Assembly: GCA_026390775.1 (NCBI GenBank)
Contig: JAPLFF010000007.1
Coordinates: forward strand, 310,001-374,000
Source: Ignavibacteriales bacterium
GTDB taxonomy: Bacteria > Bacteroidota > Ignavibacteria > Ignavibacteriales > Melioribacteraceae
DNA: 64,000 nt
Direction: 5' to 3'
Part shown: positions 1 to 64,000 of the stretch, piece by piece
Position numbering within the stretch: position 1 is the stretch's first letter
How the letters are laid out: every line of letters begins with the position of its first letter
Program-made: the position numbers and the translations under genes
The notes under the pieces: model-generated
Databases searched by the model: none
Told to the model about the DNA's origin: nothing
Seen by the model: the letters and a program-made list of their open reading frames with translations, nothing else

Positions 1-53
1 CTAGGATTCTTGGCTTTCACTTGAGCCATCAAATTCTTAACAAATTCTGACAT
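1..53 (-). CDS. N-terminal end of a leftward gene, possibly NADP glutamate dehydrogenase
   Basis: Only the first 17 codons are in the window, reading MSEFVKNLMAQVKAKNP. A strong ribosome binding site (GAGGAA, six bases before the ATG on the minus strand) supports a real start at base 53. The pattern of a short amphipathic helix followed by V-K-x-K-N-P resembles the beginning of hexameric NADP-dependent glutamate dehydrogenases, but 17 residues are too few to be sure. The rest of the gene lies beyond the left edge. Confidence 0.45.
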   Translation of the reverse strand, partial: MSEFVKNLMAQVKAKNP

Positions 54-639
54 AACTTCCTCGTGTGTTATTTGTGAATAATTGATTTATTAATAGAAAG
101 AGATAATGGGAATCCTCCGTAAGGAGTCCTTCGGACACTCCTTCGGGGAAAGAAAAATTTATGTGAAAGTTACAGTAATGCTTTGAAGCTAATGAAGCAA
201 TTGCGTGGTTAGTTCCTAAAACCGGAAATCTATTTTTTGTGAAGCTATTACAAATTATCATAAAAGGATAATTGACTTCCATTTTCGGTAAGCAAATTAA
301 ACTCATTATAAAATTTGTGCAAGAGAAAAAAGCTATTTGTAAAAAATAAATCCTTAAAAAAAGTTAAATCTTAATTTTGTAATGAAATAAATGGTAAGAC
401 CGACAATTATTTTATGGTATTACTTGTTTAAGATGATTTACGTTTTAATTCTTCCCAATCGATGATTTTTATTATTGTAATATTTTTTTGCGGAAATTCG
501 GATATGAATCATTCATATACCACCAATTTGAAGGAATTTTAATTGAGTATAATCGCGAAGAGTATATCTAAAATTCTTTTTATTATTCTATAATTCAGCA
601 TATACATTATTGAATGGAATAAAATGCATTCACTTTATT
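54..639. other. Non-coding interval between a leftward gene start and the mlaE stop
   Basis: This AT-rich stretch of about 590 bases holds no convincing gene. An 89-codon open frame on the minus strand overlaps the start of the better supported gene at base 53, has no recognisable protein character and no clear ribosome binding site. The only structure I see is the hairpin near base 130. Promoter elements for the leftward gene are probably here, but none is clear enough to place. Confidence 0.5.
121..143. repeat. Short inverted repeat (7-bp perfect stem)
   Basis: AAGGAGT and ACTCCTT flank a nine-base loop that can itself pair (CC-TTC-GG). Just upstream, CTCC-GTAA-GGAG gives a competing hairpin. 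It lies about 70 bases upstream of the leftward gene start at base 53, so in that gene's transcript it could be a 5' leader structure. It could equally be a dispersed repeat. Confidence 0.45.
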
Positions 640-1413
640 TTAAAATAATAAAGTCCATAATAAATAATCCAGAATAAGTATAAGTGCAGAGCTGAGAACA
701 AATGAACGAATTGTGGAAGAACCAACACCTTCAGCGCCGCCTTCTGTTCTAAATCCAATATGGCAGCCTAACAATGATGTAACCCCGCCGAACATCATTC
801 CTTTTATTAATCCGAAACCAAAATCACTAAATATAAAATAACGTTTAACTGAAAGAAAAAATACATTGAATGAAACTCCGAGAAAATAATTTGAAATTAA
901 ATACGCACCCGTAATTGAAACAACATCGGCAAAAATTACTAATACAGGCAACATTAATAATGAAGCTAATACTCTTGGAGTTGCAAGAAATGCAACAGGA
1001 CTAATTCCCATTGTTTCAAGAGCATCAATTTGTTCGGTAACTTTCATTGAACCTAGTTCAGCAGCTATCGAAGCGCCGACTCTTCCAGCTAAAACAATTG
1101 CAGTTAGTACCGGACCTAACTCTGTAATGATTGATCTGCTAGTTGCGGCACCAAGAAAAGATAATGGAGCTAATCCTTTTAATTGATATGCGGCTTGCCA
1201 GGCAGCTACACCTCCTGTAAATACTGCAATAATAAAAACTAAGGGAAGTGAATTAACGCCGATATGTTCCATCTGGTAAAAGAAATTTCGCCGATTTTTA
1301 AAAAGGTGAGGTATAGATTTTATAATCTCAATAAAAAGTTGAACGACCTGTCCGAACTCCTGAAGAAAATCTAACGTCTTTCTTCCAACATTTTGAACTA
1401 TGGCAGTTATCAT
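640..1413 (-). CDS. mlaE: MlaE/YrbE-family ABC lipid transporter permease
   Basis: The 257-residue product is the size of MlaE permeases, the inner-membrane subunit of Mla-type ABC transporters that move phospholipids between the inner and outer membranes. Visible family features are an amphipathic N-terminal helix, several hydrophobic segments, and the conserved central stretch with ELGPVLTAIVLAGRVGA followed by AAELGSMKVTEQIDAL. The C-terminal part carries GFRTEGGAEGVG, also typical. The ATPase and MCE-domain partners are not in the window; they may lie elsewhere or to the left. A short open frame ends 27 bases upstream. Family assignment is strong. The exact substrate is inferred from the family. 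Confidence 0.93.
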   Translation of the reverse strand: MITAIVQNVGRKTLDFLQEFGQVVQLFIEIIKSIPHLFKNRRNFFYQMEHIGVNSLPLVFIIAVFTGGVAAWQAAYQLKGLAPLSFLGAATSRSIITELGPVLTAIVLAGRVGASIAAELGSMKVTEQIDALETMGISPVAFLATPRVLASLLMLPVLVIFADVVSITGAYLISNYFLGVSFNVFFLSVKRYFIFSDFGFGLIKGMMFGGVTSLLGCHIGFRTEGGAEGVGSSTIRSFVLSSALILILDYLLWTLLF

Positions 1414-1440
1414 ATAAACTAATTTTATTTCGAAACAAAA

Positions 1441-1560
1441 CTAAGAAAGTTGTTTCAATTTTGAAATTACTTCTTCCGGTAATTTAGATTCAGTTTCTGC
1501 TAGTAGTATCATACAATTTGAAGAAAATCTAATGGTAAGAGCAAATATTCCGAAAACCAT
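1441..1560 (-). CDS. Possible 39-residue small ORF or gene remnant upstream of mlaE
   Basis: An open frame of 40 codons ends 27 bases before the mlaE start on the same strand. Its C-terminal half, LLAETESKLPEEVISKLKQL, has the charged amphipathic composition of real protein rather than noise. The first half is hydrophobic. The upstream ribosome binding site is weak (GGAAAC), and an in-frame ATG a few codons earlier runs straight into a stop. It may be a small membrane protein coupled to mlaE, or the surviving 3' end of a decayed gene. I do not recognise a family. Confidence 0.3.
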   Translation of the reverse strand: MVFGIFALTIRFSSNCMILLAETESKLPEEVISKLKQLS

Positions 1561-1603
1561 ATTACTTTGTTTCCATTTTTATTATTAAAATGTTTAAGAT
1601 ATC

Positions 1604-1630
1604 TTGACTAAGATAACAAACTTTTACTAT
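1604..1630 (+). promoter_or_regulatory. Candidate promoter of the ilvE leader
   Basis: TTGACT followed 15 bases later by TACTAT resembles a sigma-70 promoter with a short spacer. It would start transcription about 60 bases upstream of the leader-peptide ATG at 1699. The spacer is two bases shorter than in the other promoters of this window, so confidence is modest. Confidence 0.35.
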
Positions 1631-1698
1631 TGGCAATTACTTTTATTTTTACATATTTTTTATAGTAGAAAGTTGGATGCAAATTTCCTTAAGAGACA

Positions 1699-1758
1699 AT
1701 GAAAAAAATACTCGAAATAAATATCATTATCCTTGGTTTCATTGTGATTATAATTTAG
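1699..1758 (+). CDS. Ile-rich leader peptide of the ilvE attenuator
   Basis: The 19-residue frame reads MKKILEINIIILGFIVIII and ends in TAG. Nine residues are isoleucine, two leucine and one valine, so 12 of 19 codons specify branched-chain amino acids, with a run ending directly at the stop. A terminator hairpin begins about 10 bases after the stop, and the next gene is the branched-chain aminotransferase. This is the layout of classical ilv/leu attenuation leaders: ribosome stalling at Ile codons when charged tRNA is scarce would disturb the hairpin. The ribosome binding site (AAGAGA) is weak. AT-rich DNA favours Ile codons by chance, so the call rests on the combination. Confidence 0.6.
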   Translation: MKKILEINIIILGFIVIII

Positions 1759-1768
1759 ATTTTTAAGA

Positions 1769-1798
1769 GAGCCCGGCTATATACAGACCGGGTTTTTT
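1769..1798 (+). terminator. Attenuator terminator before ilvE
   Basis: GCCCGG and CCGGGT pair around an 11-base loop, extendable by flanking A-U and G-U pairs, and are followed by six T residues. It is an intrinsic terminator on the plus strand placed between the leader peptide and ilvE, with no full-length gene immediately upstream that would need terminating. A weak alternative pairing (GGTTT at 1735-1739 with GAGCC at 1769-1773) could act as an antiterminator, but this is not convincing by eye. Confidence 0.72.
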
Positions 1799-1841
1799 AT
1801 TTAATTATTTCCATTCCACAAAAAGAAAGAATGGTGAAACT

Positions 1842-2912
1842 ATGAACGATTTCAATATTGAAATACTTGAAAGAGAAACGAAAGTTATTTTACCCGAAAA
1901 AATAGTGTTTGGGAAAATTTATTCGGATCATATGTTTGAAATAGACTACGATGAAGATTTGGGAGGATGGCATAATCCTACAATAAGAAAATTCGGTAAC
2001 ATTAATCTTAGCCCCGCAGCAATGGTTCTTCATTATGGTCAAACTATTTTTGAAGGTCTTAAAGCTTACAAACAAGTTGATGGTAGAATAGCTTTATTCC
2101 GCCCAGAAAAAAATGTAGAACGATTAAACCGCTCCGCAAAAAGAATGTGTATTCCGGAAATTGATCCTGATCTAGTTCTTCAAGCTATGCTTGAATTAGT
2201 TCGTATTGATAGGGATTGGATTCCTACTAAACCGGGACATTCACTTTACATCCGTCCTGTATTGTTTGCAACAGAACCTCTTGTTGGAGTGCGAACTTCA
2301 GAAAATTTCAAATTGATAATAATGCTAAGTCCAGTTGGGCCATATTATCCCGAAGGATTCAAACCTGTACCAATTCTGGTAACTAATAAATATGTACGTG
2401 CAGTCCGCAAAGGAATTGGTGAAGCTAAAACAGCCGGTAACTATGCTGCAAGTTTGATGGGTCAACAAGAAGCAAAAGAAGAAGGTTATTCACAAGTACT
2501 GTGGCTTGATGGAATAGAACAAAAATATATTGAAGAAGTAGGTGCAATGAATATTTTTGTTCAATTTAAAAACGAAGTTACTACGCCAATGTTAACCGGT
2601 TCTATTCTTCCGGGCATTACCAGAATGTCTGTGCTACAAATTCTTAAAGATTGGAAATATAATGTAACAGAAAGAATGATCAGCATAGAAGAAATTATTA
2701 ATGCTTATAAGAAAGGTGAATTAATTGAGATCTTCGGAACTGGTACCGCTGCAATAATTTCTTCTGTTAGTAAATTGAAATTCAATGAGAACCTACTGCA
2801 ATTCAACGACAAAGAAGCCGGTGAACTCGGTACAAAATTGTATAATGAATTATCCGCTATTTATTACGGAAAAATAGAAGACCGACATGGTTGGATGACT
2901 TATATAGATTAA
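1842..2912 (+). CDS. ilvE: Branched-chain amino acid aminotransferase
   Basis: The 356-residue product is a class IV PLP-dependent aminotransferase that interconverts Leu, Ile and Val with their 2-oxo acids using glutamate/2-oxoglutarate. The length and the motifs fit the longer branched-chain (BCAT) type. K196 in GEAKTAGNYAAS is the expected PLP-binding lysine. LHYGQTIFEGLKAY near the N-terminus and IFGTGTAA near the C-terminus are family signatures, and the protein ends in GWMTYID, like eukaryotic-type BCATs. It lies behind an Ile-rich leader and terminator, which suggests control by branched-chain amino acid supply. The alkaline phosphatase gene follows after 15 bases and is probably cotranscribed. 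Confidence 0.95.
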   Translation: MNDFNIEILERETKVILPEKIVFGKIYSDHMFEIDYDEDLGGWHNPTIRKFGNINLSPAAMVLHYGQTIFEGLKAYKQVDGRIALFRPEKNVERLNRSAKRMCIPEIDPDLVLQAMLELVRIDRDWIPTKPGHSLYIRPVLFATEPLVGVRTSENFKLIIMLSPVGPYYPEGFKPVPILVTNKYVRAVRKGIGEAKTAGNYAASLMGQQEAKEEGYSQVLWLDGIEQKYIEEVGAMNIFVQFKNEVTTPMLTGSILPGITRMSVLQILKDWKYNVTERMISIEEIINAYKKGELIEIFGTGTAAIISSVSKLKFNENLLQFNDKEAGELGTKLYNELSAIYYGKIEDRHGWMTYID

Positions 2913-2927
2913 TTCCGGAGCAGTTAT

Positions 2928-4028
2928 TTGATTAAGAAAATATTTCTTTTAATAACGGTCGTATTTTTTTTAAGTGCGACCGTTTTTTATTCTAAGAACA
3001 ATCCAAGACCAAAAAACATTATTTTATTAATTGGCGATGGAATGGGACTAGGTCAAGTTTCGACTTCAGTTCTCTTTTCAAAAAATGATCAATTCAAAAA
3101 ATTCTATACAATCGGTCTTGTTAATACTTGTTCTGCAGATAATTTAATAACTGATTCAGCTGCCGGTGCAACTGCATATGCTACAGGTTATCTTACGAAC
3201 AATGCTGTTGTAGGTCAAGATCCGCAAGGAAATTATCTTCAAACCATTTTGGAGATAGCTGAAAATAAAAAAATGAGTACCGGTTTGGTTGTAACAAGTT
3301 CAATTACAAATGCAACGCCCGCTTGTTTTTATTCACATGTAAAACATAGGAACATGGAATTTGATATTGCCGAACAGTTTGTTCACAGCAGAGTTGATTT
3401 TGTTATCGGTGGAGGAACTGATTTTTTTGTCCCTCTGGATTTCGGAGGTAAGCGTGAAGATCATAAAAATTTTTTAGATACTCTTTCTTCTTATGGATAT
3501 ACAATCTTCCAAGATTTTTCTGAAATATATGTATCAAGTACAATAAAAAAAGTTGCTGCTATACTGGGGCATAATGGCATTGCAAAAGCTAGTGACCGAA
3601 ATTATTCTCTTGGAGATATGACTAAGAAAGCTATCTCACATCTTAACAATAATAATAACGGTTTCTTTTTGATGATTGAGGGGTCACAAATTGATTGGGC
3701 TGCGCACAATAATGATGAAGAATATTTACTTCAAGAGATGAATGATTTTAATTCAGCAATTGAAACGGCACTCGAGTTTGCTAAAAAAGACGGAAACACT
3801 TTGGTTGTAATTACTGCTGACCATGAGACTGGCGGAATGTCAATCATCTCCGGTAACCTTAAAGAAAATAAAATTAATCTAGGTTGGGTGACAAAAAAAC
3901 ATACGGCTAACTTAGTTGGTATTTTTAGTTATGGAATTGGTTCAGAAAATTTTAACGGAATACAGAATAATTTTATTATTGGTAGAAAACTTATCAATTA
4001 TATAGAACCCAAAAAGAGCTGGAAATAG
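2928..4028 (+). CDS. Alkaline phosphatase, exported
   Basis: Start is TTG at 2928, supported by CGGAG seven bases upstream. The first 20 residues form a signal peptide. The core is the PhoA-type alkaline phosphatase fold: IILLIGDGMG holds the first metal-binding Asp, DSAAGATAYATG holds the nucleophilic Ser, SQIDWAAHNND and ITADHETGG give later metal ligands. At 366 residues it is shorter than E. coli PhoA and resembles compact periplasmic enzymes. It releases phosphate from organic monoesters. It sits directly behind ilvE, an odd partner, and no pho-type regulatory site was seen, so it may simply share the ilvE transcript. Confidence 0.9.
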   Translation: MIKKIFLLITVVFFLSATVFYSKNNPRPKNIILLIGDGMGLGQVSTSVLFSKNDQFKKFYTIGLVNTCSADNLITDSAAGATAYATGYLTNNAVVGQDPQGNYLQTILEIAENKKMSTGLVVTSSITNATPACFYSHVKHRNMEFDIAEQFVHSRVDFVIGGGTDFFVPLDFGGKREDHKNFLDTLSSYGYTIFQDFSEIYVSSTIKKVAAILGHNGIAKASDRNYSLGDMTKKAISHLNNNNNGFFLMIEGSQIDWAAHNNDEEYLLQEMNDFNSAIETALEFAKKDGNTLVVITADHETGGMSIISGNLKENKINLGWVTKKHTANLVGIFSYGIGSENFNGIQNNFIIGRKLINYIEPKKSWK

Positions 4029-4068
4029 GCCTACCAAGTTCAGAATCTAAGATATCCAAAAATATTCC

Positions 4069-4097
4069 TTGACAAGTGTTCATGTGTTCACTATATT
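4069..4097 (+). promoter_or_regulatory. lexA promoter
   Basis: TTGACA (4069-4074), a 17-base spacer and TATATT (4092-4097) form a near-perfect sigma-70 promoter. The transcript would start about 18 bases before the lexA ATG. The nested operator half-sites fill the whole spacer and continue past the -10 element. Confidence 0.8.
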
Positions 4098-4118
4098 TTA
4101 AGTGAACAAAGGAACACT
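4075..4118 (+). promoter_or_regulatory. Double-dyad LexA operator
   Basis: Two perfect inverted repeats share one centre at 4096/4097. The inner pair is TGTTCAC (4085-4091) and GTGAACA (4102-4108), separated by 10 bases. The outer pair is AGTGTTC (4075-4081) and GAACACT (4112-4118). Each side therefore holds two direct GTGTTC-like half-sites eight bases apart. The array covers the promoter spacer, the -10 region and the expected start site of lexA, as expected for an autorepressed SOS regulator. Binding by LexA is inferred from position. Confidence 0.75.
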
Positions 4119-4121
4119 ATT

Positions 4122-4757
4122 ATGAAAAATGAGCTTACAGACCGGCAGCAAGAAATTCTTGATTTCATTCAAGAGTATTTAGGCATCAAAGGATTCCCCC
4201 CAACCTTCCGGGAAATTGCAAAACATTTTAATCTGGCAAGTACATTCGGAGTTAAGCGTCACATAGATGCACTTGTTAAAAAGGGATTTCTTTCTAATGA
4301 AAGTAAAACCAGTAGAACTCTTTCTTTATTAGGCGATGTATATAATAAACCAAAACAAGTTTCCAATAATGTTATTGGAATTCCAATAGTTGGCCGCGTT
4401 GCAGCCGGACAACCAATTCTTGCCGAAGAAAATATTGAAGGAAATTTATTACTAGATGCTACCATGGTCAAAACGAAGACGGCATGTTTTGGTTTGAAAG
4501 TCCGAGGCGATAGTATGATCAATGCCGGCATTTTTGAAGGAGACCTTGTAATTGTTTCTCCTCAACAAAATGCTGTTAACGGAGATATTGTAGTTGCACT
4601 ACTTCATGATGAAGCAACAATGAAACGATTCATAGTAAATGAAAATATAATTTACCTGATGCCGGAAAATGAACGATACCAACCAATAGAAGTTAATCAG
4701 CGTGAAGATTTTTCGATAATTGGTAAAGTAATTGGTGTTTTCAGAACATATAATTGA
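4122..4757 (+). CDS. lexA: LexA repressor, SOS regulator
   Basis: The 211-residue product has both LexA domains. Residues 1-70 form the winged helix DNA-binding domain with LTDRQQEILDFI and GFPPTFREIA. Residues 85-211 form the self-cleaving peptidase domain. The cleavage pair is A95-G96 in GRVAAGQP; S131 in GDSMINAG and K168 in EATMKRF are the catalytic dyad. In this family RecA filaments trigger autocleavage, which relieves repression of DNA repair genes. The recognition helix (TFGVKRHIDALVKKG) differs from E. coli, consistent with the different operator seen upstream. Two small genes follow directly. Confidence 0.96.
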   Translation: MKNELTDRQQEILDFIQEYLGIKGFPPTFREIAKHFNLASTFGVKRHIDALVKKGFLSNESKTSRTLSLLGDVYNKPKQVSNNVIGIPIVGRVAAGQPILAEENIEGNLLLDATMVKTKTACFGLKVRGDSMINAGIFEGDLVIVSPQQNAVNGDIVVALLHDEATMKRFIVNENIIYLMPENERYQPIEVNQREDFSIIGKVIGVFRTYN

Positions 4758-4773
4758 TTTGAAGGAGGATAAA

Positions 4774-5022
4774 ATGAAATCATTTTTATTCATGAGAGCA
4801 ATAATTAACAGAAACAGAGTAAAATTTTTATACAATTTTCAAGAAGTTATTCTGGAACCTTATTATATCAGCAGGAATAAAACCGGTAAGAAAGTTTTGT
4901 ACGGAAAAATTGGTAATACAAATGAGATTAAAATATTTGAGTACGATAAGATGTGTAATATCAAAGTATTTGTTTATGAAAAATTTTCTCCAGTAATACC
5001 AATAATCCCAAGCTTTAATTAA
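4774..5022 (+). CDS. Small WYL-like domain protein
   Basis: I place the start at the ATG at 4774, behind an excellent GGAGG (4764-4768), rather than an upstream ATG inside lexA. The 82-residue product begins FLFMRAIINRNRVKFLYNF and continues with LEPYYISRNKTGKKVLYG. This pattern (A-I, basic patch, K-F-x-Y, E-P-Y-x-I-x-R, G-x-x-V-L-x-G) resembles a stand-alone WYL ligand-sensing domain. The gene begins 16 bases after lexA and ends eight bases before the next gene, so the three probably form one SOS-controlled transcript. Its function is unknown; the WYL assignment is by eye only. Confidence 0.6.
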   Translation: MKSFLFMRAIINRNRVKFLYNFQEVILEPYYISRNKTGKKVLYGKIGNTNEIKIFEYDKMCNIKVFVYEKFSPVIPIIPSFN

Positions 5023-5029
5023 AAAAAAT

Positions 5030-5419
5030 ATGAAACCAAAATTAAAAAGAGAAAAAGTTGATTATTTGATTGACCACTTGTGGCAGCATGGTTATTTAAC
5101 ATTGAGCCGAAAGTTTGGTAAATATTTACCTGCACCTCCAATGATTGGCAACTATGAAGTAGATGCTGTAGCAAAATATAAAAAGAAAATTGCTATAGGA
5201 TTAACAGTCTCCGAAGAAGAATTGAATGAACATTCTTTTTTAAGTAAGCTGGATTTTCTTGCAAATTATAATGCACGTTTTCCACAGAATAAAATTACTT
5301 TATTCCTCGGTGTCCCCAACAACTCTTTAGTTAAAGCATCTCTTTTGATATCATCACTCAACGAAGAAACCCAAAAACATATAAAGATTGTTACTCTTCC
5401 TGAGACAAAAGCAAATTAA
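5030..5419 (+). CDS. Uncharacterised 129-residue protein with a nuclease-fold-like core
   Basis: I do not recognise this protein. The N-terminal third is basic (KPKLKREKVDYLIDHLWQHGYL). The middle, GNYEVDAVAKYKKKIAIGLTV, follows the beta-hairpin pattern of PD-(D/E)xK nuclease cores, in which an Asp on one strand is followed by E-x-K on the next. Here the second motif is replaced by GLTV, so catalysis would not be expected. The C-terminal half alternates helices and strands. It is the third gene behind the lexA promoter, which suggests, without proof, a role linked to DNA damage. Confidence 0.6.
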   Translation: MKPKLKREKVDYLIDHLWQHGYLTLSRKFGKYLPAPPMIGNYEVDAVAKYKKKIAIGLTVSEEELNEHSFLSKLDFLANYNARFPQNKITLFLGVPNNSLVKASLLISSLNEETQKHIKIVTLPETKAN

Positions 5420-5446
5420 ACATAATTTACTCTTGGTGTATTAATC

Positions 5447-5475
5447 TTGACATTTACCTCCATGCGAACTATTTT
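5447..5475 (+). promoter_or_regulatory. Promoter of the uppS-bamA-lpx operon
   Basis: TTGACA (5447-5452), a 17-base spacer and TATTTT (5470-5475) lie 33 bases upstream of the uppS start. It is the only intergenic gap of size before the next eight closely packed genes, so it probably drives the whole envelope-assembly operon. Confidence 0.65.
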
Positions 5476-5507
5476 TTCGGGCTAAAATTCGAGGGTGAAA
5501 AGTTAAG

Positions 5508-6320
5508 TTGGCAATAAAACTTAGCACGACCGACAAGAAATTAATCGAAGAAGTTAAAGCAAAAGGAAATATTCCTCAGCACATTGCAATAATAATGGAT
5601 GGCAATGGCAGATGGGCTAAGAAACACAGTCTTCCACGCGTTGCCGGGCATAAAAGAGGAGTTGATTCTGTACGCGAAACCGTTGAGACTTGCGTAGGAC
5701 TTGGCGTTAAAACTCTTACCCTTTATACTTTTTCTACTGAAAATTGGAAAAGACCGAAAGATGAAGTCTCCACTTTAATGCGTTTGATTGTAAAAAGTCT
5801 TCAAAATGAAACTGATGAACTCAACACTAATAATATTAGGTTAACAACAATTGGCGATACCAAGTCATTACCGACAATTGTTCAAAAAGAATTACAAGCT
5901 GCTTTAAACAAAACTGCAGGCAATTCAAAAATGACACTAAATCTTGCTTTGAGTTACAGCGGAAGATGGGAACTTGTTGAGGCAGTTAAACATATAACCG
6001 ATGCCGTGATTAAAGGTAAATTAAAAATTGAAGGAATAAGTGAAGAAACAATTTCTCAATTTCTAACTACTTCCGGAATGCAAGACCCGGATTTATTGAT
6101 AAGAAGCGGTGGTGAATTTAGAATAAGCAACTTTCTCTTATGGCAAATTGCTTATTCAGAAATTTTTGTGTCCGATATTTTATGGCCTGAATTCCGTTGT
6201 AAACATTTATTGGAAGCTGTAAAGGATTACCAGAAAAGAGAAAGAAGATTCGGATTAGTTAGTGAACAATTATTGACCAACTACAAAAAAGTTCAGAATG
6301 TTAAAACACACTCCAAGTAA
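5508..6320 (+). CDS. uppS: Undecaprenyl diphosphate synthase (isoprenyl transferase)
   Basis: The 270-residue product is a cis-prenyltransferase that makes the C55 lipid carrier for peptidoglycan and O-antigen from farnesyl and isopentenyl diphosphate. Motif HIAIIMDGNGRWAK carries the catalytic Asp, followed by R-x-x-G-H-x-x-G and LTLYTFSTENWKRP. The C-terminal DLLIRSGGEFRISNFLLWQ and the E near IFVSDILWPEF bind the second substrate. Start is TTG at 5508; an upstream GAGGG supports it. bamA begins inside the last codons, so translation may be coupled. It opens an operon for outer-membrane construction, matching its usual place in Bacteroidota. Confidence 0.95.
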   Translation: MAIKLSTTDKKLIEEVKAKGNIPQHIAIIMDGNGRWAKKHSLPRVAGHKRGVDSVRETVETCVGLGVKTLTLYTFSTENWKRPKDEVSTLMRLIVKSLQNETDELNTNNIRLTTIGDTKSLPTIVQKELQAALNKTAGNSKMTLNLALSYSGRWELVEAVKHITDAVIKGKLKIEGISEETISQFLTTSGMQDPDLLIRSGGEFRISNFLLWQIAYSEIFVSDILWPEFRCKHLLEAVKDYQKRERRFGLVSEQLLTNYKKVQNVKTHSK

Positions 6321-8799
6321 GCAGCAAATACTTAGTCTAATTATTTTATTGATAATTTCATTAGTACAAGTTAATGCTCAGACCCAAAAGGTTAATTATA
6401 AAATCCTCGGCATTTCTGTCGTTGGAAATAAATCCGCCGATGCTGCTACTATCATTGCCAATACAGGATTGAAAATTGGTGATGAGATTAGTGTCCCCGG
6501 TGATCAAACTAATAGTGCAATAAAAAGACTTTGGAATTTGGGAATTTTTCAGGATGCAGAAATTATTATCGAAAAGAAAATTGATAACGGAATTTTTCTT
6601 CAAATAATAATCAAAGAGTATTCACGCCTTGAGAAATTTGTTTTAAGGGGCAACGACGAGTTGAGTGAAGATAACATAAATAAGAAAATTTCAATTGTAC
6701 GCGGACAAACCTTAAAACCGAATGAAATTGTTCGCTTAACAAATAAAATAAAGTCTTTATATGAAGAGGATGGATACTTAAACGCTACAATTACACCGCA
6801 TAACTATACTTTCTTTCAAGCAGACACTTCTAAAAAAGAGATTACAGTTACTTGGCGGGATGAAAAAGATCTTTCCAAAGAACTGAAAACCACTTATGAA
6901 ATTGATAAAACTTCATCTATAAATTCGGTAAATAGAATTAAAGAACGTACACTTGTATTGCTTGATATAAAAGAAGGTGATGAGATAACAATTCGTCATA
7001 TTATTTTTAACGGAAACAATGCCTTTGATGATGGAACGCTGCGTGGTGAATTTGACGACACAAAAGAATCAGCATGGTGGAAATTTTGGACTTCTCCGAA
7101 ATTTAAGCGTGATAAGTTTGAAAAAGATAAAGAATTAATCACTAAGTTTTATAGAAAAAAGGGTTACCGAGATTTTGTAGTTCTCCGTGATAGTCTCGTT
7201 TTTTCTAAAGACAAAAAACATATTGATGTGATAGTTGATGTATATGAAGGTGATCAATACAAAGTACGTAATGTTATTTGGGAAGGTAATTCAGTTTATC
7301 CAAGTGAAGAATTAAATGCTAGATTAGATTTCAAAAAAGGTGATATTTTTGATTACGAAAAATTCAATCAGAATTTACATTACAATGAAAAACAAACTGA
7401 CGTATCATCAATTTATCAAGATACCGGGTATCTTGGCTTTCAACTTGATGCTAAAGAAGAAAAATCTGCTAAAGATTCTGTTGATATCAGAATAAAAGTT
7501 AATGAAGGAAACCGATTTAAAATTGGTAAAGTTGATATTACTGGAAATGACAAAACAAAAGATAAAGTAATACGCCGGGAATTATATACAATCCCCGGAA
7601 GTTACTTCAGCCGCGGATATATTTTAAGAAGTATCCAGCAACTTTCAAATCTTCAATATTTCAATGTAGAACAGCTTTATAAAACCGGAGTGGACTACCG
7701 CCCTTACAATGATAGTACTGTCAATATTATTTATAAAGTTGAAGAAAAATCAAGCGATTATCTGAATGCTTCAATTGGTTACAGCGGAGCGTTTGGATTC
7801 AGCGGCGCAGTTGGTTTTACTTTAACAAATTTTTCTATCGCAGAACCGTTTCGAATGGGCGGCGGACAAGTATTAAATTTTAATTGGCAATTTGGCGTTG
7901 GCAATTTTTACAGAACATTCTCTCTAGGTTTTACCGAACCTTGGTTTATGGATACACCAACATCACTTGGCTTTGATCTTTTTGATACTCGACAAAGATA
8001 TGTTTACGATCTACAACAATCAGGTATAACTTTTAGAGTTGGAAGAAGATTAACCTGGCCAGATGATTTTTTCTATCTTATGGGAACTCTCCGTTTTCAG
8101 TATAACGACGTAATTGATGGAGCAGGATATTATCCAACAGGATTAACCAGACAATATTCCATAGGCACAACCATATCCAGAACCGACATTGATAACCCGA
8201 TCTTTCCTTCTCGTGGTTCAAAGTTTACGCTAAGCGGTGAATTAACCGGCGGACCATTTTTACCGGGTAATGTAGATTATTTTAAGATTGATTTTAAATC
8301 CGAATGGTATAAATCAATTTTTAATTCTAATAGATTTGTACTTTACACTTCCGCTGATCTCGGTTATATTGGGGTGTTAAAAGATGGAACTCCTATACAA
8401 CCGTTTGAATATTTCTATATGGGAGGCAGCGGATTAATAATTGCTACTACTTCTTTACGAGGTTATGAAGATCGAAGTTTAGGATTGAGAGACCCTGTAA
8501 CAAATAATGTAAGAGGAAGTAGTGTGATGGCAAAATTTACTTCGGAGTTTAGAGTGGCTTTGGCATTGGAGCCGATTCCTATTTATTTACTTGCTTTTGC
8601 AGAAGCAGGTAATGTTTATGTGGATATAAAACATACTGACTTATTTAATTTGAAACGCTCAGTTGGTATCGGTGCAAGAATTTTATTGAACCCGATCGGA
8701 TTGATCGGTTTCGATTATGGTTACGGATTTGACAGAAAAAGTGTTGATGGACAAGATCCTCAGTGGATGTTCCATTTTCAATTTGGAAAAGGTTTTTAA
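6298..8799 (+). CDS. bamA: BamA/Omp85 outer membrane protein assembly factor
   Basis: The 833-residue product has a signal peptide ending near VNAQ, a periplasmic region of about 450 residues with repeated POTRA domains, and a C-terminal beta-barrel of the Omp85 family. Repeated phrases such as V-x-G-N with Y-x-x-x-G-Y (EEDGYLN, YRKKGYRDF, YQDTGYLGF) mark the POTRA units. The barrel includes the conserved FPSRGS turn before strand 13 and FYMGGS, and ends in an aromatic residue (FQFGKGF). BamA inserts beta-barrel proteins into the outer membrane. Its start overlaps uppS by 23 bases, and two Skp-like chaperone genes follow. Confidence 0.96.
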   Translation: MLKHTPSKQQILSLIILLIISLVQVNAQTQKVNYKILGISVVGNKSADAATIIANTGLKIGDEISVPGDQTNSAIKRLWNLGIFQDAEIIIEKKIDNGIFLQIIIKEYSRLEKFVLRGNDELSEDNINKKISIVRGQTLKPNEIVRLTNKIKSLYEEDGYLNATITPHNYTFFQADTSKKEITVTWRDEKDLSKELKTTYEIDKTSSINSVNRIKERTLVLLDIKEGDEITIRHIIFNGNNAFDDGTLRGEFDDTKESAWWKFWTSPKFKRDKFEKDKELITKFYRKKGYRDFVVLRDSLVFSKDKKHIDVIVDVYEGDQYKVRNVIWEGNSVYPSEELNARLDFKKGDIFDYEKFNQNLHYNEKQTDVSSIYQDTGYLGFQLDAKEEKSAKDSVDIRIKVNEGNRFKIGKVDITGNDKTKDKVIRRELYTIPGSYFSRGYILRSIQQLSNLQYFNVEQLYKTGVDYRPYNDSTVNIIYKVEEKSSDYLNASIGYSGAFGFSGAVGFTLTNFSIAEPFRMGGGQVLNFNWQFGVGNFYRTFSLGFTEPWFMDTPTSLGFDLFDTRQRYVYDLQQSGITFRVGRRLTWPDDFFYLMGTLRFQYNDVIDGAGYYPTGLTRQYSIGTTISRTDIDNPIFPSRGSKFTLSGELTGGPFLPGNVDYFKIDFKSEWYKSIFNSNRFVLYTSADLGYIGVLKDGTPIQPFEYFYMGGSGLIIATTSLRGYEDRSLGLRDPVTNNVRGSSVMAKFTSEFRVALALEPIPIYLLAFAEAGNVYVDIKHTDLFNLKRSVGIGARILLNPIGLIGFDYGYGFDRKSVDGQDPQWMFHFQFGKGF

Positions 8800-8819
8800 A
8801 AACATTATTAGAGGTTAAC

Positions 8820-9362
8820 GTGAAAAAATCTATTTTATTTGTACTTATTATCTTTACTGTCTCTGCATTTGCACAGACACAACAAGCTCAAACAACCACA
8901 TTAAAACTTGGCTGGGTTGATTCACAGATTATACTTGCTCAATTACCTGAAGCTATAAAAGCTAAGGCAGATATTGAGGGCATGGTATCAAAATGGAGAA
9001 AAGATCTGGACAGTATGCAGACTGATTATCAAAAATTTCTTGCCGATAATCAAAAACAAGCTGAGACAATGAAAAAAGAAGAATTACAAAAAGTTCAGCA
9101 AAGATTAGCAGAAAAAGAACAAAAATATACACAGTATAATCAAGCAAAATTTGCTCAACCAAATGGCGAACTTTATCAAAAACAAGAACAACTATTAGCA
9201 CCTGTTAAAGAAAAAATTTACAAAGCAATAGACGAAATCTCTAAAGATTTAGGAATGCAATTTGTTTTTGACAAAGCATTAGATGGAGTTCTTGTAAAAG
9301 CTGATCCTGAATTTGATATTACTTATAAAGTTCTTGATTATCTTAAAAGAGGTAAAAAATAA
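8820..9362 (+). CDS. Skp/OmpH-family periplasmic chaperone, first copy
   Basis: I choose the GTG at 8820, behind AGAGG, because it starts a clean signal peptide (VKKSILFVLIIFTVSAFAQ). The longer frame would begin inside bamA. The mature part has the OmpH pattern: KLGWVDSQIIL at the N-terminus, a long Gln/Lys-rich coiled-coil of about 90 residues, and a C-terminal return that includes MQFVFDKAL. Skp trimers hold unfolded outer-membrane proteins in the periplasm and hand them to BamA, the gene just upstream. A paralogue follows after 16 bases. Confidence 0.9.
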   Translation: MKKSILFVLIIFTVSAFAQTQQAQTTTLKLGWVDSQIILAQLPEAIKAKADIEGMVSKWRKDLDSMQTDYQKFLADNQKQAETMKKEELQKVQQRLAEKEQKYTQYNQAKFAQPNGELYQKQEQLLAPVKEKIYKAIDEISKDLGMQFVFDKALDGVLVKADPEFDITYKVLDYLKRGKK

Positions 9363-9378
9363 TTACCGGAAATAAATC

Positions 9379-9894
9379 ATGAAAAAACTTGGATTAATTT
9401 TATTCGTAATTCTATCAGTTGTATCATCGGGTAAACTTTACAGTCAACCAAAGATTGGTTATGTTGATAGTGATACAATTATGAAACAACTTCCTGAAGC
9501 TCAAGATGCACAGAAAAAACTCGATGCAATAATTAAAGATTGGCAGGAAGAACTTTCCAAAATGGAAAGAGATTGGAAAACCAAGTATGATGATTACGAT
9601 AAACGAAAACTTATTCTTAGTGAGCAAAAACGCGCTGAGATAGAAAAAGAATTAGTTACTTTGGAAAATCAAACTTCCAAATACAGGCAGGATAAATTTG
9701 GTGTTAAGGGCGAACTCTTCCAGAAACAGGAAGAATTAATGAAGCCGATCCAGAATAGAATTTTTACTGCTATTCAACAAGTTGCAAAGGAAAAAGATTA
9801 CGATTTTATTTTTGATAGAAGCGGCGATATCATTTTCCTCTATGCAAAAGAAGAATATGATGTTACAAGCTTGGTAATTGAAAAACTTAAATGA
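9379..9894 (+). CDS. Skp/OmpH-family periplasmic chaperone, second copy
   Basis: The 171-residue product is a clear paralogue of the gene before it. Both share PKIGYVDSDTIMKQLPEA-type beginnings, a coiled-coil centre and a near-identical tail (YDFIFDRSGDI here, MQFVFDKALDG there). A signal peptide covers residues 1-22. Tandem Skp copies between bamA and lpxD are common in Bacteroidota-like genomes. The copies have diverged in charge: this one is more acidic and Lys/Asp-rich, the first more Gln-rich. They may form mixed trimers or serve different clients. This is inference. Confidence 0.9.
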   Translation: MKKLGLILFVILSVVSSGKLYSQPKIGYVDSDTIMKQLPEAQDAQKKLDAIIKDWQEELSKMERDWKTKYDDYDKRKLILSEQKRAEIEKELVTLENQTSKYRQDKFGVKGELFQKQEELMKPIQNRIFTAIQQVAKEKDYDFIFDRSGDIIFLYAKEEYDVTSLVIEKLK

Positions 9895-9900
9895 GTTTTT

Positions 9901-10959
9901 ATGAAGATAAAATTGAAAGAAGCCGCCGACTTAGTCGGCGGTGTTGTTATTGGCGATCCTCAAATTGAATTAACCGGTATCGCTAAAATTGAAGAAGCAA
10001 AAAAAGGTGATTTAACTTTTCTCTATCTGCCTGTATACGAAAAATTTCTAAATTCAACTGAAGCATCGGCTGTTCTTATCAGTCCGGAATTCAAAAAAAC
10101 ACGAACAGACATCAACTATATCGAAGTAAAAAATCCGAATGTTGCTCTTCAAAAAATTATTATAACATTTCTTCAGCCAAAAATAACTCTTAAAGGAATA
10201 GATAAAACCGCTTCAATACATGATTCCGTGAAGATTGGTAAAAATGTTTCTGTAGGTAAAAATGTTGTTATTGAAGCTGGTGCAACCATCGGTGATAATT
10301 CAATTATCTATCACAACACAGTATTAATGGAAAATGTAAAAGTCGGTTCTAATTGTTTGATCTATCCAAACGTTTCTGTAAGAGAAAATTGTGTTATTGG
10401 AAACAACGTCATCATTCATTCAAATACAGTTATTGGTTCTGATGGTTTTGGTTATATTCCAGATGAAAAAGGTGTTTATCAAAAAGTACCGCAAATTGGA
10501 AATGTTGTTCTTGAAGATGATGTTGAACTTGGTTCAAATGTTTCGATTGACCGCGCCGCGCTTGGTTCAACAAAAATAAAAAAAGGTGTTAAGATTGATA
10601 ACCTTGTTCAGATTGCACACAATGTTTCTATTGGAGAAAATACAGCAATAGCTTCTCAAAGCGGAATAGCCGGCAGTACTACGATCGGTAAAAATTGTAT
10701 TCTTGCCGGTCAAGTAGGAATTGTAGGACATATCGAAATTACAGATAACGTATTTATTACAGCTCAATCGGGTGTTTCGAAATCGATTTCAAAGCCAGGA
10801 AAATATCGCGGTTCTCCAACACAGGAATTGAGTTCAATGCTAAAAGTCGAAGCTCATCTCAGAAACATACCGACTTACGCAGAAAAAATTAAAAAGTTAG
10901 AAGAAAAAATTGCATCTTTGGAAGAGAAAATTTCTCAATTAATTTCGAAGGGTAACTGA
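9901..10959 (+). CDS. lpxD: UDP-3-O-acylglucosamine N-acyltransferase
   Basis: LpxD adds the second acyl chain in lipid A synthesis, using acyl-ACP. The 352-residue product has the N-terminal uridine-binding domain (to about residue 100), followed by a left-handed beta-helix of hexapeptide repeats such as [20 protein letters not shown]. The stretch [12 protein letters not shown], with [11 protein letters not shown] further on, contains the catalytic histidine region. A short C-terminal coiled coil of Lys/Glu repeats closes the protein. Its stop overlaps the lpxC-fabZ start by one base (TGATG), so translation is probably coupled. Confidence 0.95.
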
Positions 10960-12374
10960 TGCTAGAACTTCAACGTACTATTGAAAAACCGGTCTCGATT
11001 TCGGGAATGGGATTACATACTGGTACATCTTGTACCATGACTTTTAAGCCGGCACCAGATAACTCGGGTATTAAATTTATAAGAATTGATCTTGGCGGTA
11101 AACCGGAAATTCCTGCCAATGCAGATTATGTAGTAGATATTTCACGCGGCACTACACTTGGCTTAGGTGATGCAAAAGTTTTTACAGTTGAACATGTTTT
11201 AGCCGCTGTTGTTGGATTACAAATAGATAATCTGGTTATCGAATTGGATGGAATGGAACCGCCGATCGGTGATGGAAGTTCTCTTCAGTACGTAGAAAAA
11301 TTGTTAGAAGCAGGATTTGTAACCCAGGGAACTCCTAAAGATTATTTGGTAATAGATCAGACTGTAGAATACCATAATGAAAAAGAGAAAGTTGATATCG
11401 TTGCTTTACCATTAGATGGTTTTAGAATTTCAATAATGGTAGATTACGAAAATCCTTCTTTAGGAAGCCAGCATTCCGGTTTGTTCGATCTTGAAAAAGA
11501 ATTTATAAGTGAATTTGCGCCGGCCAGAACTTTTTGTTTTTTAAGTGAAGTTGAAATGCTGATTGATCAAGGTTTGATTAAAGGCGGAAATATTGACAGT
11601 GCTGTTGTAATAATAGATCACGATATAAATGAAGAAGAACTAAAACGGTTAAAGGACAAACTAAATTTAAAACACGATTTAAAAGTATTTAACGGATATT
11701 TAAATAATAACAAACTTCGATTCAAGAACGAACCGGCAAGACATAAAATTTTAGACATGATTGGTGATCTTGCTTTAATTGGTGTTCCTATTAAAGCACA
11801 GGTCTTAGCAGCACGACCGGGACATAAAGCTAATGTAGAATTTGCAAAAAAGATAAGACAATTATATCATCAGAAAAAATTTGTACGTAAATACCAGTTT
11901 GTTAAGAAAGAAGGAATTGTTTTCGACGTAAATGCAATCGAGAGAATTCTACCGCACCGCTATCCTTTCCTTCTGGTAGATAAAATTATTCATCTTGAAC
12001 TCGATAAAAAAGTTGTTGGTATTAAAAACGTTACAAGGAACGAACATTTCTTCAATGGTCACTTTCCAGGTCAACCGGTAATGCCGGGTGTTCTTCAAAT
12101 TGAAGCTATGGCACAGGTTAGTGGTATTCTGCTTATTAGCTCTTTCTTAGATCCAGAAAATCACCTTGTTTATTTTATGAGTATCAACAATGCGAAATTT
12201 AGAAAGCCAGTTCTTCCCGGTGATCAATTAGTTTTAGAAGCTGAACTTATTTCAGTTAAGAGTAAAAAATATTATTCCGTTAAAGGAACAGCGCTTGTTG
12301 ATGGTAATGTAGTTTCCGAAGCGGAATTTATGGCTGCTGTAGTTCCTAAAGAAAATAAAAACAATAACAAATAA
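10959..12374 (+). CDS. Bifunctional LpxC deacetylase / FabZ dehydratase
   Basis: Residues 1 to about 310 are LpxC, the zinc-dependent UDP-3-O-acyl-GlcNAc deacetylase that commits the cell to lipid A synthesis. TVEHVLAA carries one zinc His, and ARHKILDMIGDL supplies the second His and the Asp. From about residue 325 the protein is FabZ, the beta-hydroxyacyl-ACP dehydratase: ILPHRYPFLLVDKI has the catalytic His, and GHFPGQPVMPGVLQIEAMAQ the catalytic Glu. The fusion is a known trait of the Bacteroidota/Chlorobi lineage. It may balance the shared hydroxyacyl-ACP pool between lipid A and fatty acids. Confidence 0.96.
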   Translation: MLELQRTIEKPVSISGMGLHTGTSCTMTFKPAPDNSGIKFIRIDLGGKPEIPANADYVVDISRGTTLGLGDAKVFTVEHVLAAVVGLQIDNLVIELDGMEPPIGDGSSLQYVEKLLEAGFVTQGTPKDYLVIDQTVEYHNEKEKVDIVALPLDGFRISIMVDYENPSLGSQHSGLFDLEKEFISEFAPARTFCFLSEVEMLIDQGLIKGGNIDSAVVIIDHDINEEELKRLKDKLNLKHDLKVFNGYLNNNKLRFKNEPARHKILDMIGDLALIGVPIKAQVLAARPGHKANVEFAKKIRQLYHQKKFVRKYQFVKKEGIVFDVNAIERILPHRYPFLLVDKIIHLELDKKVVGIKNVTRNEHFFNGHFPGQPVMPGVLQIEAMAQVSGILLISSFLDPENHLVYFMSINNAKFRKPVLPGDQLVLEAELISVKSKKYYSVKGTALVDGNVVSEAEFMAAVVPKENKNNNK

Positions 12375-12378
12375 TTCT

Positions 12379-13155
12379 ATGGTAAATATTCATCCCACCG
12401 CAATTGTTAGCCCGAAAGCTAAACTTGGAAATAATATTACAATTGGCCCATATTCAATAATTCATGATGACGTTGAAGTTGGTGATGACTGCAAAATTGA
12501 TTCTCACGCTGTACTGTATGATGGTACTCGTATTGGTAACCGTGTAAAAATATTTCAGGGTTCGTCTGTTGCCAACATACCGCAAGACTTAAAATTCGGC
12601 AACGAGATTTCTTATTTTTACATCGGCGATGACACACAGATTAGAGAATTTGTTACGCTTCATAGAGGAACACATGCTACCGGTAAATCTATTGTAGGAA
12701 AAAACTGTTTGCTCATGGCTTACTGCCACATTGCACATGATTGCGTTGTAGGAAATAATGTTATTCTTGCCAACGATGTTCAACTCGGCGGACATGTAGA
12801 GATTGAAAACAATGTTATTATCGGCGGATTGGCCGGAGTTCATCAGTTTACAAAAATCGGCGCTCATGCAATGGTCGGCACTCACTCTAAAATCACCAGC
12901 GATGTTCCCCCTTTTCTGATCGTGCAAGGTGTGCCTGCAAGATTTGAAGGAATTAACAAAGTCGGGTTGAAGAGAAGAGGATTTTCTGCGGAACAATTAG
13001 AAGCTATAAAAGAAGCTTACAGGATTTTATATTTATCCGGATTATTGTTTAGTGATGCAAAAATAAGAATAGTGAAAGAACTCGGTCATCACGAAGTGGT
13101 AAAACAAATTTTAGATTTTATTTCCAAAGCAACACGCGGTATAGTTCGCAAATGA
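12379..13155 (+). CDS. lpxA: UDP-N-acetylglucosamine O-acyltransferase
   Basis: LpxA performs the first step of lipid A synthesis, acylating UDP-GlcNAc at the 3-hydroxyl. The 258-residue product starts with HPTAIVSPKAKLGNNITIG, a hexapeptide-repeat beta-helix. AYCHIAHDCVVGNN contains the catalytic histidine pair region, and GLKRRGFSAEQ opens the typical C-terminal helical domain. It ends the lpxD-lpxC/fabZ-lpxA order shared with Bacteroidota. The stop overlaps the next start by four bases (ATGA), so the following ligase-like gene is in the same translational unit. Confidence 0.96.
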   Translation: MVNIHPTAIVSPKAKLGNNITIGPYSIIHDDVEVGDDCKIDSHAVLYDGTRIGNRVKIFQGSSVANIPQDLKFGNEISYFYIGDDTQIREFVTLHRGTHATGKSIVGKNCLLMAYCHIAHDCVVGNNVILANDVQLGGHVEIENNVIIGGLAGVHQFTKIGAHAMVGTHSKITSDVPPFLIVQGVPARFEGINKVGLKRRGFSAEQLEAIKEAYRILYLSGLLFSDAKIRIVKELGHHEVVKQILDFISKATRGIVRK

Positions 13156-13901
13156 ATTGGCACTTCATTAATTCAGGTGCAAACACCGGTAACTACAATA
13201 TGCAGTTCGATATTGAACTCGCAAACATCTGTAAACCCGATGAAGCTTACTTTAGAATTTATAGATGGAATCCTTATTGCATTTCGCTTGGAGCCAACCA
13301 AAGTTTTGATGACATTAATCAAGACAAAACCAAAACCGATGGAATTGATATTGTAAAACGACCAACCGGCGGAAGAGCCATTCTCCACGCAGAGGAATTA
13401 ACTTATTCTGTTGTACTTCCCTACAATTTTGAACTATCACCGCGTGAGATTTATTTTAGAATCTCCAATGCGCTAATGCGCGGTTTGGAAATCTACAATC
13501 CCATTCTTGCAAAATCACAACTTGAAGATTATCAACCGAACTTTCCGAAACTCTTGGAAGGACCAACCGGAGTTTTATGTTTTGCAAGCACAGCAAGAAA
13601 TGAAGTAAAATTTAACGATAAAAAACTTATTGGAAGTGCTCAGAGAAAATTGAACAACGTTATTCTTCAGCATGGCTCAATATTATGCGGACCGTTTCAT
13701 AAAAAACTCGTTGATTACATTAACTCAGATCAAGAAACCAAAAATATTTTATCGCTGGAATTGAATACCAAAACCACAGAACTCGGAACTATTCTTAACG
13801 AAGATATTGATTACCAGAAGTTGAAGACATGTTTAATAGTCGGATTTGAATTGGAATGGCAGATAAAATTTGAACAACCCGTGGAAGCATTTTCGATATG
13901 A
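13152..13901 (+). CDS. Lipoate/octanoate transferase family protein (LplA/LipM-like)
   Basis: The 249-residue product belongs to the biotin/lipoate ligase fold family. RPTGGRAILHAEELTYSVV is the substrate-binding signature, and NDKKLIGSAQRK supplies the conserved Lys loop. A cysteine in GPTGVLCFASTARNEV occupies the place where LipM-type octanoyl transferases carry their nucleophile, so an octanoyl-ACP transferase is somewhat more likely than an ATP-using lipoate ligase. Such enzymes load lipoyl groups on 2-oxoacid dehydrogenases and GcvH. Its coupling to lpxA by a four-base overlap is unusual in function, although both enzymes draw on acyl-ACP. Confidence 0.82.
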   Translation: MNWHFINSGANTGNYNMQFDIELANICKPDEAYFRIYRWNPYCISLGANQSFDDINQDKTKTDGIDIVKRPTGGRAILHAEELTYSVVLPYNFELSPREIYFRISNALMRGLEIYNPILAKSQLEDYQPNFPKLLEGPTGVLCFASTARNEVKFNDKKLIGSAQRKLNNVILQHGSILCGPFHKKLVDYINSDQETKNILSLELNTKTTELGTILNEDIDYQKLKTCLIVGFELEWQIKFEQPVEAFSI

Positions 13902-13902
13902 C

Positions 13903-13952
13903 TTGTAGCGTTCAATATACTTGCCTACCGCAGGCAGGTTGAACCCCTACAA
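13903..13952. repeat. Imperfect 50-bp palindrome, MITE/REP-like
   Basis: Nested inverted segments share one centre: TTGTAG with CTACAA, GTTCAA with TTGAAC, and TGCCT with AGGCA around a five-base loop. It starts two bases after the stop at 13901 and ends 10 bases before the convergent T9SS gene stop. It lacks a T run on the correct side for a simple terminator in either direction. The multi-block palindromic structure looks like a dispersed intergenic repeat. Confidence 0.6.
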
Positions 13953-13961
13953 AAAAGAAAT

Positions 13962-15569
13962 TTATTTCATCAACAACATTTTCTTTGATTGAATAAAATT
14001 ATTTGCAGTGATTGTGTAAATGTAAACACCGCTCGTCAGTTTGCTTGAATCAAAATTGATTTTGTAATAACCGACAGATTTCTTTTCATTGACGAGCGTT
14101 GCTACTTTCCTTCCAATTACGTCATATACTTTTATTGTAACAAATCCCTCTATCGGAAGTTGGTAATTGATTGTTGTTGTCGGGTTGAAGGGATTAGGAA
14201 AATTCTGATAAAGATTGTAAGACGTCGGAATAAATTGGAGCTTATTTTCTTTTACACCTACAATCAATGGCATCTTACCAAATGCTAAACTATCGTAAGG
14301 CGTTGATCTCAACAACGCTACCTTTCTTCTCATCATTGTAATACTTTCTTTGTAATCAGCACCCAACGCCGGCACTAAAGCCATCATCACCCATTGAGTA
14401 TCTCCCCGCGTCATTGTGAAAGGACCTGCAAACATATTGAACCCCGCACCACCACCCGTGTTTTGATTTAATATCCAACCAGTGTTTGAAACAGGGTCAC
14501 CGTCCCATGTAAATCTTGTTGGCCTTCCATTTGTTGGATCAATTTTTAGTGTACCATCCGTAAAGTATCCGCGAGCGATATTCCATGCTTGAGTAGTTGT
14601 AAATGCTGGGTTACCAGGAGGAACGGGATCAGCATCGTCAATTATTCCGTGAAATGCCGTCATAGAAAGATTTTTGTAATTGTTTTTTATCTTTCCTTTA
14701 ATGATCGCCGTATTGCCAGTTGATTGAATTGAAGGACCATACAACAAAGCATAACCTACCGCCGGGTGATATGAAGTACTGCCGGTTTTGTCCCAACAGT
14801 AACCTAAGTCTAATGTTGTGTCTGAAGCAGGTTCATTATAAAGCGGGAAAAAACTTGTATTGATATCAACATCAGCCCACAATGAAAAATAGAGGGAATC
14901 AATATCTGTATCCCCTTTATTTATTATAGTGAATTCTTCAAACACTGTGTTCGAAAATAAATCTTGGTTATCGGGCAAAGTGCCCTTACGTGCATAAACA
15001 AGCTGATGTATTTCAACGGGCATTACTTTTAATGAATCGCCGCTTCTATTCCATGCAATTCTTGATTTTGTATTTGCATCCAGTGCATTGTAAACCGTCC
15101 ATAACATTTGATCTCCGTAAATTTTTGGTGTACCATCAATATTTACTGGAGCTCCAAAACTTTTAGACCAATCTCTATAATCTGGATTACCAATTCCATC
15201 ACCTCTGCTAATTTTATAAATTCTATACAAAGTTGAATCTTGTGGTTGAGACTGCATTGCAGGTACGCCGTTTATTATTGGTCCCGGTGAAAAACTTGAT
15301 GAAGTACGAATAAACCATTCAACATAACTGCCGCTTATTCGTCTGTTGATTTTGCCTATTACCCAGGGTCCCTGATCAAAAACAATTATAGAGTCTTGAT
15401 GCAATTGAAGCCAATATCCTCCGCCTTCGCTGCTTGGTGAATAATTTAAACCACCAATATTATTTAAGTGGAGACGAATATTATTGATATCCAAAATTCT
15501 GTAATTCACAGGAGATTGAGCAAGAATAGTACTAGATAGGATTGTCATTATCAGTATTAACCTTTTCAT
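13962..15569 (-). CDS. Secreted protein with type IX secretion C-terminal sorting domain
   Basis: The 535-residue product begins with a signal peptide (KRLILIMTILSSTILAQ) and ends with a type IX sorting domain of about 85 residues. YNLYQNFPNPFNPTTTINY opens it, GRKVATLVNE lies in the middle, and YTITANNFIQSKKMLLMK closes it. The bulk is a large extracellular beta-rich region with many Asp, Gly and aromatic residues; I recognise no catalytic motif. The FPNPFNPTT form is typical of Ignavibacteria and relatives. No secretion machinery genes are in the window. A relic of another sorting domain lies 11 bases upstream. Confidence 0.9.
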   Translation of the reverse strand: MKRLILIMTILSSTILAQSPVNYRILDINNIRLHLNNIGGLNYSPSSEGGGYWLQLHQDSIIVFDQGPWVIGKINRRISGSYVEWFIRTSSSFSPGPIINGVPAMQSQPQDSTLYRIYKISRGDGIGNPDYRDWSKSFGAPVNIDGTPKIYGDQMLWTVYNALDANTKSRIAWNRSGDSLKVMPVEIHQLVYARKGTLPDNQDLFSNTVFEEFTIINKGDTDIDSLYFSLWADVDINTSFFPLYNEPASDTTLDLGYCWDKTGSTSYHPAVGYALLYGPSIQSTGNTAIIKGKIKNNYKNLSMTAFHGIIDDADPVPPGNPAFTTTQAWNIARGYFTDGTLKIDPTNGRPTRFTWDGDPVSNTGWILNQNTGGGAGFNMFAGPFTMTRGDTQWVMMALVPALGADYKESITMMRRKVALLRSTPYDSLAFGKMPLIVGVKENKLQFIPTSYNLYQNFPNPFNPTTTINYQLPIEGFVTIKVYDVIGRKVATLVNEKKSVGYYKINFDSSKLTSGVYIYTITANNFIQSKKMLLMK

Positions 15570-15580
15570 ATGATCTTTCC

Positions 15581-15673
15581 TTATTTCACCAATAATAATT
15601 TTTTAGCTTGCGTGGTATTTCCTACTATTAATTTATAAACGTATAAGCCTGAAGACAATATAATACCGACTGT
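15581..15673 (-). pseudogene. Relic of a type IX sorting domain
   Basis: On the minus strand about 30 codons read out the last part of a sorting domain, including SSGLYVYKLIVGNTTQAKK, and then LLLVK and a stop. The frame is closed at its upstream end by a TAA, and there is no start codon or signal peptide. It is therefore the 3' remnant of a decayed or deleted secreted-protein gene that stood in tandem before the intact one. Nothing of the rest of the gene can be seen in the 180 bases further upstream. Confidence 0.75.
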
Positions 15674-15852
15674 TTACATGATTAATGTAATAAATATTTT
15701 CCAAAAAAGTTTGGTCGCTCCAGTAGTCTAGACATTTTTTATAGCGCAATACGATGGAACAAAAATCTTTCATAAACATTTCCATCCCTACTTACTTAGT
15801 GTTAAATTTCCCAATAGAAATCGAAGCTATTCACTAACTGATAATTTCTGTA

Positions 15853-16953
15853 ATGAAGAAAATATTGTTTTTGCTTTTCATTTTGTTTGGAATAAATGTT
15901 CACGCTCAAGAGCAATCCGATCTTGAATTTTTTCTAGGCGGTGCTCAAGTTATGGGTATAACCAGCGACGGTTCTAATCTCTGGTTCGCTACAAACGGAA
16001 ACGGTATTTTTAAATATATGCCCAAAACAAATGCATGGATGCAGTATTCAACTTCATTTGGAAATTTACAACACGATTTCTTTTATTGCATTGCCGCTAA
16101 TGAAGATTATGTTTGGGCAGGTTCAACAGACGGACTTTTTATTTTAGATAAGAGACATGACTCATGGACAAAAAGAAAATTTGGTCTTGGTGGTCAGTTA
16201 GCTAATTGGATCCGCGCTTTAGCTTATGATAAATTTGAAAAAGCGCTTTGGATCGGACGATTTAAATATCTTACCAAGTTCGATCTGAAAGAAAAAAAAT
16301 ACAACGATTACGATTTAACCGTGAAAGGAAACGAGAAGACCAACACCATTAAATCAATTCAGGTGGATGGCGATTCTCTAGTTTGGTTTGGAACTGAAGC
16401 CGGTTTACACAAGTATGATAAATCGAAAGACCTTAATGATAAGAACTCTTTAACTTTTTATGATACTAAATACAATTACTTTGATGGAGAAGGTGAGCAA
16501 GTTTCCATTACTTCAATTTTATTCGACAGAAATTTTGTCTGGATCGGATTGGATGAGTTTATTACACCTGAAAGACCTGAATTTAATGTAGGCGGATTGT
16601 TCCGGTTCAATAGAAAAAATGATTGGCTCAGGTTCGATGATTCAAAAGGTTTGCCGGCTAACGGAATTTATGATTTAGAACGAACCGGTAAGTATATTTG
16701 GGTATCGTTATATCAGTTTGGTAAAAACGCAAAAGAAACTTTTGGAAGAGGAATTGTTTTGATAGACAGAATGACAAATAAAATAATTCCAATTCGCGAT
16801 GATCGAATTCCGCAAACAGTTTACTCGATCTTTTTCGACGGAACAAAGTTGTGGCTCGGAACAGAAACCGGGTTGATTAAAGTTAATTTCTTCAATAAGC
16901 TTGCACAGTGGATAGGAATCCATAGCAGTACCAAAAGCGGAGTGAAAAAATGA
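15853..16953 (+). CDS. Exported beta-propeller protein
   Basis: The 366-residue product has a signal peptide ending at VHAQ and then repeated blades of the two-component-regulator propeller type. Recurrent phrases are DGSNLWFATNGNGIFKY, EDYVWAGSTDGLFIL, DSLVWFGTEAGLHKYD and TKLWLGTETGLIKV. There is no signalling domain attached, so the propeller stands alone in the periplasm or on the surface, where it may bind a ligand or protein. Its stop overlaps the heptose kinase start by four bases, so it is translated together with the lipopolysaccharide core genes. A specific role is not known to me. Confidence 0.75.
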   Translation: MKKILFLLFILFGINVHAQEQSDLEFFLGGAQVMGITSDGSNLWFATNGNGIFKYMPKTNAWMQYSTSFGNLQHDFFYCIAANEDYVWAGSTDGLFILDKRHDSWTKRKFGLGGQLANWIRALAYDKFEKALWIGRFKYLTKFDLKEKKYNDYDLTVKGNEKTNTIKSIQVDGDSLVWFGTEAGLHKYDKSKDLNDKNSLTFYDTKYNYFDGEGEQVSITSILFDRNFVWIGLDEFITPERPEFNVGGLFRFNRKNDWLRFDDSKGLPANGIYDLERTGKYIWVSLYQFGKNAKETFGRGIVLIDRMTNKIIPIRDDRIPQTVYSIFFDGTKLWLGTETGLIKVNFFNKLAQWIGIHSSTKSGVKK

Positions 16954-17945
16954 TGAACGTCTCATTCAAAAAATTGAATTCACTTAAAAACAATTTCTCG
17001 GGAAAACGTGTTGCGGTTATCGGCGATCTGATGCTGGATTGTTATTTCTGGGGTGGAGTTTCAAGAGTTTCACCCGAAGCTCCCGTTCCAGTTGTTGAAG
17101 TTGATGAAGAATTTTTCCGCTTCGGCGGTGCAATGAATGTTGCTTATAATATTTTAAAACTCGGCGGAATACCCTTTCCTATCGGTGTAATTGGAGATGA
17201 CAATGAAGGAAAAATTATTCGCAAGTTGATGAAAGACAGTGGAATTACTGATAAAGGAATTGTAATTGATCCGAAGCGACCAACTACTGCAAAGACAAGA
17301 GTCATTGCCGATAAGCAGCACATCGTACGGATTGATAAAGAGAAAACTGCTGCAATATCTCCATCTACAGAAAAGAAAATATTAGGATTGCTTAGAAAGG
17401 AACTTAAAAAACTTGATGCGATAATACTTCAAGATTATAATAAAGGCGTGCTTACCGGAAATCTAATTACACAAATCATTAAGCTTGCAGAGAGTGCAAA
17501 TATTATTGTAACCGTAGATCCTAAATTCATGAATTTCTTTTCATACAAGAATGTTACGGTTTTCAAACCAAACAGGAAAGAAACTGAAGACGTTTTTGGA
17601 ATCAGAATTAAAACCGAAGAAGATATTACAAAAGCCGGATTTAGATTACTTGAACAGCTTAACTGCAAATATGTACTTCTTACATTAGGAGAAAAAGGGA
17701 TTGCACTTTTCGAAAAGGGAAAACTTGAAAGAAGAGTTTCAACCATTGCCAGAAAAGTTTCTGATGTATCCGGTGCCGGCGATACTGTTATCTCAACATT
17801 AACAATGGCACTTAGCGCAGGCGCAGAAATTTTTGATGCTGCATATTTAGCTAACTATGCCGGCGGCTTGGTTTGTCAGGAAGTGGGAATTGTTCCAATA
17901 GAATTAAACACTTTATTTAACGCAGTGTCAAAAGAGTTGAAATGA
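16950..17945 (+). CDS. D-glycero-beta-D-manno-heptose-7-phosphate kinase
   Basis: The 331-residue product matches the kinase half of E. coli HldE, a PfkB/ribokinase-family sugar kinase. It phosphorylates heptose 7-phosphate at C1 during ADP-heptose synthesis. GDLMLDCYFWGGVSRVSPEAP at the N-terminus and VSGAGDTVIST with the catalytic Asp near the C-terminus are family signatures. The ATG at 16950 sits seven bases behind GGAG. The adenylyltransferase that is fused to it in E. coli is here a separate gene starting within its last codons. Together they indicate heptose-containing lipopolysaccharide. Confidence 0.93.
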   Translation: MMNVSFKKLNSLKNNFSGKRVAVIGDLMLDCYFWGGVSRVSPEAPVPVVEVDEEFFRFGGAMNVAYNILKLGGIPFPIGVIGDDNEGKIIRKLMKDSGITDKGIVIDPKRPTTAKTRVIADKQHIVRIDKEKTAAISPSTEKKILGLLRKELKKLDAIILQDYNKGVLTGNLITQIIKLAESANIIVTVDPKFMNFFSYKNVTVFKPNRKETEDVFGIRIKTEEDITKAGFRLLEQLNCKYVLLTLGEKGIALFEKGKLERRVSTIARKVSDVSGAGDTVISTLTMALSAGAEIFDAAYLANYAGGLVCQEVGIVPIELNTLFNAVSKELK

Positions 17946-18421
17946 GTAATATTAAAAACATTAACGAGCTTGCGGAAATCAGAAAAGAACTGAAACTGCA
18001 AAACAAAAAGGTAGTATTTACAAATGGTGTGTTCGATATTTTACACGCCGGACATGTAGATTACATTACCAAGGCCAAATCCAAAGGTGATATTTTAATC
18101 ATAGCAGTTAATTCCGACTTGTCCGTAAAAAAAATTAAAAGCGAACTTCGCCCAATTGTACCGCAGAATGAACGGGCTTTTATTATCTCTTCTCTCAAAC
18201 CGGTTGATTATGTTGTGATCTTCGATGAAGAAACTCCATATGAAATAATTAAAAAAATTATTCCGGATGTTTTAGTAAAAGGTGCAGATTGGTCTATAGA
18301 AAATATTGTAGGACGTGATATTGTAGAAGCTAACGGAGGTAAAGTAGAAACAATTGAATTTATAAATAATATTTCTACAACTAATATAATTAAAACCGTT
18401 CTGGAAAGATTTAAGAAGTAA
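17942..18421 (+). CDS. D-glycero-beta-D-manno-heptose 1-phosphate adenylyltransferase
   Basis: This 159-residue nucleotidyltransferase corresponds to the C-terminal half of HldE. FTNGVFDILHAGHVDYI contains the H-x-G-H nucleotide-binding motif, and the protein ends with STTNIIKTVLERF, the usual tail containing the ATP-contacting S-T-T. It joins AMP to heptose 1-phosphate; a phosphatase and an epimerase complete the route elsewhere. It overlaps the kinase gene by four bases and the tamB gene by one, so translation of the three is tightly coupled. Confidence 0.94.
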   Translation: MSNIKNINELAEIRKELKLQNKKVVFTNGVFDILHAGHVDYITKAKSKGDILIIAVNSDLSVKKIKSELRPIVPQNERAFIISSLKPVDYVVIFDEETPYEIIKKIIPDVLVKGADWSIENIVGRDIVEANGGKVETIEFINNISTTNIIKTVLERFKK

Positions 18422-21400
18422 TGGCTGATCAAGAAAAAAAAAATACCGACGAAGTAAAACAGACTTCCCCAAAAGTTAAGCGAAGTCCGTTCCATAAAAC
18501 TGTGAATATTTTCATCGGCATTTTTCTGGGATTTATTTTAATCTTTCTAATTTTACTAGGATTCACTCAGACCAAAACATTTAGAGAAACGCTACGCGAA
18601 AAAGTAATTTCCTTAGTTAACAAAGAAATTAACGGTAAACTAAACATTGAAAAATTAGATGGTACTATTTTCACATCTCTCTTTCTTCAAAATACATCGG
18701 TGGCTGTTGGTAATGATACTCTTTTCTACGCACGAAATGTTGAGATTAAGATCAGTCCTCTACAGATATTATTAAAAAAGATTTACGTTAGAAAAATACT
18801 TTTGGATGATGTAAAGATTGCTATGCTTCAAGATTCATCTGGCGCTTGGAATTTTTCCAAATTAATTAAGCCTAAACCCAAAGACACTACAAAAACGTCA
18901 TTCCCATTTTTTGTTCAAGTAAATGATTTACAATTGCATAACATTCAATTTATGCGGCAATCTTATGCGAATTATAAATCGCAGCAAAATTATCCAATGA
19001 TGAATATGGACGATCTTCGAATTAATAATTTACACTTTGTAGCCCAAGCGTTTGTTGATGTTGATAATTCCAACTATTTACTGATCTTAAAAGAACTATC
19101 ATTTAAGCCGAACCTTACGCGTTTTAGTTTAAGAAATATTTCCGGTGAATTTGCAATTACTAAAAATTTTGCAAGTATTAATAATCTGTATTTCTTAACA
19201 GACAGCAGTGAATTTAAATTAAATGCGCGGATAGATAGTTTAAATCTATTCGGGAATGTTCACTTGGATGATTTTAAGAATTATCCAGTTACAATTAATG
19301 CCGATGCAAAATCATTCAACTTCGATGATCTCTCATCTTTCATAGGAAGTACAAAATTTTTAAAGGGTAATCCTTCTATGGAATTAAAAGTCCGCGGAAA
19401 GTTCGGTGATTTTAGAGTTGAAAAACTTGCATTAGATTACCGCAATACTCATCTCAGGATTGATGGAAAAATTTTAAATCTCAATTCTCCGGGAAATCTT
19501 TTTATTCAGGCTAAGATTTACAATACTGATATTAATTATGAAGATGTTAATGCATTGTTACCAACTTTGAAGTTACCTGAGTACGCTTTACTTCATCTGA
19601 AAGGTGTCAATATTGAATATGAAGGACAACCGACAAATTTCAAGACAAAGTTTGTAGGCAATATTGAGAATGGTAAAGTTTCATTTGATGCTTCATTAAA
19701 CTTTAATGCAAATCCGATGGCTTATGATATCAAATTTGAAACGAATGAATTAAATCTTGCAACTGTGATAAATATTAACACGCTTTTAAATTCTAAAGGA
19801 AGTTTAATGGGGAAAGGGGTCTCCCCTGTTGATTTCAATGCTGATTTTAAATTCAACGCTGACGGATCTTCGTTCAACGGTTATCCGCTTGACAGATTTA
19901 TTGTAAATTTAAATGCAGCGAACAGAGTAATAGATTTAAACATAGATGGACTTAGCGGCAATACTAGCGCACTTGTGAAAGGTAACTTGTCCTTCGATAA
20001 AGATACAATACCTTCATACAATTTAGTTGGACAATTAAATAAATTAAATCTTGCCACTTTCTTAAAAGATCAAAAATATGAAAGCAATTTAAATTTTTAT
20101 TTTTCCGCAGATAGTAAAAACTTTGATCCCGATAAACTTACCGGTTCATTTGCGTTCGGGGTAGATTCTTCACGCTTCAAAAATAAAAAAATTGATCATT
20201 CGAATATTCAGTGTTCTATCAAAAATGATCCATCAAATCGTGAGATATTACTTACTTCAGATTTTGTAGATTTCAAAATTGATGGGGATTTTTCACTTAA
20301 AAAAGCTATCGCTCTTATTTCGTATGAATCGAAAACCATTACCGATATAATCACAAAAAAAGTTAGCGAATTAAACCCAATTTCGATTGTCAGTAATCAA
20401 CAGAGTAAAATTGAAATTGATACTACTGTGCCGGATATAGTTAATGAGAATCTAAAATTTAATTACGATTTTAAATTTAAGGATTTCGAATTAATAGCAA
20501 TGCTTCTAGGAAATGATCAGCTTGATATTTCCGGCAATGGTAAAGGAATAGTAAAAAATGAAAACGGGAATTTCTCCATCTCAAACCAAATGAAATTAGA
20601 TTATCTTGTAATGATGCAAGACAAAACTACAATTTATATATCCGATCTTGATTCCGATATTAATTTCACCCGCGATAACAGTTCCCTCTCATTTGATAAA
20701 TTATTCGGTACGGCCTCACTAACAGGAAAACGATTTTATTCCGGCAGTAATGTAAAATCAATCTCTGCGGATATTGCATTCAATCAGAGCAAATTATTTT
20801 TCAGCGGCTCGGCAAATATTGAGGATATGATTTATGCCGAAGCCGATGGAATTATTAACATGACCCCGAATGAACAATTACTATCTGTTAATAAATTATC
20901 TGTAACATATGATAGATTAGAATGGTCGAACAAAGACACAGTAAAAATTCTTTTTAATCCGGATTTCTTCAAAATACTTCAATGCACTGTTCAGCACGAT
21001 ACATCAACAATCAGCCTAAGTGGAAAAATTGAAAGATCAGGAAATCAAAATTTGAATATTAATGCAAACCGCATTTCCGGAAATTTATTGGAAAGATATT
21101 TATTGGGTTATAAAGATAATCAGTTAATAGCAAACGGATCATTGGATGGAAAGATAGAAGGTAAATTTGAAAACCCCGTGATGAATATTTTATTCGATCT
21201 GAGAAATTTACAGATTTCTTCAACTAAGCTCGGCAGTATTAGAGGATCGCTAAATTATTCAGATAAAAAACTTACAACTGATTTTGTGTTTCTTGATCTG
21301 AATACCAACCAACAAAATCCTTTATTTTCTCTTAAAGGCAGTTTGCCTATAGATCTAAGCTTATCAACTGTCAGCAAACGATTTCTTGAGAATGAACCTT

Positions 21401-22935
21401 TAAGTATAAAATTAAAGTCAGCAAACTTTGATCTTAGTTCACTTGGTAGAATAATTCCCGGTATAACAGATCAAAAAGGAACTCTTTCTGCAGATGTTGA
21501 TCTCAGCGGATCATTTAAAAATCCGATTTATAAAGGATACATTAATTTAACTGATGGACACTTTAAATCAGTTTACAATAATTTAGATTACAACTGTTCT
21601 GCAAAAACTCATTTCGAAAATCAGGAAATGAAATTAGATAATTTTATTTTATCCAACGCCGGCGGATCTAAATATTCCGGAACAGTTTACGGTGCCGGAG
21701 GGATTTCATTTGACGGATTCAGTTTGAAAGATATGGATCTTCATTTCAATGGAGACCTTGCTGTACTCGGTCAGCAATCGCAATCTGTGAGCCCTAATTT
21801 TTACGGTGATCTTTTGATTGGAAGCGACGGCGACTGGGTTTTGAGTAAACCGGGCGATCGGATATTTTTCAAAGGAAATTTCTTAATGAAGAATACCGAT
21901 CTAGTTTATACAACCGGACAAGCAAACGGTGAGTCTCAAAATAAAAATTTCAATTTTATTTTTATTCAAGACTCTACTAAAATTGATCGAGAGCTAGCTC
22001 TATTCCAGAAAGTTTTATTAAAAGAGAAAGTATTACAAGAACAATCATCTCAAAAAACAGAAAAACCTCTCAGCTTTGATTATGAAATTGGAATCAGCGC
22101 AGAGAATAACGCTAAACTTGTTTTTATACTTTCACAAGCTGTTAATCAAAAATTATTTGTTGAGATGCGGGGCGATTTGAAATATTCAAGTTTTGGCGGA
22201 GAGTCAAGAGCACAAGGTGCGTTCGAACTTTTACAAGGTTCAAAATTAGAATTCTTTAAAACGTTTGAGGCAGCTGGGTTTATCCGTTTTGAAAGCGATG
22301 TTACAAATCCTTATTTAGATATTGTTGCAACTTATACTAGCGATTATAGAGATCCGCATGATGTAAGCAGTGTTCCTCAAGATGTTGCAGTTAAAATTAA
22401 AATTAAAAGCGCTTTGTCAGATCTTGGAAAAAATTTAGCTAATAATCAGGAAAGCCTTAGTGTTTATATCGGCGCAAGAAACATTCAGAACAATATCAGC
22501 GATTCAAGATATGATTACGCCGATGCGCTTGCATTTATTATTTCCGGTAAGTTTAAAAATGATCTGACTGCCCAGGATAAAACTCAAGTTGCCGGGCAGA
22601 CAAATCTTGTTGGCAATCTTTCTTCTTCATTTCTTGGTTCTGTTCTAACTAGTTTCGTTAACTCGCAAGTTGGCGATTTGGTGAATAATATACAAATAAC
22701 ACAATCCAGCTATTTTACAAAATTTTCTCTCTCGGGAAGGATTCAAAATCTTCGTTATAGTTTTGGCGGTACAACGGAAGTTTTCCAAAATATAAATAAA
22801 GCAAACATCAAAGTTGAATATCTTATCAATCCCAAATTCTTAATTAGACTAGAAAGGAAAGATCCTATAGTTACTTCATTTGGCTTGGATGAAAAAATAA
22901 ACGAAATGGCACTTAAATATAAATTCGAATTTTAA
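18421..22935 (+). CDS. TamB-like inner membrane-anchored lipid/protein transport protein
   Basis: The 1504-residue product has a basic cytoplasmic start, one membrane helix near residues 29-50, and a very long beta-rich periplasmic body of the AsmA/TamB type. The last 300 residues are the conserved TamB domain, with YLDIVATYTSDYRDPHD, the segment SQVGDLVNNIQITQSSYFTK, and a C-terminus ending YKFEF. TamB-like proteins form a hydrophobic groove between inner and outer membranes for phospholipid movement and help assemble some barrels. Bacteroidota members are longer than E. coli TamB (about 1260), as here. It lies between heptose synthesis and RNase R. Confidence 0.88.
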   Translation: MADQEKKNTDEVKQTSPKVKRSPFHKTVNIFIGIFLGFILIFLILLGFTQTKTFRETLREKVISLVNKEINGKLNIEKLDGTIFTSLFLQNTSVAVGNDTLFYARNVEIKISPLQILLKKIYVRKILLDDVKIAMLQDSSGAWNFSKLIKPKPKDTTKTSFPFFVQVNDLQLHNIQFMRQSYANYKSQQNYPMMNMDDLRINNLHFVAQAFVDVDNSNYLLILKELSFKPNLTRFSLRNISGEFAITKNFASINNLYFLTDSSEFKLNARIDSLNLFGNVHLDDFKNYPVTINADAKSFNFDDLSSFIGSTKFLKGNPSMELKVRGKFGDFRVEKLALDYRNTHLRIDGKILNLNSPGNLFIQAKIYNTDINYEDVNALLPTLKLPEYALLHLKGVNIEYEGQPTNFKTKFVGNIENGKVSFDASLNFNANPMAYDIKFETNELNLATVININTLLNSKGSLMGKGVSPVDFNADFKFNADGSSFNGYPLDRFIVNLNAANRVIDLNIDGLSGNTSALVKGNLSFDKDTIPSYNLVGQLNKLNLATFLKDQKYESNLNFYFSADSKNFDPDKLTGSFAFGVDSSRFKNKKIDHSNIQCSIKNDPSNREILLTSDFVDFKIDGDFSLKKAIALISYESKTITDIITKKVSELNPISIVSNQQSKIEIDTTVPDIVNENLKFNYDFKFKDFELIAMLLGNDQLDISGNGKGIVKNENGNFSISNQMKLDYLVMMQDKTTIYISDLDSDINFTRDNSSLSFDKLFGTASLTGKRFYSGSNVKSISADIAFNQSKLFFSGSANIEDMIYAEADGIINMTPNEQLLSVNKLSVTYDRLEWSNKDTVKILFNPDFFKILQCTVQHDTSTISLSGKIERSGNQNLNINANRISGNLLERYLLGYKDNQLIANGSLDGKIEGKFENPVMNILFDLRNLQISSTKLGSIRGSLNYSDKKLTTDFVFLDLNTNQQNPLFSLKGSLPIDLSLSTVSKRFLENEPLSIKLKSANFDLSSLGRIIPGITDQKGTLSADVDLSGSFKNPIYKGYINLTDGHFKSVYNNLDYNCSAKTHFENQEMKLDNFILSNAGGSKYSGTVYGAGGISFDGFSLKDMDLHFNGDLAVLGQQSQSVSPNFYGDLLIGSDGDWVLSKPGDRIFFKGNFLMKNTDLVYTTGQANGESQNKNFNFIFIQDSTKIDRELALFQKVLLKEKVLQEQSSQKTEKPLSFDYEIGISAENNAKLVFILSQAVNQKLFVEMRGDLKYSSFGGESRAQGAFELLQGSKLEFFKTFEAAGFIRFESDVTNPYLDIVATYTSDYRDPHDVSSVPQDVAVKIKIKSALSDLGKNLANNQESLSVYIGARNIQNNISDSRYDYADALAFIISGKFKNDLTAQDKTQVAGQTNLVGNLSSSFLGSVLTSFVNSQVGDLVNNIQITQSSYFTKFSLSGRIQNLRYSFGGTTEVFQNINKANIKVEYLINPKFLIRLERKDPIVTSFGLDEKINEMALKYKFEF

Positions 22936-25035
22936 ATGAAAAAAGAAATCAAAGCATTTTTTAAGAATCATCCTTCAATAAAGCTCAAGTCGAAAGAACT
23001 TGCAAAGAAACTAAATGCAAACGATGAATTCGCTTACGCTGAATTGAGGCATTTTCTTCATGCACTTACAGATGAAGGATTCCTTCAGAAAGAAAGCAAA
23101 CGTTATCAACTGAATAAGTTCGATACAGGAAAACTGATCGGTACACTTCAGATTATTAACGGCGGCGAATACGGATTTGTTTTGCTTAAAGACAAGCAGA
23201 TAAAAGACATTTTTGTGGCGGGGAAAAATTTAAATACTTCTTTTAACGGAGATTTAGTTGAAGCTGTTTTAATACCATCACGGCGCGGTAAAAGTTTGGA
23301 AGGAGAAATTGTTCGTGTTATTGAAAGAAAGCGGAAGGAAATCGTTGGGACGTTACATAAAAGTAAATCATTTTATTTTATTGCCCCTGATGACGACAAA
23401 ATCCACCGTGATATATACGTCCCTTCCGATAAACTAAGCGGCTCAAAAGAGGGAGAAAAAGTTGTTGTTGGCGATATTGAATGGAAAGCTCCTCTTCTAA
23501 ATCCGGAAGGCAGAGTAATTGAAATTTTAGGAAAAGCCGGAAGCTACGATGCTGAGATAGCATCAATTGCACGCGAATTTGGTTTGACTTATAAATTCCC
23601 GAAAGCTGTTTTAAGTGAAGCAGAATCATTCACAGATATAATTCCTCAAACCGAAATAAACAATCGTCTCGATCTTCGTAATAAAATAGTTATTACTATT
23701 GATCCCGAAGATGCAAAAGATTTTGATGATGCTGTTTCAATTGAAGTTCTTCCTAACGGAAATAATTTAATCGGCATTCATATTGCGGATGTAAGTCACT
23801 TTGTTCAACGAGGAACGGCGCTTTATGATGAAGCCTTAGAACGAGGCACAAGCGTTTATATTGTCGGCAAAGTTATTCCTATGCTTCCGGAAAAATTATC
23901 TAATAATATCTGTTCATTAGTTCCATACAAGGACCGTCTTACTTTTTCTGTTATAGTTGAAATGACACCGCGCTGTAAAATTGTTTCTTATGAAATTAAA
24001 AAAACAATTATAAACAGCAAAAGAAGATTTAGTTATGATGAAGTTCAGGAAATTATCGAGAGTGGTAATGGTGACTTTAAGGATGAGATCACACAATTAA
24101 ATCAGATATCAAAGACTCTCCGCGAAAAAAGAATGAAGAAAGGAAGCATAAATTTTTATTCTCCCGAAGTTAATTTTAAGTTGGATGAGAACGGAATTCC
24201 AATTGAAATAAAGATTAAAGAAGTCCGTGAAAGTCATAATCTTATAGAAGAACTAATGTTATTGGCAAATCAAATAGTTGCAGAACATGTTAAAGCTAAA
24301 GAGAACAAAAAGGCGATTCCATTTGTTTATAGGATACATGATTTACCCGATAAAGAAAAAATTATTGAATTTTCAAGATTTGTTAAATCGCTCGGTTATC
24401 ATTTCGATCCTAATTCAGCAAACAAATCTGTTCAGTTTCAATTGTTGTTGGAAGAAGTAAAAGGGACAGAAGAAGAAGCAGTTGTAAATGAGATAGCGAT
24501 TCGTTCTATGGCTAAGGCAGTTTATTCAACAAAAAACATTGGACATTATGGACTGGGTTTTAGGTATTACACACATTTCACTTCACCTATACGACGCTTC
24601 CCGGATCTTATAGTCCATCGTTTGATATTTAGCTACGACCATGAGAAGCTAGAGAAAAATTTATCACTGGAAGAATTAGAAGAAATTTGTGATCATGCAT
24701 CTGCGCAAGAAAGAAATGCTGTAAATGCTGAGCGCCTTTCTGTAAAATTGAAACAAATTGAGTATTTGAAAAGTAAAGTAGGTGAAGATTTTCACGGAGT
24801 TGTTTCGGGCATTACACACTTTGGAATTTTTATTGGACTAAGCCAAACACTTGCAGAAGGATTGATAAGATTAAGAGATTTGAATGATGACTATTATGTA
24901 TTTGATGAGAAAAATTATTCAATCATAGGAAAAAGAACTGGAAGAAAAATACGTTTAGGAGACAAAGTGAATGTTAAACTTATCCGTGTAGATCAGGAAA
25001 AACGCGAAATTGATTTTGTTTTACTTTCAGACTAA
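22936..25035 (+). CDS. rnr: Ribonuclease R
   Basis: The 699-residue product is an RNase II/R family 3'-5' exoribonuclease. The order is an N-terminal winged helix domain, two cold-shock RNA-binding domains, the catalytic RNB domain and an S1 domain. ITIDPEDAKDFDDAVSIE carries the catalytic Asp residues, THFTSPIRRFPDLIVHR the conserved arginines, and HGVVSGITHFGIFIGL opens the S1 domain. It degrades structured RNA without a helicase. The gene begins on the base after the tamB stop. At 699 residues it is shorter than E. coli RNase R and lacks the long basic tail. Confidence 0.95.
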   Translation: MKKEIKAFFKNHPSIKLKSKELAKKLNANDEFAYAELRHFLHALTDEGFLQKESKRYQLNKFDTGKLIGTLQIINGGEYGFVLLKDKQIKDIFVAGKNLNTSFNGDLVEAVLIPSRRGKSLEGEIVRVIERKRKEIVGTLHKSKSFYFIAPDDDKIHRDIYVPSDKLSGSKEGEKVVVGDIEWKAPLLNPEGRVIEILGKAGSYDAEIASIAREFGLTYKFPKAVLSEAESFTDIIPQTEINNRLDLRNKIVITIDPEDAKDFDDAVSIEVLPNGNNLIGIHIADVSHFVQRGTALYDEALERGTSVYIVGKVIPMLPEKLSNNICSLVPYKDRLTFSVIVEMTPRCKIVSYEIKKTIINSKRRFSYDEVQEIIESGNGDFKDEITQLNQISKTLREKRMKKGSINFYSPEVNFKLDENGIPIEIKIKEVRESHNLIEELMLLANQIVAEHVKAKENKKAIPFVYRIHDLPDKEKIIEFSRFVKSLGYHFDPNSANKSVQFQLLLEEVKGTEEEAVVNEIAIRSMAKAVYSTKNIGHYGLGFRYYTHFTSPIRRFPDLIVHRLIFSYDHEKLEKNLSLEELEEICDHASAQERNAVNAERLSVKLKQIEYLKSKVGEDFHGVVSGITHFGIFIGLSQTLAEGLIRLRDLNDDYYVFDEKNYSIIGKRTGRKIRLGDKVNVKLIRVDQEKREIDFVLLSD

Positions 25036-25055
25036 AGTTTAAGAAAGGTTGAACT

Positions 25056-28000
25056 ATGAAAAAAATATTTAAGACAATTGTAATATATACACTTTTTTCA
25101 ACTGCTCTCTTCGCACAGTTTGGTCAAAATAAAGTGAATTATAAAGATACCGAGTGGTTCTACATTCAGACTAAACATTTTGATATTTACTTTACAGTTG
25201 GCGGCGAAAAGATAGCTGAATTTACAGCCTCTGCTTCCGAAGATGCTCTTTCAGGTATTCAGAAAGATTTGAATTACCAACTCAATAATAGGGTCTCACT
25301 TATTGTTTATAACAGTCATAATGATTTTCAAGAAACCAATGTTACCGATGAATATACAGGAAAAGGCACAGGCGGTTTTACTGAGCCATTTAAAAATCGT
25401 GTCGTATTCCCTTTCGAAGGTTCATATAAAAAATTTCAGCACGTAATCGCTCACGAATTAGTCCATGCAGTAATGCGCGATATGTATTTCGGCGGAACTA
25501 TTCAAAATATAATTGCAAAAGGAATAACTCTTCAGGTTCCAACTTGGTTTATGGAAGGAAGTGCAGAATATCTTTCGCAGGGTTGGGAAACCAATACCGA
25601 TATGTTCATACGCAATTCTATTATTAGCGAAACACTTCCGGATATAAATCAGCTTGAGGGATATTTGGCATACCGCGGCGGTCAATCAGTATTCAGGTAT
25701 ATTGCTGATACTTACGGTCGGCAAAAAGTCGGCGAGATTTTAAATAAAATTCAAAATTATGGTACACTTGAACAAACACTGAAAGCATCTATAGGCATTG
25801 GCTTAGAAGAATTAAATGAACGATGGAAAAAAAGTTTGAAAAAACAATTCTGGCCTGATATTGCTGTCAAACAAGACCCTGATGAACTTTCTAAAAGATT
25901 AACCGATAATAAAAAAATCGGCGGGTTTTATAATACTAGTCCTGTCCTTTCACCACAAGGAGATAAAATTGCATTTATCTCTGATCGTGATATTTATCTT
26001 GATGTATATATAATGGATGCACAAGATGGAAAGGTTTTGAAAAAAATTGTTGAAAGTGGAAAGACTACCGATTTTGAAGAGTTAACAGTTCTACATCCAT
26101 CATTAACTTGGGCGCCGGATAATAAACGTGTTGCTCTCTCTTCTAAATCGGGAGGATATGATGTCATTACAATTATTGACGCAGAGACGGAAATTAGTTA
26201 TGAACTTCCGTTCAAACTACCTGGTATTGAAACAGTTAATTGGTCCAGAGATGGAAATAAATTAGCTTTTATTGCTTACAACTCTCAGCAATCGGATGTT
26301 TACATTTATGATTTTTCAACTAAGAATCTTACTAACCTAACAAACGATATTTTTAGTGATACAGATCCGATTTGGACACCCGACGGGAAAAAAATAATTT
26401 TTTCGTCAGACCGCGGTAATGATCTAAAACAGACAATACCAACAGTAGATTTTCAAATGTTTAATCATCCATTTAAGCAACTCGATCTTTACTCGATTGA
26501 TGTAGATACAAAAAATATTGACCGTATAACAGATTGGCAGTACAGCGATGAAAAATCTCCTGCTATTTCTTCTGATGGTAAAGAACTATTATTTGTGTCG
26601 GATAAAAATGGTATCAATAATATTTACAGAATAAAAATTGATTCATTAGAAAATCATTCATCATCATTTCCAAAAGCTATTCCAATCACTAATTCTCTTA
26701 GCGATCTTGGTCAATTGTCACTTTCGTATGATGGTAAAAAAATAGTATTTACTGCTCTTTATAATTTGGGTTATAACATTTTTATGTTGAACAATCCGTT
26801 TGATATGAAACTTGAAACCGATTCATTAAAATATACTGATTATATGAAATCTGTAGTTACTGCAAAAAGTAGTAATGAAGAAAAAGCTGCTGTTCAGACA
26901 ATTATTTTAAAAGACTCTACAAATCAACATAAAGTTGCAATTGCTGATTCAACAAATCAAAAAACAAAAATATTTGTAGGACAATTTGAGAAGAATAAAA
27001 AATCTGTTAAAGATTCAACACAAACCGATTACAGTAAATATGTTTTCGTAAATGATCCATCCGAAAGCGATAGTGCACGAATTGAAAAAAGAAATCAAAT
27101 TTTCCACGAGACTCTGGATAAGAACGGTAACTTTCTAGTCAACAGATACAAAATCAATTTTTCTCCAGATTTAATTTATGCTAATGCTGGTTACAGCACA
27201 CTATACGGATTATTGGGCACAACTATACTTTCATTCAGCGATGTTCTTGGTAATCACCGTTTAATCGGTCAAACAAGTTTACAAGTAGATATTAAGAATA
27301 GCGATTACGGTTTAGCTTATTATTATTTAAAAGAGAGAGTAGATTTTGGTATCCAGGCATTTCATACAGCAAGATTCCTTTACAGGGATTCAAACTTAGG
27401 TTCAGAATTGTACCGATTCACAAATTTCGGTTTAATCGGAATGGCAAGCTATCCGCTGGATCGCTTTCATAGAATGGATTTCGGTTTCAGTGTATTAAGT
27501 GTTAGTGCGGAAAATTTGGATAATTCATCAGTCCCAGCAGATCATAACACATATATATTACCTTCATTTAGTTTTGTCCAAGATAATGTATTGTGGGGTT
27601 ATACTTCCCCAATAGAAGGAACGCGCTATTCACTCACTGTATTTGGTGATCCTGGTTTTACCAGAAGCACACAAAGTTTTTATTCCATTGTTGTTGATTA
27701 TAGAAAATATTTCCGTTTTTGGTTTGATAACGGATTTGTATTCAGACTTTCCGGCGGACTTTCCGGCGGTGCTAATGCCCAGAGATTTTTTATCGGTGGA
27801 ACCGAGAACTGGATTAATAGGAGTTTTGCAACAGGCGGTATTCCAATATCCAATGCTAATGATTTTGCATTCTTAACCCCTGCACTTCCGTTACGCGGTT
27901 ATGATTATGCCCAGCAATTAGGCACAAAATACGGCTTGTTAAATCTCGAATTACGATTACCAATAATTCGATATCTATTAACAGGTGGATTACCACTTTT

Positions 28001-28244
28001 CTTCCAAAATATTTTGGGCGTTGCATTTATTGATGCCGGTTCGGCTTGGAATAACACAAGCAAATTACAATTCGTTGGTAAAGATGATAATGGTAATACA
28101 GTTACAAAGGATCTATTGATTGGAACCGGTGTTGGATTTAGATTATATATGTTATTCTTATGGAGAGTGGATGTTGCATGGAAATATAATTTAGATAAAT
28201 TCTCTGAACCGCGTTATTATTTATCACTTGGATTAGACTTTTAG
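25056..28244 (+). CDS. Giant exported protein: metallopeptidase, WD40-like propeller and outer-membrane barrel
   Basis: The 1062-residue product starts with a signal peptide. Residues about 30-280 resemble MA-clan zinc peptidases: VIAHELVHAV gives H-E-x-x-H and WFMEGSAEYLSQGWE the downstream Glu. Residues about 290-600 are TolB/PD40 propeller blades (SPQGDKIAFISDRD, TPDGKKIIFSSDRG). A charged Ser/Thr/Lys linker follows. From about residue 700 the protein is a beta-barrel like the Omp85/surface-antigen domain (PALPLRGYDY, GVGFRLYMLFLWRVDVAW) ending SLGLDF. A periplasmic peptidase and propeller would therefore be tethered to the outer membrane. The arrangement is inferred; the role is unknown. 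Confidence 0.85.
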   Translation: MKKIFKTIVIYTLFSTALFAQFGQNKVNYKDTEWFYIQTKHFDIYFTVGGEKIAEFTASASEDALSGIQKDLNYQLNNRVSLIVYNSHNDFQETNVTDEYTGKGTGGFTEPFKNRVVFPFEGSYKKFQHVIAHELVHAVMRDMYFGGTIQNIIAKGITLQVPTWFMEGSAEYLSQGWETNTDMFIRNSIISETLPDINQLEGYLAYRGGQSVFRYIADTYGRQKVGEILNKIQNYGTLEQTLKASIGIGLEELNERWKKSLKKQFWPDIAVKQDPDELSKRLTDNKKIGGFYNTSPVLSPQGDKIAFISDRDIYLDVYIMDAQDGKVLKKIVESGKTTDFEELTVLHPSLTWAPDNKRVALSSKSGGYDVITIIDAETEISYELPFKLPGIETVNWSRDGNKLAFIAYNSQQSDVYIYDFSTKNLTNLTNDIFSDTDPIWTPDGKKIIFSSDRGNDLKQTIPTVDFQMFNHPFKQLDLYSIDVDTKNIDRITDWQYSDEKSPAISSDGKELLFVSDKNGINNIYRIKIDSLENHSSSFPKAIPITNSLSDLGQLSLSYDGKKIVFTALYNLGYNIFMLNNPFDMKLETDSLKYTDYMKSVVTAKSSNEEKAAVQTIILKDSTNQHKVAIADSTNQKTKIFVGQFEKNKKSVKDSTQTDYSKYVFVNDPSESDSARIEKRNQIFHETLDKNGNFLVNRYKINFSPDLIYANAGYSTLYGLLGTTILSFSDVLGNHRLIGQTSLQVDIKNSDYGLAYYYLKERVDFGIQAFHTARFLYRDSNLGSELYRFTNFGLIGMASYPLDRFHRMDFGFSVLSVSAENLDNSSVPADHNTYILPSFSFVQDNVLWGYTSPIEGTRYSLTVFGDPGFTRSTQSFYSIVVDYRKYFRFWFDNGFVFRLSGGLSGGANAQRFFIGGTENWINRSFATGGIPISNANDFAFLTPALPLRGYDYAQQLGTKYGLLNLELRLPIIRYLLTGGLPLFFQNILGVAFIDAGSAWNNTSKLQFVGKDDNGNTVTKDLLIGTGVGFRLYMLFLWRVDVAWKYNLDKFSEPRYYLSLGLDF

Positions 28245-28250
28245 AAGAAA

Positions 28251-28277
28251 TAAATCGTATAAAGATTTACTTTTTTT
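28251..28277 (+). terminator. Terminator after the 25-28 kb gene
   Basis: TAAATC and GATTTA pair around a seven-base loop and are followed by C and seven T residues. It comes seven bases after the stop at 28244 and ends the rightward block that starts at 15.9 kb. The stem is AT-rich, but the T tract is strong. Confidence 0.65.
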
Positions 28278-28292
28278 CATTACCGGTAGGAT

Positions 28293-28526
28293 CTATTTTT
28301 TTTCTACTGGTTTATTCTCTGGTTTGTTTTCTGATTTTTTTTCAGACTTCTTATAATCGGTTTGATAGAAACCACTCCCCCTAAAGATTGGTGTTGAACC
28401 GGCACCTATTAATCTTTTGATGTGTCCTTTACACTGGGGACAGATTGTCAAATGCACTTCAGTTATCCTCTGAAAATGCTCAAACGTATAACCGCAGTCT
28501 AAACATTTATAATCGTATGTGGGCAT
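28293..28526 (-). CDS. FmdB-family zinc ribbon protein
   Basis: The 77-residue product begins MPTYDYKCLDCGYTFEHFQ, followed by CPQCKG. The two C-x-x-C pairs form the putative regulatory zinc ribbon named after FmdB. GSGFYQTDYK is the usual end of the domain, after which a Lys/Glu/Pro-rich tail (SENKPENKPVEKK) is disordered. The family is widespread and its molecular role is not settled; members bind zinc and some are found with translation or methylamide genes. It stands alone, divergent from the lipoprotein gene and convergent with the previous block. Confidence 0.92.
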   Translation of the reverse strand: MPTYDYKCLDCGYTFEHFQRITEVHLTICPQCKGHIKRLIGAGSTPIFRGSGFYQTDYKKSEKKSENKPENKPVEKK

Positions 28527-28644
28527 TTTCTTCCTTAAATAATTTTCAAAACATTGGATGAGAAAATAAACAGTGAGATTAACAAATCAAACTTCTATTT
28601 TGTTAATCATTTTTTTCGCATATTTGTTCAAAATAATTTGAGTT

Positions 28645-29307
28645 ATGAAACTTAGAATCTTATCCCTGTTCGCAATTTCTGTATTACTTAACGGATGTCT
28701 CAATTACACCCAGATTACAACTATCAAAACAGATGGTTCTGGAAATATGTTCATCCATTATTGGATGAAATGGGCTACACCAAAAGATTCATCTATCGTT
28801 GAACAGCTTGGTATTTTTAGCAAAGATTCTGTCTTTAAGGAATTCTCATCTGAATATAGTGCCATAACGAATGTTGAGGTATATAAAAACCCTGCAGATA
28901 GCAGCATGCATGCAAAAGTCGAACTTAACTTTAGTAGTCTAGATTCCTTAAATCTCACGCCTGCATTTCGTAAGTCTGAATTATCTATTAAAGATGGGCC
29001 AAAAAACACAAAGATATTTTCTCAATTTATTCCAGCAATTGCTACAGGTTTTGGTTTTGAAAACAAAAATTTTTCAATCTCTTATATTTATTATTTACCT
29101 GGTGAAATATTAAGTCATAATGCTACTGAAATTGACAGAAATAAACTTACATGGAAATATTCTTTAGATGAAATCGGGACAGGTAAATATATATCTGCAA
29201 CCTACCGCGCATTCAAACTAAAAGAAACTCCAACTTGGATTTTCATGTGTGCTCTATTTGTATTAGTTGTAGTTATAGTTTATTTATTCAGTAAAAGGAT
29301 GAAATAA
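28645..29307 (+). CDS. Uncharacterised lipoprotein with C-terminal membrane helix
   Basis: The 220-residue product has a lipoprotein signal (LLNGC at residues 14-18) and begins its mature part with LNYTQITTIKTDGSGNMFIHY. The body is a beta-rich domain. Residues about 196-215 form a hydrophobic helix (WIFMCALFVLVVVIVYLF) followed by basic residues, which would anchor the C-terminus in the inner membrane. I do not recognise a family with certainty. It is monocistronic between the zinc-ribbon gene and the prs promoter. Confidence 0.7.
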   Translation: MKLRILSLFAISVLLNGCLNYTQITTIKTDGSGNMFIHYWMKWATPKDSSIVEQLGIFSKDSVFKEFSSEYSAITNVEVYKNPADSSMHAKVELNFSSLDSLNLTPAFRKSELSIKDGPKNTKIFSQFIPAIATGFGFENKNFSISYIYYLPGEILSHNATEIDRNKLTWKYSLDEIGTGKYISATYRAFKLKETPTWIFMCALFVLVVVIVYLFSKRMK

Positions 29308-29343
29308 CCCTCAGATCACAGGCTGTTACAACTGCTCTTTAAG

Positions 29344-29372
29344 TTGACATCCCTTTTTGATTTCTTTATATT
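29344..29372 (+). promoter_or_regulatory. Promoter of prs
   Basis: TTGACA (29344-29349), a 17-base spacer and TATATT (29367-29372) match the sigma-70 consensus at almost every position and equal the lexA promoter. It lies 38 bases upstream of the prs start and probably drives prs, rplY and pth. Confidence 0.75.
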
Positions 29373-29410
29373 TGGCAACCATTTTTAGAAATAGGATTTG
29401 ATTTTAAGCT

Positions 29411-30352
29411 TTGGAGCAGCAACCGTTTATATTTTCCGGTACTTCCAATAGGGAACTAACCCTTAAAATCTGCAATTATCTGAATTTAGCCCAAGGTACT
29501 ATCGACGCAAGAAAGTTTAGTGATGGTGAAATCTGGGTTAAGTTTATGGAAAACATTAGGGGGCGTGATGTGTACATAGTACAATCAACACATCCACCTG
29601 CAGAAAATCTAATGGAATTACTGATAACAATTGATGCTGCAAAACGGGCATCTGCTACAAAAGTAACAGCAGTAATACCGTATTTCGGTTATGCCCGGCA
29701 AGATAGAAAAGATCAGCCAAGAGTTTCTATTAGTGCTAAACTTGTTGCAAATTTAATTACAGTTGCAGGTGCAGATCGTGTTATCACAATGGATTTGCAT
29801 GCGGCTCAAATTCAAGGATTCTTTGATATACCATTTGATCACTTATATGCATCTCCTGTTTTCACTGGATTGTTCAAAGATTTACCTAAAGATTTAGTTG
29901 TAGTATCCCCTGATATTGGAGGAATAAAACTTGCTCGTTCTTATGCAAAAAGATTAGATGCAGGTTTAGTTGTAATTGATAAAAGAAGACCAAAACATAA
30001 TCAAGTTGAAGCTATGAATATCATTGGAGACGTAGGTGGTAAAAATGTCCTTATTGTTGATGATTTAATTGATACAGGCGGGACTTTTGTTGCAGCTGTT
30101 AATACATTGAAAGAAAAAGGTGCTAAAGAAATTTATGGTGCAGTTACTCATGCCCTGCTTTCTGGCGATGCTATAAAGAAAATTGAGGATTCGGCAATTA
30201 CTAAATTGTATGTAACTGACAGCATTCCTTTAAAAGATGAACTCAGTAAGAAGATTGTTGTTAGAACAGCATCCGGTTTATTAGCAGAAGCAATAGTACG
30301 TTCACACAGAAATGAGTCTATCAGCTCATTGTTTGAAATAGACAAAAATTAA
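29411..30352 (+). CDS. prs: Ribose-phosphate pyrophosphokinase (PRPP synthetase)
   Basis: The 313-residue enzyme transfers diphosphate from ATP to ribose 5-phosphate, giving PRPP for nucleotide, His and Trp synthesis. FSGTSNREL opens the protein, DLHAAQIQGFFDIP carries the catalytic/divalent metal region, and VLIVDDLIDTGGTF is the PRPP-binding loop. The start is TTG at 29411, because the conserved N-terminus begins right there and no upstream ATG is in frame. rplY follows 31 bases later. The order prs-rplY-pth is common in bacteria. Confidence 0.96.
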   Translation: MEQQPFIFSGTSNRELTLKICNYLNLAQGTIDARKFSDGEIWVKFMENIRGRDVYIVQSTHPPAENLMELLITIDAAKRASATKVTAVIPYFGYARQDRKDQPRVSISAKLVANLITVAGADRVITMDLHAAQIQGFFDIPFDHLYASPVFTGLFKDLPKDLVVVSPDIGGIKLARSYAKRLDAGLVVIDKRRPKHNQVEAMNIIGDVGGKNVLIVDDLIDTGGTFVAAVNTLKEKGAKEIYGAVTHALLSGDAIKKIEDSAITKLYVTDSIPLKDELSKKIVVRTASGLLAEAIVRSHRNESISSLFEIDKN

Positions 30353-30383
30353 AAAAGAAATTATTTCGGGAGATAATTAAGCA

Positions 30384-31034
30384 ATGTCAGAATTATTAGT
30401 ACAGGCAAACACAAGACCTCTCACTACAAAAGGTGCTGTTAACCAATTGAGAAGAGATGGTAACGTTCCGGGAATTTACTATGCAAAAGGTGTTGATCCT
30501 ATTGCAATATATATTACAGAACGTAATCTTAAACCTCTTGTTTTCACATCAGAGACACACATTATCAATCTTAAAATAGATGAAGGCGAAGAGAGAAAAT
30601 CAATATTAAAAAATATTCAATTCGATCCTGTTACAGACAGAGTTGCACATTTCGATCTTCTAGGTATATCAGCTGATCAAGAAATTGAAATCGAAGTCCC
30701 AGTCGTTCTTGAAGGACAAGCTATAGGTGTACGCGAAGGCGGTATTGTTCAACATACAATGCACAAATTGAGCATCTCTTGTTTACCTGGAGATATTCCA
30801 GAGCATATTGTTATTGATGTTACAGAGTTAAGTTTAGGAAAATCTGTGCATGTACGCGATCTTAATTTTGATAAAGTAAAATTCTTGCATTCAGAAAATC
30901 AAATAATTGTTTCCGTTGTTATGCCTCGAGCAGTTGTTGAACCAACACCTGCAGAAGTTGTTCCGGGTGAAGAGAAACTTGAACCTGAAGTTATTAGCAA
31001 AGGTAAACCGACAGAAGAAGAAGAAGAGGAATAA
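30384..31034 (+). CDS. rplY: Ribosomal protein bL25, long (CTC) form
   Basis: The 216-residue product has the L25 domain that binds 5S rRNA (to about residue 95, including VRRDGNVPGIYYAK-like sequence and HFDLLGI) and the C-terminal TL5/CTC extension. It ends in an acidic run of Glu. The long form also occurs in Thermus and many Bacteroidota. A GGGAG motif sits before the ATG. The last codons overlap the ribosome binding site of pth, so the two are probably translated together. Confidence 0.94.
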   Translation: MSELLVQANTRPLTTKGAVNQLRRDGNVPGIYYAKGVDPIAIYITERNLKPLVFTSETHIINLKIDEGEERKSILKNIQFDPVTDRVAHFDLLGISADQEIEIEVPVVLEGQAIGVREGGIVQHTMHKLSISCLPGDIPEHIVIDVTELSLGKSVHVRDLNFDKVKFLHSENQIIVSVVMPRAVVEPTPAEVVPGEEKLEPEVISKGKPTEEEEEE

Positions 31035-31041
31035 TTACAGT

Positions 31042-31650
31042 TTGCGTAGTATTGTAGGACTCGGAAACCCAGGCAAGAGATATGATTTTACCAGGCACAA
31101 TGTAGGTTTTCAAATACTTGATCAGTTTGCAAAAAAGAATAAGATAAAATTTAAGGCCTCTAAAAGGGATTATTTTTATTCGGAAGGTTCATTAAGATCT
31201 TCCGATTTTTTTTTGATAAAACCTTCAACATACATGAACTTAAGTGGTGTTGCGGTTTTAGATTTTGTTAGTGAGTATTCCATTGATTTAGAAGATCTCT
31301 TAATTGTTTACGATGATGTAAATCTTCAACCAGGCCAAATTAGATTAAGAAGATCTGGAAGCGATGGCGGTCATAACGGAATTAAATCAATTATTTATCA
31401 TCTTCAAAACGATTCTTTTCCTCGTTTAAGATTTGGTATAGGAAGTGAATTTGAAAAAGGTGACATGGCGGAATTCGTTCTTGATAAGTTTAGCAGTAAT
31501 GAGATGAAATTAGTTGTAGAAAACATGGCATTTGCAGTTGAATTAATAGAACAATTTATTGCCGGGGGTTATAAATCAATGTTGGATCACTTCAGTAAAC
31601 AATTGAAAGATAAGAATAATGCTGAAAATCTGAATATTACCGGTAATTAA
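31042..31650 (+). CDS. pth: Peptidyl-tRNA hydrolase
   Basis: The start is TTG at 31042, eight bases after the rplY stop, where the conserved N-terminus (RSIVGLGNPGKRYDFTRHNVG) begins. A longer frame from 30907 would run antiparallel to known start positions and read through rplY in a nonsense frame. The 202-residue enzyme frees tRNA from stalled peptidyl-tRNA. The catalytic His in TRHNVGF, the KPSTYMNLSG loop, and YDDVNLQPGQIRLRRSGSDGGHNG are all intact. The gap after it leads to the ribosomal protein operon. Confidence 0.95.
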   Translation: MRSIVGLGNPGKRYDFTRHNVGFQILDQFAKKNKIKFKASKRDYFYSEGSLRSSDFFLIKPSTYMNLSGVAVLDFVSEYSIDLEDLLIVYDDVNLQPGQIRLRRSGSDGGHNGIKSIIYHLQNDSFPRLRFGIGSEFEKGDMAEFVLDKFSSNEMKLVVENMAFAVELIEQFIAGGYKSMLDHFSKQLKDKNNAENLNITGN

Positions 31651-31721
31651 CTTTAAAAGAACTTTAATAAAATATTGCACCACTACTTAATTAATCATAT
31701 TTTTTGAACCCAATTTATAAA

Positions 31722-31765
31722 CCCTGCTTCCCGATTAATCGGGAGGCCATTAGACCATAGGGAGG
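31722..31765 (+). promoter_or_regulatory. Structured leader of the rpsF operon
   Basis: In the rpsF leader a 10-bp stem (31726-31735 with 31738-31747, including TCCCGA and TCGGGA) sits inside a closing stem of CCCT (31722-31725) with AGGG (31759-31762). An unpaired 3' stretch of about 11 bases separates the stems. The closing stem touches GGAGG (31761-31765), the ribosome binding site of rpsF. Many bacteria control this operon with an S6:S18-binding leader; this could be a version of it, but I cannot confirm the conserved CCG bulge. Confidence 0.4.
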
Positions 31766-31775
31766 TAAAGTAACA

Positions 31776-32165
31776 ATGCGTAAAAGAACCTACGAAAGCG
31801 TTGTAATTATCAACGCAACTCTCGAAGACGAGCAAGTCGAAGCAACAATTTCACGAGTGCAAGAAACAATTACTACACACGGCGGAGAACTTATTGAACT
31901 GGATAAGTGGGGTAGAAAACGTCTTGCATATCCTATCAAAAAATCCAAAAGCGGTTACTATGTTGTTTTCAGATTTAGCGCTACAACTGATCTGGTTGCA
32001 ACTCTTGAACGTAATTACAGATTGGATGAAAACATTATAAGATATTTAACCATTCAACTGGATAAATTTGCACTTGAAGCAATTGCAAAACAAAAAGAAG
32101 CTTCTAAAAATGCAGAACTGAATGCTCTAGAAGCTCAAACTAAAGTAACTGAAAGCCAAGTATAA
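31776..32165 (+). CDS. rpsF: Ribosomal protein bS6
   Basis: The 129-residue product is the small-subunit protein S6, which binds S18 and the central domain of 16S rRNA. YESVVIINATLEDEQVE and GGELIELDKWGRKRLAYPIKK are typical, as is the R-Y-L region near residue 85. The C-terminal 30 residues are an Ala/Glu/Lys-rich tail. It opens the rpsF-ssb-rpsR-rplI operon and has a strong GGAGG site. Confidence 0.97.
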   Translation: MRKRTYESVVIINATLEDEQVEATISRVQETITTHGGELIELDKWGRKRLAYPIKKSKSGYYVVFRFSATTDLVATLERNYRLDENIIRYLTIQLDKFALEAIAKQKEASKNAELNALEAQTKVTESQV

Positions 32166-32195
32166 TTAAACATAAGATAAGTAACGGAGGAAATG

Positions 32196-32666
32196 ATGGC
32201 TGAACTTAAGATGCCAGAACTTAATAGTATTATTATTGCAGGTAACTTAACAAAAGATCCTGTATTCAGACAAACTTCAAACAACACACCTGTTGTAAAT
32301 TTTCATGTAGCTGCAAACAGACGTTATAAAGACAGCAGTAATCAATGGCAGGAAGATGTTTGTTATGTTGGTGTTGTTGCATGGAATAAATTAGCCGATA
32401 GTTGCAAAGACCGTCTTAAAAAAGGAAGTGCAGTACTAATTGATGGAGAACTTCAGAGCAGAACTTTCAAAACTGATGATGGTAAAAACAGAACTATTGT
32501 TGAAATAAAAGCAAAGAGAATTCAATTCTTAAATAAATTCAGCAAAACTACCACCAATGGCGAAGATGTAGTTGTTGAACCTGATGAAGCAGATTATGAG
32601 GATAATTCATTCGATAAATTTTTAACTGATGAGGAATCCGACTTAATGAAAGGCGGTAAAGCATGA
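32196..32666 (+). CDS. ssb: Single-stranded DNA-binding protein
   Basis: I choose the second of two tandem ATGs (32196), five bases behind GGAGG; the first at 32193 is too close to it. The product of about 156 residues has the SSB OB fold: [43 protein letters not shown] and [14 protein letters not shown]. The tail is acidic, but ends in SDLMKGGKA rather than the usual D-D-I-P-F tip that recruits repair proteins. Its place between rpsF and rpsR is conserved. It may be the replicative SSB or a paralogue lacking the interaction tip. Confidence 0.93.
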
Positions 32667-32905
32667 GACCAACACAACAAAGAAATAACGGAATGAGAAC
32701 TCAGAAGAAAGTTAAAAGAATAATTGATAGTTATATTGATTATAAAGAATCAAAACAACTTCTGAGATTTCTTACCGATCAAGGTAAAATAATTCCTCGT
32801 AGAATTACCGGGCTAACAGCTAAACAACACAGAGAATTAGTCCAGGCAATTAAGAGAGCAAGACAATTAGCAATTTTGCCATTCGTTTCAGAAGCAGTTA
32901 AGTAG
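32663..32905 (+). CDS. rpsR: Ribosomal protein bS18
   Basis: The 80-residue product is S18, with the basic core [18 protein letters not shown], followed by [23 protein letters not shown]. It starts in the ssb stop (ATGA overlap), so the two are coupled. S18 pairs with S6 on the small-subunit platform. The N-terminus is short and polar, and the cysteine found in some zinc-binding S18 versions is absent. Confidence 0.97.
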
Positions 32906-32915
32906 GAGAGATAAG

Positions 32916-33359
32916 ATGAAAGTAATATTAAGAAAAAAATTCGATCAGCTTGGAAAAGTTGGCGACGTATTAACTGTAAAAGACGGTTATGCAAGAAATT
33001 ATTTAATCCCCCGTCAAATTGCTTATCAAGCAACTAAAGGAAATATTCTAGCACTTGAAGAAGAAAAGAAACAGATTCTTAAAAAAGAAGTCAAAGAATT
33101 AGAAGCTGCTCAAAAATTTGCATCTAATCTTGAAAAAGTTTCAATTACAATTCCGGTTAAGGTTGGCGAAGAAGATAAAATTTTCGGAACAGTTACAAAC
33201 CAGATGATCTCCGACTCATTAAAAGAAAAAGGTTTCGATATTGAGAAGAGAAAAATTGAAATTACAGAACCGATCAAGTCACTCGGAATTTACACTGTTT
33301 CAATTAAACTTCACCCGAGTGTTTCTGCTACCGTTAAGACTTGGGTTGTAAGAGAATAG
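32916..33359 (+). CDS. rplI: Ribosomal protein bL9
   Basis: The 147-residue product is L9. MKVILRKKFDQLGKVGDV is the N-terminal RNA-binding domain with the G-D-V-V-x-V turn, followed by VKDGYARNYLIPRQIAY. A long central helix leads to a second globular domain. It ends the operon: an intrinsic terminator lies 18 bases downstream. Confidence 0.97.
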   Translation: MKVILRKKFDQLGKVGDVLTVKDGYARNYLIPRQIAYQATKGNILALEEEKKQILKKEVKELEAAQKFASNLEKVSITIPVKVGEEDKIFGTVTNQMISDSLKEKGFDIEKRKIEITEPIKSLGIYTVSIKLHPSVSATVKTWVVRE

Positions 33360-33377
33360 ATAAAAAATATTTTACTG

Positions 33378-33403
33378 CCCCGATTATTTTCGGGGTTTTA
33401 TTT
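33378..33403 (+). terminator. Terminator after rplI
   Basis: CCCCGA and TCGGGG pair around a six-base loop and are followed by TTTTATTT. It closes the rpsF-ssb-rpsR-rplI operon and separates it from secD. Confidence 0.85.
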
Positions 33404-33450
33404 AAACAATATTTTAATACTAATTTTAAAACTAAAAAACATATACCAGA

Positions 33451-35361
33451 ATGAAAGAGCTAAGATTCAGAATCATTTTGATTGCAGGCGCAATTGCTCT
33501 CTGTTTATACTTACTCTATCCTACTTACAAAGATTATCAGAACAATAAAACAGTTACTGTTCAGTTAGAAGGATTACAGCAAAGTATTAAAAAGAGCAAC
33601 CCCTCATTCACAAATGCTCAAATCAAAGATATTATAACATCTAAAAAAGACAGCATTCTAACAAACAATCCCGATTATCGTTCAGCTAGAGAAAAAAGAA
33701 TTAAACTTGGCCTTGATCTCCAAGGTGGAATGTATCTTGTAATGGAAGTTAACACTGCTAAACTTTTAGAAAAATTAGCAAAAGATCCTGATGATCCATT
33801 CAAACAAATCTTAAAATCCTCCGAAGCTGAATCAAAACTTTCTGATGAAAATGTTGTTTCAATTCTTGCTAGAAAAATGAAGCAACAAGGAATCAGAATG
33901 AGCAGGTATTTCGGTTCTATACGAGAAGATGATGGTGTAATAACGTCTAAACTTCTTCAACAAGAAGCAGATGCTGTAACAAGAGCTATCGAAATTATTA
34001 GCAATAGAGTTAACCAATACGGCGTATCTGAACCAAGTATTCAAAAACAAGGTTCAAGAAGAATTGTTATTGAATTGCCAGGTATTGCTAGAGAAGAAGA
34101 AGCAAAAAGATTACTTCAAGGCAGTGCTTTATTGGAATTCAAATTAGTTAAAGATGCTAATTTTGCTATTCCTATAATGAATCAAATTGATCAAGCACTT
34201 GCAGGTAAAACAGAAAAAGACTCTGCTTCAGCAAAAAAAGATATTGCTTCAAAAACCGATACTACAAAGAAAGATCAAAAATTAACCGCCGAACAATTTG
34301 CAAAAGAACATCCGTTCTTTGCTATTGCCCGTTTACTCGATACTCAAGGAAGAATAGCAGATGCGTATGTTAAAGAAAGCGATAAAAGTAAAATAAACGC
34401 ATTCCTAGAAAATCCTGAGGTGAAGAAAGTTGTTCCGGATAATATCGAATTCATTTATGATCAAAGACCGGAAAAAGATCCTAGCGGAGAAAAATATTTT
34501 CGAATGTATATGGTTAATAGAGAAGCATCTCTTACAGGCGGAGTAATAGTTGATGCTCAATCCAACATTGATCCTTCAACTTCAGCTCCTGTAGTTAATA
34601 TGCAAATGAATTCAGAAGGCGCAAGAGATTGGGCTCAGATTACAGGATCAAATATTAATAAACGGTGTGCAATTGTTCTTGACGGAGTTGTTTATTCAGC
34701 ACCAAATATTATTGGAAAAATTCCTTCGGGTAATTCACAAATTACAGGTTCCGCTAATCTTGATGAAGCAAAACTTCTTGAGATCGTATTAAAAGCTGGT
34801 GCACTACCGGCTCCTATTGAAATTCTTGAACAAAGAACAGTTGGACCATCACTCGGGCAAGATTCAATAAGTCAGGGATTCAATTCTACTTTATTAGGAT
34901 TTATCCTCATCGTTTTATTTATGGCATTTTATTATAGAACGGGTGGTATCTTTTCGGGAGTAGCATTGATGGTAACTATTTTAAACTTGATGGGAATACT
35001 TGCTGGATTTGGTGCAACTTTAACTTTGCCAGGTATAGGCGGTATAGTTTTAACAATGGGTATGGCAGTTGATGCAAACGTTATTATTTATGAAAGAATT
35101 AGAGAAGAGATTAAATATGGCAAGACATTAAAAGCTGCTGTAGCAAGTGGATTTAAATTATCATTTGCACCAATATTCGATTCACACGTAACATCATTTA
35201 TAACAGGATTAATTCTTTATCAATTTGGAAGTGGTCCTATTCAAGGTTTTGCTTTAACGTTAATGATCGGATTAGTAGTCAGTTTGTTCAGCCAGTTAGT
35301 TATTGTGAGAGTAATTTTTGATTATATGGTTGATAAAGGTTATAAAATTAATGTTGGTTAA
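33451..35361 (+). CDS. secD: Protein translocase subunit SecD
   Basis: The 636-residue product has one N-terminal membrane helix, a large periplasmic domain, and five more helices at the C-terminus. KLGLDLQGGMYLVMEV is the family signature, and GMAVDANVIIYERIREE marks the helical domain. SecDF uses the proton gradient to pull exported proteins through SecYEG. An extra Lys/Asp/Ser-rich segment of about 50 residues (around residues 250-300) enlarges the periplasmic part, as in Bacteroidota. secF follows after 21 bases. Confidence 0.96.
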   Translation: MKELRFRIILIAGAIALCLYLLYPTYKDYQNNKTVTVQLEGLQQSIKKSNPSFTNAQIKDIITSKKDSILTNNPDYRSAREKRIKLGLDLQGGMYLVMEVNTAKLLEKLAKDPDDPFKQILKSSEAESKLSDENVVSILARKMKQQGIRMSRYFGSIREDDGVITSKLLQQEADAVTRAIEIISNRVNQYGVSEPSIQKQGSRRIVIELPGIAREEEAKRLLQGSALLEFKLVKDANFAIPIMNQIDQALAGKTEKDSASAKKDIASKTDTTKKDQKLTAEQFAKEHPFFAIARLLDTQGRIADAYVKESDKSKINAFLENPEVKKVVPDNIEFIYDQRPEKDPSGEKYFRMYMVNREASLTGGVIVDAQSNIDPSTSAPVVNMQMNSEGARDWAQITGSNINKRCAIVLDGVVYSAPNIIGKIPSGNSQITGSANLDEAKLLEIVLKAGALPAPIEILEQRTVGPSLGQDSISQGFNSTLLGFILIVLFMAFYYRTGGIFSGVALMVTILNLMGILAGFGATLTLPGIGGIVLTMGMAVDANVIIYERIREEIKYGKTLKAAVASGFKLSFAPIFDSHVTSFITGLILYQFGSGPIQGFALTLMIGLVVSLFSQLVIVRVIFDYMVDKGYKINVG

Positions 35362-35382
35362 ATTTTAGGAGATTAAAAATAG

Positions 35383-36522
35383 ATGCGACTTTTCGATAAC
35401 TTAAATATTGATTTCATGGGTAAGCGCACTACCTTCTATTTTATTTCTGGTACCATTTTGCTTCTCGGTTTACTCGTAATTATTATCAAAGGAGTACAAT
35501 TTGGTATAGATTTTAAAGGTGGCTCTGAAATAGCGCTTCAATTTGACAACCCAGTTGAAATTGCAACTATTCGAAATGAAGTTGATAAACTTGGTTTAGG
35601 AAATATGGAAGTTAAAACTTTTGGCGGTTCTACAGGAATTTTATTAAGAACTGAACTTCAAGAAATTCCTAAGAGCGTACTTCCTCATGTAAAAGCAAGA
35701 ATTGAAACTCTGATCGGTAATATATATCCGGGCGTTCAAAAAACAATAAAGGACTCAGCTTCCAATTCTATAACATATTCCTTCCCAGATCCGCAAATAG
35801 CATCGGTCATCAGCAATAAATTATTTGAAGCTGGTTATCAAACTGTTCTAGGTTCTTCAGAAGCTTCAAATACTGCTGTTGTTGTTCGTCTTGGTATCGC
35901 AGATGTAATCAAAGAAAATTTATCACAAAAATTTAAAGATAATTCCTTTACTGTTTTGAAAGAAGATAAAGTTGGTCCAAAGGTTGGTAAGGAACTTGAA
36001 CGTAATGCTGTGCTTGCTGTTCTTTTATCTCTAGTTGCAATTCTTATTTATCTCGGATTTAGATTTAAGTTTGCATTTGCTCTAGGAGCTGTTATTGCAC
36101 TCTTTCACGATGTGTTACTTACATTGGGAATTTTTGTTGCTTTATATGGTGTTATACCAGGATTAAATTTGGAATTTTCTGTTACTGTTGTTGCCGCATT
36201 TTTAACACTAGTCGGTTATTCAACTAATGATACTGTTATTGTGTTCGATAGAGTTCGTGAGCAGATGAAGCTTCATAAAACCCTTTCTATAGAAGAGAAT
36301 ATGAATCATGCAATCAATATGACAATGAGTAGAACACTTATAACTGTATTTACTGTTTTGCTCTCAATTATTGTGCTGCTGATATTCGGCGGAGAAGTTT
36401 TAAGAAGTTTTGCTTTCGCTTTGTTTATTGGAATGATAACCGGAACTTATTCTTCAATATTTGTAGCAAGTGCTTTCGTTCTTGAATATGCACATAGGAC
36501 AAAAAAGAATATTCAGTTCTAA
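35383..36522 (+). CDS. secF: Protein translocase subunit SecF
   Basis: The 379-residue product is SecF. It opens with NIDFMGKRTTFYFISG and then QFGIDFKGGSEIAL, the D-x-K-G-G signature. Six membrane helices include LVGYSTNDTVIVFDRVRE, the conserved helix-4 motif with the proton-path Asp. The periplasmic domain is longer than in E. coli SecF (323 residues). A bidirectional terminator follows the stop. Confidence 0.96.
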   Translation: MRLFDNLNIDFMGKRTTFYFISGTILLLGLLVIIIKGVQFGIDFKGGSEIALQFDNPVEIATIRNEVDKLGLGNMEVKTFGGSTGILLRTELQEIPKSVLPHVKARIETLIGNIYPGVQKTIKDSASNSITYSFPDPQIASVISNKLFEAGYQTVLGSSEASNTAVVVRLGIADVIKENLSQKFKDNSFTVLKEDKVGPKVGKELERNAVLAVLLSLVAILIYLGFRFKFAFALGAVIALFHDVLLTLGIFVALYGVIPGLNLEFSVTVVAAFLTLVGYSTNDTVIVFDRVREQMKLHKTLSIEENMNHAINMTMSRTLITVFTVLLSIIVLLIFGGEVLRSFAFALFIGMITGTYSSIFVASAFVLEYAHRTKKNIQF

Positions 36523-36544
36523 TAATTAATTTTTCAAACAATTA

Positions 36545-36572
36545 AAAACCCCGATCTGTATCGGGGTTTTTT
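36545..36572. terminator. Bidirectional terminator between secF and a leftward lipoprotein gene
   Basis: AAAACCCCGAT and ATCGGGGTTTT form an 11-bp perfect stem with a four-base loop. The T run on the plus strand ends secF transcripts, and the A run on the other side gives a T run on the minus strand for the convergent gene ending at 36601. Confidence 0.88.
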
Positions 36573-36600
36573 ATGGATAAAATTATTAGCTGTTCTGATT

Positions 36601-37623
36601 TCAATACTTAAGAGCTTTTTTATATCTCAGAATGCCATTCGTTTTACCTACCAGACCCACGTAACCTTTATTCTTTGCATAATAAGTATAAGTATCGTCT
36701 GTCATAGATTGATTATTACTAGTGTATTTCCTCTGATAAGTATAAACATAACAACTAAAATTACCAGCAGGAGTTTTAAATATTTCACTTGTTGCCAAAC
36801 AAGTATATTTTGTTGTATCCGGTATATAAAAAACTGAATCCCTTACATTAAAAGTCCAGCGAGGTGAATTATATATTTCTCCGGCATTTGCAGGAAATTT
36901 ATTGCCTAATGATTTAATTAATGTTGAAGGTTGATTTCTGAAATACCCACCATAACAATTTAATCCGTCATTATCATTTCTCATAAGCCAGGAATATTTT
37001 TGCGGTTTATTGGTTTGTAAATTAATCCAATTCCAGTAAAATAATTCTATGTTTTGACCTTGATAGTTATAAGTACCTTTACCAATTATTCCCAACCTTG
37101 AAGAATCTCTTGATGTAAATGTACCGGTCGTACCAAATGTTGAATCAATGTACGTCCAACTAATCCCAACATACAAAGGACAAATTACATCTGTGCCAGG
37201 ATTATACTTTGTTACACTACCGCTTCCGTTATGAGAACCCCAGCAATCATTACCATTATAGGTAAACGTAATTGTTGTATTAGAAATTGTTCCCTGACCT
37301 GTAAAACTACCTATGCATGTTGGGGTTGTTTGAGTCAAAGTGAAATTAAACGAATTATTGTTAATTGTTCCGGAGATTGTACCGTAAGCACCTGTTAAGG
37401 CGCTGTAGGTGCCCGATATAGTATTATTCGTCTGGGTAATATTAATTATTATTCCTGTTGGTGTTGTTACTAAATTTGAAGAGATAGTTCCCGTCCATAT
37501 TCCATTAAAATTAGTTTCGCCTGTTTGTACGGGATTGTCGTCTTTACTACAGTGATAAATTGTAAATGATAAAATTATTACAAATAAATAAGAATTTTCT
37601 TTAATCCTTCGTATAATTTTCAT
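36601..37623 (-). CDS. Uncharacterised lipoprotein
   Basis: I choose the ATG at 37623, directly behind AGGAGG, which trims six codons from the longest frame. The 340-residue product has a lipoprotein signal (SFTIYHC) and a mature start of SKDDNPVQT. Residues about 35-135 are Thr/Asn/Gly-rich with I-x-G-T repeats (FNGIWTGTISS, TISGTYSAL, GTISGTINNN), a lipocalin-like repetitive beta-sheet pattern. The C-terminal 200 residues look like a separate beta-rich domain with several Trp and Tyr residues. I recognise no catalytic motif and no sorting domain. It is monocistronic. Confidence 0.75.
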   Translation of the reverse strand: MKIIRRIKENSYLFVIILSFTIYHCSKDDNPVQTGETNFNGIWTGTISSNLVTTPTGIIINITQTNNTISGTYSALTGAYGTISGTINNNSFNFTLTQTTPTCIGSFTGQGTISNTTITFTYNGNDCWGSHNGSGSVTKYNPGTDVICPLYVGISWTYIDSTFGTTGTFTSRDSSRLGIIGKGTYNYQGQNIELFYWNWINLQTNKPQKYSWLMRNDNDGLNCYGGYFRNQPSTLIKSLGNKFPANAGEIYNSPRWTFNVRDSVFYIPDTTKYTCLATSEIFKTPAGNFSCYVYTYQRKYTSNNQSMTDDTYTYYAKNKGYVGLVGKTNGILRYKKALKY

Positions 37624-37803
37624 AGATCCTCCTAAGAACAATCATTTACTTAATAGCAGAAAATTTATATTAATAAATAATTAACTTAAAAAGGAATTTA
37701 GGAGTAGAATATTATTAAACCGAAATAACATTTTATGAATATTAATTCTTGTATAAACTAATTTTATTAAACCATTAAAGCAACACTACATGAGTTTCTT
37801 TCC

Positions 37804-37855
37804 GACCCCACCTTAAATTCCTCTCCTAAATTATGAGAGGGGGAGGGGTGAGGTC
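37804..37855. repeat. REP-like imperfect palindrome
   Basis: GACC-C-CACC (37804-37812) pairs with GGTG-A-GGTC (37847-37855) with one mismatch, and CCTCTC (37820-37825) pairs with GAGAGG (37835-37840) inside. It ends five bases before the stop of the broken phosphatase gene. The C-rich/G-rich make-up differs from the AT-rich surroundings, which suggests a dispersed intergenic repeat. Confidence 0.6.
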
Positions 37856-37859
37856 AACT

Positions 37860-40372
37860 TTATTTTATTTTGATAACGATAGAAGTTACATCATCATATT
37901 GAGGAGTTTTACTGCGAAACTCATTCAATTTTTTTATTAAAAGATTTTGAATTTCCGAGCAACTGCTATTTGAATTATCAAGTAATAATTCTTTTAATTT
38001 TTCTTCTCCAAATTGTTCAAAAATAAATCATTTGGTTTGAATGGAATGGTAATTTCTTCTAAAGAAGATTGAAACAGCTCTCCCCTTTCCAAACCAACAC
38101 CCAATCCTGATGGTTGAAACTCTTCAACAATTTTATTTCGAATTCTAATTAATGGAGTATGACCGGCACGGCAAAATTTTACTGAGTTTTCTGAACTATC
38201 AAAAAAAGCTAATGACACTGTTATGAACCAGTTCTTTTCAATATTCTCATAGATTTTTTTATTCACTTCAACTAAAATTTCGCTCGGTGATTTACCTTCG
38301 GTGCAATAAAGCCCTATCATAGTCTGAAGTTTAGACATATAAAACGAAGCACTTAATCCCTTGCCGGATACATCTCCAATTACAACAAATAATTTTTTAT
38401 CGGAGATTTTGATCAGATCAAAATAATCACCGCCGACATGCATTGCAGGTATCATTTTACCGGCAATATCAAGCCGATCAATTTGAGGAAATGTTTTTGG
38501 AAGAAGTGTCTCTTGAATTCTACGTGCATTCTCCAGATCTCTTTCTAATTTTTGTTTCTCCGCTTCAGATTCATAAAGACGGGCAGTATCTATTGAAATT
38601 GCTGTTTGAGTAGCGGCAGCAATTAACAGATCTAAATCTTTCCCGGCAAATTGAGAACCGGATTGCTTAAGACCGAATAATAAAAATCCAATAATTTTTG
38701 ATTTAATGAAAAGAGGAATTATTGTATAAATATTTTCAGAAAGAAATTTTTCAGATGAGTCTCCCAGCACTTCCTTAAAATCTTGACGTTCAAGAACTTG
38801 TTTCTTCCCAAATTTATTACACTCCAAACAATAATTTGCTACATGGAAGTCATCATCAACAAGGTTCAAATCTAAATCGTTAATTCCTTTATGACGAATT
38901 AGATTAAATAAATTATCTTCATTTTTCAAAAGAAGTCCAAATGTTTGAATACGTAGTGAGTGAACAAAAAGTTCTTGGATCGAATCAAAAATATTCTCTT
39001 TTCCAACTGTACTTGCAATTTCACTGCTGAATTTTAACAATGCTTTTTGAAATGTGAATTGCTCGGGATAAAATTTTTCTGTAAGAATATTTTGGAATTT
39101 ATCTTTAGTAGATTGGAATACAAAAGAAAAAACAACAAATACCGCACCTGCAATCATTACCTGATATTCTGTCCCAACTGCACTGCTAACTAACTGCCCT
39201 AACAAATAAATAACAAAATAATAGATCCCAGCAACAGTAAACGTTGCTACGCCGTAAACAATTGCATTCTTTACAAAATCTTTAATATCCATTAAGGAAT
39301 ATTTAAAGATAGAATAACCAAAAGCGATTGGAACAAGTGCAATTAAAAGAATTGGTGTAAAATATTGGGGATTATTGAAAGCTAATCCTACGATTGGTTG
39401 AGCCAAAAAAGTAAAGTATATTCTTGCAAGAACAGCAATAAGAAATGCAATAAGGATTATCAGTATTGGTTTTCTCTCTTTCTTAGTTGGCAGTTTGTAA
39501 TAATTGACAGCGAGAAGTATAAAAGCTAAAATGAAAAGTGCAAACCCCATAAAAAAAATCGCAACACCTAAAACATTTGAAATAGGTGTTTTCTTTATTA
39601 AAAAATATTCATACCCCAGAATGCAATAGTATATTAAGAAAAAACCGACACTCACTTTATAAAAAATTATCTTGAACCATTTTTTTGATACGAAGGGATA
39701 TTCACGCGGGAAAACACTAAAAAAGTGCACCAGTGCTATAGGAAAAAGAATTACTCCTACTGCTATTGAAAATGCAACTAATGAAACTAAAACCTGACTT
39801 TGAAAAATTATATTATCTACCTGCTGACCACGGTAAACAAGCGCAGTTGTAGAATAGAATACCGAAAATATTGCAACTCTATAAAATAAATTCTGAATTT
39901 TTCCTTCAACTTTTGACATTACAACTACGAAAGCAACCAATAACCAAATAAGCGACATTAGATTTATACTCAAACCGCCTATGTCAATCAATTTTTTTAC
40001 AAAAACTTTTGTTTCAAACTCATTGCCGTTCCTTACAACTTTATAGGTTGCATAATCTCCGTAAGAAATTTTATCGAGTACTTTGGTGGCAACTAATGCA
40101 TTATAAGTTTTTGTTCCATCAATCGCGAACAGATAATCGCCGTCTCTGATGCCTGCTTTCCATGTAACACCATCTACTTTTACTTGTTCGAAAACAATAG
40201 TATTGTTACCATTAATTATTTTTTCGCTCCATAAGCATTCATCATTTGATTGAGCAGTTACATTAAAGATAAAATAGAAGTTAATAAACGATAGTATAGC
40301 AAGAAACGCTGTTGAAATTACAATTAATACTTGCTTCTGCTTCGTATAGAATCTCTTAATGTTATTTAACAT
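37860..40372 (-). pseudogene. PDZ-7TM-GAF-PP2C phosphatase gene broken by an internal deletion
   Basis: The reading frame from 40372 is open to 37994 (792 codons). It encodes a membrane helix, a PDZ-like domain (residues about 60-130), about seven membrane helices to residue 430, a GAF domain and a SpoIIE/RsbU-type PP2C domain with intact MHVGGDYFDLI and GDVSGKGLSA. After KPNDLF the frame runs into a stop (NNLEKKN). One base out of phase, FEQFGEEKLKELLL continues to TPQYDDVTSIVIKIK and a stop at 37860, the normal PP2C end. Compared with the two sister proteins, about 13-14 codons are missing, including the TDG/SDG metal-binding Asp. The phosphatase should be inactive. Confidence 0.85.
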
Positions 40373-42051
40373 TAATTCACCTTTATTACTAAACTTGTTA
40401 TATCATCAGATTGTTCGGCTCCGTGTGTGAAATCTTCAACCTTGAATTTAATATGTGCAAGAATATTTTGAGCGCTTTCTTCATATTTTTGAAGAGCTAA
40501 TGTTTCTAATCTCTCGTCTGAAAATTCTTCCCATTTATCATTCATGGCTTCTGTTATTCCATCTGTAAAAAGAATAATTGCATCACCGCTTTTAAGCTGA
40601 ATAGTTTCGGAGATATATGGAATCATTGTTTCCATAACGCCAAGTATCATTCCGCCTTTTTTAAGTTTTGTAATATTGGAATTTCTTATATGAAGCGGAG
40701 GATTATGACCGGCGTTAACATAAGTAAGTTCTTTTTTATCATTATCAATTATTCCCCAAAAGAAAGTGATAAAGCTTCCCATAATTGTATTTTCAGCAAC
40801 AAGATCATTCATTAAATTGGTAGCTTCTGCAAGTTGCATTTTCATTTTGCAAATTGATTTTAAGAATGCTTGAATGTTCGCCATCAACAAAGCAGCAGGA
40901 ACTCCCTTTCCGGAAACATCGGCAATTGCAAACAAGATTTTATTTTCATCTAATTTTACAATATCGTAATAATCACCGCCAACCATGCGTGCAGATTTAT
41001 TAAATGCAGCCATTTCAAAATTTGAAAATTTGGGAATTGATTTCGGCAAAAGATTATTCTGAATATTTCTTGCAGTCTCCAAATCTTTTTCAAGCCGCTG
41101 CTTTTCAAGTGTTTCTTTAAAGAGACGTGCATTTTCAATTGAAATAATTGCAAGACTCCCTACTGAAGAAACAAATTCAATATCAGATTGAGTATACTGA
41201 AGTTCATTCTTTCTTTTTCCAAGAAGAATTAATCCTTTTGTTTCCCCTTTTATCTGCATTGGTACAATAAGGTCAACGCCTACTTCGGCAAATGGTTTGT
41301 ATTTATCAACTAATTCATTTCGGGTAAGAGGTTTTGTAAAATGGCTTGATTCACATTCTTTGAGAATATTTCTTAAATGATTTTCATCAAATCTATTATC
41401 GAGAAAATGTAAAGTATTGGCTGCGCAGGATATCACAGCATATTTAGAGACAAGCATCTGCCCGATCAAAGAATAGACAAGCATTTTGCTTACCATTTCT
41501 ATCTGCAATATTCCGCTGAACTCTTTACTGAGATCAAACAAAGAACTAAGCTGATTAACTTTTGCATCCAGATTACGATTTACACGTTTTAACTTTTCTA
41601 CCATTATTGAATTCTCAATTGCAGTTGATCCGACATTGAGAATTGTTTTTAAAAAATTAATATCCTCTTCTTCGTAATGTTTGCTTGTTAATCTTTGACC
41701 GAGAATTAATATGCCCTTCAACCCCTCGGATGATTTAATATCCTGAACGATTGGAAAATTATTTTCTTCGATATATGAACTCAACTCACCGCTTGTTTCA
41801 TAATTGTGAATTGTAATCTTTGGAAATTTCGAAATAATATTATTAGGAATACCTTTTGATACTTTCACTTCAAAATAATTTTCATCGTTTAGAAGTGCAA
41901 TCATACCTTTTGTTGTATGAAATTTTCCAAAACAAGTAAGCAGAATATTATTAAGACTGAAATTTAGATCGAGAGTTGAGTTAATAAGGTTGCTGAAATC
42001 AACGAGAGCTGAAAAATTTCTAAGAACTGCATTATTATCTGATTGCTGCAT
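40372..42051 (-). CDS. Cytosolic GAF-GAF-PP2C phosphatase (RsbU type)
   Basis: The 559-residue product has two GAF-like sensor domains (about 10-165 and 170-315), a linker helix ending ETARNIQNNLLPK, and a complete PP2C domain. Metal-binding motifs are MVGGDYYDIV, ADVSGKGVPA, LFTDGITEAMN and SDDITSLVIKV. RsbU-type phosphatases remove phosphate from the serine of STAS antagonists, freeing them to bind the RsbW kinase. There is no membrane segment, so the signal is intracellular. It starts two bases after the kinase gene and overlaps the next gene by one base. Confidence 0.92.
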   Translation of the reverse strand: MQQSDNNAVLRNFSALVDFSNLINSTLDLNFSLNNILLTCFGKFHTTKGMIALLNDENYFEVKVSKGIPNNIISKFPKITIHNYETSGELSSYIEENNFPIVQDIKSSEGLKGILILGQRLTSKHYEEEDINFLKTILNVGSTAIENSIMVEKLKRVNRNLDAKVNQLSSLFDLSKEFSGILQIEMVSKMLVYSLIGQMLVSKYAVISCAANTLHFLDNRFDENHLRNILKECESSHFTKPLTRNELVDKYKPFAEVGVDLIVPMQIKGETKGLILLGKRKNELQYTQSDIEFVSSVGSLAIISIENARLFKETLEKQRLEKDLETARNIQNNLLPKSIPKFSNFEMAAFNKSARMVGGDYYDIVKLDENKILFAIADVSGKGVPAALLMANIQAFLKSICKMKMQLAEATNLMNDLVAENTIMGSFITFFWGIIDNDKKELTYVNAGHNPPLHIRNSNITKLKKGGMILGVMETMIPYISETIQLKSGDAIILFTDGITEAMNDKWEEFSDERLETLALQKYEESAQNILAHIKFKVEDFTHGAEQSDDITSLVIKVN

Positions 42052-42053
42052 GC

Positions 42054-42491
42054 CTAATTTGGTAGATATTTAACTAATATGACTTGGTTTTTATTTCCGC
42101 TGAGAGTAGAGTAATTCACTTCATCCATAAGTTTCTTTATCAAAAACATTCCAAGACCGCCTACCCGTTTCTCTTTGTAATATTCACGTAGATTAGGTTC
42201 GGGAACTGTGTTTGGGTCAAAATGTGAACCTTCATCTGTAATGGAAACGCTGAACTTCGGATCACTAAATTTTATTTTTATAATTATATTTCCTTCAGGA
42301 GAATTTTTATAAGCGTGTTTAATTATGTTGGTGCAAGCTTCATCAACAGCAAGTATTATCTTACCGGTAGTATCTTCAGAAAATCCGCAATGATTCGCAG
42401 CAGATTTTATAAAATCTCTTATGACGGCAAGATTGTCGGTTGTGCTTTTAATGAGAAGCTCTTTCTCAAATATTTTGCTGTAAGAATTCAA
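42054..42491 (-). CDS. RsbW-type anti-sigma factor / serine kinase
   Basis: The 145-residue product is a GHKL ATPase of the RsbW/SpoIIAB family. ILAVDEACTNIIKHAYKN is the N-box with the Mg-binding Asn, ITDEGSHFDP is the D-box region, and GGLGMFLIKKLMDEV the glycine-rich loop. Such kinases either hold a sigma factor or phosphorylate a STAS partner. The STAS gene lies directly upstream with a two-base gap, so they are a natural kinase/antagonist pair. The classical sigma-B partner is absent; the sigma in this operon is of ECF type. Confidence 0.93.
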   Translation of the reverse strand: MNSYSKIFEKELLIKSTTDNLAVIRDFIKSAANHCGFSEDTTGKIILAVDEACTNIIKHAYKNSPEGNIIIKIKFSDPKFSVSITDEGSHFDPNTVPEPNLREYYKEKRVGGLGMFLIKKLMDEVNYSTLSGNKNQVILVKYLPN

Positions 42492-42493
42492 GA

Positions 42494-42847
42494 CTATCCT
42501 TGATCGCCAAATTTGTGAACAGCTTCTTTTTCTTCTTTGTAGAATTCGTACAAAATAGGAAATCCTAAAAGATCGAAAATGTTGTAAACATTATCTTTCA
42601 TGTTGGAAAACTTTATGTCGCCTTTGTTTTCCCTCATAGTTTCCACATAAGCCATAAAGACTCCAAGCCCCGCACTGCTGATATATTTCAACTCGTTGAA
42701 GTTAACAACAACTTTAAACTGTCTTTCATCAAGCAGTTTGTTGAAAATATTTTCGAGCTCGGGCGCTGTGTGGGCATCAAGATACCCTTTCACATCAATT
42801 ACACTTACGGAACCGACACCCCGTAAGTTTACATTGAACTCCGCCAT
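42494..42847 (-). CDS. STAS-domain anti-sigma factor antagonist (RsbV type)
   Basis: The 117-residue product is a single STAS domain. NELKYISSAGLGVFMAYVE contains the phosphoacceptor serine, in the S-S-A-G-L-G setting typical of SpoIIAA/RsbV. Unphosphorylated STAS binds the RsbW-type kinase encoded next and releases its target. A second STAS protein is encoded at 47.1 kb on the other strand. With three phosphatases and one kinase nearby, at least two antagonists can be the switch substrate. Confidence 0.94.
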   Translation of the reverse strand: MAEFNVNLRGVGSVSVIDVKGYLDAHTAPELENIFNKLLDERQFKVVVNFNELKYISSAGLGVFMAYVETMRENKGDIKFSNMKDNVYNIFDLLGFPILYEFYKEEKEAVHKFGDQG

Positions 42848-42865
42848 TAAATATCTCCGCTTTAA

Positions 42866-44911
42866 TTAATTATTTTTATTCCACTTGAATATTACAAGCG
42901 TGATGTCATCATGTTGAGAATGATTTTTTGAAAACAGACTCAACTCTTTCATGACTGCACTAGAAATTAGATCTAAACTTTTTTCGCGATTATTGAGAAT
43001 AATGGTATCTAATCTATCATAGCCGAAATCTTCTTCCTTATGATTCTTAGCTTCCGGGATACCATCAGAATAACATATAATAATATCATTATTCTTTAAT
43101 TGAATTTCCATCTCTTTTAATGAAGAAGCAAATCCAGCGTTGTAATCGAGACCCAGACCAATTCCAGGCGGTTGAATGCTTTCTATTCTGTCGCCGCTGC
43201 ATAGTAAGATTGGTGTATGACCTGCTCTTGCAAAATTTAGTATACCATTCTTTTTATTTATAATACCATAAATAGCAGTTACGAAATTTCTTTTATCCAA
43301 ACTTCTTTTTAATGTATCATTTGCTTTGATCAAGAGCTCTTTTGGGTTTGTAATAATTTTCGATAACGATTCAAAAATACCTTTTACTTCTGCCATAATA
43401 AATGCTGAGCTAATTCCTTTACCGGAAACATCAGCAACGACAAATCCAAGTAGATCGTCTGTAAGTTCAAAGAAATCGTAGTAATCCCCGCCGACTTCAA
43501 ATGCCGGAACAAATAATGCAGAAATTTCAAGCTGGTTAGAAGTTGGAATTGTACTTGGAAGAATTTTCCTTTGAATATCTCTGGCAACATCAAGTTCTTT
43601 TTCTAATCTTTCTTTCTCGATTGATTCTTCGATCAACTTAGCATTTTCTAATGCAACAGCAGCATAATCTGCAAATGCTTGAACTGCTTTTTTCTCATCC
43701 TGATCAAAATTATTATCTCTCTGTCTTGCAGCAAAAAGATACCCGTTAATTTTCTTATGAACTTTTAACGGTGCAATTGCGATAGATTTGAATTTCTGTC
43801 CATCTTCGTTTGTGTTAGATATGATTGAATCATGCTGAATAATTTCAATGGAATCATAATCGTTTTCACCGGATCCCAAAAGATTATTAGTAATTTTATC
43901 CGCATCAACATACCCTATATTATGAACTGAACTTAGCTCAATATTTTTATCGGATTTTAAGACTAACCAAGCAGAATCAGAATTACAAACTCTTGTTGTT
44001 ATTGTAGTTATAGTTTCGGCTAATTCTTTAAAATCAAAAACTTGAGTGATAAGGTTAGTTAAGTCCATTAAAGAAGAAACTTCTTCAGCTTTCCTATCAA
44101 ATGCTTCTGCTGTAGGTAGATGGAAAAGAGTTGTAAAAAATATTACACCAAAATTTATTGTTCCGTAAATCATAACCAGGCTCATAAATGTATGAAGCCC
44201 CGGAGAAAAGGAGTAAACGATTTGACGCATTATACTATTATTAGTAAAAGTTGCAAAATTCATTCCGAATAAAGCGGATAGAATTACTGATATTATCAAT
44301 AAATAATATTTCTGTTTTTTTGTTAGGAAGGCAATCCAAGAAACTCTGGTAGAATTAAGACAAATTAAAACAATTGTTACTACATAAAATGCATCTTTAG
44401 GATAATCGAATGAAGAGTCAAAGAGAATTAATATATTAGAGAAAAAGCTCAGGGCAAAGAAAACAAGCATAGTGTTATAGAAAGTGCTGAGATCTTTCTT
44501 CTGTCGTAGAAAAAATAATTCACGGAATGTTGAAAAGATATAAACTATTGATCCGATAAAAACAAATGTTAATAACACAGAAAACAGAGAATTGAAAAAT
44601 CCAATTCCCTTACTGCTATCTGAAGAACCTAAAATTGAATTTGCAATTGAAACTATAAAGAATATTAGTGCGGCAAGAATTCCAGCATTTAATACTAAAG
44701 TTAAAGGAGAATCAACTTTAGAGTTCAAGAACTGGTGGACATAATGATAAAGGAAAAAAACTGAGAGAAATACAAGTAACTCATTTATAATAGCAAGAAC
44801 ATTTGCCTCATGAAGCGGAAAGATCAAGTTGAATAAAAAAAGCAATATGGAAACTAGAATAGCGTTTTCTAATCCTTGCGAACGAGCAATATTTTTTAAT
44901 TGATTGCGCAT
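42866..44911 (-). CDS. Membrane GAF-PP2C phosphatase (RsbU type)
   Basis: The 681-residue product has about eight hydrophobic helices in residues 15-265, a GAF domain (about 285-430), a helical linker (VARDIQRKILPS) and a full PP2C domain. FEVGGDYYDFFELT, ADVSGKGISSAFIMA, CYSDGIPEAKN and HDDITLVIFK are the metal-binding motifs. It lacks the PDZ domain of the broken phosphatase. The membrane half suggests a signal from the envelope. It lies between the candidate anti-sigma gene and the STAS/kinase pair. Confidence 0.92.
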   Translation of the reverse strand: MRNQLKNIARSQGLENAILVSILLFLFNLIFPLHEANVLAIINELLVFLSVFFLYHYVHQFLNSKVDSPLTLVLNAGILAALIFFIVSIANSILGSSDSSKGIGFFNSLFSVLLTFVFIGSIVYIFSTFRELFFLRQKKDLSTFYNTMLVFFALSFFSNILILFDSSFDYPKDAFYVVTIVLICLNSTRVSWIAFLTKKQKYYLLIISVILSALFGMNFATFTNNSIMRQIVYSFSPGLHTFMSLVMIYGTINFGVIFFTTLFHLPTAEAFDRKAEEVSSLMDLTNLITQVFDFKELAETITTITTRVCNSDSAWLVLKSDKNIELSSVHNIGYVDADKITNNLLGSGENDYDSIEIIQHDSIISNTNEDGQKFKSIAIAPLKVHKKINGYLFAARQRDNNFDQDEKKAVQAFADYAAVALENAKLIEESIEKERLEKELDVARDIQRKILPSTIPTSNQLEISALFVPAFEVGGDYYDFFELTDDLLGFVVADVSGKGISSAFIMAEVKGIFESLSKIITNPKELLIKANDTLKRSLDKRNFVTAIYGIINKKNGILNFARAGHTPILLCSGDRIESIQPPGIGLGLDYNAGFASSLKEMEIQLKNNDIIICYSDGIPEAKNHKEEDFGYDRLDTIILNNREKSLDLISSAVMKELSLFSKNHSQHDDITLVIFKWNKNN

Positions 44912-44960
44912 ATTTTACAATTTGGGTCCTGATAAATTTATTTTTACAATTACCATAATG

Positions 44961-46253
44961 TTAGTTCACTCTTGTTGAATCGGTTTTCCGATGGTCATAC
45001 TTTTTAAGATCTTTTTTCAATTTCATCATAGCTTCACGAATTTTTGCTTTTGCCAATGAATCTTTTGCAACGTATTTATGACCAGTGATTGAATCCATCT
45101 TCGCACCAAACTCTTCCAGTTTGCTAAAATCCTGCTTAGAAAGTATTTCCATAGTTTTATTAACTATTTCATAAGGATCAATAAGTTTCGATTGAACATC
45201 TGAGTGTGCATGAGGCGAAGAGGGTACTTTCGGTGGCTTGTAGGATTTTCCTTTGGAAAAATAAATTGGAAGAGAAATATTCTTTAATTGTTTTGCGGCT
45301 TCATTTAGTTTAATTCTAATAGTGTCTGAGATCATATTAGTAAGACCGTTCATAGTCTCGGGAGGAATAACAACTTTGAAGAGATTAGAATCTAATTTAA
45401 ATGAATAATCGGATTCAGCCGCAATTGAATGTTTATTCTTTACTTTCTCTGGCATAACATCGAAATTAAAATCATACTTAGGCATTGGAGGATGTCCAGC
45501 AGATTTACTCTTTTCAAAATCTGCCAAATGTTTATTGAACTTTTCCTGATCCCACTTAAAATAAGTCCTGGCAACAGTATCGGGTGAAATAAGAATATAT
45601 TCATTCTGTGGAATTTCTTTAGCTGAAGCGATCATGTTCGAAATTTTTTCGTTGTTATAAAATTTATAAGCATTCGGAAAAAGTTCTTTCGATTTAGTTT
45701 CATCAACTTTTTGTGCAAATGATAGAATATCCGCAAGTACAGCCTGCTGTAAGACTGGTAGTCTTGGATTTACAGCAATTGTACTTTTATCATTTACTAA
45801 CACAGATGAGTAGATTTCTTTTTTATACGAATTTAATATCGAATCAGCTTCAGCTTTTTGTTTTTCATTCAATCCAAGAAGTTTTACAAATGTATCATAA
45901 TTTTTAGTCTGCTGGTTATAGGAGGCGGGTTTTATTTCATATATATTATTACCAGGTTCATCTTTCGAAATCAACAGAACTTTATTTTTCCCTTTATCAA
46001 GCGGAATGCTCTGATACAACGCAAAGTTAAAAACATCTTCATTGTTAATCTCAGTCTCAAAGAGAAGCGGTTTTAAATTTTTAGCTAAAGCAAGTAAGTT
46101 GTTTTTTCCTGTTTCGATTATTCTGCTAATGTCTCTCCTATTATATTTGAAAAAGAACATCAGTGCTATAGTGAGCAAAAATAAAATAATATAGGGGATT
46201 ATTTTTTTTAATTTATCAAAGTTTGTTGTTTTTTTTTTTGCTTGTCCTTCCAT
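44961..46253 (-). CDS. Membrane-anchored protein with Spy/CpxP-like motif, candidate anti-sigma factor
   Basis: The gene starts three bases after the sigma gene stop, the usual place of an anti-sigma factor. The 430-residue product has a short basic cytoplasmic N-terminus and one membrane helix (residues about 17-40). The long extracytoplasmic part includes LLGLNEKQKAEADSILNSYKK, like the L-T-x-x-Q motif of Spy/CpxP-type periplasmic sensors. I see no zinc anti-sigma motif (H-x3-C-x2-C), and the cytoplasmic part is only about 16 residues, short for a sigma-binding domain. It could be a sensor or target rather than an anti-sigma. Confidence 0.6.
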   Translation of the reverse strand: MEGQAKKKTTNFDKLKKIIPYIILFLLTIALMFFFKYNRRDISRIIETGKNNLLALAKNLKPLLFETEINNEDVFNFALYQSIPLDKGKNKVLLISKDEPGNNIYEIKPASYNQQTKNYDTFVKLLGLNEKQKAEADSILNSYKKEIYSSVLVNDKSTIAVNPRLPVLQQAVLADILSFAQKVDETKSKELFPNAYKFYNNEKISNMIASAKEIPQNEYILISPDTVARTYFKWDQEKFNKHLADFEKSKSAGHPPMPKYDFNFDVMPEKVKNKHSIAAESDYSFKLDSNLFKVVIPPETMNGLTNMISDTIRIKLNEAAKQLKNISLPIYFSKGKSYKPPKVPSSPHAHSDVQSKLIDPYEIVNKTMEILSKQDFSKLEEFGAKMDSITGHKYVAKDSLAKAKIREAMMKLKKDLKKYDHRKTDSTRVN

Positions 46254-46256
46254 ATG

Positions 46257-46856
46257 CTAAGCTCTTAATTCTTTTTGATATGGTTCAAGAATCAATTTTA
46301 AACTTTCACGCGCACGAAATATTCTTGATTTAATTGTTCCGACCTCTGTTCCCATTTGATCTGCAATTTCTTTATAACTAAATCCATCAATATCTCTCAT
46401 CACAAGAGGAGTTCTCAATTTTTCAGGAAGCTTTTCAATTGCTCTTCTTACCAGATTTGGAATATCAACATTTTCAGAAAATGGTCCGGTACCATATTCA
46501 GTATCAGAATCTTTTATAGGGACAAAAATGCTTCGCACTCTTTTTTTACGAAGATAATCTCTGCACTTGTTAACTGTTATTCTATATAACCATGTAGTAA
46601 ATTTTGATTCAAACCGAAATTCTTTGAGCTTATGATAAACACTAATAAAAACATCCTGAGAAATATCATCCACAAATTCTGCATCGCCCAAAGTTAAAAA
46701 GATTAAATTTCTAACCTTATCTTTATGTTTGATGACTAGTGTTCGAAATGTTGTATCATTACCTTTAATGAAGGCTTTAATTAATATAAAGTCTTCATCT
46801 TTCTCATTCTTGCCTTCGCTAAAATCAAATGTCTCTTGGTCTTTTAATAAATCCAT
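46257..46856 (-). CDS. ECF-type RNA polymerase sigma factor
   Basis: The 199-residue product has sigma region 2 (VDDISQDVFISVYHKLKEF and TWLYRITVNKCRDYLRKKR) and region 4 (LPEKLRTPLVMRDIDGFSYK, GTEVGTIKSRIFRARESL), with no region 3, so it is an ECF sigma. It starts at ATG 46856; no GTG or TTG alternative lies downstream within 25 codons. A motif matching ECF promoters ends just four bases before the ATG, so its mRNA may be leaderless and self-driven. It heads a seven-gene leftward operon with small gaps. Confidence 0.94.
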   Translation of the reverse strand: MDLLKDQETFDFSEGKNEKDEDFILIKAFIKGNDTTFRTLVIKHKDKVRNLIFLTLGDAEFVDDISQDVFISVYHKLKEFRFESKFTTWLYRITVNKCRDYLRKKRVRSIFVPIKDSDTEYGTGPFSENVDIPNLVRRAIEKLPEKLRTPLVMRDIDGFSYKEIADQMGTEVGTIKSRIFRARESLKLILEPYQKELRA

Positions 46857-46860
46857 ACTT

Positions 46861-46888
46861 TTAGACGATGATGGGGGTTTATTGTTCC
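46861..46888 (-). promoter_or_regulatory. Candidate ECF autoregulatory promoter
   Basis: On the minus strand GGAAC (46888-46884), a 16-base spacer and CGTCTAA (46867-46861) match the general ECF sigma promoter pattern. The -10 motif ends four bases from the ATG of the ECF sigma gene. Transcription would begin at or within a few bases of the start codon. Confidence 0.6.
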
Positions 46889-47087
46889 TTTCAAACTAAG
46901 CATTTCTGAAATCATTTTTCAAAAGAAACAGAGATAAAATGACTTTCTTTTTACTCGAGTATTCAATAATTTACTTATGAATATAATTATTTGTGCATTA
47001 TTATATCCAATCTGTAAATTTTTATTTTGATTTTCGTTGTAAAATATAAAATCGAGATATAACTTAAACTAATATTCAGGAGTAACT

Positions 47088-47426
47088 ATGAAGGTTAAAA
47101 CAATTGAGAAATATGGGGCTGTTGTAATTGAATTAAAAGGGAATGTTATGGGCGGTCCTGAAGCTCAGGAATTCAGCGATACCCTTCATAAACTTATTGA
47201 TGACGATAAGAAAAATGTAATAGTTGATTTAGCTGAAACAAAATTCATGAACAGTTCCGGTCTCGGTATGTTAATAAGCGGTTACACAACTATGAAGAAC
47301 GGCGGCGGTTCAATGAAACTTGCTAATGCTACAGAAAAGATCGAGAGTTTACTTGTAATTACAAAACTTATAACAGTTTTTGAACATTATACATCTGTTG
47401 AAGACGCTGTTAATAGTTATAAATAA
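47088..47426 (+). CDS. Second STAS-domain anti-sigma antagonist
   Basis: The 112-residue product is a single STAS domain with TKFMNSSGLGMLISGY, holding the phosphoacceptor serine. It is transcribed divergently from the sigma operon across a 231-base gap and ends in its own terminator, so it is expressed separately. It resembles the STAS protein at 42.5 kb only in the fold signature; the rest has diverged. It may be a second substrate for the same kinase and phosphatases. AGGAG precedes the ATG. Confidence 0.93.
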   Translation: MKVKTIEKYGAVVIELKGNVMGGPEAQEFSDTLHKLIDDDKKNVIVDLAETKFMNSSGLGMLISGYTTMKNGGGSMKLANATEKIESLLVITKLITVFEHYTSVEDAVNSYK

Positions 47427-47453
47427 TCTTTGCAGAATTATTGTACTTTATAG

Positions 47454-47484
47454 CTCCGGTATAAAATGCCGGGGGTATTTTTTC
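47454..47484 (+). terminator. Terminator after the STAS gene
   Basis: CTCCGG and CCGGGG (with one G-U pair) flank a nine-base loop and are followed by GTATTTTTT. It separates the STAS gene from purA, whose start lies about 30 bases downstream. Confidence 0.75.
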
Positions 47485-47511
47485 CCTACCAAATTTTTTA
47501 CCGAGGCATAG

Positions 47512-48780
<1,269 letters not shown>

Positions 48781-48865
48781 AATAATTTTTACCATATCTA
48801 AAATTTAATTAACAAAATCCGTTTTTGTAAATTCCATTTAGAATTATTTCTCTTAGGAGAGTAAA

Positions 48866-50089
48866 ATGAAAATGACCGGCGGTCCCGCCTCAATGAATAT
48901 TAAACTTGCACTAATTATTGTTGGTGCAACGATTGCGCTCGGAACACTTTATTACACTCAAAATCTAGTCGGCAGACTACAGCAACGAGAAAAAGATATT
49001 GTTCAGTTATATGCCAGTAGTCTTGAATACGGCGCAAGTACAGAAACGATAAATTCCGACTTTACATTTGTCTTTCAAAACATAATTAAAAGAATTGATT
49101 TCCCTCTTATTCTAACTGATCAAAATGACCAGGTAAATTCCACTGGAATTGTAAGCGGTTACAAAAATATTGGACACGATCCAAAACTATCCGATCAAAA
49201 ATTAAAAATTTTTCTCCAGGAAAAAGTAACTGAGCTCTCTAAACAACACGCTCCCATTTTAGTTAAATCACCTGACGATAAAATTATTTCAAAGATTTTT
49301 TATGGTGATTCTGATATAATCCAGCGTCTTCGTTTTTACCCTTATCTGCAAATATTATTTGCTCTAGTTTTTCTGATCATCGCTTATACAAGTTTCAGTT
49401 ACGTTAAAAAAAGTGAGCAAAGAAATATTTGGGTAGGAATGTCTAAAGAAACAGCTCATCAACTTGGTACACCTATTTCTAGTATTATGGGCTGGAATGA
49501 AATGTTGAAAATGAATTATTCTAATCATGATAAAGTACTGGATATTTCAGATGAGATTAGTAGCGATCTAACACGATTAAGTAAAATTACAAAACGATTT
49601 TCAAAAATCGGTTCAAAACCAGAATTAATAGATGAAAATCCTTATGAAATTATAGAAAATGTTATCAATTATTTTCAGCGACGTTTACCTCAGCTTGGCA
49701 AAAACGTTTTGATTTCTATTGAGGGCAATAGAGGACAAAAAGTAAAACTAAATCTTGAATTATTTGAATGGGTCATCGAAAATTTAATTAAGAATGCACT
49801 CGATGCAATTGAAAACAAAGAAGGGAAAATTACTTTTAAAGTGGAGCATAATCGCAACAAGATTGAAATTGAAGTTACCGATAACGGCAAAGGGATAGAA
49901 CACAACAGAAGAAAAGATATTTTTCGGCCTGGTTATAGCACTAAAAGAAGGGGTTGGGGTTTGGGATTAAGTTTATCAAAAAGAATTATTGAAGATTATC
50001 ACAATGGAAAAATTTTTGTAAAACAATCAATTATTAATGTCGGTACTACTTTTAAAATTATTTTGAATTCATCCGAAGAAATTACCTGA
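48866..50089 (+). CDS. Membrane sensor histidine kinase
   Basis: The 407-residue product has a membrane helix near residues 10-28, an extracytoplasmic sensor region of about 125 residues, a second helix near 158-178, a dimerisation helix and a GHKL ATPase domain. The phospho-His is in KETAHQLGTPISSIMGW, an H-Q-L-G-T-P form of the usual H-E-x-x-T-P. VIENLIKNALDAIENK is the N-box, VTDNGKGIE the G1 box and RGWGLGLSLSKRII the G2 box. AGGAGA lies before the ATG. No response regulator gene is adjacent, so the partner is elsewhere. Confidence 0.92.
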   Translation: MKMTGGPASMNIKLALIIVGATIALGTLYYTQNLVGRLQQREKDIVQLYASSLEYGASTETINSDFTFVFQNIIKRIDFPLILTDQNDQVNSTGIVSGYKNIGHDPKLSDQKLKIFLQEKVTELSKQHAPILVKSPDDKIISKIFYGDSDIIQRLRFYPYLQILFALVFLIIAYTSFSYVKKSEQRNIWVGMSKETAHQLGTPISSIMGWNEMLKMNYSNHDKVLDISDEISSDLTRLSKITKRFSKIGSKPELIDENPYEIIENVINYFQRRLPQLGKNVLISIEGNRGQKVKLNLELFEWVIENLIKNALDAIENKEGKITFKVEHNRNKIEIEVTDNGKGIEHNRRKDIFRPGYSTKRRGWGLGLSLSKRIIEDYHNGKIFVKQSIINVGTTFKIILNSSEEIT

Positions 50090-50447
50090 AATATTTTCCT
50101 ATAAAGTACGCCCCTAGATATCCCGATTTATAATCTGATTAGTAATATATCGGGAAATTCGTTTCCAAATTTCAAGAAAACGCTTATTCTTATTCCCAAA
50201 CTCAAGGATATGCACTTCTTGTATCAGAAGTAATACTAAAATTTTCTAAAAATTTAATTGGTATGTTCTTTGAGTAGATAATAGAGCTCCAATTATTGAA
50301 TGTGTTAACCCTCCTATATTACAGATCAAACTGCTATGGTTCGCCCTCAACCATAGCAGTTTATTTCCCACGTTAATTCAAAACAATTGATTAATATCAA
50401 ACCATAATATTTTGTAAATTTGCCCCTCAAATAATCTTAGCGGATTA
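50090..50447. other. Non-coding interval with two hairpins
   Basis: No gene of usable length is present in these 358 bases. A loose inverted repeat (TCCCGAT at 50121-50127 with ATCGGGA at 50149-50155, 21-base loop, no T run) lies near the histidine kinase stop. A very strong hairpin lies at 50328-50362. The promoter of the deaminase gene should lie after it, but I see no clear element. Confidence 0.5.
50328..50366. terminator. Strong hairpin, terminator-like
   Basis: AAACTGCTATGGTT and AACCATAGCAGTTT form a 14-bp perfect stem with a seven-base loop, followed by ATTT. The A and T ends would suit termination in both directions, though the T run is interrupted. It is 238 bases after the histidine kinase stop, far for its terminator, so it may instead end a short unseen transcript. 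Confidence 0.65.
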
Positions 50448-50942
50448 ATGAATAATTCTAATACCAAACGTCCTTCATGGGATGAATACTTTCTAAAAGT
50501 TGCAATGTTAGTTTCTGAACGTGCTACTTGTCCCAGAATGCATTGCGGCTGTGTACTTGTTAGAGATAGACAAATACTTTCAACTGGGTATAATGGTTCA
50601 ATTCCTGGCGATGGACATTGTGAAGACGACGGATGTATAATAGTTGATAATCATTGTATTCGAACTATTCATGCGGAAATGAATGCAATACTTCAATGTT
50701 CATCTCACGGTATAAGTACGCAGGGATCGGCTGCATATATAACAAACATGCCTTGCACAAACTGTGCAAAAGCTCTAATTACCGCAGGTATAAAAGAAAT
50801 AGTAATATTTTCTGATTACCACGATACATTGGCAGAAGAGTTTTTTAAGAAAGCAAACGTTAAAATTAAAAGACTATCAATCCCAAATAAAAATATTGAA
50901 TATGATCTTGAACGTTTTAGCTCCGCAAAAAAATTCAAATAA
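50448..50942 (+). CDS. Deoxycytidylate deaminase-family protein
   Basis: The 164-residue product is a zinc-dependent cytidine/dCMP deaminase. HAEMNAILQ holds the zinc His and catalytic Glu, and MPCTNCAKALI the two zinc cysteines. The N-terminus, RPSWDEYFLKVAMLVSERATC, is typical of dCMP deaminases/ComEB, which turn dCMP into dUMP for thymidylate synthesis. CDGxYNGS-like SIPGDGHCEDDGC adds extra Cys/His, probably a second zinc site as in dCMP deaminases. Confidence 0.9.
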   Translation: MNNSNTKRPSWDEYFLKVAMLVSERATCPRMHCGCVLVRDRQILSTGYNGSIPGDGHCEDDGCIIVDNHCIRTIHAEMNAILQCSSHGISTQGSAAYITNMPCTNCAKALITAGIKEIVIFSDYHDTLAEEFFKKANVKIKRLSIPNKNIEYDLERFSSAKKFK

Positions 50943-51017
50943 TAATTGATACCGATAAAGGAATAGAAATGAATTCAGAATACATTATTCTCATCACCCT
51001 TAATTGACCGGCAGAAA

Positions 51018-53153
51018 ATGAAATTAAGTAAAGAATATCTTGAGAAATATTTAAGGCCGGAAAATTTCTTTAACAGAGATCTAAGCTGGCTTGAATTTAA
51101 CCGCAGAGTCCTTGAAGAAGCCCTCAATCCCGAATTACCGTTATTAGACAAAATAAAATTTGTCTCTATCTTCTTTTCCAACCTTGATGAATTTTACATG
51201 ATCCGCGTTGCCGGAATAAAAGAACAATTGCGCGCCAAAGTTATTGATACTTCCATTGATGGACTAACACCAATAGAACAGCTACGAAAAATAGAAAGTA
51301 CAATTCAGCCAATGTTGAAACAACTGTCTGATTTTTGGCAGGAAGGAATAATTCCCAGGTTAAAAGAAAATAAAATTTATATTTATAATAATTTAGATGA
51401 GATTACCAAAGAAGAACGGGATGCACTCAATCAATATTTTCTCAAAGAAATTTATCCAGTTTTAACTCCTTTAGCATTCGATCCCGGCAGACCATTCCCC
51501 TATATCTCAAATTTAAGCTTAAGCTTTGCCATATTAATTAAAAAACCCTCGGGCGAAAAGCATTTTGCGCGTGTTAAAGTTCCGGGAATTATTCCAAGAT
51601 TACTTCGTATTGACAACATTGTAAAATCTAGACCTAAAAATGGTTCTAACGGTACATACAAATACGTTTGGATAGGTGATCTTATCAAATCAAATTTAAG
51701 TTTACTTTTTCCGGGTCTTGAAATACTTGAAGCCTATCTGTTTAGAATTACACGGGATACCGATCTTGAAATTCAAGAAGATGAAGCAGACGATCTTCTG
51801 CAGATGATAGAAGAAAATATAAAGCAAAGAAAATTCGGTTCAGTTGTTCTGCTTGAGGTGGAAAGACAGATGCCGGAATATATGATTGATATATTAATTG
51901 AAAATCTAGAAATATCTCGCGATGATCTTCATGTAATTGATGGTAATCTCGGTTTAAGCGATGTCATTTTACTTTATGATTTACAACTTCCGCACTTGAA
52001 AGAGAAACCGTTTCATCCGGTTACTCCAATTATTTTCGAAGAAGAAGAAAATCTTTTTTCTCTCATTCGAAGAAAAGATATTATGTTGCATCATCCATAC
52101 GATTCATTTAATCCTGTAATTGAATTTATTAAACTTGCTTCTAGAGATCCTGAAGTATTAGCAATAAAACAAACACTCTACAGAGTTGGACCAAACTCCC
52201 CTATTGTAAAATATTTAATAGAAGCTGCCGAACGTAAAAAACAAGTTGCTGTTTTAGTTGAACTTAAAGCACGTTTTGATGAAGAGAATAATATTTTTTG
52301 GGCGCGCGAGCTTGAAAAAGCCGGAGTGCATGTTGTTTATGGTTTATTAGGATTGAAGACTCATGCTAAAATGACCCTTGTTGTTAGAAAAGAAATTGAT
52401 GGGGTTAAACGCTACGTTCATTTAAGTTCGGGTAATTATAATATTGATACAGCTAAAATTTATACTGATATTGGTTTGTTCACTGCTGACCAAGATATCT
52501 GTTCTGATGTCTCAGAAATATTTAACTATCTTACCGGTTACTCCGAGCAGAAAACATTTAGAAAATTATGGGTCGCACCGGTAAATAAACGACAAAAATT
52601 TCTTGATCTAATTGAAAGAGAAATTAAGAATGCAAAAACAAATGGCAAGGGACATTTAATTTTCAAACTAAATGCCATAGTGGATCCACTTTTAATTGCT
52701 GCTTTGTATGAAGCCTCAGCAAAAAATGTTAAGATTGATTTAATTGTTCGCGGTATTTGTTGTTTGATTCCGCAAGTACCCGGTCTAAGTGAAAACATTC
52801 GTGTTATTAGTATTGTAGGAAGATTTTTAGAGCACGCACGCGTCTATTATTTCTATAATAACGGAACAGAAGAAGTTTACTGCAGTAGTGCTGATCTGAT
52901 GCAGAGAAATTTAGATAGAAGAATTGAAACAACTTTTCCTATTCTTGATGAAAAATTAAAGAAATATATCAAAGAAAAGATTTTAGAGACATCAATTGCG
53001 GATAATGAAAAAGCGAGAATATTGTTGCCGACCGGAAAATTTGTTTTCAATAGAAGGGTCTTAAACGAAGAGAAGGTCAATCATCAAGAATTTTTAATGA
53101 GTAGAAAAACAACAGTAAGCAAAAAAATACTTCAGCGAGAAGTTGTAGAATAA
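51018..53153 (+). CDS. ppk1: Polyphosphate kinase 1
   Basis: The 711-residue enzyme makes inorganic polyphosphate from ATP. NRDLSWLEFNRRVLEEA opens the N-domain. The phospholipase D-like catalytic halves contain GLLGLKTHAKMTLVVR, with the phosphorylated His, and FLEHARVYYFYNN, with the second His. NLDRRIETTFPI near the C-terminus is also conserved. Full length for the family. No exopolyphosphatase gene is adjacent. The start at 51018 has only a weak ribosome binding site. Confidence 0.96.
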   Translation: MKLSKEYLEKYLRPENFFNRDLSWLEFNRRVLEEALNPELPLLDKIKFVSIFFSNLDEFYMIRVAGIKEQLRAKVIDTSIDGLTPIEQLRKIESTIQPMLKQLSDFWQEGIIPRLKENKIYIYNNLDEITKEERDALNQYFLKEIYPVLTPLAFDPGRPFPYISNLSLSFAILIKKPSGEKHFARVKVPGIIPRLLRIDNIVKSRPKNGSNGTYKYVWIGDLIKSNLSLLFPGLEILEAYLFRITRDTDLEIQEDEADDLLQMIEENIKQRKFGSVVLLEVERQMPEYMIDILIENLEISRDDLHVIDGNLGLSDVILLYDLQLPHLKEKPFHPVTPIIFEEEENLFSLIRRKDIMLHHPYDSFNPVIEFIKLASRDPEVLAIKQTLYRVGPNSPIVKYLIEAAERKKQVAVLVELKARFDEENNIFWARELEKAGVHVVYGLLGLKTHAKMTLVVRKEIDGVKRYVHLSSGNYNIDTAKIYTDIGLFTADQDICSDVSEIFNYLTGYSEQKTFRKLWVAPVNKRQKFLDLIEREIKNAKTNGKGHLIFKLNAIVDPLLIAALYEASAKNVKIDLIVRGICCLIPQVPGLSENIRVISIVGRFLEHARVYYFYNNGTEEVYCSSADLMQRNLDRRIETTFPILDEKLKKYIKEKILETSIADNEKARILLPTGKFVFNRRVLNEEKVNHQEFLMSRKTTVSKKILQREVVE

Positions 53154-53245
53154 GACCTCAGTTACTAATTTTATTAAATTTGGAACTTAAACTTATTATC
53201 CTCTGTTATATATCTTAAATACTAAAACCTTTAAATTTTACTTTA

Positions 53246-53629
53246 ATGATAAGAACATTTAAGAAAATATTCATTTCGCAATTTATTTTACTGTGGATAT
53301 TAATCCCTACATTCTTTTTTGACAGCATTAATATACAAGACATCATTTTCCCTTCATATCAAGTTACTGATGAAATATCTAGTGGAATTACAGAGAATCA
53401 ATCATTCTATAATATTAACCATTCACCTATCGAAAAAACTGTCAGTACAAATAAAACAGTTAACTCCATTCCAAGAACATTTTTCGATGAAGACAGCCCG
53501 TCTCTTCCGTTAGATAACATTACTGAAGAATTTACTGCAAACTTTCAACAACAAGATGAAAGTGTTTCATACAATTCTATTAATTATTCAGAAAATCTTT
53601 TCATAACAAATCATTCTCTTCTTATTTAA
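53246..53629 (+). CDS. Small uncharacterised membrane protein upstream of the efflux operon
   Basis: The 127-residue product has an N-terminal hydrophobic helix (FISQFILLWILIPTFFF) and a Ser/Asn/Glu-rich extracytoplasmic part. I recognise no domain. Such small anchored proteins of low complexity stand in front of metal efflux genes in relatives, but that link is only positional here. A separate promoter-like region lies between it and the next gene. Confidence 0.5.
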   Translation: MIRTFKKIFISQFILLWILIPTFFFDSINIQDIIFPSYQVTDEISSGITENQSFYNINHSPIEKTVSTNKTVNSIPRTFFDEDSPSLPLDNITEEFTANFQQQDESVSYNSINYSENLFITNHSLLI

Positions 53630-53671
53630 GCCGGTTTTTCTTTTCTAGAAATATTTCTTATTAAAACTAGC

Positions 53672-53712
53672 TTGACATTTCTTTTTCAGAAAGAAATGAT
53701 CATTATTTCTTT
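53672..53712 (+). promoter_or_regulatory. Promoter and operator of the metal efflux operon
   Basis: TTGACA (53672-53677) is followed after 17 bases by AATGAT, a weak -10. ATTTCTTT (53677-53684) and AAAGAAAT (53690-53697) form an inverted repeat in the spacer, and a third half-site ATTTCTTT (53705-53712) follows. The palindrome AATGATCATT (53695-53704) sits at the -10. The alternating half-sites look like a repressor or activator operator; no regulator gene is nearby. Confidence 0.5.
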
Positions 53713-53732
53713 AATTATCCTTTAAGACTATC

Positions 53733-55013
53733 ATGAAAAAGTTAAAAACTATTTCAATTATAATATTCTTTATTTCAGTACTTACAAATGCCCAAACAGC
53801 AGTTGATACTGTTAAATTTAATCTCCCTCAAGCAGAGCAATTATTTCTAGAAAAAAATCTACAATTATTAGCTGCAAAATTTAACATCAAAGCCAGCAAA
53901 GCATTAGAAACACAGGTTTCTTTATGGAACAATCCGGTCTTTAGTGTAGAGCAGAATATTTATAATCAATACACACATAAATATTTCGATTTTACAAGTA
54001 GCGGAAATACTGATTATAGCATTGATCAGATTATCTCTTTAGCAGGCAAAAAAAACAAACAACTTAAACTTGCTAATGTAAATTCTAAAATATCGGAGAA
54101 TTCTTTCCTTGATCTTATTAGAACGCTTAAGTATGAACTAAGAAAATTATTCTTTCAGCTTTACTATCAACAGAAGTCACTAAAATTTTATGAAGAAACA
54201 GTTCCGATTTTACAAAAGACTATTAGCATTGCTGAGAATGGTTATGAGAAAAAATTCGTCTTGCTTTCCGAAGTAATTCGCTTAAAAACGCTTTTACTTT
54301 CTCTACAAAACGATCAACTCAATTTGCAGAACAAAATTTCAGAAACCACAAATCAACTATCTCTGCTTTTGCATCTAGACTTAAAACAACAAAAATATTT
54401 TAGTCCAGAAGTTGAGTTAGATAAAATTGATAAAGAAACTATTGACAAATATCAGTTAGATGAAGTATTGAAGACAGCCCAAGAATGCAGACCGGATTAC
54501 ATAACCTCAAAATTAAATCAAGATTATGAGGAAGCAAACCTATCATTACAGAAAGCACTTGCTGTACCCGATGTAACACTCGGCGTTAGATATTCTCGTG
54601 CCGGTAGTTATATACCAGATTACTTTGCGTTAGCTCTTCAGGTTGAATTACCATTTTTCAACCGAAATCAAGGAAACATTGAAGCATCGGAATTAAATTT
54701 GCAGGCTAATATTTTAACCAGCCAACATTCTCTTCTCTCAATTACTAATGATGTTAAAACAGCTTTCGATAAAGCAAGTTCTCTTGATCATTTTTATAGA
54801 AGTATTGATAAAAAATTTACTGCTGAATATAAAAGTCTATTAGAAGCAACTACTAACAACTATCAAAAAAGAAATCTTGGAATAATTGAATTTACAGACT
54901 TTATAGAATCTTATCGTAACAGTATGGTGCAGATTAACCAACTGCAAGTAGATAGATTAACTGCATTCGAAGATCTTAACTACGCAGCAGGAAAAACTTT
55001 ACTTAACAATTGA
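53733..55013 (+). CDS. Outer membrane efflux channel, TolC/CusC family
   Basis: The 426-residue product has a signal peptide and the paired long helices of TolC-type outer membrane factors. FNLPQAEQLFLEKNLQLLAAK opens the first repeat, and the second repeat includes RPDYITSKLNQDYEEANL and ALQVELPFFNRNQGNIEAS. With the adaptor and pump genes that follow it should form a tripartite channel carrying metal ions out of the cell. It lacks a lipoprotein Cys, unlike CusC. Confidence 0.9.
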   Translation: MKKLKTISIIIFFISVLTNAQTAVDTVKFNLPQAEQLFLEKNLQLLAAKFNIKASKALETQVSLWNNPVFSVEQNIYNQYTHKYFDFTSSGNTDYSIDQIISLAGKKNKQLKLANVNSKISENSFLDLIRTLKYELRKLFFQLYYQQKSLKFYEETVPILQKTISIAENGYEKKFVLLSEVIRLKTLLLSLQNDQLNLQNKISETTNQLSLLLHLDLKQQKYFSPEVELDKIDKETIDKYQLDEVLKTAQECRPDYITSKLNQDYEEANLSLQKALAVPDVTLGVRYSRAGSYIPDYFALALQVELPFFNRNQGNIEASELNLQANILTSQHSLLSITNDVKTAFDKASSLDHFYRSIDKKFTAEYKSLLEATTNNYQKRNLGIIEFTDFIESYRNSMVQINQLQVDRLTAFEDLNYAAGKTLLNN

Positions 55014-55044
55014 ACATGAAACATTAAAATGAGAAACTAAAATT

Positions 55045-56028
55045 ATGAGAACAGTAAAAAATAAAATACGCACAATGTTTCTATTCTCTTTTTGTGCTTT
55101 ATTCTTAGCGGGATGTAGTAACTCCAAAGACGACGACATAAATAATCTCAAGAAACAAAAAGTAATAGTAACCGATAACGGCCGAACAATAATTTTCAGC
55201 CAAGGTAATCCGGGGTTAAATCAAATAAAAACTACAACAGTTCAAAAAGGAACCGCCTTACACTCGGTTAGAATACCTGCCCGCGTTGTTGCATCTATTA
55301 CACAGTCACTTTCCGGTTTAGAAAAAGTGATACTATTTGATTCCCCGGAAACGAATTCCCTTTACAGTTCTTATAGACAAAGTAAAGCCAACTTTGAAAG
55401 ATCAACACGTAATTATTCACGAGTCAAAGATATGTATGAAAATCAGATGGCAACAGCAAAAGATTTGAATGACGCTGATAACGAGATAATAAACAATAGA
55501 ACATTGATGCTTGAAATGGAAGCCAGATTTCGTTCGCTTGGTTTTAATCCGGTTGATTTGGAAAATTCACATCCAAATACTTTATGGCTGATTGCAGATG
55601 TTCCCGAATCTCAGCTCAAAGAAGTTCAGAAAGGTGAAAGTGTTGATATTTATTTTTCTTCGTTACCTCAAAAAAAGTTAGAAGGAAGAGCCGAGGCAAT
55701 AGGTGATGTAGTTGACCTCGTGACTCGTTCCGTAAAAGTCAGAATTTCTATGTCGAATTATGAAAAATTTTTGCCGGGTATGTATGCAATTGTTGATTTC
55801 GGCGACCCAATATATTCAGTAGTTACTTTACCAAATTCATCTATCATTACTGTTGAAGGAAAAGATTATGCTTTTGTTGAAAACTCGGCGGGTGTTTTTA
55901 CAAGAAGAGAAGTTTTCATCGGACAATTAGATTCTTCAGAGATTATAATTCTCAAAGGAATTGAAAACGGTGAGAAGGTTGTAACCGATGGAGCTATTCT
56001 TTTGAAAGGTCTCAGTTTTGGTTATTAA
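55045..56028 (+). CDS. RND efflux adaptor (membrane fusion) lipoprotein
   Basis: The 327-residue product has a lipoprotein signal (LFLAGC). It belongs to the CusB/CzcB adaptor family: a barrel-sandwich part is followed by a helical hairpin of about 70 residues (SSYRQSKANFERSTRNYSRV). TLWLIADVPESQLKEVQKG then opens the beta-barrel domain and ends in ENGEKVVTDGAILLKG. No His/Met-rich N-terminal metal-binding region is visible. It links the pump to the outer-membrane channel. Confidence 0.9.
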   Translation: MRTVKNKIRTMFLFSFCALFLAGCSNSKDDDINNLKKQKVIVTDNGRTIIFSQGNPGLNQIKTTTVQKGTALHSVRIPARVVASITQSLSGLEKVILFDSPETNSLYSSYRQSKANFERSTRNYSRVKDMYENQMATAKDLNDADNEIINNRTLMLEMEARFRSLGFNPVDLENSHPNTLWLIADVPESQLKEVQKGESVDIYFSSLPQKKLEGRAEAIGDVVDLVTRSVKVRISMSNYEKFLPGMYAIVDFGDPIYSVVTLPNSSIITVEGKDYAFVENSAGVFTRREVFIGQLDSSEIIILKGIENGEKVVTDGAILLKGLSFGY

Positions 56029-56066
56029 AATAATTCATTCATAAAAAATAAATTTTTGAAAAATAT

Positions 56067-59000
56067 ATGATACGTAAACTATTAAGCTTTGCACTTAACG
56101 AACGATTAGGAACAATTGCATTAGTAATATTTGTGATAGCAGTCGGAATATGGTCTTGGAGTCAATTGAAGAAAGAAGCATATCCGGATGTTGGCGACAC
56201 ACAAGTAACAATAATAACACAGTATCCCGGCAGAGCTGCTGAAGAAGTTGAACAACAAATTACTCAGCCGCTTGAACGTGCATTGAATGCAGTACCTCAT
56301 GTAATTAATAGAAGATCAAAAACAATTTTTGGGTTGTCTGTAGTTCAGCTTACGTTTGATGATGCCTCTGACGATTATTTCGCTCGTCAAAGAGTAATGG
56401 AAAAATTGCAAGATGCGGTTTTACCTGACGGAGTACAACCATCATTAGGCCCTCTTACGGGACCGGTGGGCGAAATTTTACGCTACGTGATTGAAGCTCC
56501 TGAAACTTATACACCAATGCAATTACGAACACTTCAAGATTGGGTTATCGTCCCGAGGCTTCTTCAAGTAAATGGTGTTGCTGATGTTGTTAACTTTGGC
56601 GGTCTGGTTAAACAGTTTCATGTCATCACATCTCCGGAAAAACTTTTTCGATATAATCTTTCAATTCAAAATGTGATTGATGCTGTTACTTCGAACAACA
56701 TTAATACCGGTGGAAATATAATTCACAGAGGTGGTCAGGGTTTTATTGTACGAGAAATCGGTTCTATTAAAACTATCCAGGATATTGAAAATATTGTCAT
56801 CACAACTCAAAATGGAGTTCCAATATTTATTAAAAATATCGGAACTGTTGAAGAATCGCCGTTACCTCCATCAGGAATACTTGGCGCTACAATTCAAAAA
56901 TTTAAAGAGCCAAGCCGAGATATAAATTCAGGCGTACAAGGACTAGTGGCAATGCGCCGCGGTGAAAATCCTACCGAGGTTGTTAATGCAGTTAAAGAAA
57001 AAATAAAAGATATTAATGAAAATGCTCTTCCTGCAGAAGTTCATCTTACTATTATTTATGATAGAGGCGATTTAGTTGATTATACATTGGATACTGTTAC
57101 GCATACTCTTTTCATGGGGATTTCAATTGTAATTATAGTATTAATATTTTTTATGGGAAGTGTGCGTTCTGCACTTGTTGTAGTTACAACAATTCCTATT
57201 TCACTTCTATTTGCATTTATGATGATGAAGCTAACCGGAATTCCGGCAAATCTTCTTTCGCTTGGCGCAATAGATTTTGGAATCATTGTTGATGGTGCCG
57301 TGGTAATGGTTGAAAACATTATGCGTCGCTATAGAGATGCAACGCCTGAACAAAAAGGACAAGGTATAATCCGCTTCACACTTTCTTCAGCACAAGAAGT
57401 TGGGCAAGAAATTTTCTTCTCAATCACAATAATAATTTTAGCCTACCTGCCTATTTTTACTTTTCAAAGAGTAGAAGGAAAACTTTTTTCTCCAATGGCT
57501 TACACGCTGGCTTATGCAATCACCGGTTCGATGATTCTAGCACTTACACTTATTCCAATTCTTATGTCTTTCCTTTACAAAAAATATTTTACTTCTCAGA
57601 ACCCGGAAAAACTGGAATGGCATAATCCAATATATAGTTGGATAGAAAAAAAATACCGTTATGTTATTGAATACCTAACCAGCTTTCCAAAAACTACAGC
57701 ATTAACAGCTTTAGGTGTTTCTATTTTTTTAATTTTATTCTTAGGTAGATTTATTGGAACAGAATTTTTACCGGAACTTGATGAAGGTGCAATGAACATC
57801 CGTTGTTTCTTTCCGGTTGGAATTTCAATTGATGAAGCAAAAAAATATACTCCATTAATTCGGGAAATAATTACTCAACACAAACAAGTTAATGTCGTTG
57901 TCACACAATTAGGAAGAAATGATGACGGTACTGATCCTTACGGTCCAAATAGATTAGAAGTTCTCGTCGGATTAAAAGATTATTCAACATGGACAAAAGA
58001 TACAACGAAAGAAGAATTACTTTCAAAAGTAAAAGTTGAACTTGAAAAAAATTTACCGGGTTGTTTGTTTTCTTTTTCTCAACCCATTTTAGATAACGTA
58101 ACCGAAGCAGTAACCGGCAGCGTTGCTGATCTTGCAATATTTGTAAATGGTAATGACCTCAATTTCATTAGAGCTAAAGCTGATTCAATACTGCAAATAA
58201 TCAAAACGATTCCAGGCGCAACAGATTATGGAATTGAACAGGAAGGAAATCAAGCGCAGCTAAAAATTGAAATTGACAGAAATTCAGTTGCACGTTTTGG
58301 AATTAATGTAAGTGATATTCAAAAAATGATTGAGGCCGCAATCGGCGGTAAAACAATAAGTAAACTTTATGATGGTTTAGGAAGATTTGATATTGTCGTT
58401 CGTTATTCGCCGGAATACAGATCATCAATCGAAGCAATACAAAGTATGCAGGTGATTTCACCAACCGGCGGAAGAATTCCAATATCGCAATTAGCTTCCG
58501 TGAAATTAGTTGATGGTCCAACAATAATTCAAAGAGAAGATGGTATTCGTCAAGTTTCCGTTCGTACAAATATCAAAGGAAGAGATCAAGGAGGTTTTGT
58601 ATCAGAAGCTCAAGCAAGAATAAATAAATCAATTAATCTTCCGAAAGGATATTCAATTTCTTGGGGAGGACAATTTGAAAATCTTGAGCGTGCTGGTAAA
58701 CGGCTGGCTGTCGTAATTCCAATTACAATTTTATTGATTTTTTTATTGTTGTTTGCTTTTTATAAAAACTTCCGTCAAGTAGCCGTTGCAATGTCATGTA
58801 TTCCATTCGGAATTGTTGGCGGTATTTCTGCTCTTTTAATTAGAGGTTATCATTTTAATGTTTCTGCCGGCGTTGGATTTATTTCACTTTTCGGCATATC
58901 AATTTTATCAGGTGTTCTTTTTGTATCACGTACTAATCGTTTAATACAAGATTCAGGCTTAGATATACACACAGCAGTTAAAGAAGCGGCTGCAATTCAA

Positions 59001-59240
59001 TTGCGACCGAGCTTAATGACAATGCTGCTTGCACTTTTCGGTTTGATTCCTGCTGCTCTTGCTTCGGGAATTGGATCAGATGTTCAGCGGCCGTTGGCAA
59101 CTGTAATTGTAGGAGGTCTGTTTACTGCTTTGATATTAATTTTGTTGGCGCTTCCGTCAATGTATTTAGTTCTAACTCATAAAAAAGAAAAACAAATCAT
59201 AAACAAAAAAAGAAAACGAGGTTTACTATGGTGGAAATAA
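56067..59240 (+). CDS. Heavy-metal RND efflux pump, CzcA/CusA family
   Basis: The 1057-residue product is the inner-membrane pump. It has 12 membrane helices, two large periplasmic loops, and the helix-4 motif [18 protein letters not shown], whose D and E residues define heavy-metal RND pumps of the CzcA type. [24 protein letters not shown] lies near the N-terminus. It uses proton flow to expel divalent or monovalent metal ions; the ion cannot be fixed by eye, but this form of the motif is usual in Zn/Co/Cd/Ni pumps. The DUF190 gene starts inside its last codons. Confidence 0.93.
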
Positions 59241-59527
59241 ATATTTTTTTAGATGAAGACGATAGATTTAATGATATTCCACTGTACGAGTATATTCTTC
59301 AATATCTTCTTCATCATAAAATAAATGGCGCAACTATATTTACCGCTATGGGCGGATATGGAACGAAACATCATCTTCACTTTCCCAGAAAATTCGGCGG
59401 GTCAGATGAGGGTCCCCTAATGATCATGTTCATAGATAATGAAGAAAAAGTAAAAAATATATTGCCGCATCTTAAAGAGATTATAAAAGAAGGATTAATA
59501 ATCAAAAAAAATGTGGAAGTAATTTAA
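59228..59527 (+). CDS. DUF190 PII-like protein
   Basis: The 99-residue product fits the DUF190 family, a trimeric PII-like fold: [32 protein letters not shown] and [23 protein letters not shown] has a His pair that could bind metal. The gene overlaps the pump gene by 13 bases, so it is translationally coupled with it. PII-like proteins near metal RND pumps are thought to sense metal or nucleotide and adjust transport; that role is inferred here. Its stop overlaps the opposite gene's stop by three bases. Confidence 0.85.
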
Positions 59528-60318
59528 TGAGGTAACCGGATTGAAATACCTAAGCTGCCAAAATAATCAGTATCATCACTAAACACAGATGTACCAATTG
59601 AAAAATCAACTTGTATGTTTTTCTTCATTAGATATTCGCAGCCAACATCAACATTATGATTGGGTGATAAATTAGAAATATATGATGAGAATACTTCTGC
59701 AAAGACACTAAATTCATAATTAAACCCATATTCTAGTGAAGCTGAAAGATCGTAAATATTTTTTCCTAGAGTGGAATTATTATAAATTCCGGCATTCACG
59801 GAAAAAAATATTTCATCTGAAAAATCATGTTCTAACGCTAACGTAATTCCGGGTTCAATATTATTTGGTCTAAGTTTTTCATTTCCAAATGGTAAACCAA
59901 AAATAAATATAAATCCCGCGTTTGAAAGAATTTCCTGATCTTTTCTAAACTGATATTTTGCACCAAAAAAAATATTTTGCATACCTTGAGTTAACAACTC
60001 ATTACTACTGATAAATGATCTGGTGATAATATATTCCCCTCCAAATCTAAATTCCCAATTCGTACTAACACCACAACGTAAAAGAGTAGATCCAAGAATA
60101 AGATTGTTTTTTTCTATAGTAAGACCGGATTCTAAAAATTTTTGTTTTTCAAATAAAAATCCTGTCTCTATTTGAAAATAATCAATAGGCAAAACTATTG
60201 GTGAATCTGTATTATCCGGGCGATCAGTTACTAACTCGGGAATTTCTGATTGAGCAATAATTCCATAAGAGAATAAAACAATTGTTAGAAAGGTTATTAA
60301 AAGAAATTTCTTCTTCAT
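59524..60318 (-). CDS. Outer-membrane channel-like protein (MetA-pathway type)
   Basis: The 264-residue product has a signal peptide ending near IIAQ and then VTDRPDNTDSPIVLP, the opening of the transporter family related to phenol MetA-pathway proteins. The rest is beta-barrel (about 12 strands), with YFQIETGFLF, FGLPFGNEKLRP and a last strand ending RLPH. The substrate is unknown. It lies between the metal efflux operon and the NRAMP gene, which hints at a role in metal or solute passage. Confidence 0.75.
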   Translation of the reverse strand: MKKKFLLITFLTIVLFSYGIIAQSEIPELVTDRPDNTDSPIVLPIDYFQIETGFLFEKQKFLESGLTIEKNNLILGSTLLRCGVSTNWEFRFGGEYIITRSFISSNELLTQGMQNIFFGAKYQFRKDQEILSNAGFIFIFGLPFGNEKLRPNNIEPGITLALEHDFSDEIFFSVNAGIYNNSTLGKNIYDLSASLEYGFNYEFSVFAEVFSSYISNLSPNHNVDVGCEYLMKKNIQVDFSIGTSVFSDDTDYFGSLGISIRLPH

Positions 60319-60334
60319 AATACCACATTACTAT

Positions 60335-62248
60335 TTACTTAATTCTTTGCGGTCGCTCACGATTATCACGGCTCGTTCTTACAACCATGATTGGAATTTT
60401 TATTGAATGTCGCACACTTTCAACAGTTTGTCCAAAAAATAGATCTCCAAAAGTCTGATGTCCGTGAGAACCTAACACAAGAAAATCATAACCTTCTTCT
60501 TCAACTGATTTAACAATTTCTTCAGATGGATTTCCATAACGGATCGTTGTTTCAACCGGCAACCCATGTCCTTCGATCTCTCTTGCAAGCTCTTCAATAT
60601 AGGCGTGATCTTCCCTGCTATGAAGACTTTCTTCTTCCGAACCGTGTATCATAGCTCCGGCTGTATCCACGATATGAATGAGACTTAATTTCGCATTGTG
60701 AAGTTTAGCTAATGTTAGCGCTTCAGAAATTACAACAGCATCACCATCACCATGTTCGATTGCTACACCAATGTTTTTATATTTTTTTGTTTGGATACGT
60801 GAAGCTATATCTTTACTGCTTGTTGTAACACCCAATTCCCACGGTGCACTGGTTTTAATAAATGGAGCGAAAATTATATAAATCAACACTCCTAAAATAA
60901 TTAACAATACAGGCACAAGAATAATCAACCACCATAGACCACCGCCAATCCATTCGGAAAATGCATCAAAGATCAATTTGAAATTCAACACTATAATGAT
61001 AACAGCAACTAACCAAGCCAGAAGTTTTACCCACAGCGGATTTGAAAAATTCCCCATTTTATTTTTATCGGAAGTAAAATGTATAAGTGGAACAATTGCA
61101 AACGGTAATTGCAAACTAAGAATGACTTGAGAAAATATTAACAACTTAAAAGTGCCTTGATTACCTGATAGCGCAATTATAATAACAGCTGGTGCAAGTG
61201 CTAATCCGCGAGTCATTATTCGTCTTAACCAAGGACTAATTTTAAGATTCAGAAAACCTTCCATTACTATCTGTCCGGAAATTGTTCCGGTAAGTGTTGA
61301 ACTCTGCCCCGCAGCAATGAGTGCTATGCCAAAAACAATTGGTGCTATATGAGTTCCTAGAATTGGTTGAAGCAAATGATGTGCTTGCTGAATTTCAGTA
61401 ACAACAATGCCCCGACTATAAAAAACTGCGGCAGCCATTATCAAGATTGCAGCGTTAACAAAAAAAGCTCCGTTTAATGCAATTGCAGAATCAATCAAAT
61501 TGAATTTACAAGCTTCCGCTTTTCCGGTGTGAGTGTTTGAAATTGCACGAGTTTGGACTAAAGATGAGTGCAAATACAAATTGTGAGGCATTACCGTAGC
61601 GCCAATAATTCCTATTGCAATAAATAATGCGCCGGCATCAAGATGAGGAATAAATCCCGAAACTATTCCTCCCCAATTTGGCTGAGCAAAAAATATTTCA
61701 ATAATGAAACTGATTCCTATTGTAGAAATCAACATAACAATAAACGCTTCCATCTTCCGAACACCAAGCCGTTGAATTGCTAAAAGTAAAAATGTATCGA
61801 ATGCCGTAACCAAACATCCCCACATAAGTGGTAATCCAAAAAGTAAATTCAATCCAATTATTGTTCCAAGCACTTCGGCAAGATCGCATGCGGCAATTGC
61901 TATCTCTGCAAGTATCCACAGAAAGAAGCTCAATCTTTTCGAATATTCTTTTCTGCATCCTTGGGCAAGATCATAACCGGTAACAATTCCTAAACGTGCA
62001 GATAAAGTTTGGAGTAAAATTGCCATCAAGTTAGACATTAACAAAACCCAAATCAGCGTATATCCAAACCGTGCGCCTCCTTCTAAATCTGTTGCCCAGT
62101 TGCCCGGGTCCATATATCCAATACTTACTAAATATGCTGGACCGGCAAATGCAAAGAGCCGCCGGAACCATCCGCGTTTTTTTACTGATACGGAATTTTC
62201 GAGTTGATCTAAATTATTTTCTTTTGAAGTGTTCTTTATTTGATTCAT
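60335..62248 (-). CDS. NRAMP metal transporter fused to a universal stress protein domain
   Basis: I prefer the ATG at 62248; a TTG at 62278 would add ten hydrophobic-rich residues. Residues to about 470 are an NRAMP-type Mn/Fe importer: YMDPGNWATDL and GATVMPHNLYLHS carry the metal-binding D-P-G-N and M-P-H-N motifs. The last 140 residues (from about 490) are a USP domain with VLGSHGHQTFGDLFFGQTV, the ATP-type G-x2-G-x9-G loop. The fusion suggests ATP- or stress-linked control of metal import. It is the opposite activity to the efflux pump next door. Confidence 0.92.
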   Translation of the reverse strand: MNQIKNTSKENNLDQLENSVSVKKRGWFRRLFAFAGPAYLVSIGYMDPGNWATDLEGGARFGYTLIWVLLMSNLMAILLQTLSARLGIVTGYDLAQGCRKEYSKRLSFFLWILAEIAIAACDLAEVLGTIIGLNLLFGLPLMWGCLVTAFDTFLLLAIQRLGVRKMEAFIVMLISTIGISFIIEIFFAQPNWGGIVSGFIPHLDAGALFIAIGIIGATVMPHNLYLHSSLVQTRAISNTHTGKAEACKFNLIDSAIALNGAFFVNAAILIMAAAVFYSRGIVVTEIQQAHHLLQPILGTHIAPIVFGIALIAAGQSSTLTGTISGQIVMEGFLNLKISPWLRRIMTRGLALAPAVIIIALSGNQGTFKLLIFSQVILSLQLPFAIVPLIHFTSDKNKMGNFSNPLWVKLLAWLVAVIIIVLNFKLIFDAFSEWIGGGLWWLIILVPVLLIILGVLIYIIFAPFIKTSAPWELGVTTSSKDIASRIQTKKYKNIGVAIEHGDGDAVVISEALTLAKLHNAKLSLIHIVDTAGAMIHGSEEESLHSREDHAYIEELAREIEGHGLPVETTIRYGNPSEEIVKSVEEEGYDFLVLGSHGHQTFGDLFFGQTVESVRHSIKIPIMVVRTSRDNRERPQRIK

Positions 62249-62467
62249 TATCCATCTAAATAGTTTGAGAACAAACAATCTGTTAGCAATTTACTTGAAC
62301 AATATTTCTATATCAAGAAAGGAATTTTCTATTTGAGTATTTTAAGTTTATCAATCGGTTTTCAATTTTAATGATTTTGGATTATGAACCTCTTAAAAAT
62401 AAATTTTGTTTACAAAGATGTGTAACATAAAAAATTGCTATTTTTGAAACCAAATTTTGGAGTTATA

Positions 62468-63568
62468 ATGTTAACTAAAGAATCAATCTTGAATACATTG
62501 AGAAAAGTAAACGATCCGGATTTGCATAAAGATATTGTTACTCTTGGAATGGTAAAAGAAATAAATATAATTGGAGATAACGTTTCTGTAACTGTTGAAT
62601 TAACAACTCCCGCATGCCCGCTTAAAGAAAAAATAGAACAAGATTGTGTTAATGCAATCAAAAAAGAAAACCCTTCGGTAGGAAAAATCTCAATCACAAT
62701 GAATGCAAAAGTCCAACATAGCACGAACCAAAGAATGAGTGAGATTTTACCCGGAGTAAAAAATACAATTGCTGTTGCAAGCGGAAAAGGTGGTGTTGGA
62801 AAAAGTACAGTTGCTGTAAATCTTGCCGTAGCTCTTGCACTGGAAGGCGCTAAAGTCGGATTGATTGATGCAGATATTTATGGGCCAAGCGTTCCAATGA
62901 TGCTGGGAATAAATGGTAAACCAAAAATTTTTCAAGATACTGCTACTGCAAAAATGGTTCCTCTTGAAAATTATGGTGTAAAAGTAATGTCTATTGGATT
63001 CTTAATTGATGATGATGCACCGGTAATTTGGCGGGGGCCAATGGCAAGCGGAGCTATAAAACAATTTATGAGTGATGTACATTGGGATGAACTCGACTAC
63101 TTGATTTTTGATTTACCTCCGGGAACTGGTGATATTCAACTTACACTTGTGCAAACAATTCCCCTATCTGGTGCTGTTGTTGTTACTACTCCGCAAGATG
63201 TTTCTATTATTGATGTAAAAAAAGCTTTAAAAATGTTTCAACGTGTTAATGTTCCTATACTTGGCATTGTAGAAAATATGAGTTATTTTATTGCACCCGA
63301 TACAGGCAAACGATATGATATTTTTGGAACCGGCGGCGGGAAAAAACTTGCTGAAGAATTATCTATTCCGTTACTTGGTTCAATCCCGATCAATCAAGAA
63401 ACTCGTGAGGGTGGCGATAAAGGTAAACCGGTTGTTTTTGATAAACCGAATTCTGAACAATCTAAAAAGTTTTTAGAGATCAGCAGAAACATGGCGGCTG
63501 AAATTAGTAAAAATAATTACTCATCCACTTCACCAAAAATTGAAATATCTTTGAATGATGAAAATTAA
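62468..63568 (+). CDS. Mrp/ApbC-type Fe-S cluster carrier ATPase
   Basis: I choose the ATG at 62468, behind GGAG, not the upstream frame start. The 366-residue product has an N-terminal DUF59/MIP18 domain (NDPDLHKDIVTLGMVKEI) and a P-loop ATPase with ASGKGGVGKSTVAVNLAVAL. The conserved C-x-x-C of this family, after ENMSYF, is replaced by APDT, so the usual bridging 4Fe-4S site is missing. It is still likely to assist Fe-S cluster delivery. The NifU-like gene follows, which fits that role. Confidence 0.93.
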   Translation: MLTKESILNTLRKVNDPDLHKDIVTLGMVKEINIIGDNVSVTVELTTPACPLKEKIEQDCVNAIKKENPSVGKISITMNAKVQHSTNQRMSEILPGVKNTIAVASGKGGVGKSTVAVNLAVALALEGAKVGLIDADIYGPSVPMMLGINGKPKIFQDTATAKMVPLENYGVKVMSIGFLIDDDAPVIWRGPMASGAIKQFMSDVHWDELDYLIFDLPPGTGDIQLTLVQTIPLSGAVVVTTPQDVSIIDVKKALKMFQRVNVPILGIVENMSYFIAPDTGKRYDIFGTGGGKKLAEELSIPLLGSIPINQETREGGDKGKPVVFDKPNSEQSKKFLEISRNMAAEISKNNYSSTSPKIEISLNDEN

Positions 63569-63580
63569 AAGGAGTAAATG

Positions 63581-63817
63581 ATGAACGAAGTTCTTCACGA
63601 GAAAGTTGAAAAAGCTTTGCAGACAATTAGACCTTATCTTAAAGCTGATGGCGGTGATGTGGTGCTTGTACAAGTAACCAATGAAGGTATTGTGGAAGTT
63701 AGACTTACCGGAGCTTGCAGCGATTGTCCTATGTCTCAGATGACATTACGTGCCGGTGTTGAACGCGCACTTATAAGAGAAGTTCCGGGAATAAGAAGAG
63801 TTGAAGCTGTCAATTGA
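63581..63817 (+). CDS. NifU C-terminal domain protein (Nfu-type scaffold)
   Basis: The start at 63581 is the second of two tandem ATGs, six bases behind GGAG (the first is at 63578). The 78-residue product is a single Nfu domain: IRPYLKADGGDVVLVQV and GACSDCPMSQMTLRAGVERAL, with the C-x-x-C that holds a transient Fe-S cluster. Together with the Mrp-type ATPase 12 bases upstream it forms a small Fe-S maturation pair. A terminator overlaps its stop codon. Confidence 0.94.
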   Translation: MNEVLHEKVEKALQTIRPYLKADGGDVVLVQVTNEGIVEVRLTGACSDCPMSQMTLRAGVERALIREVPGIRRVEAVN

Positions 63818-63829
63818 CAGCTTTTTTTT
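63804..63829 (+). terminator. Terminator after the NifU-like gene
   Basis: AAGCTGTC and GACAGCTT flank AATT and are followed by more T residues (eight in a row in all). The stem includes the last codons and the stop of the gene. It ends the Fe-S transcript just before tpiA. Confidence 0.85.
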
Positions 63830-63851
63830 CGTAATAAATTAAGGATCAGCC

Positions 63852-64000
63852 ATGCGTAAAAAAGTAATTGCCGGAAATTGGAAAATGAATAATGATCTTC
63901 ATGGAACTGTGAGTCTTATCTCAGATCTCAAAAAAGAATTGAATGGAAAGAATGTTGAAGCCGAAGTAATTATATGTCCACCATTCACAAGTTTGGAAAC
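63852..64000 (+). CDS. tpiA: Triosephosphate isomerase, N-terminal part
   Basis: The gene begins at ATG 63852, behind AAGGA, and runs off the right edge after 49 codons. RKKVIAGNWKMNNDLHGTV is the conserved start of triosephosphate isomerase, with the substrate-binding N-W-K. The segment VIICPPFTSLE follows as expected. The enzyme interconverts dihydroxyacetone phosphate and glyceraldehyde 3-phosphate. Confidence 0.95.
   Translation, partial: MRKKVIAGNWKMNNDLHGTVSLISDLKKELNGKNVEAEVIICPPFTSLE

What the first reader, a model, noticed from the sequence alone, without database searches (positions are those of the whole stretch)
37860..46856. Seven-gene ECF sigma and partner-switch operon
One leftward operon joins an ECF sigma gene, a membrane protein, three RsbU-type phosphatases (membrane, cytosolic, and membrane with PDZ), a STAS antagonist and a RsbW-type kinase. 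Gaps are 49 bases or less. RsbW-type kinases normally control sigma-B-like factors, whereas ECF sigmas use other anti-sigmas. Here the two control logics are in one transcript: either the kinase controls the ECF sigma, or the sigma drives a switch acting on something else. Three separate inputs would feed one STAS/kinase pair.
Basis: partly seen in the sequence, partly recalled or inferred. Interest (0 to 1): 0.7.

Follow-up and report, generated by a model that had tools for sequence, protein, structure and literature searches.

The report
Sigma operon with headless anti-sigma gene
A self-activating gene regulator that once had its own membrane-bound inhibitor became joined to an older phosphorylation switch, and in this bacterial family the part of the inhibitor that grips the regulator has disappeared, which raises the testable question of whether the switch took over its control.

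Summary
The operon is real: ECF sigma, membrane protein (MP), RsbU-A, STAS, RsbW-like kinase, RsbU-B, RsbU-C, gaps 49 nt or less. RsbU-C is broken by a 43-nt deletion that relatives lack. Gene order is strongly conserved.

MP is the key. In a sister family it starts with a class I anti-sigma domain (ASD; best PDB matches RsiW and RseA). In other orders of the class an ECF/ASD-anti-sigma pair with the same promoter stands apart from the RsbU-STAS-RsbW-RsbU module, which there has no such ECF beside it. So an ECF/anti-sigma pair was joined to an older partner switch, and the sigma-binding domain was then lost in the window's family and another family (ASD in 22 of 22 MPs read from family f2, 0 of 34 here). 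Three loci lack MP altogether.

A GGAAC-N15-17-CGTC promoter lies at the ECF start in 71 of 77 loci, so the sigma most likely drives this operon. RsbW is the only recognisable sigma antagonist left in the operon. Whether it took over the ECF is open: no sequence signature shows it.

The parts
46861..46888 (-). Predicted ECF promoter GGAAC-N16-CGTCTAA, ending 4 nt before the ECF start codon
   Evidence: only match in the window; the shorter form GGAAC-N15-17-CGTC is found at 71 of 77 related ECF genes, shuffles expect under 0.1
46257..46856 (-). ECF sigma factor, 199 aa
   Evidence: joined with ECFs of standalone ECF/anti-sigma pairs in the tree
44961..46253 (-). MP, 430 aa: remnant of a membrane anti-sigma, without its sigma-binding domain (15 residues, then a membrane helix, then a presumed extracytoplasmic part)
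   Evidence: homologues with the ASD
42866..44911 (-). RsbU-A, 681 aa: membrane helices, GAF, SpoIIE phosphatase
42494..42847 (-). STAS protein (anti-anti-sigma type), 117 aa
42054..42491 (-). RsbW-type kinase, 145 aa
   Evidence: best PDB match RsbW 6m36 1.3e-15
40372..42051 (-). RsbU-B, 559 aa: GAF-like part and SpoIIE phosphatase, no membrane helix called
37860..40372 (-). RsbU-C: weak PDZ match, membrane helices, GAF, SpoIIE phosphatase; frame ends at 37994 after a 43-nt deletion near 38017
47088..47426 (+). Divergent second STAS protein, 112 aa, conserved neighbour; role in the system not shown

Best explanation
The operon joins two devices of different origin. One is an ECF sigma with its own class I membrane anti-sigma, autoregulated from a GGAAC...CGTCTAA promoter. 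The other is a partner-switch module (membrane RsbU, STAS, RsbW, cytosolic RsbU) that has no such sigma gene beside it in other orders and classes. In the ancestor of the window's order the pair came to lie in front of the module, so active sigma raises synthesis of itself and of the switch proteins (inferred from promoter position and gene order). In the window's family and one other family the sigma-binding domain of the anti-sigma was then lost, leaving its membrane and presumed extracytoplasmic parts. The switch most likely works as phosphatases against RsbW on the STAS protein; its original target was not this ECF (inferred). What restrains the ECF now is not shown.
For: The N-terminus of MP in family f2 finds RsiW (0.0018) and RseA (0.034) as the two best PDB matches and anti-sigma families (best 1.2e-6). 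ASD in 22 of 22 f2 MPs and 0 of 34 of the window's group. Outside the order, an ECF gene precedes MP in 17 of 17 fetched places, ASD detected in 16, no switch genes in the segment listed. The module is in 54 of 54 fetched neighbourhoods outside the order without this ECF and in 26 of 26 inside it with it. Promoter at 71 of 77 ECF genes. ECF tree: joined operons one group (SH-aLRT 98), with the standalone ECFs apart from own paralogues (96). Module tree: ASD+ and ASD- groups (98, 99).
Against: No expression data: autoregulation and co-transcription are inferred. The trees are quick ones with SH-aLRT only and L077 is a long branch of unsure place. The ASD scores of standalone MPs are modest (22-52 bits) and one of 17 is not detected. 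Genome-wide motif counts do not exceed the reversed control, so a regulon beyond the operon is weakly supported.
Confidence: 0.72

Rival explanations
1. Take-over: after the ASD was lost, RsbW became the anti-sigma of this ECF. Unphosphorylated STAS draws RsbW off the ECF, which then amplifies the operon: a sigma-B-type switch acting on an ECF sigma. It extends the best explanation and does not contradict its history.
For: RsbW is the only recognisable sigma antagonist left in the operon. Only two region-3 sigmas were found in the genome, both RpoD-like by reading. ASD loss is seen only in joined operons: 34 MPs without it there, against 1 of 17 standalone MPs where the model does not detect it but 83 residues still precede the helix. 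Three weak ASD hits elsewhere in the genome each lie beside another ECF hit.
Against: Only two clade-specific RsbW columns. No significant ECF-RsbW partial distance correlation (0.19, p 0.107), while STAS (0.53) and RsbU-B (0.39) do show one. L230 keeps the module though its ECF gene is broken. The module is widespread without this ECF. RsbW was used as a non-interacting control for ECFs in PMC7406223.
Confidence: 0.28
2. The headless MP still restrains the ECF, through its short cytoplasmic tail or through a partner.
For: MP is kept in 34 of the 37 loci of this group in which its presence could be judged and has conserved residues.
Against: Only 7-23 residues precede the helix (33 of 34, one not called) and they vary; class I and CnrY-type anti-sigmas contact both sigma domains (PMC7406223, passages). 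MP evolves faster here by both tests, shows no correlation with the ECF (-0.21), and is gone in L018, L053 and L077.
Confidence: 0.15
3. The ECF is no longer restrained by any protein and is controlled only by transcription, or the sigma half is decaying.
For: MP evolves faster and was lost in three loci. Orphan ECFs controlled through their transcription are described (PMC8103513, passages). The tree-length test has the ECF itself evolving faster here (0.92 against 0.67 of RsbU-B).
Against: The ECF frame and its promoter stay conserved in 35 of 38 loci of this group; an unrestrained self-activating loop would be expected to lock on (inference).
Confidence: 0.2

Closest known systems
Sigma-B / SpoIIA partner switching (RsbU-RsbV-RsbW)
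   Same: SpoIIE-type phosphatases, STAS protein and RsbW-type kinase in one operon with a sigma gene and a promoter of presumed self-activation.
   Different: The sigma is an ECF, not a region-3 sigma, and had its own ASD anti-sigma; binding of RsbW to it is untested.
ECF sigma with class I membrane anti-sigma (RpoE-RseA, SigW-RsiW)
   Same: ECF gene followed by a membrane anti-sigma gene; ASD recognisable in relatives; GGAAC-type promoter.
   Different: In the window's family the ASD is missing and a partner-switch module follows.
Bordetella btr locus (BtrS with BtrU, BtrV, BtrW, BtrA)
   Same: An ECF and RsbU/V/W homologues encoded in one locus, with a separate anti-sigma (PMC7498569, passages).
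   Different: Type III secretion context; BtrA is a secreted anti-sigma; switch genes interspersed with others; BtrUVW act by an unknown mechanism.
EcfG-NepR-PhyR
   Same: An ECF under partner switching (PMC8103513, PMC8999054, passages).
   Different: Sigma mimicry with a two-component system; no RsbW kinase, STAS or SpoIIE phosphatase.
RbaV-RbaW-RbaY of Rhodobacter capsulatus
   Same: RsbV/W/Y-like switch in a Gram-negative, without a sigma gene nearby (PMC3999984, passages).
   Different: No ECF in the operon; two-hybrid with two ECFs gave values near the empty vector.

Membership tests
RsbU-V-W partner switch | SpoIIE phosphatase, STAS and HATPase_c_2 kinase genes together | tested here: met
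   conserved order
RsbU-V-W partner switch | Kinase phosphorylates STAS, phosphatase reverses it | not testable with these tools
   needs biochemistry
RsbU-V-W partner switch | Kinase binds a sigma factor | tested here: inconclusive
   only indirect tests: no ECF-RsbW signature; no binding test possible
RsbU-V-W partner switch | Region-3 (sigma-B/F-type) sigma as target | tested here: not met
   two region-3 sigmas found in the genome, both RpoD-like by reading
ECF sigma factor | Sigma regions 2 and 4 only | tested here: met
ECF with class I anti-sigma | Adjacent anti-sigma gene with ASD, window's family | tested here: not met
   0 of 34 MPs of this group
ECF with class I anti-sigma | Adjacent anti-sigma gene with ASD, family f2 and other orders | tested here: met
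   22 of 22 and 16 of 17; identity of the ASD (matches below the curated cut-offs where these are shown)
ECF with class I anti-sigma | Autoregulatory promoter | tested here: met
   sequence only: 71 of 77; activity not tested
EcfG-NepR-PhyR | NepR and PhyR beside the ECF | tested here: not met
   no such gene among the ten operon and neighbour proteins scanned

The most novel reading that the evidence does not exclude
In this lineage an RsbW-type kinase has replaced a class I anti-sigma domain as the restraint on an ECF sigma: ECF control was rewired from membrane sequestration to phosphorylation-driven partner switching, by operon joining followed by loss of the old inhibitor's head, with related families preserving the earlier states.
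Probability: 0.28. Interest if true: 0.85.

Novelty: new variant of a known kind. Interest (0 to 1): 0.6.

Why it matters
[quoted passage not shown] Here is a series of natural states: pair and module apart, joined with the anti-sigma domain, joined without it, joined without gene 2, and module kept with the ECF broken. It makes directly testable whether an RsbW kinase can take over an ECF, and shows how two regulatory logics merge in one operon.

Tried and rejected
Rejected: a chance neighbourhood (same order and strands in relatives). Rejected: MP as only a Spy/CnrX-like sensor, my first guess from reading; no Pfam support, and relatives show it is an anti-sigma. Rejected: an ASD remnant in the ECF-MP gap of family f3; none seen in the five gaps read. 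No ORF other than MP matched the ASD model above 15 bits in the loci scanned.

Led nowhere: the AlphaFold model of MP (mean pLDDT 57) and its PDB fold search (no match at E 0.001 or better). Rate tests conflict: at matched RsbU-B identity RsbW and ECF look slower in ASD- lineages, by tree length relative to RsbU-B they look faster (ECF 0.92 against 0.67, RsbW 1.19 against 1.00); only the faster MP and slower STAS and RsbU-A agree. Distance correlations had 20 and 6 taxa and are exploratory. ECF clade-specific sites are not decisive. Motif counts are at or below the reversed-pattern control: 13 against 31, 114 against 227, 6 against 14 in the own genome, 72 against 68 over 58 genomes. Sixteen second motif sites in other genomes were looked at (L245-L260): five overlap a coding frame of 100 aa or more, the rest are mixed. 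A last site (L261) proved to be the operon itself.

Literature searches. No paper on this operon or on an RsbW-controlled ECF appeared in those listings, which show only the best-ranked papers of an open-licence library. Papers opened, passages only: PMC3999984, PMC7498569, PMC7406223, PMC8103513, PMC8999054, PMC7730460, PMC9239204 (98, and section 9). The 2021 ECF re-classification paper, asked for by a recalled DOI, is not held.
Full report
What is there. On the minus strand, 46856 down to 37860, lie genes for an ECF sigma, a membrane protein (MP), a membrane RsbU-type phosphatase, a STAS protein, an RsbW-type kinase, a cytosolic RsbU-type phosphatase and a membrane RsbU-type phosphatase with a weak PDZ match; gaps are 3, 49, 18, 2, 2 and -1 nt. 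Families are confirmed by Pfam and NCBIfam. The last gene is broken: relative to L009 and L010 a 43-nt deletion shifts the frame and removes the stretch with the [S/T]DG motif (role recalled: metal binding); the nearest genome, G330/G332, matches over a stretch 43 nt longer.

Conservation. Of 15 loci found through the ECF, 13 are close relatives, from records labelled Ignavibacteria, Ignavibacteriales, Melioribacter, Melioribacteraceae, Stygiobacter or Bacteroidetes. They share order, divergent STAS and purA as far as their contigs reach, except that L018 has no MP, L019 no RsbU-C, and RsbU-A of L009 is split into two frames. The RsbW relative occurs in 141 of 296 genomes sampled from the phylum at E 1e-20. 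I fetched 80 of these neighbourhoods. This ECF stands in the neighbourhood in 26 of 26 from the window's order and in 0 of 54 from elsewhere, where the usual set is RsbU-STAS-RsbW-RsbU or a part of it; three of the 54 have some other, low-scoring ECF a few genes away. So the module is wider than its link with this ECF.

Gene 2 is an anti-sigma that lost its head. MPs of family f2 carry about 80 extra N-terminal residues. That stretch matches zf-HC2 in 8 of 10 and RseA_N in 7 of 10 at E 0.1 or better (in one search all below the curated cut-offs), PRK13920 'putative anti-sigmaE protein' down to 1.2e-6 in one member (far below its cut-off), and as a profile finds RsiW (5wuq, E 0.0018) and RseA (1or7, E 0.034) as the two best matches in the PDB sequences. 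In the loci read, 22 of 22 f2 MPs have it (75-114 bits) and 0 of 34 MPs of the window's group (families f1 and f3 and the named relatives) do; there 7-23 residues precede the first helix in 33 of 34, one not called. Three further loci of that group (L018, L053, L077) have no MP between ECF and RsbU-A; the genomes of L053 (G047) and L077 (G009) have no MP match at E 1e-5 (the genome of L018 was not searched). L053's sister L239 has MP, so that loss looks recent.

Direction of change. An MP search of 245 class genomes matched 95, of which 54 lie outside the order, some by short stretches only. In 17 of 17 such places that I fetched, an ECF gene directly precedes MP, no switch gene appears in the segment listed, and the ASD is detected in 16; in the 17th (L326) 83 residues precede the helix. 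In nine genomes both places are known and they differ in contig or lie 150 kb apart. ECFs of the joined operons form one group (SH-aLRT 98) and, with the standalone ECFs, stand apart from 12 paralogues of the window's genome (96, quick tree, midpoint root). The module tree, rooted on 12 sigma-free modules, puts ASD+ and ASD- loci in two groups (98, 99); L077 is a long branch in both trees. The simplest history: separate pair and module, joining in the order's ancestor, one loss of the ASD before f1 and f3 split, later losses of MP. Insertion and rearrangement cannot be told apart.

Promoter and regulon. GGAAC-N15-17-CGTC lies at the ECF start in 35 of 38 ASD-, 22 of 22 ASD+ and 14 of 17 standalone loci; shuffled sequences give 0.005, 0.025 and 0.055 loci on average. 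In the joined operons the next ATG follows CGTC by 6-7 nt in 42 of 57, which suggests a leaderless message (spacing rule recalled). In the window's genome the longer form with TAA occurs once, at this operon. Three sites with one mismatch lie 23-30 nt before ORFs: a DUF2807 protein, a DUF5686/CarbopepD_reg protein and one without a family; similar strings recur for the first two in some genomes of the genus. Genome-wide counts do not exceed the reversed control, so a regulon beyond the operon is a lead only, and another ECF could use these sites.

What holds the sigma now. Two region-3 sigmas were found in the genome, both RpoD-like by reading, and 15 hits to sigma r4_2. Three weak ASD hits elsewhere in the genome each lie beside another ECF hit. 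RsbW is therefore a fair candidate, but the evidence is circumstantial. Against it: only two clade-specific RsbW columns; no significant ECF-RsbW partial distance correlation, while STAS and RsbU-B do show one; L230, an f2 locus whose ECF is broken and joined to the end of MP while the module is kept; and the wide distribution of the module without this ECF. I put take-over at 0.28.

Comparison. Bordetella's btr locus has an ECF, a separate anti-sigma and RsbUVW homologues, with the switch acting by an unknown mechanism (PMC7498569). In Rhodobacter the RbaVW switch showed no sigma partner in two-hybrid tests that included two ECFs (PMC3999984). Passages of a review of non-canonical ECFs list EcfG-type partner switching and do not mention RsbW (PMC8999054), and RsbW was used as a non-interacting control for ECFs (PMC7406223). 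The joined operon with a headless anti-sigma did not come up in the searches named in Tried and rejected; I call it a new variant of a known kind.

Noticed in passing
window 46850-46890 and ECF starts in the order: The ECF start codon follows the -10-like CGTC by only 6-7 nt in 42 of 57 joined loci with the motif, so the message may be leaderless; L073 and L078 instead have a longer leader with a possible ribosome site.
   Followed up: partly
L002:1471-1941 and L003:1483-1896: Two further RsbW-like kinases of the same genome have no sigma, STAS or phosphatase among the ORFs of 100 aa or more in the 3.4 kb held (by reading).
   Followed up: partly
L248:2060-3361: In G296 (family f3) an exact copy of the promoter motif lies 392 nt before a gene with RsbRD_N and STAS domains, a possible second link between this ECF type and partner switching.
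   Followed up: partly
L230:784-1187: In G311 (family f2) the ECF gene is broken and runs into the end of MP, while promoter motif and switch module are kept.
   Followed up: partly
L089 and L111: In another family of the class a STAS2-like gene and SecD/SecF genes lie directly beside the sigma-free module; in the window SecD/SecF flank the other end of the operon.
   Followed up: no
window 46950-47000: A short conserved stretch (TAAAAA.AAAG on the ECF strand) recurs between the divergent STAS and ECF genes in many relatives; perhaps part of the STAS promoter (by eye).
   Followed up: no
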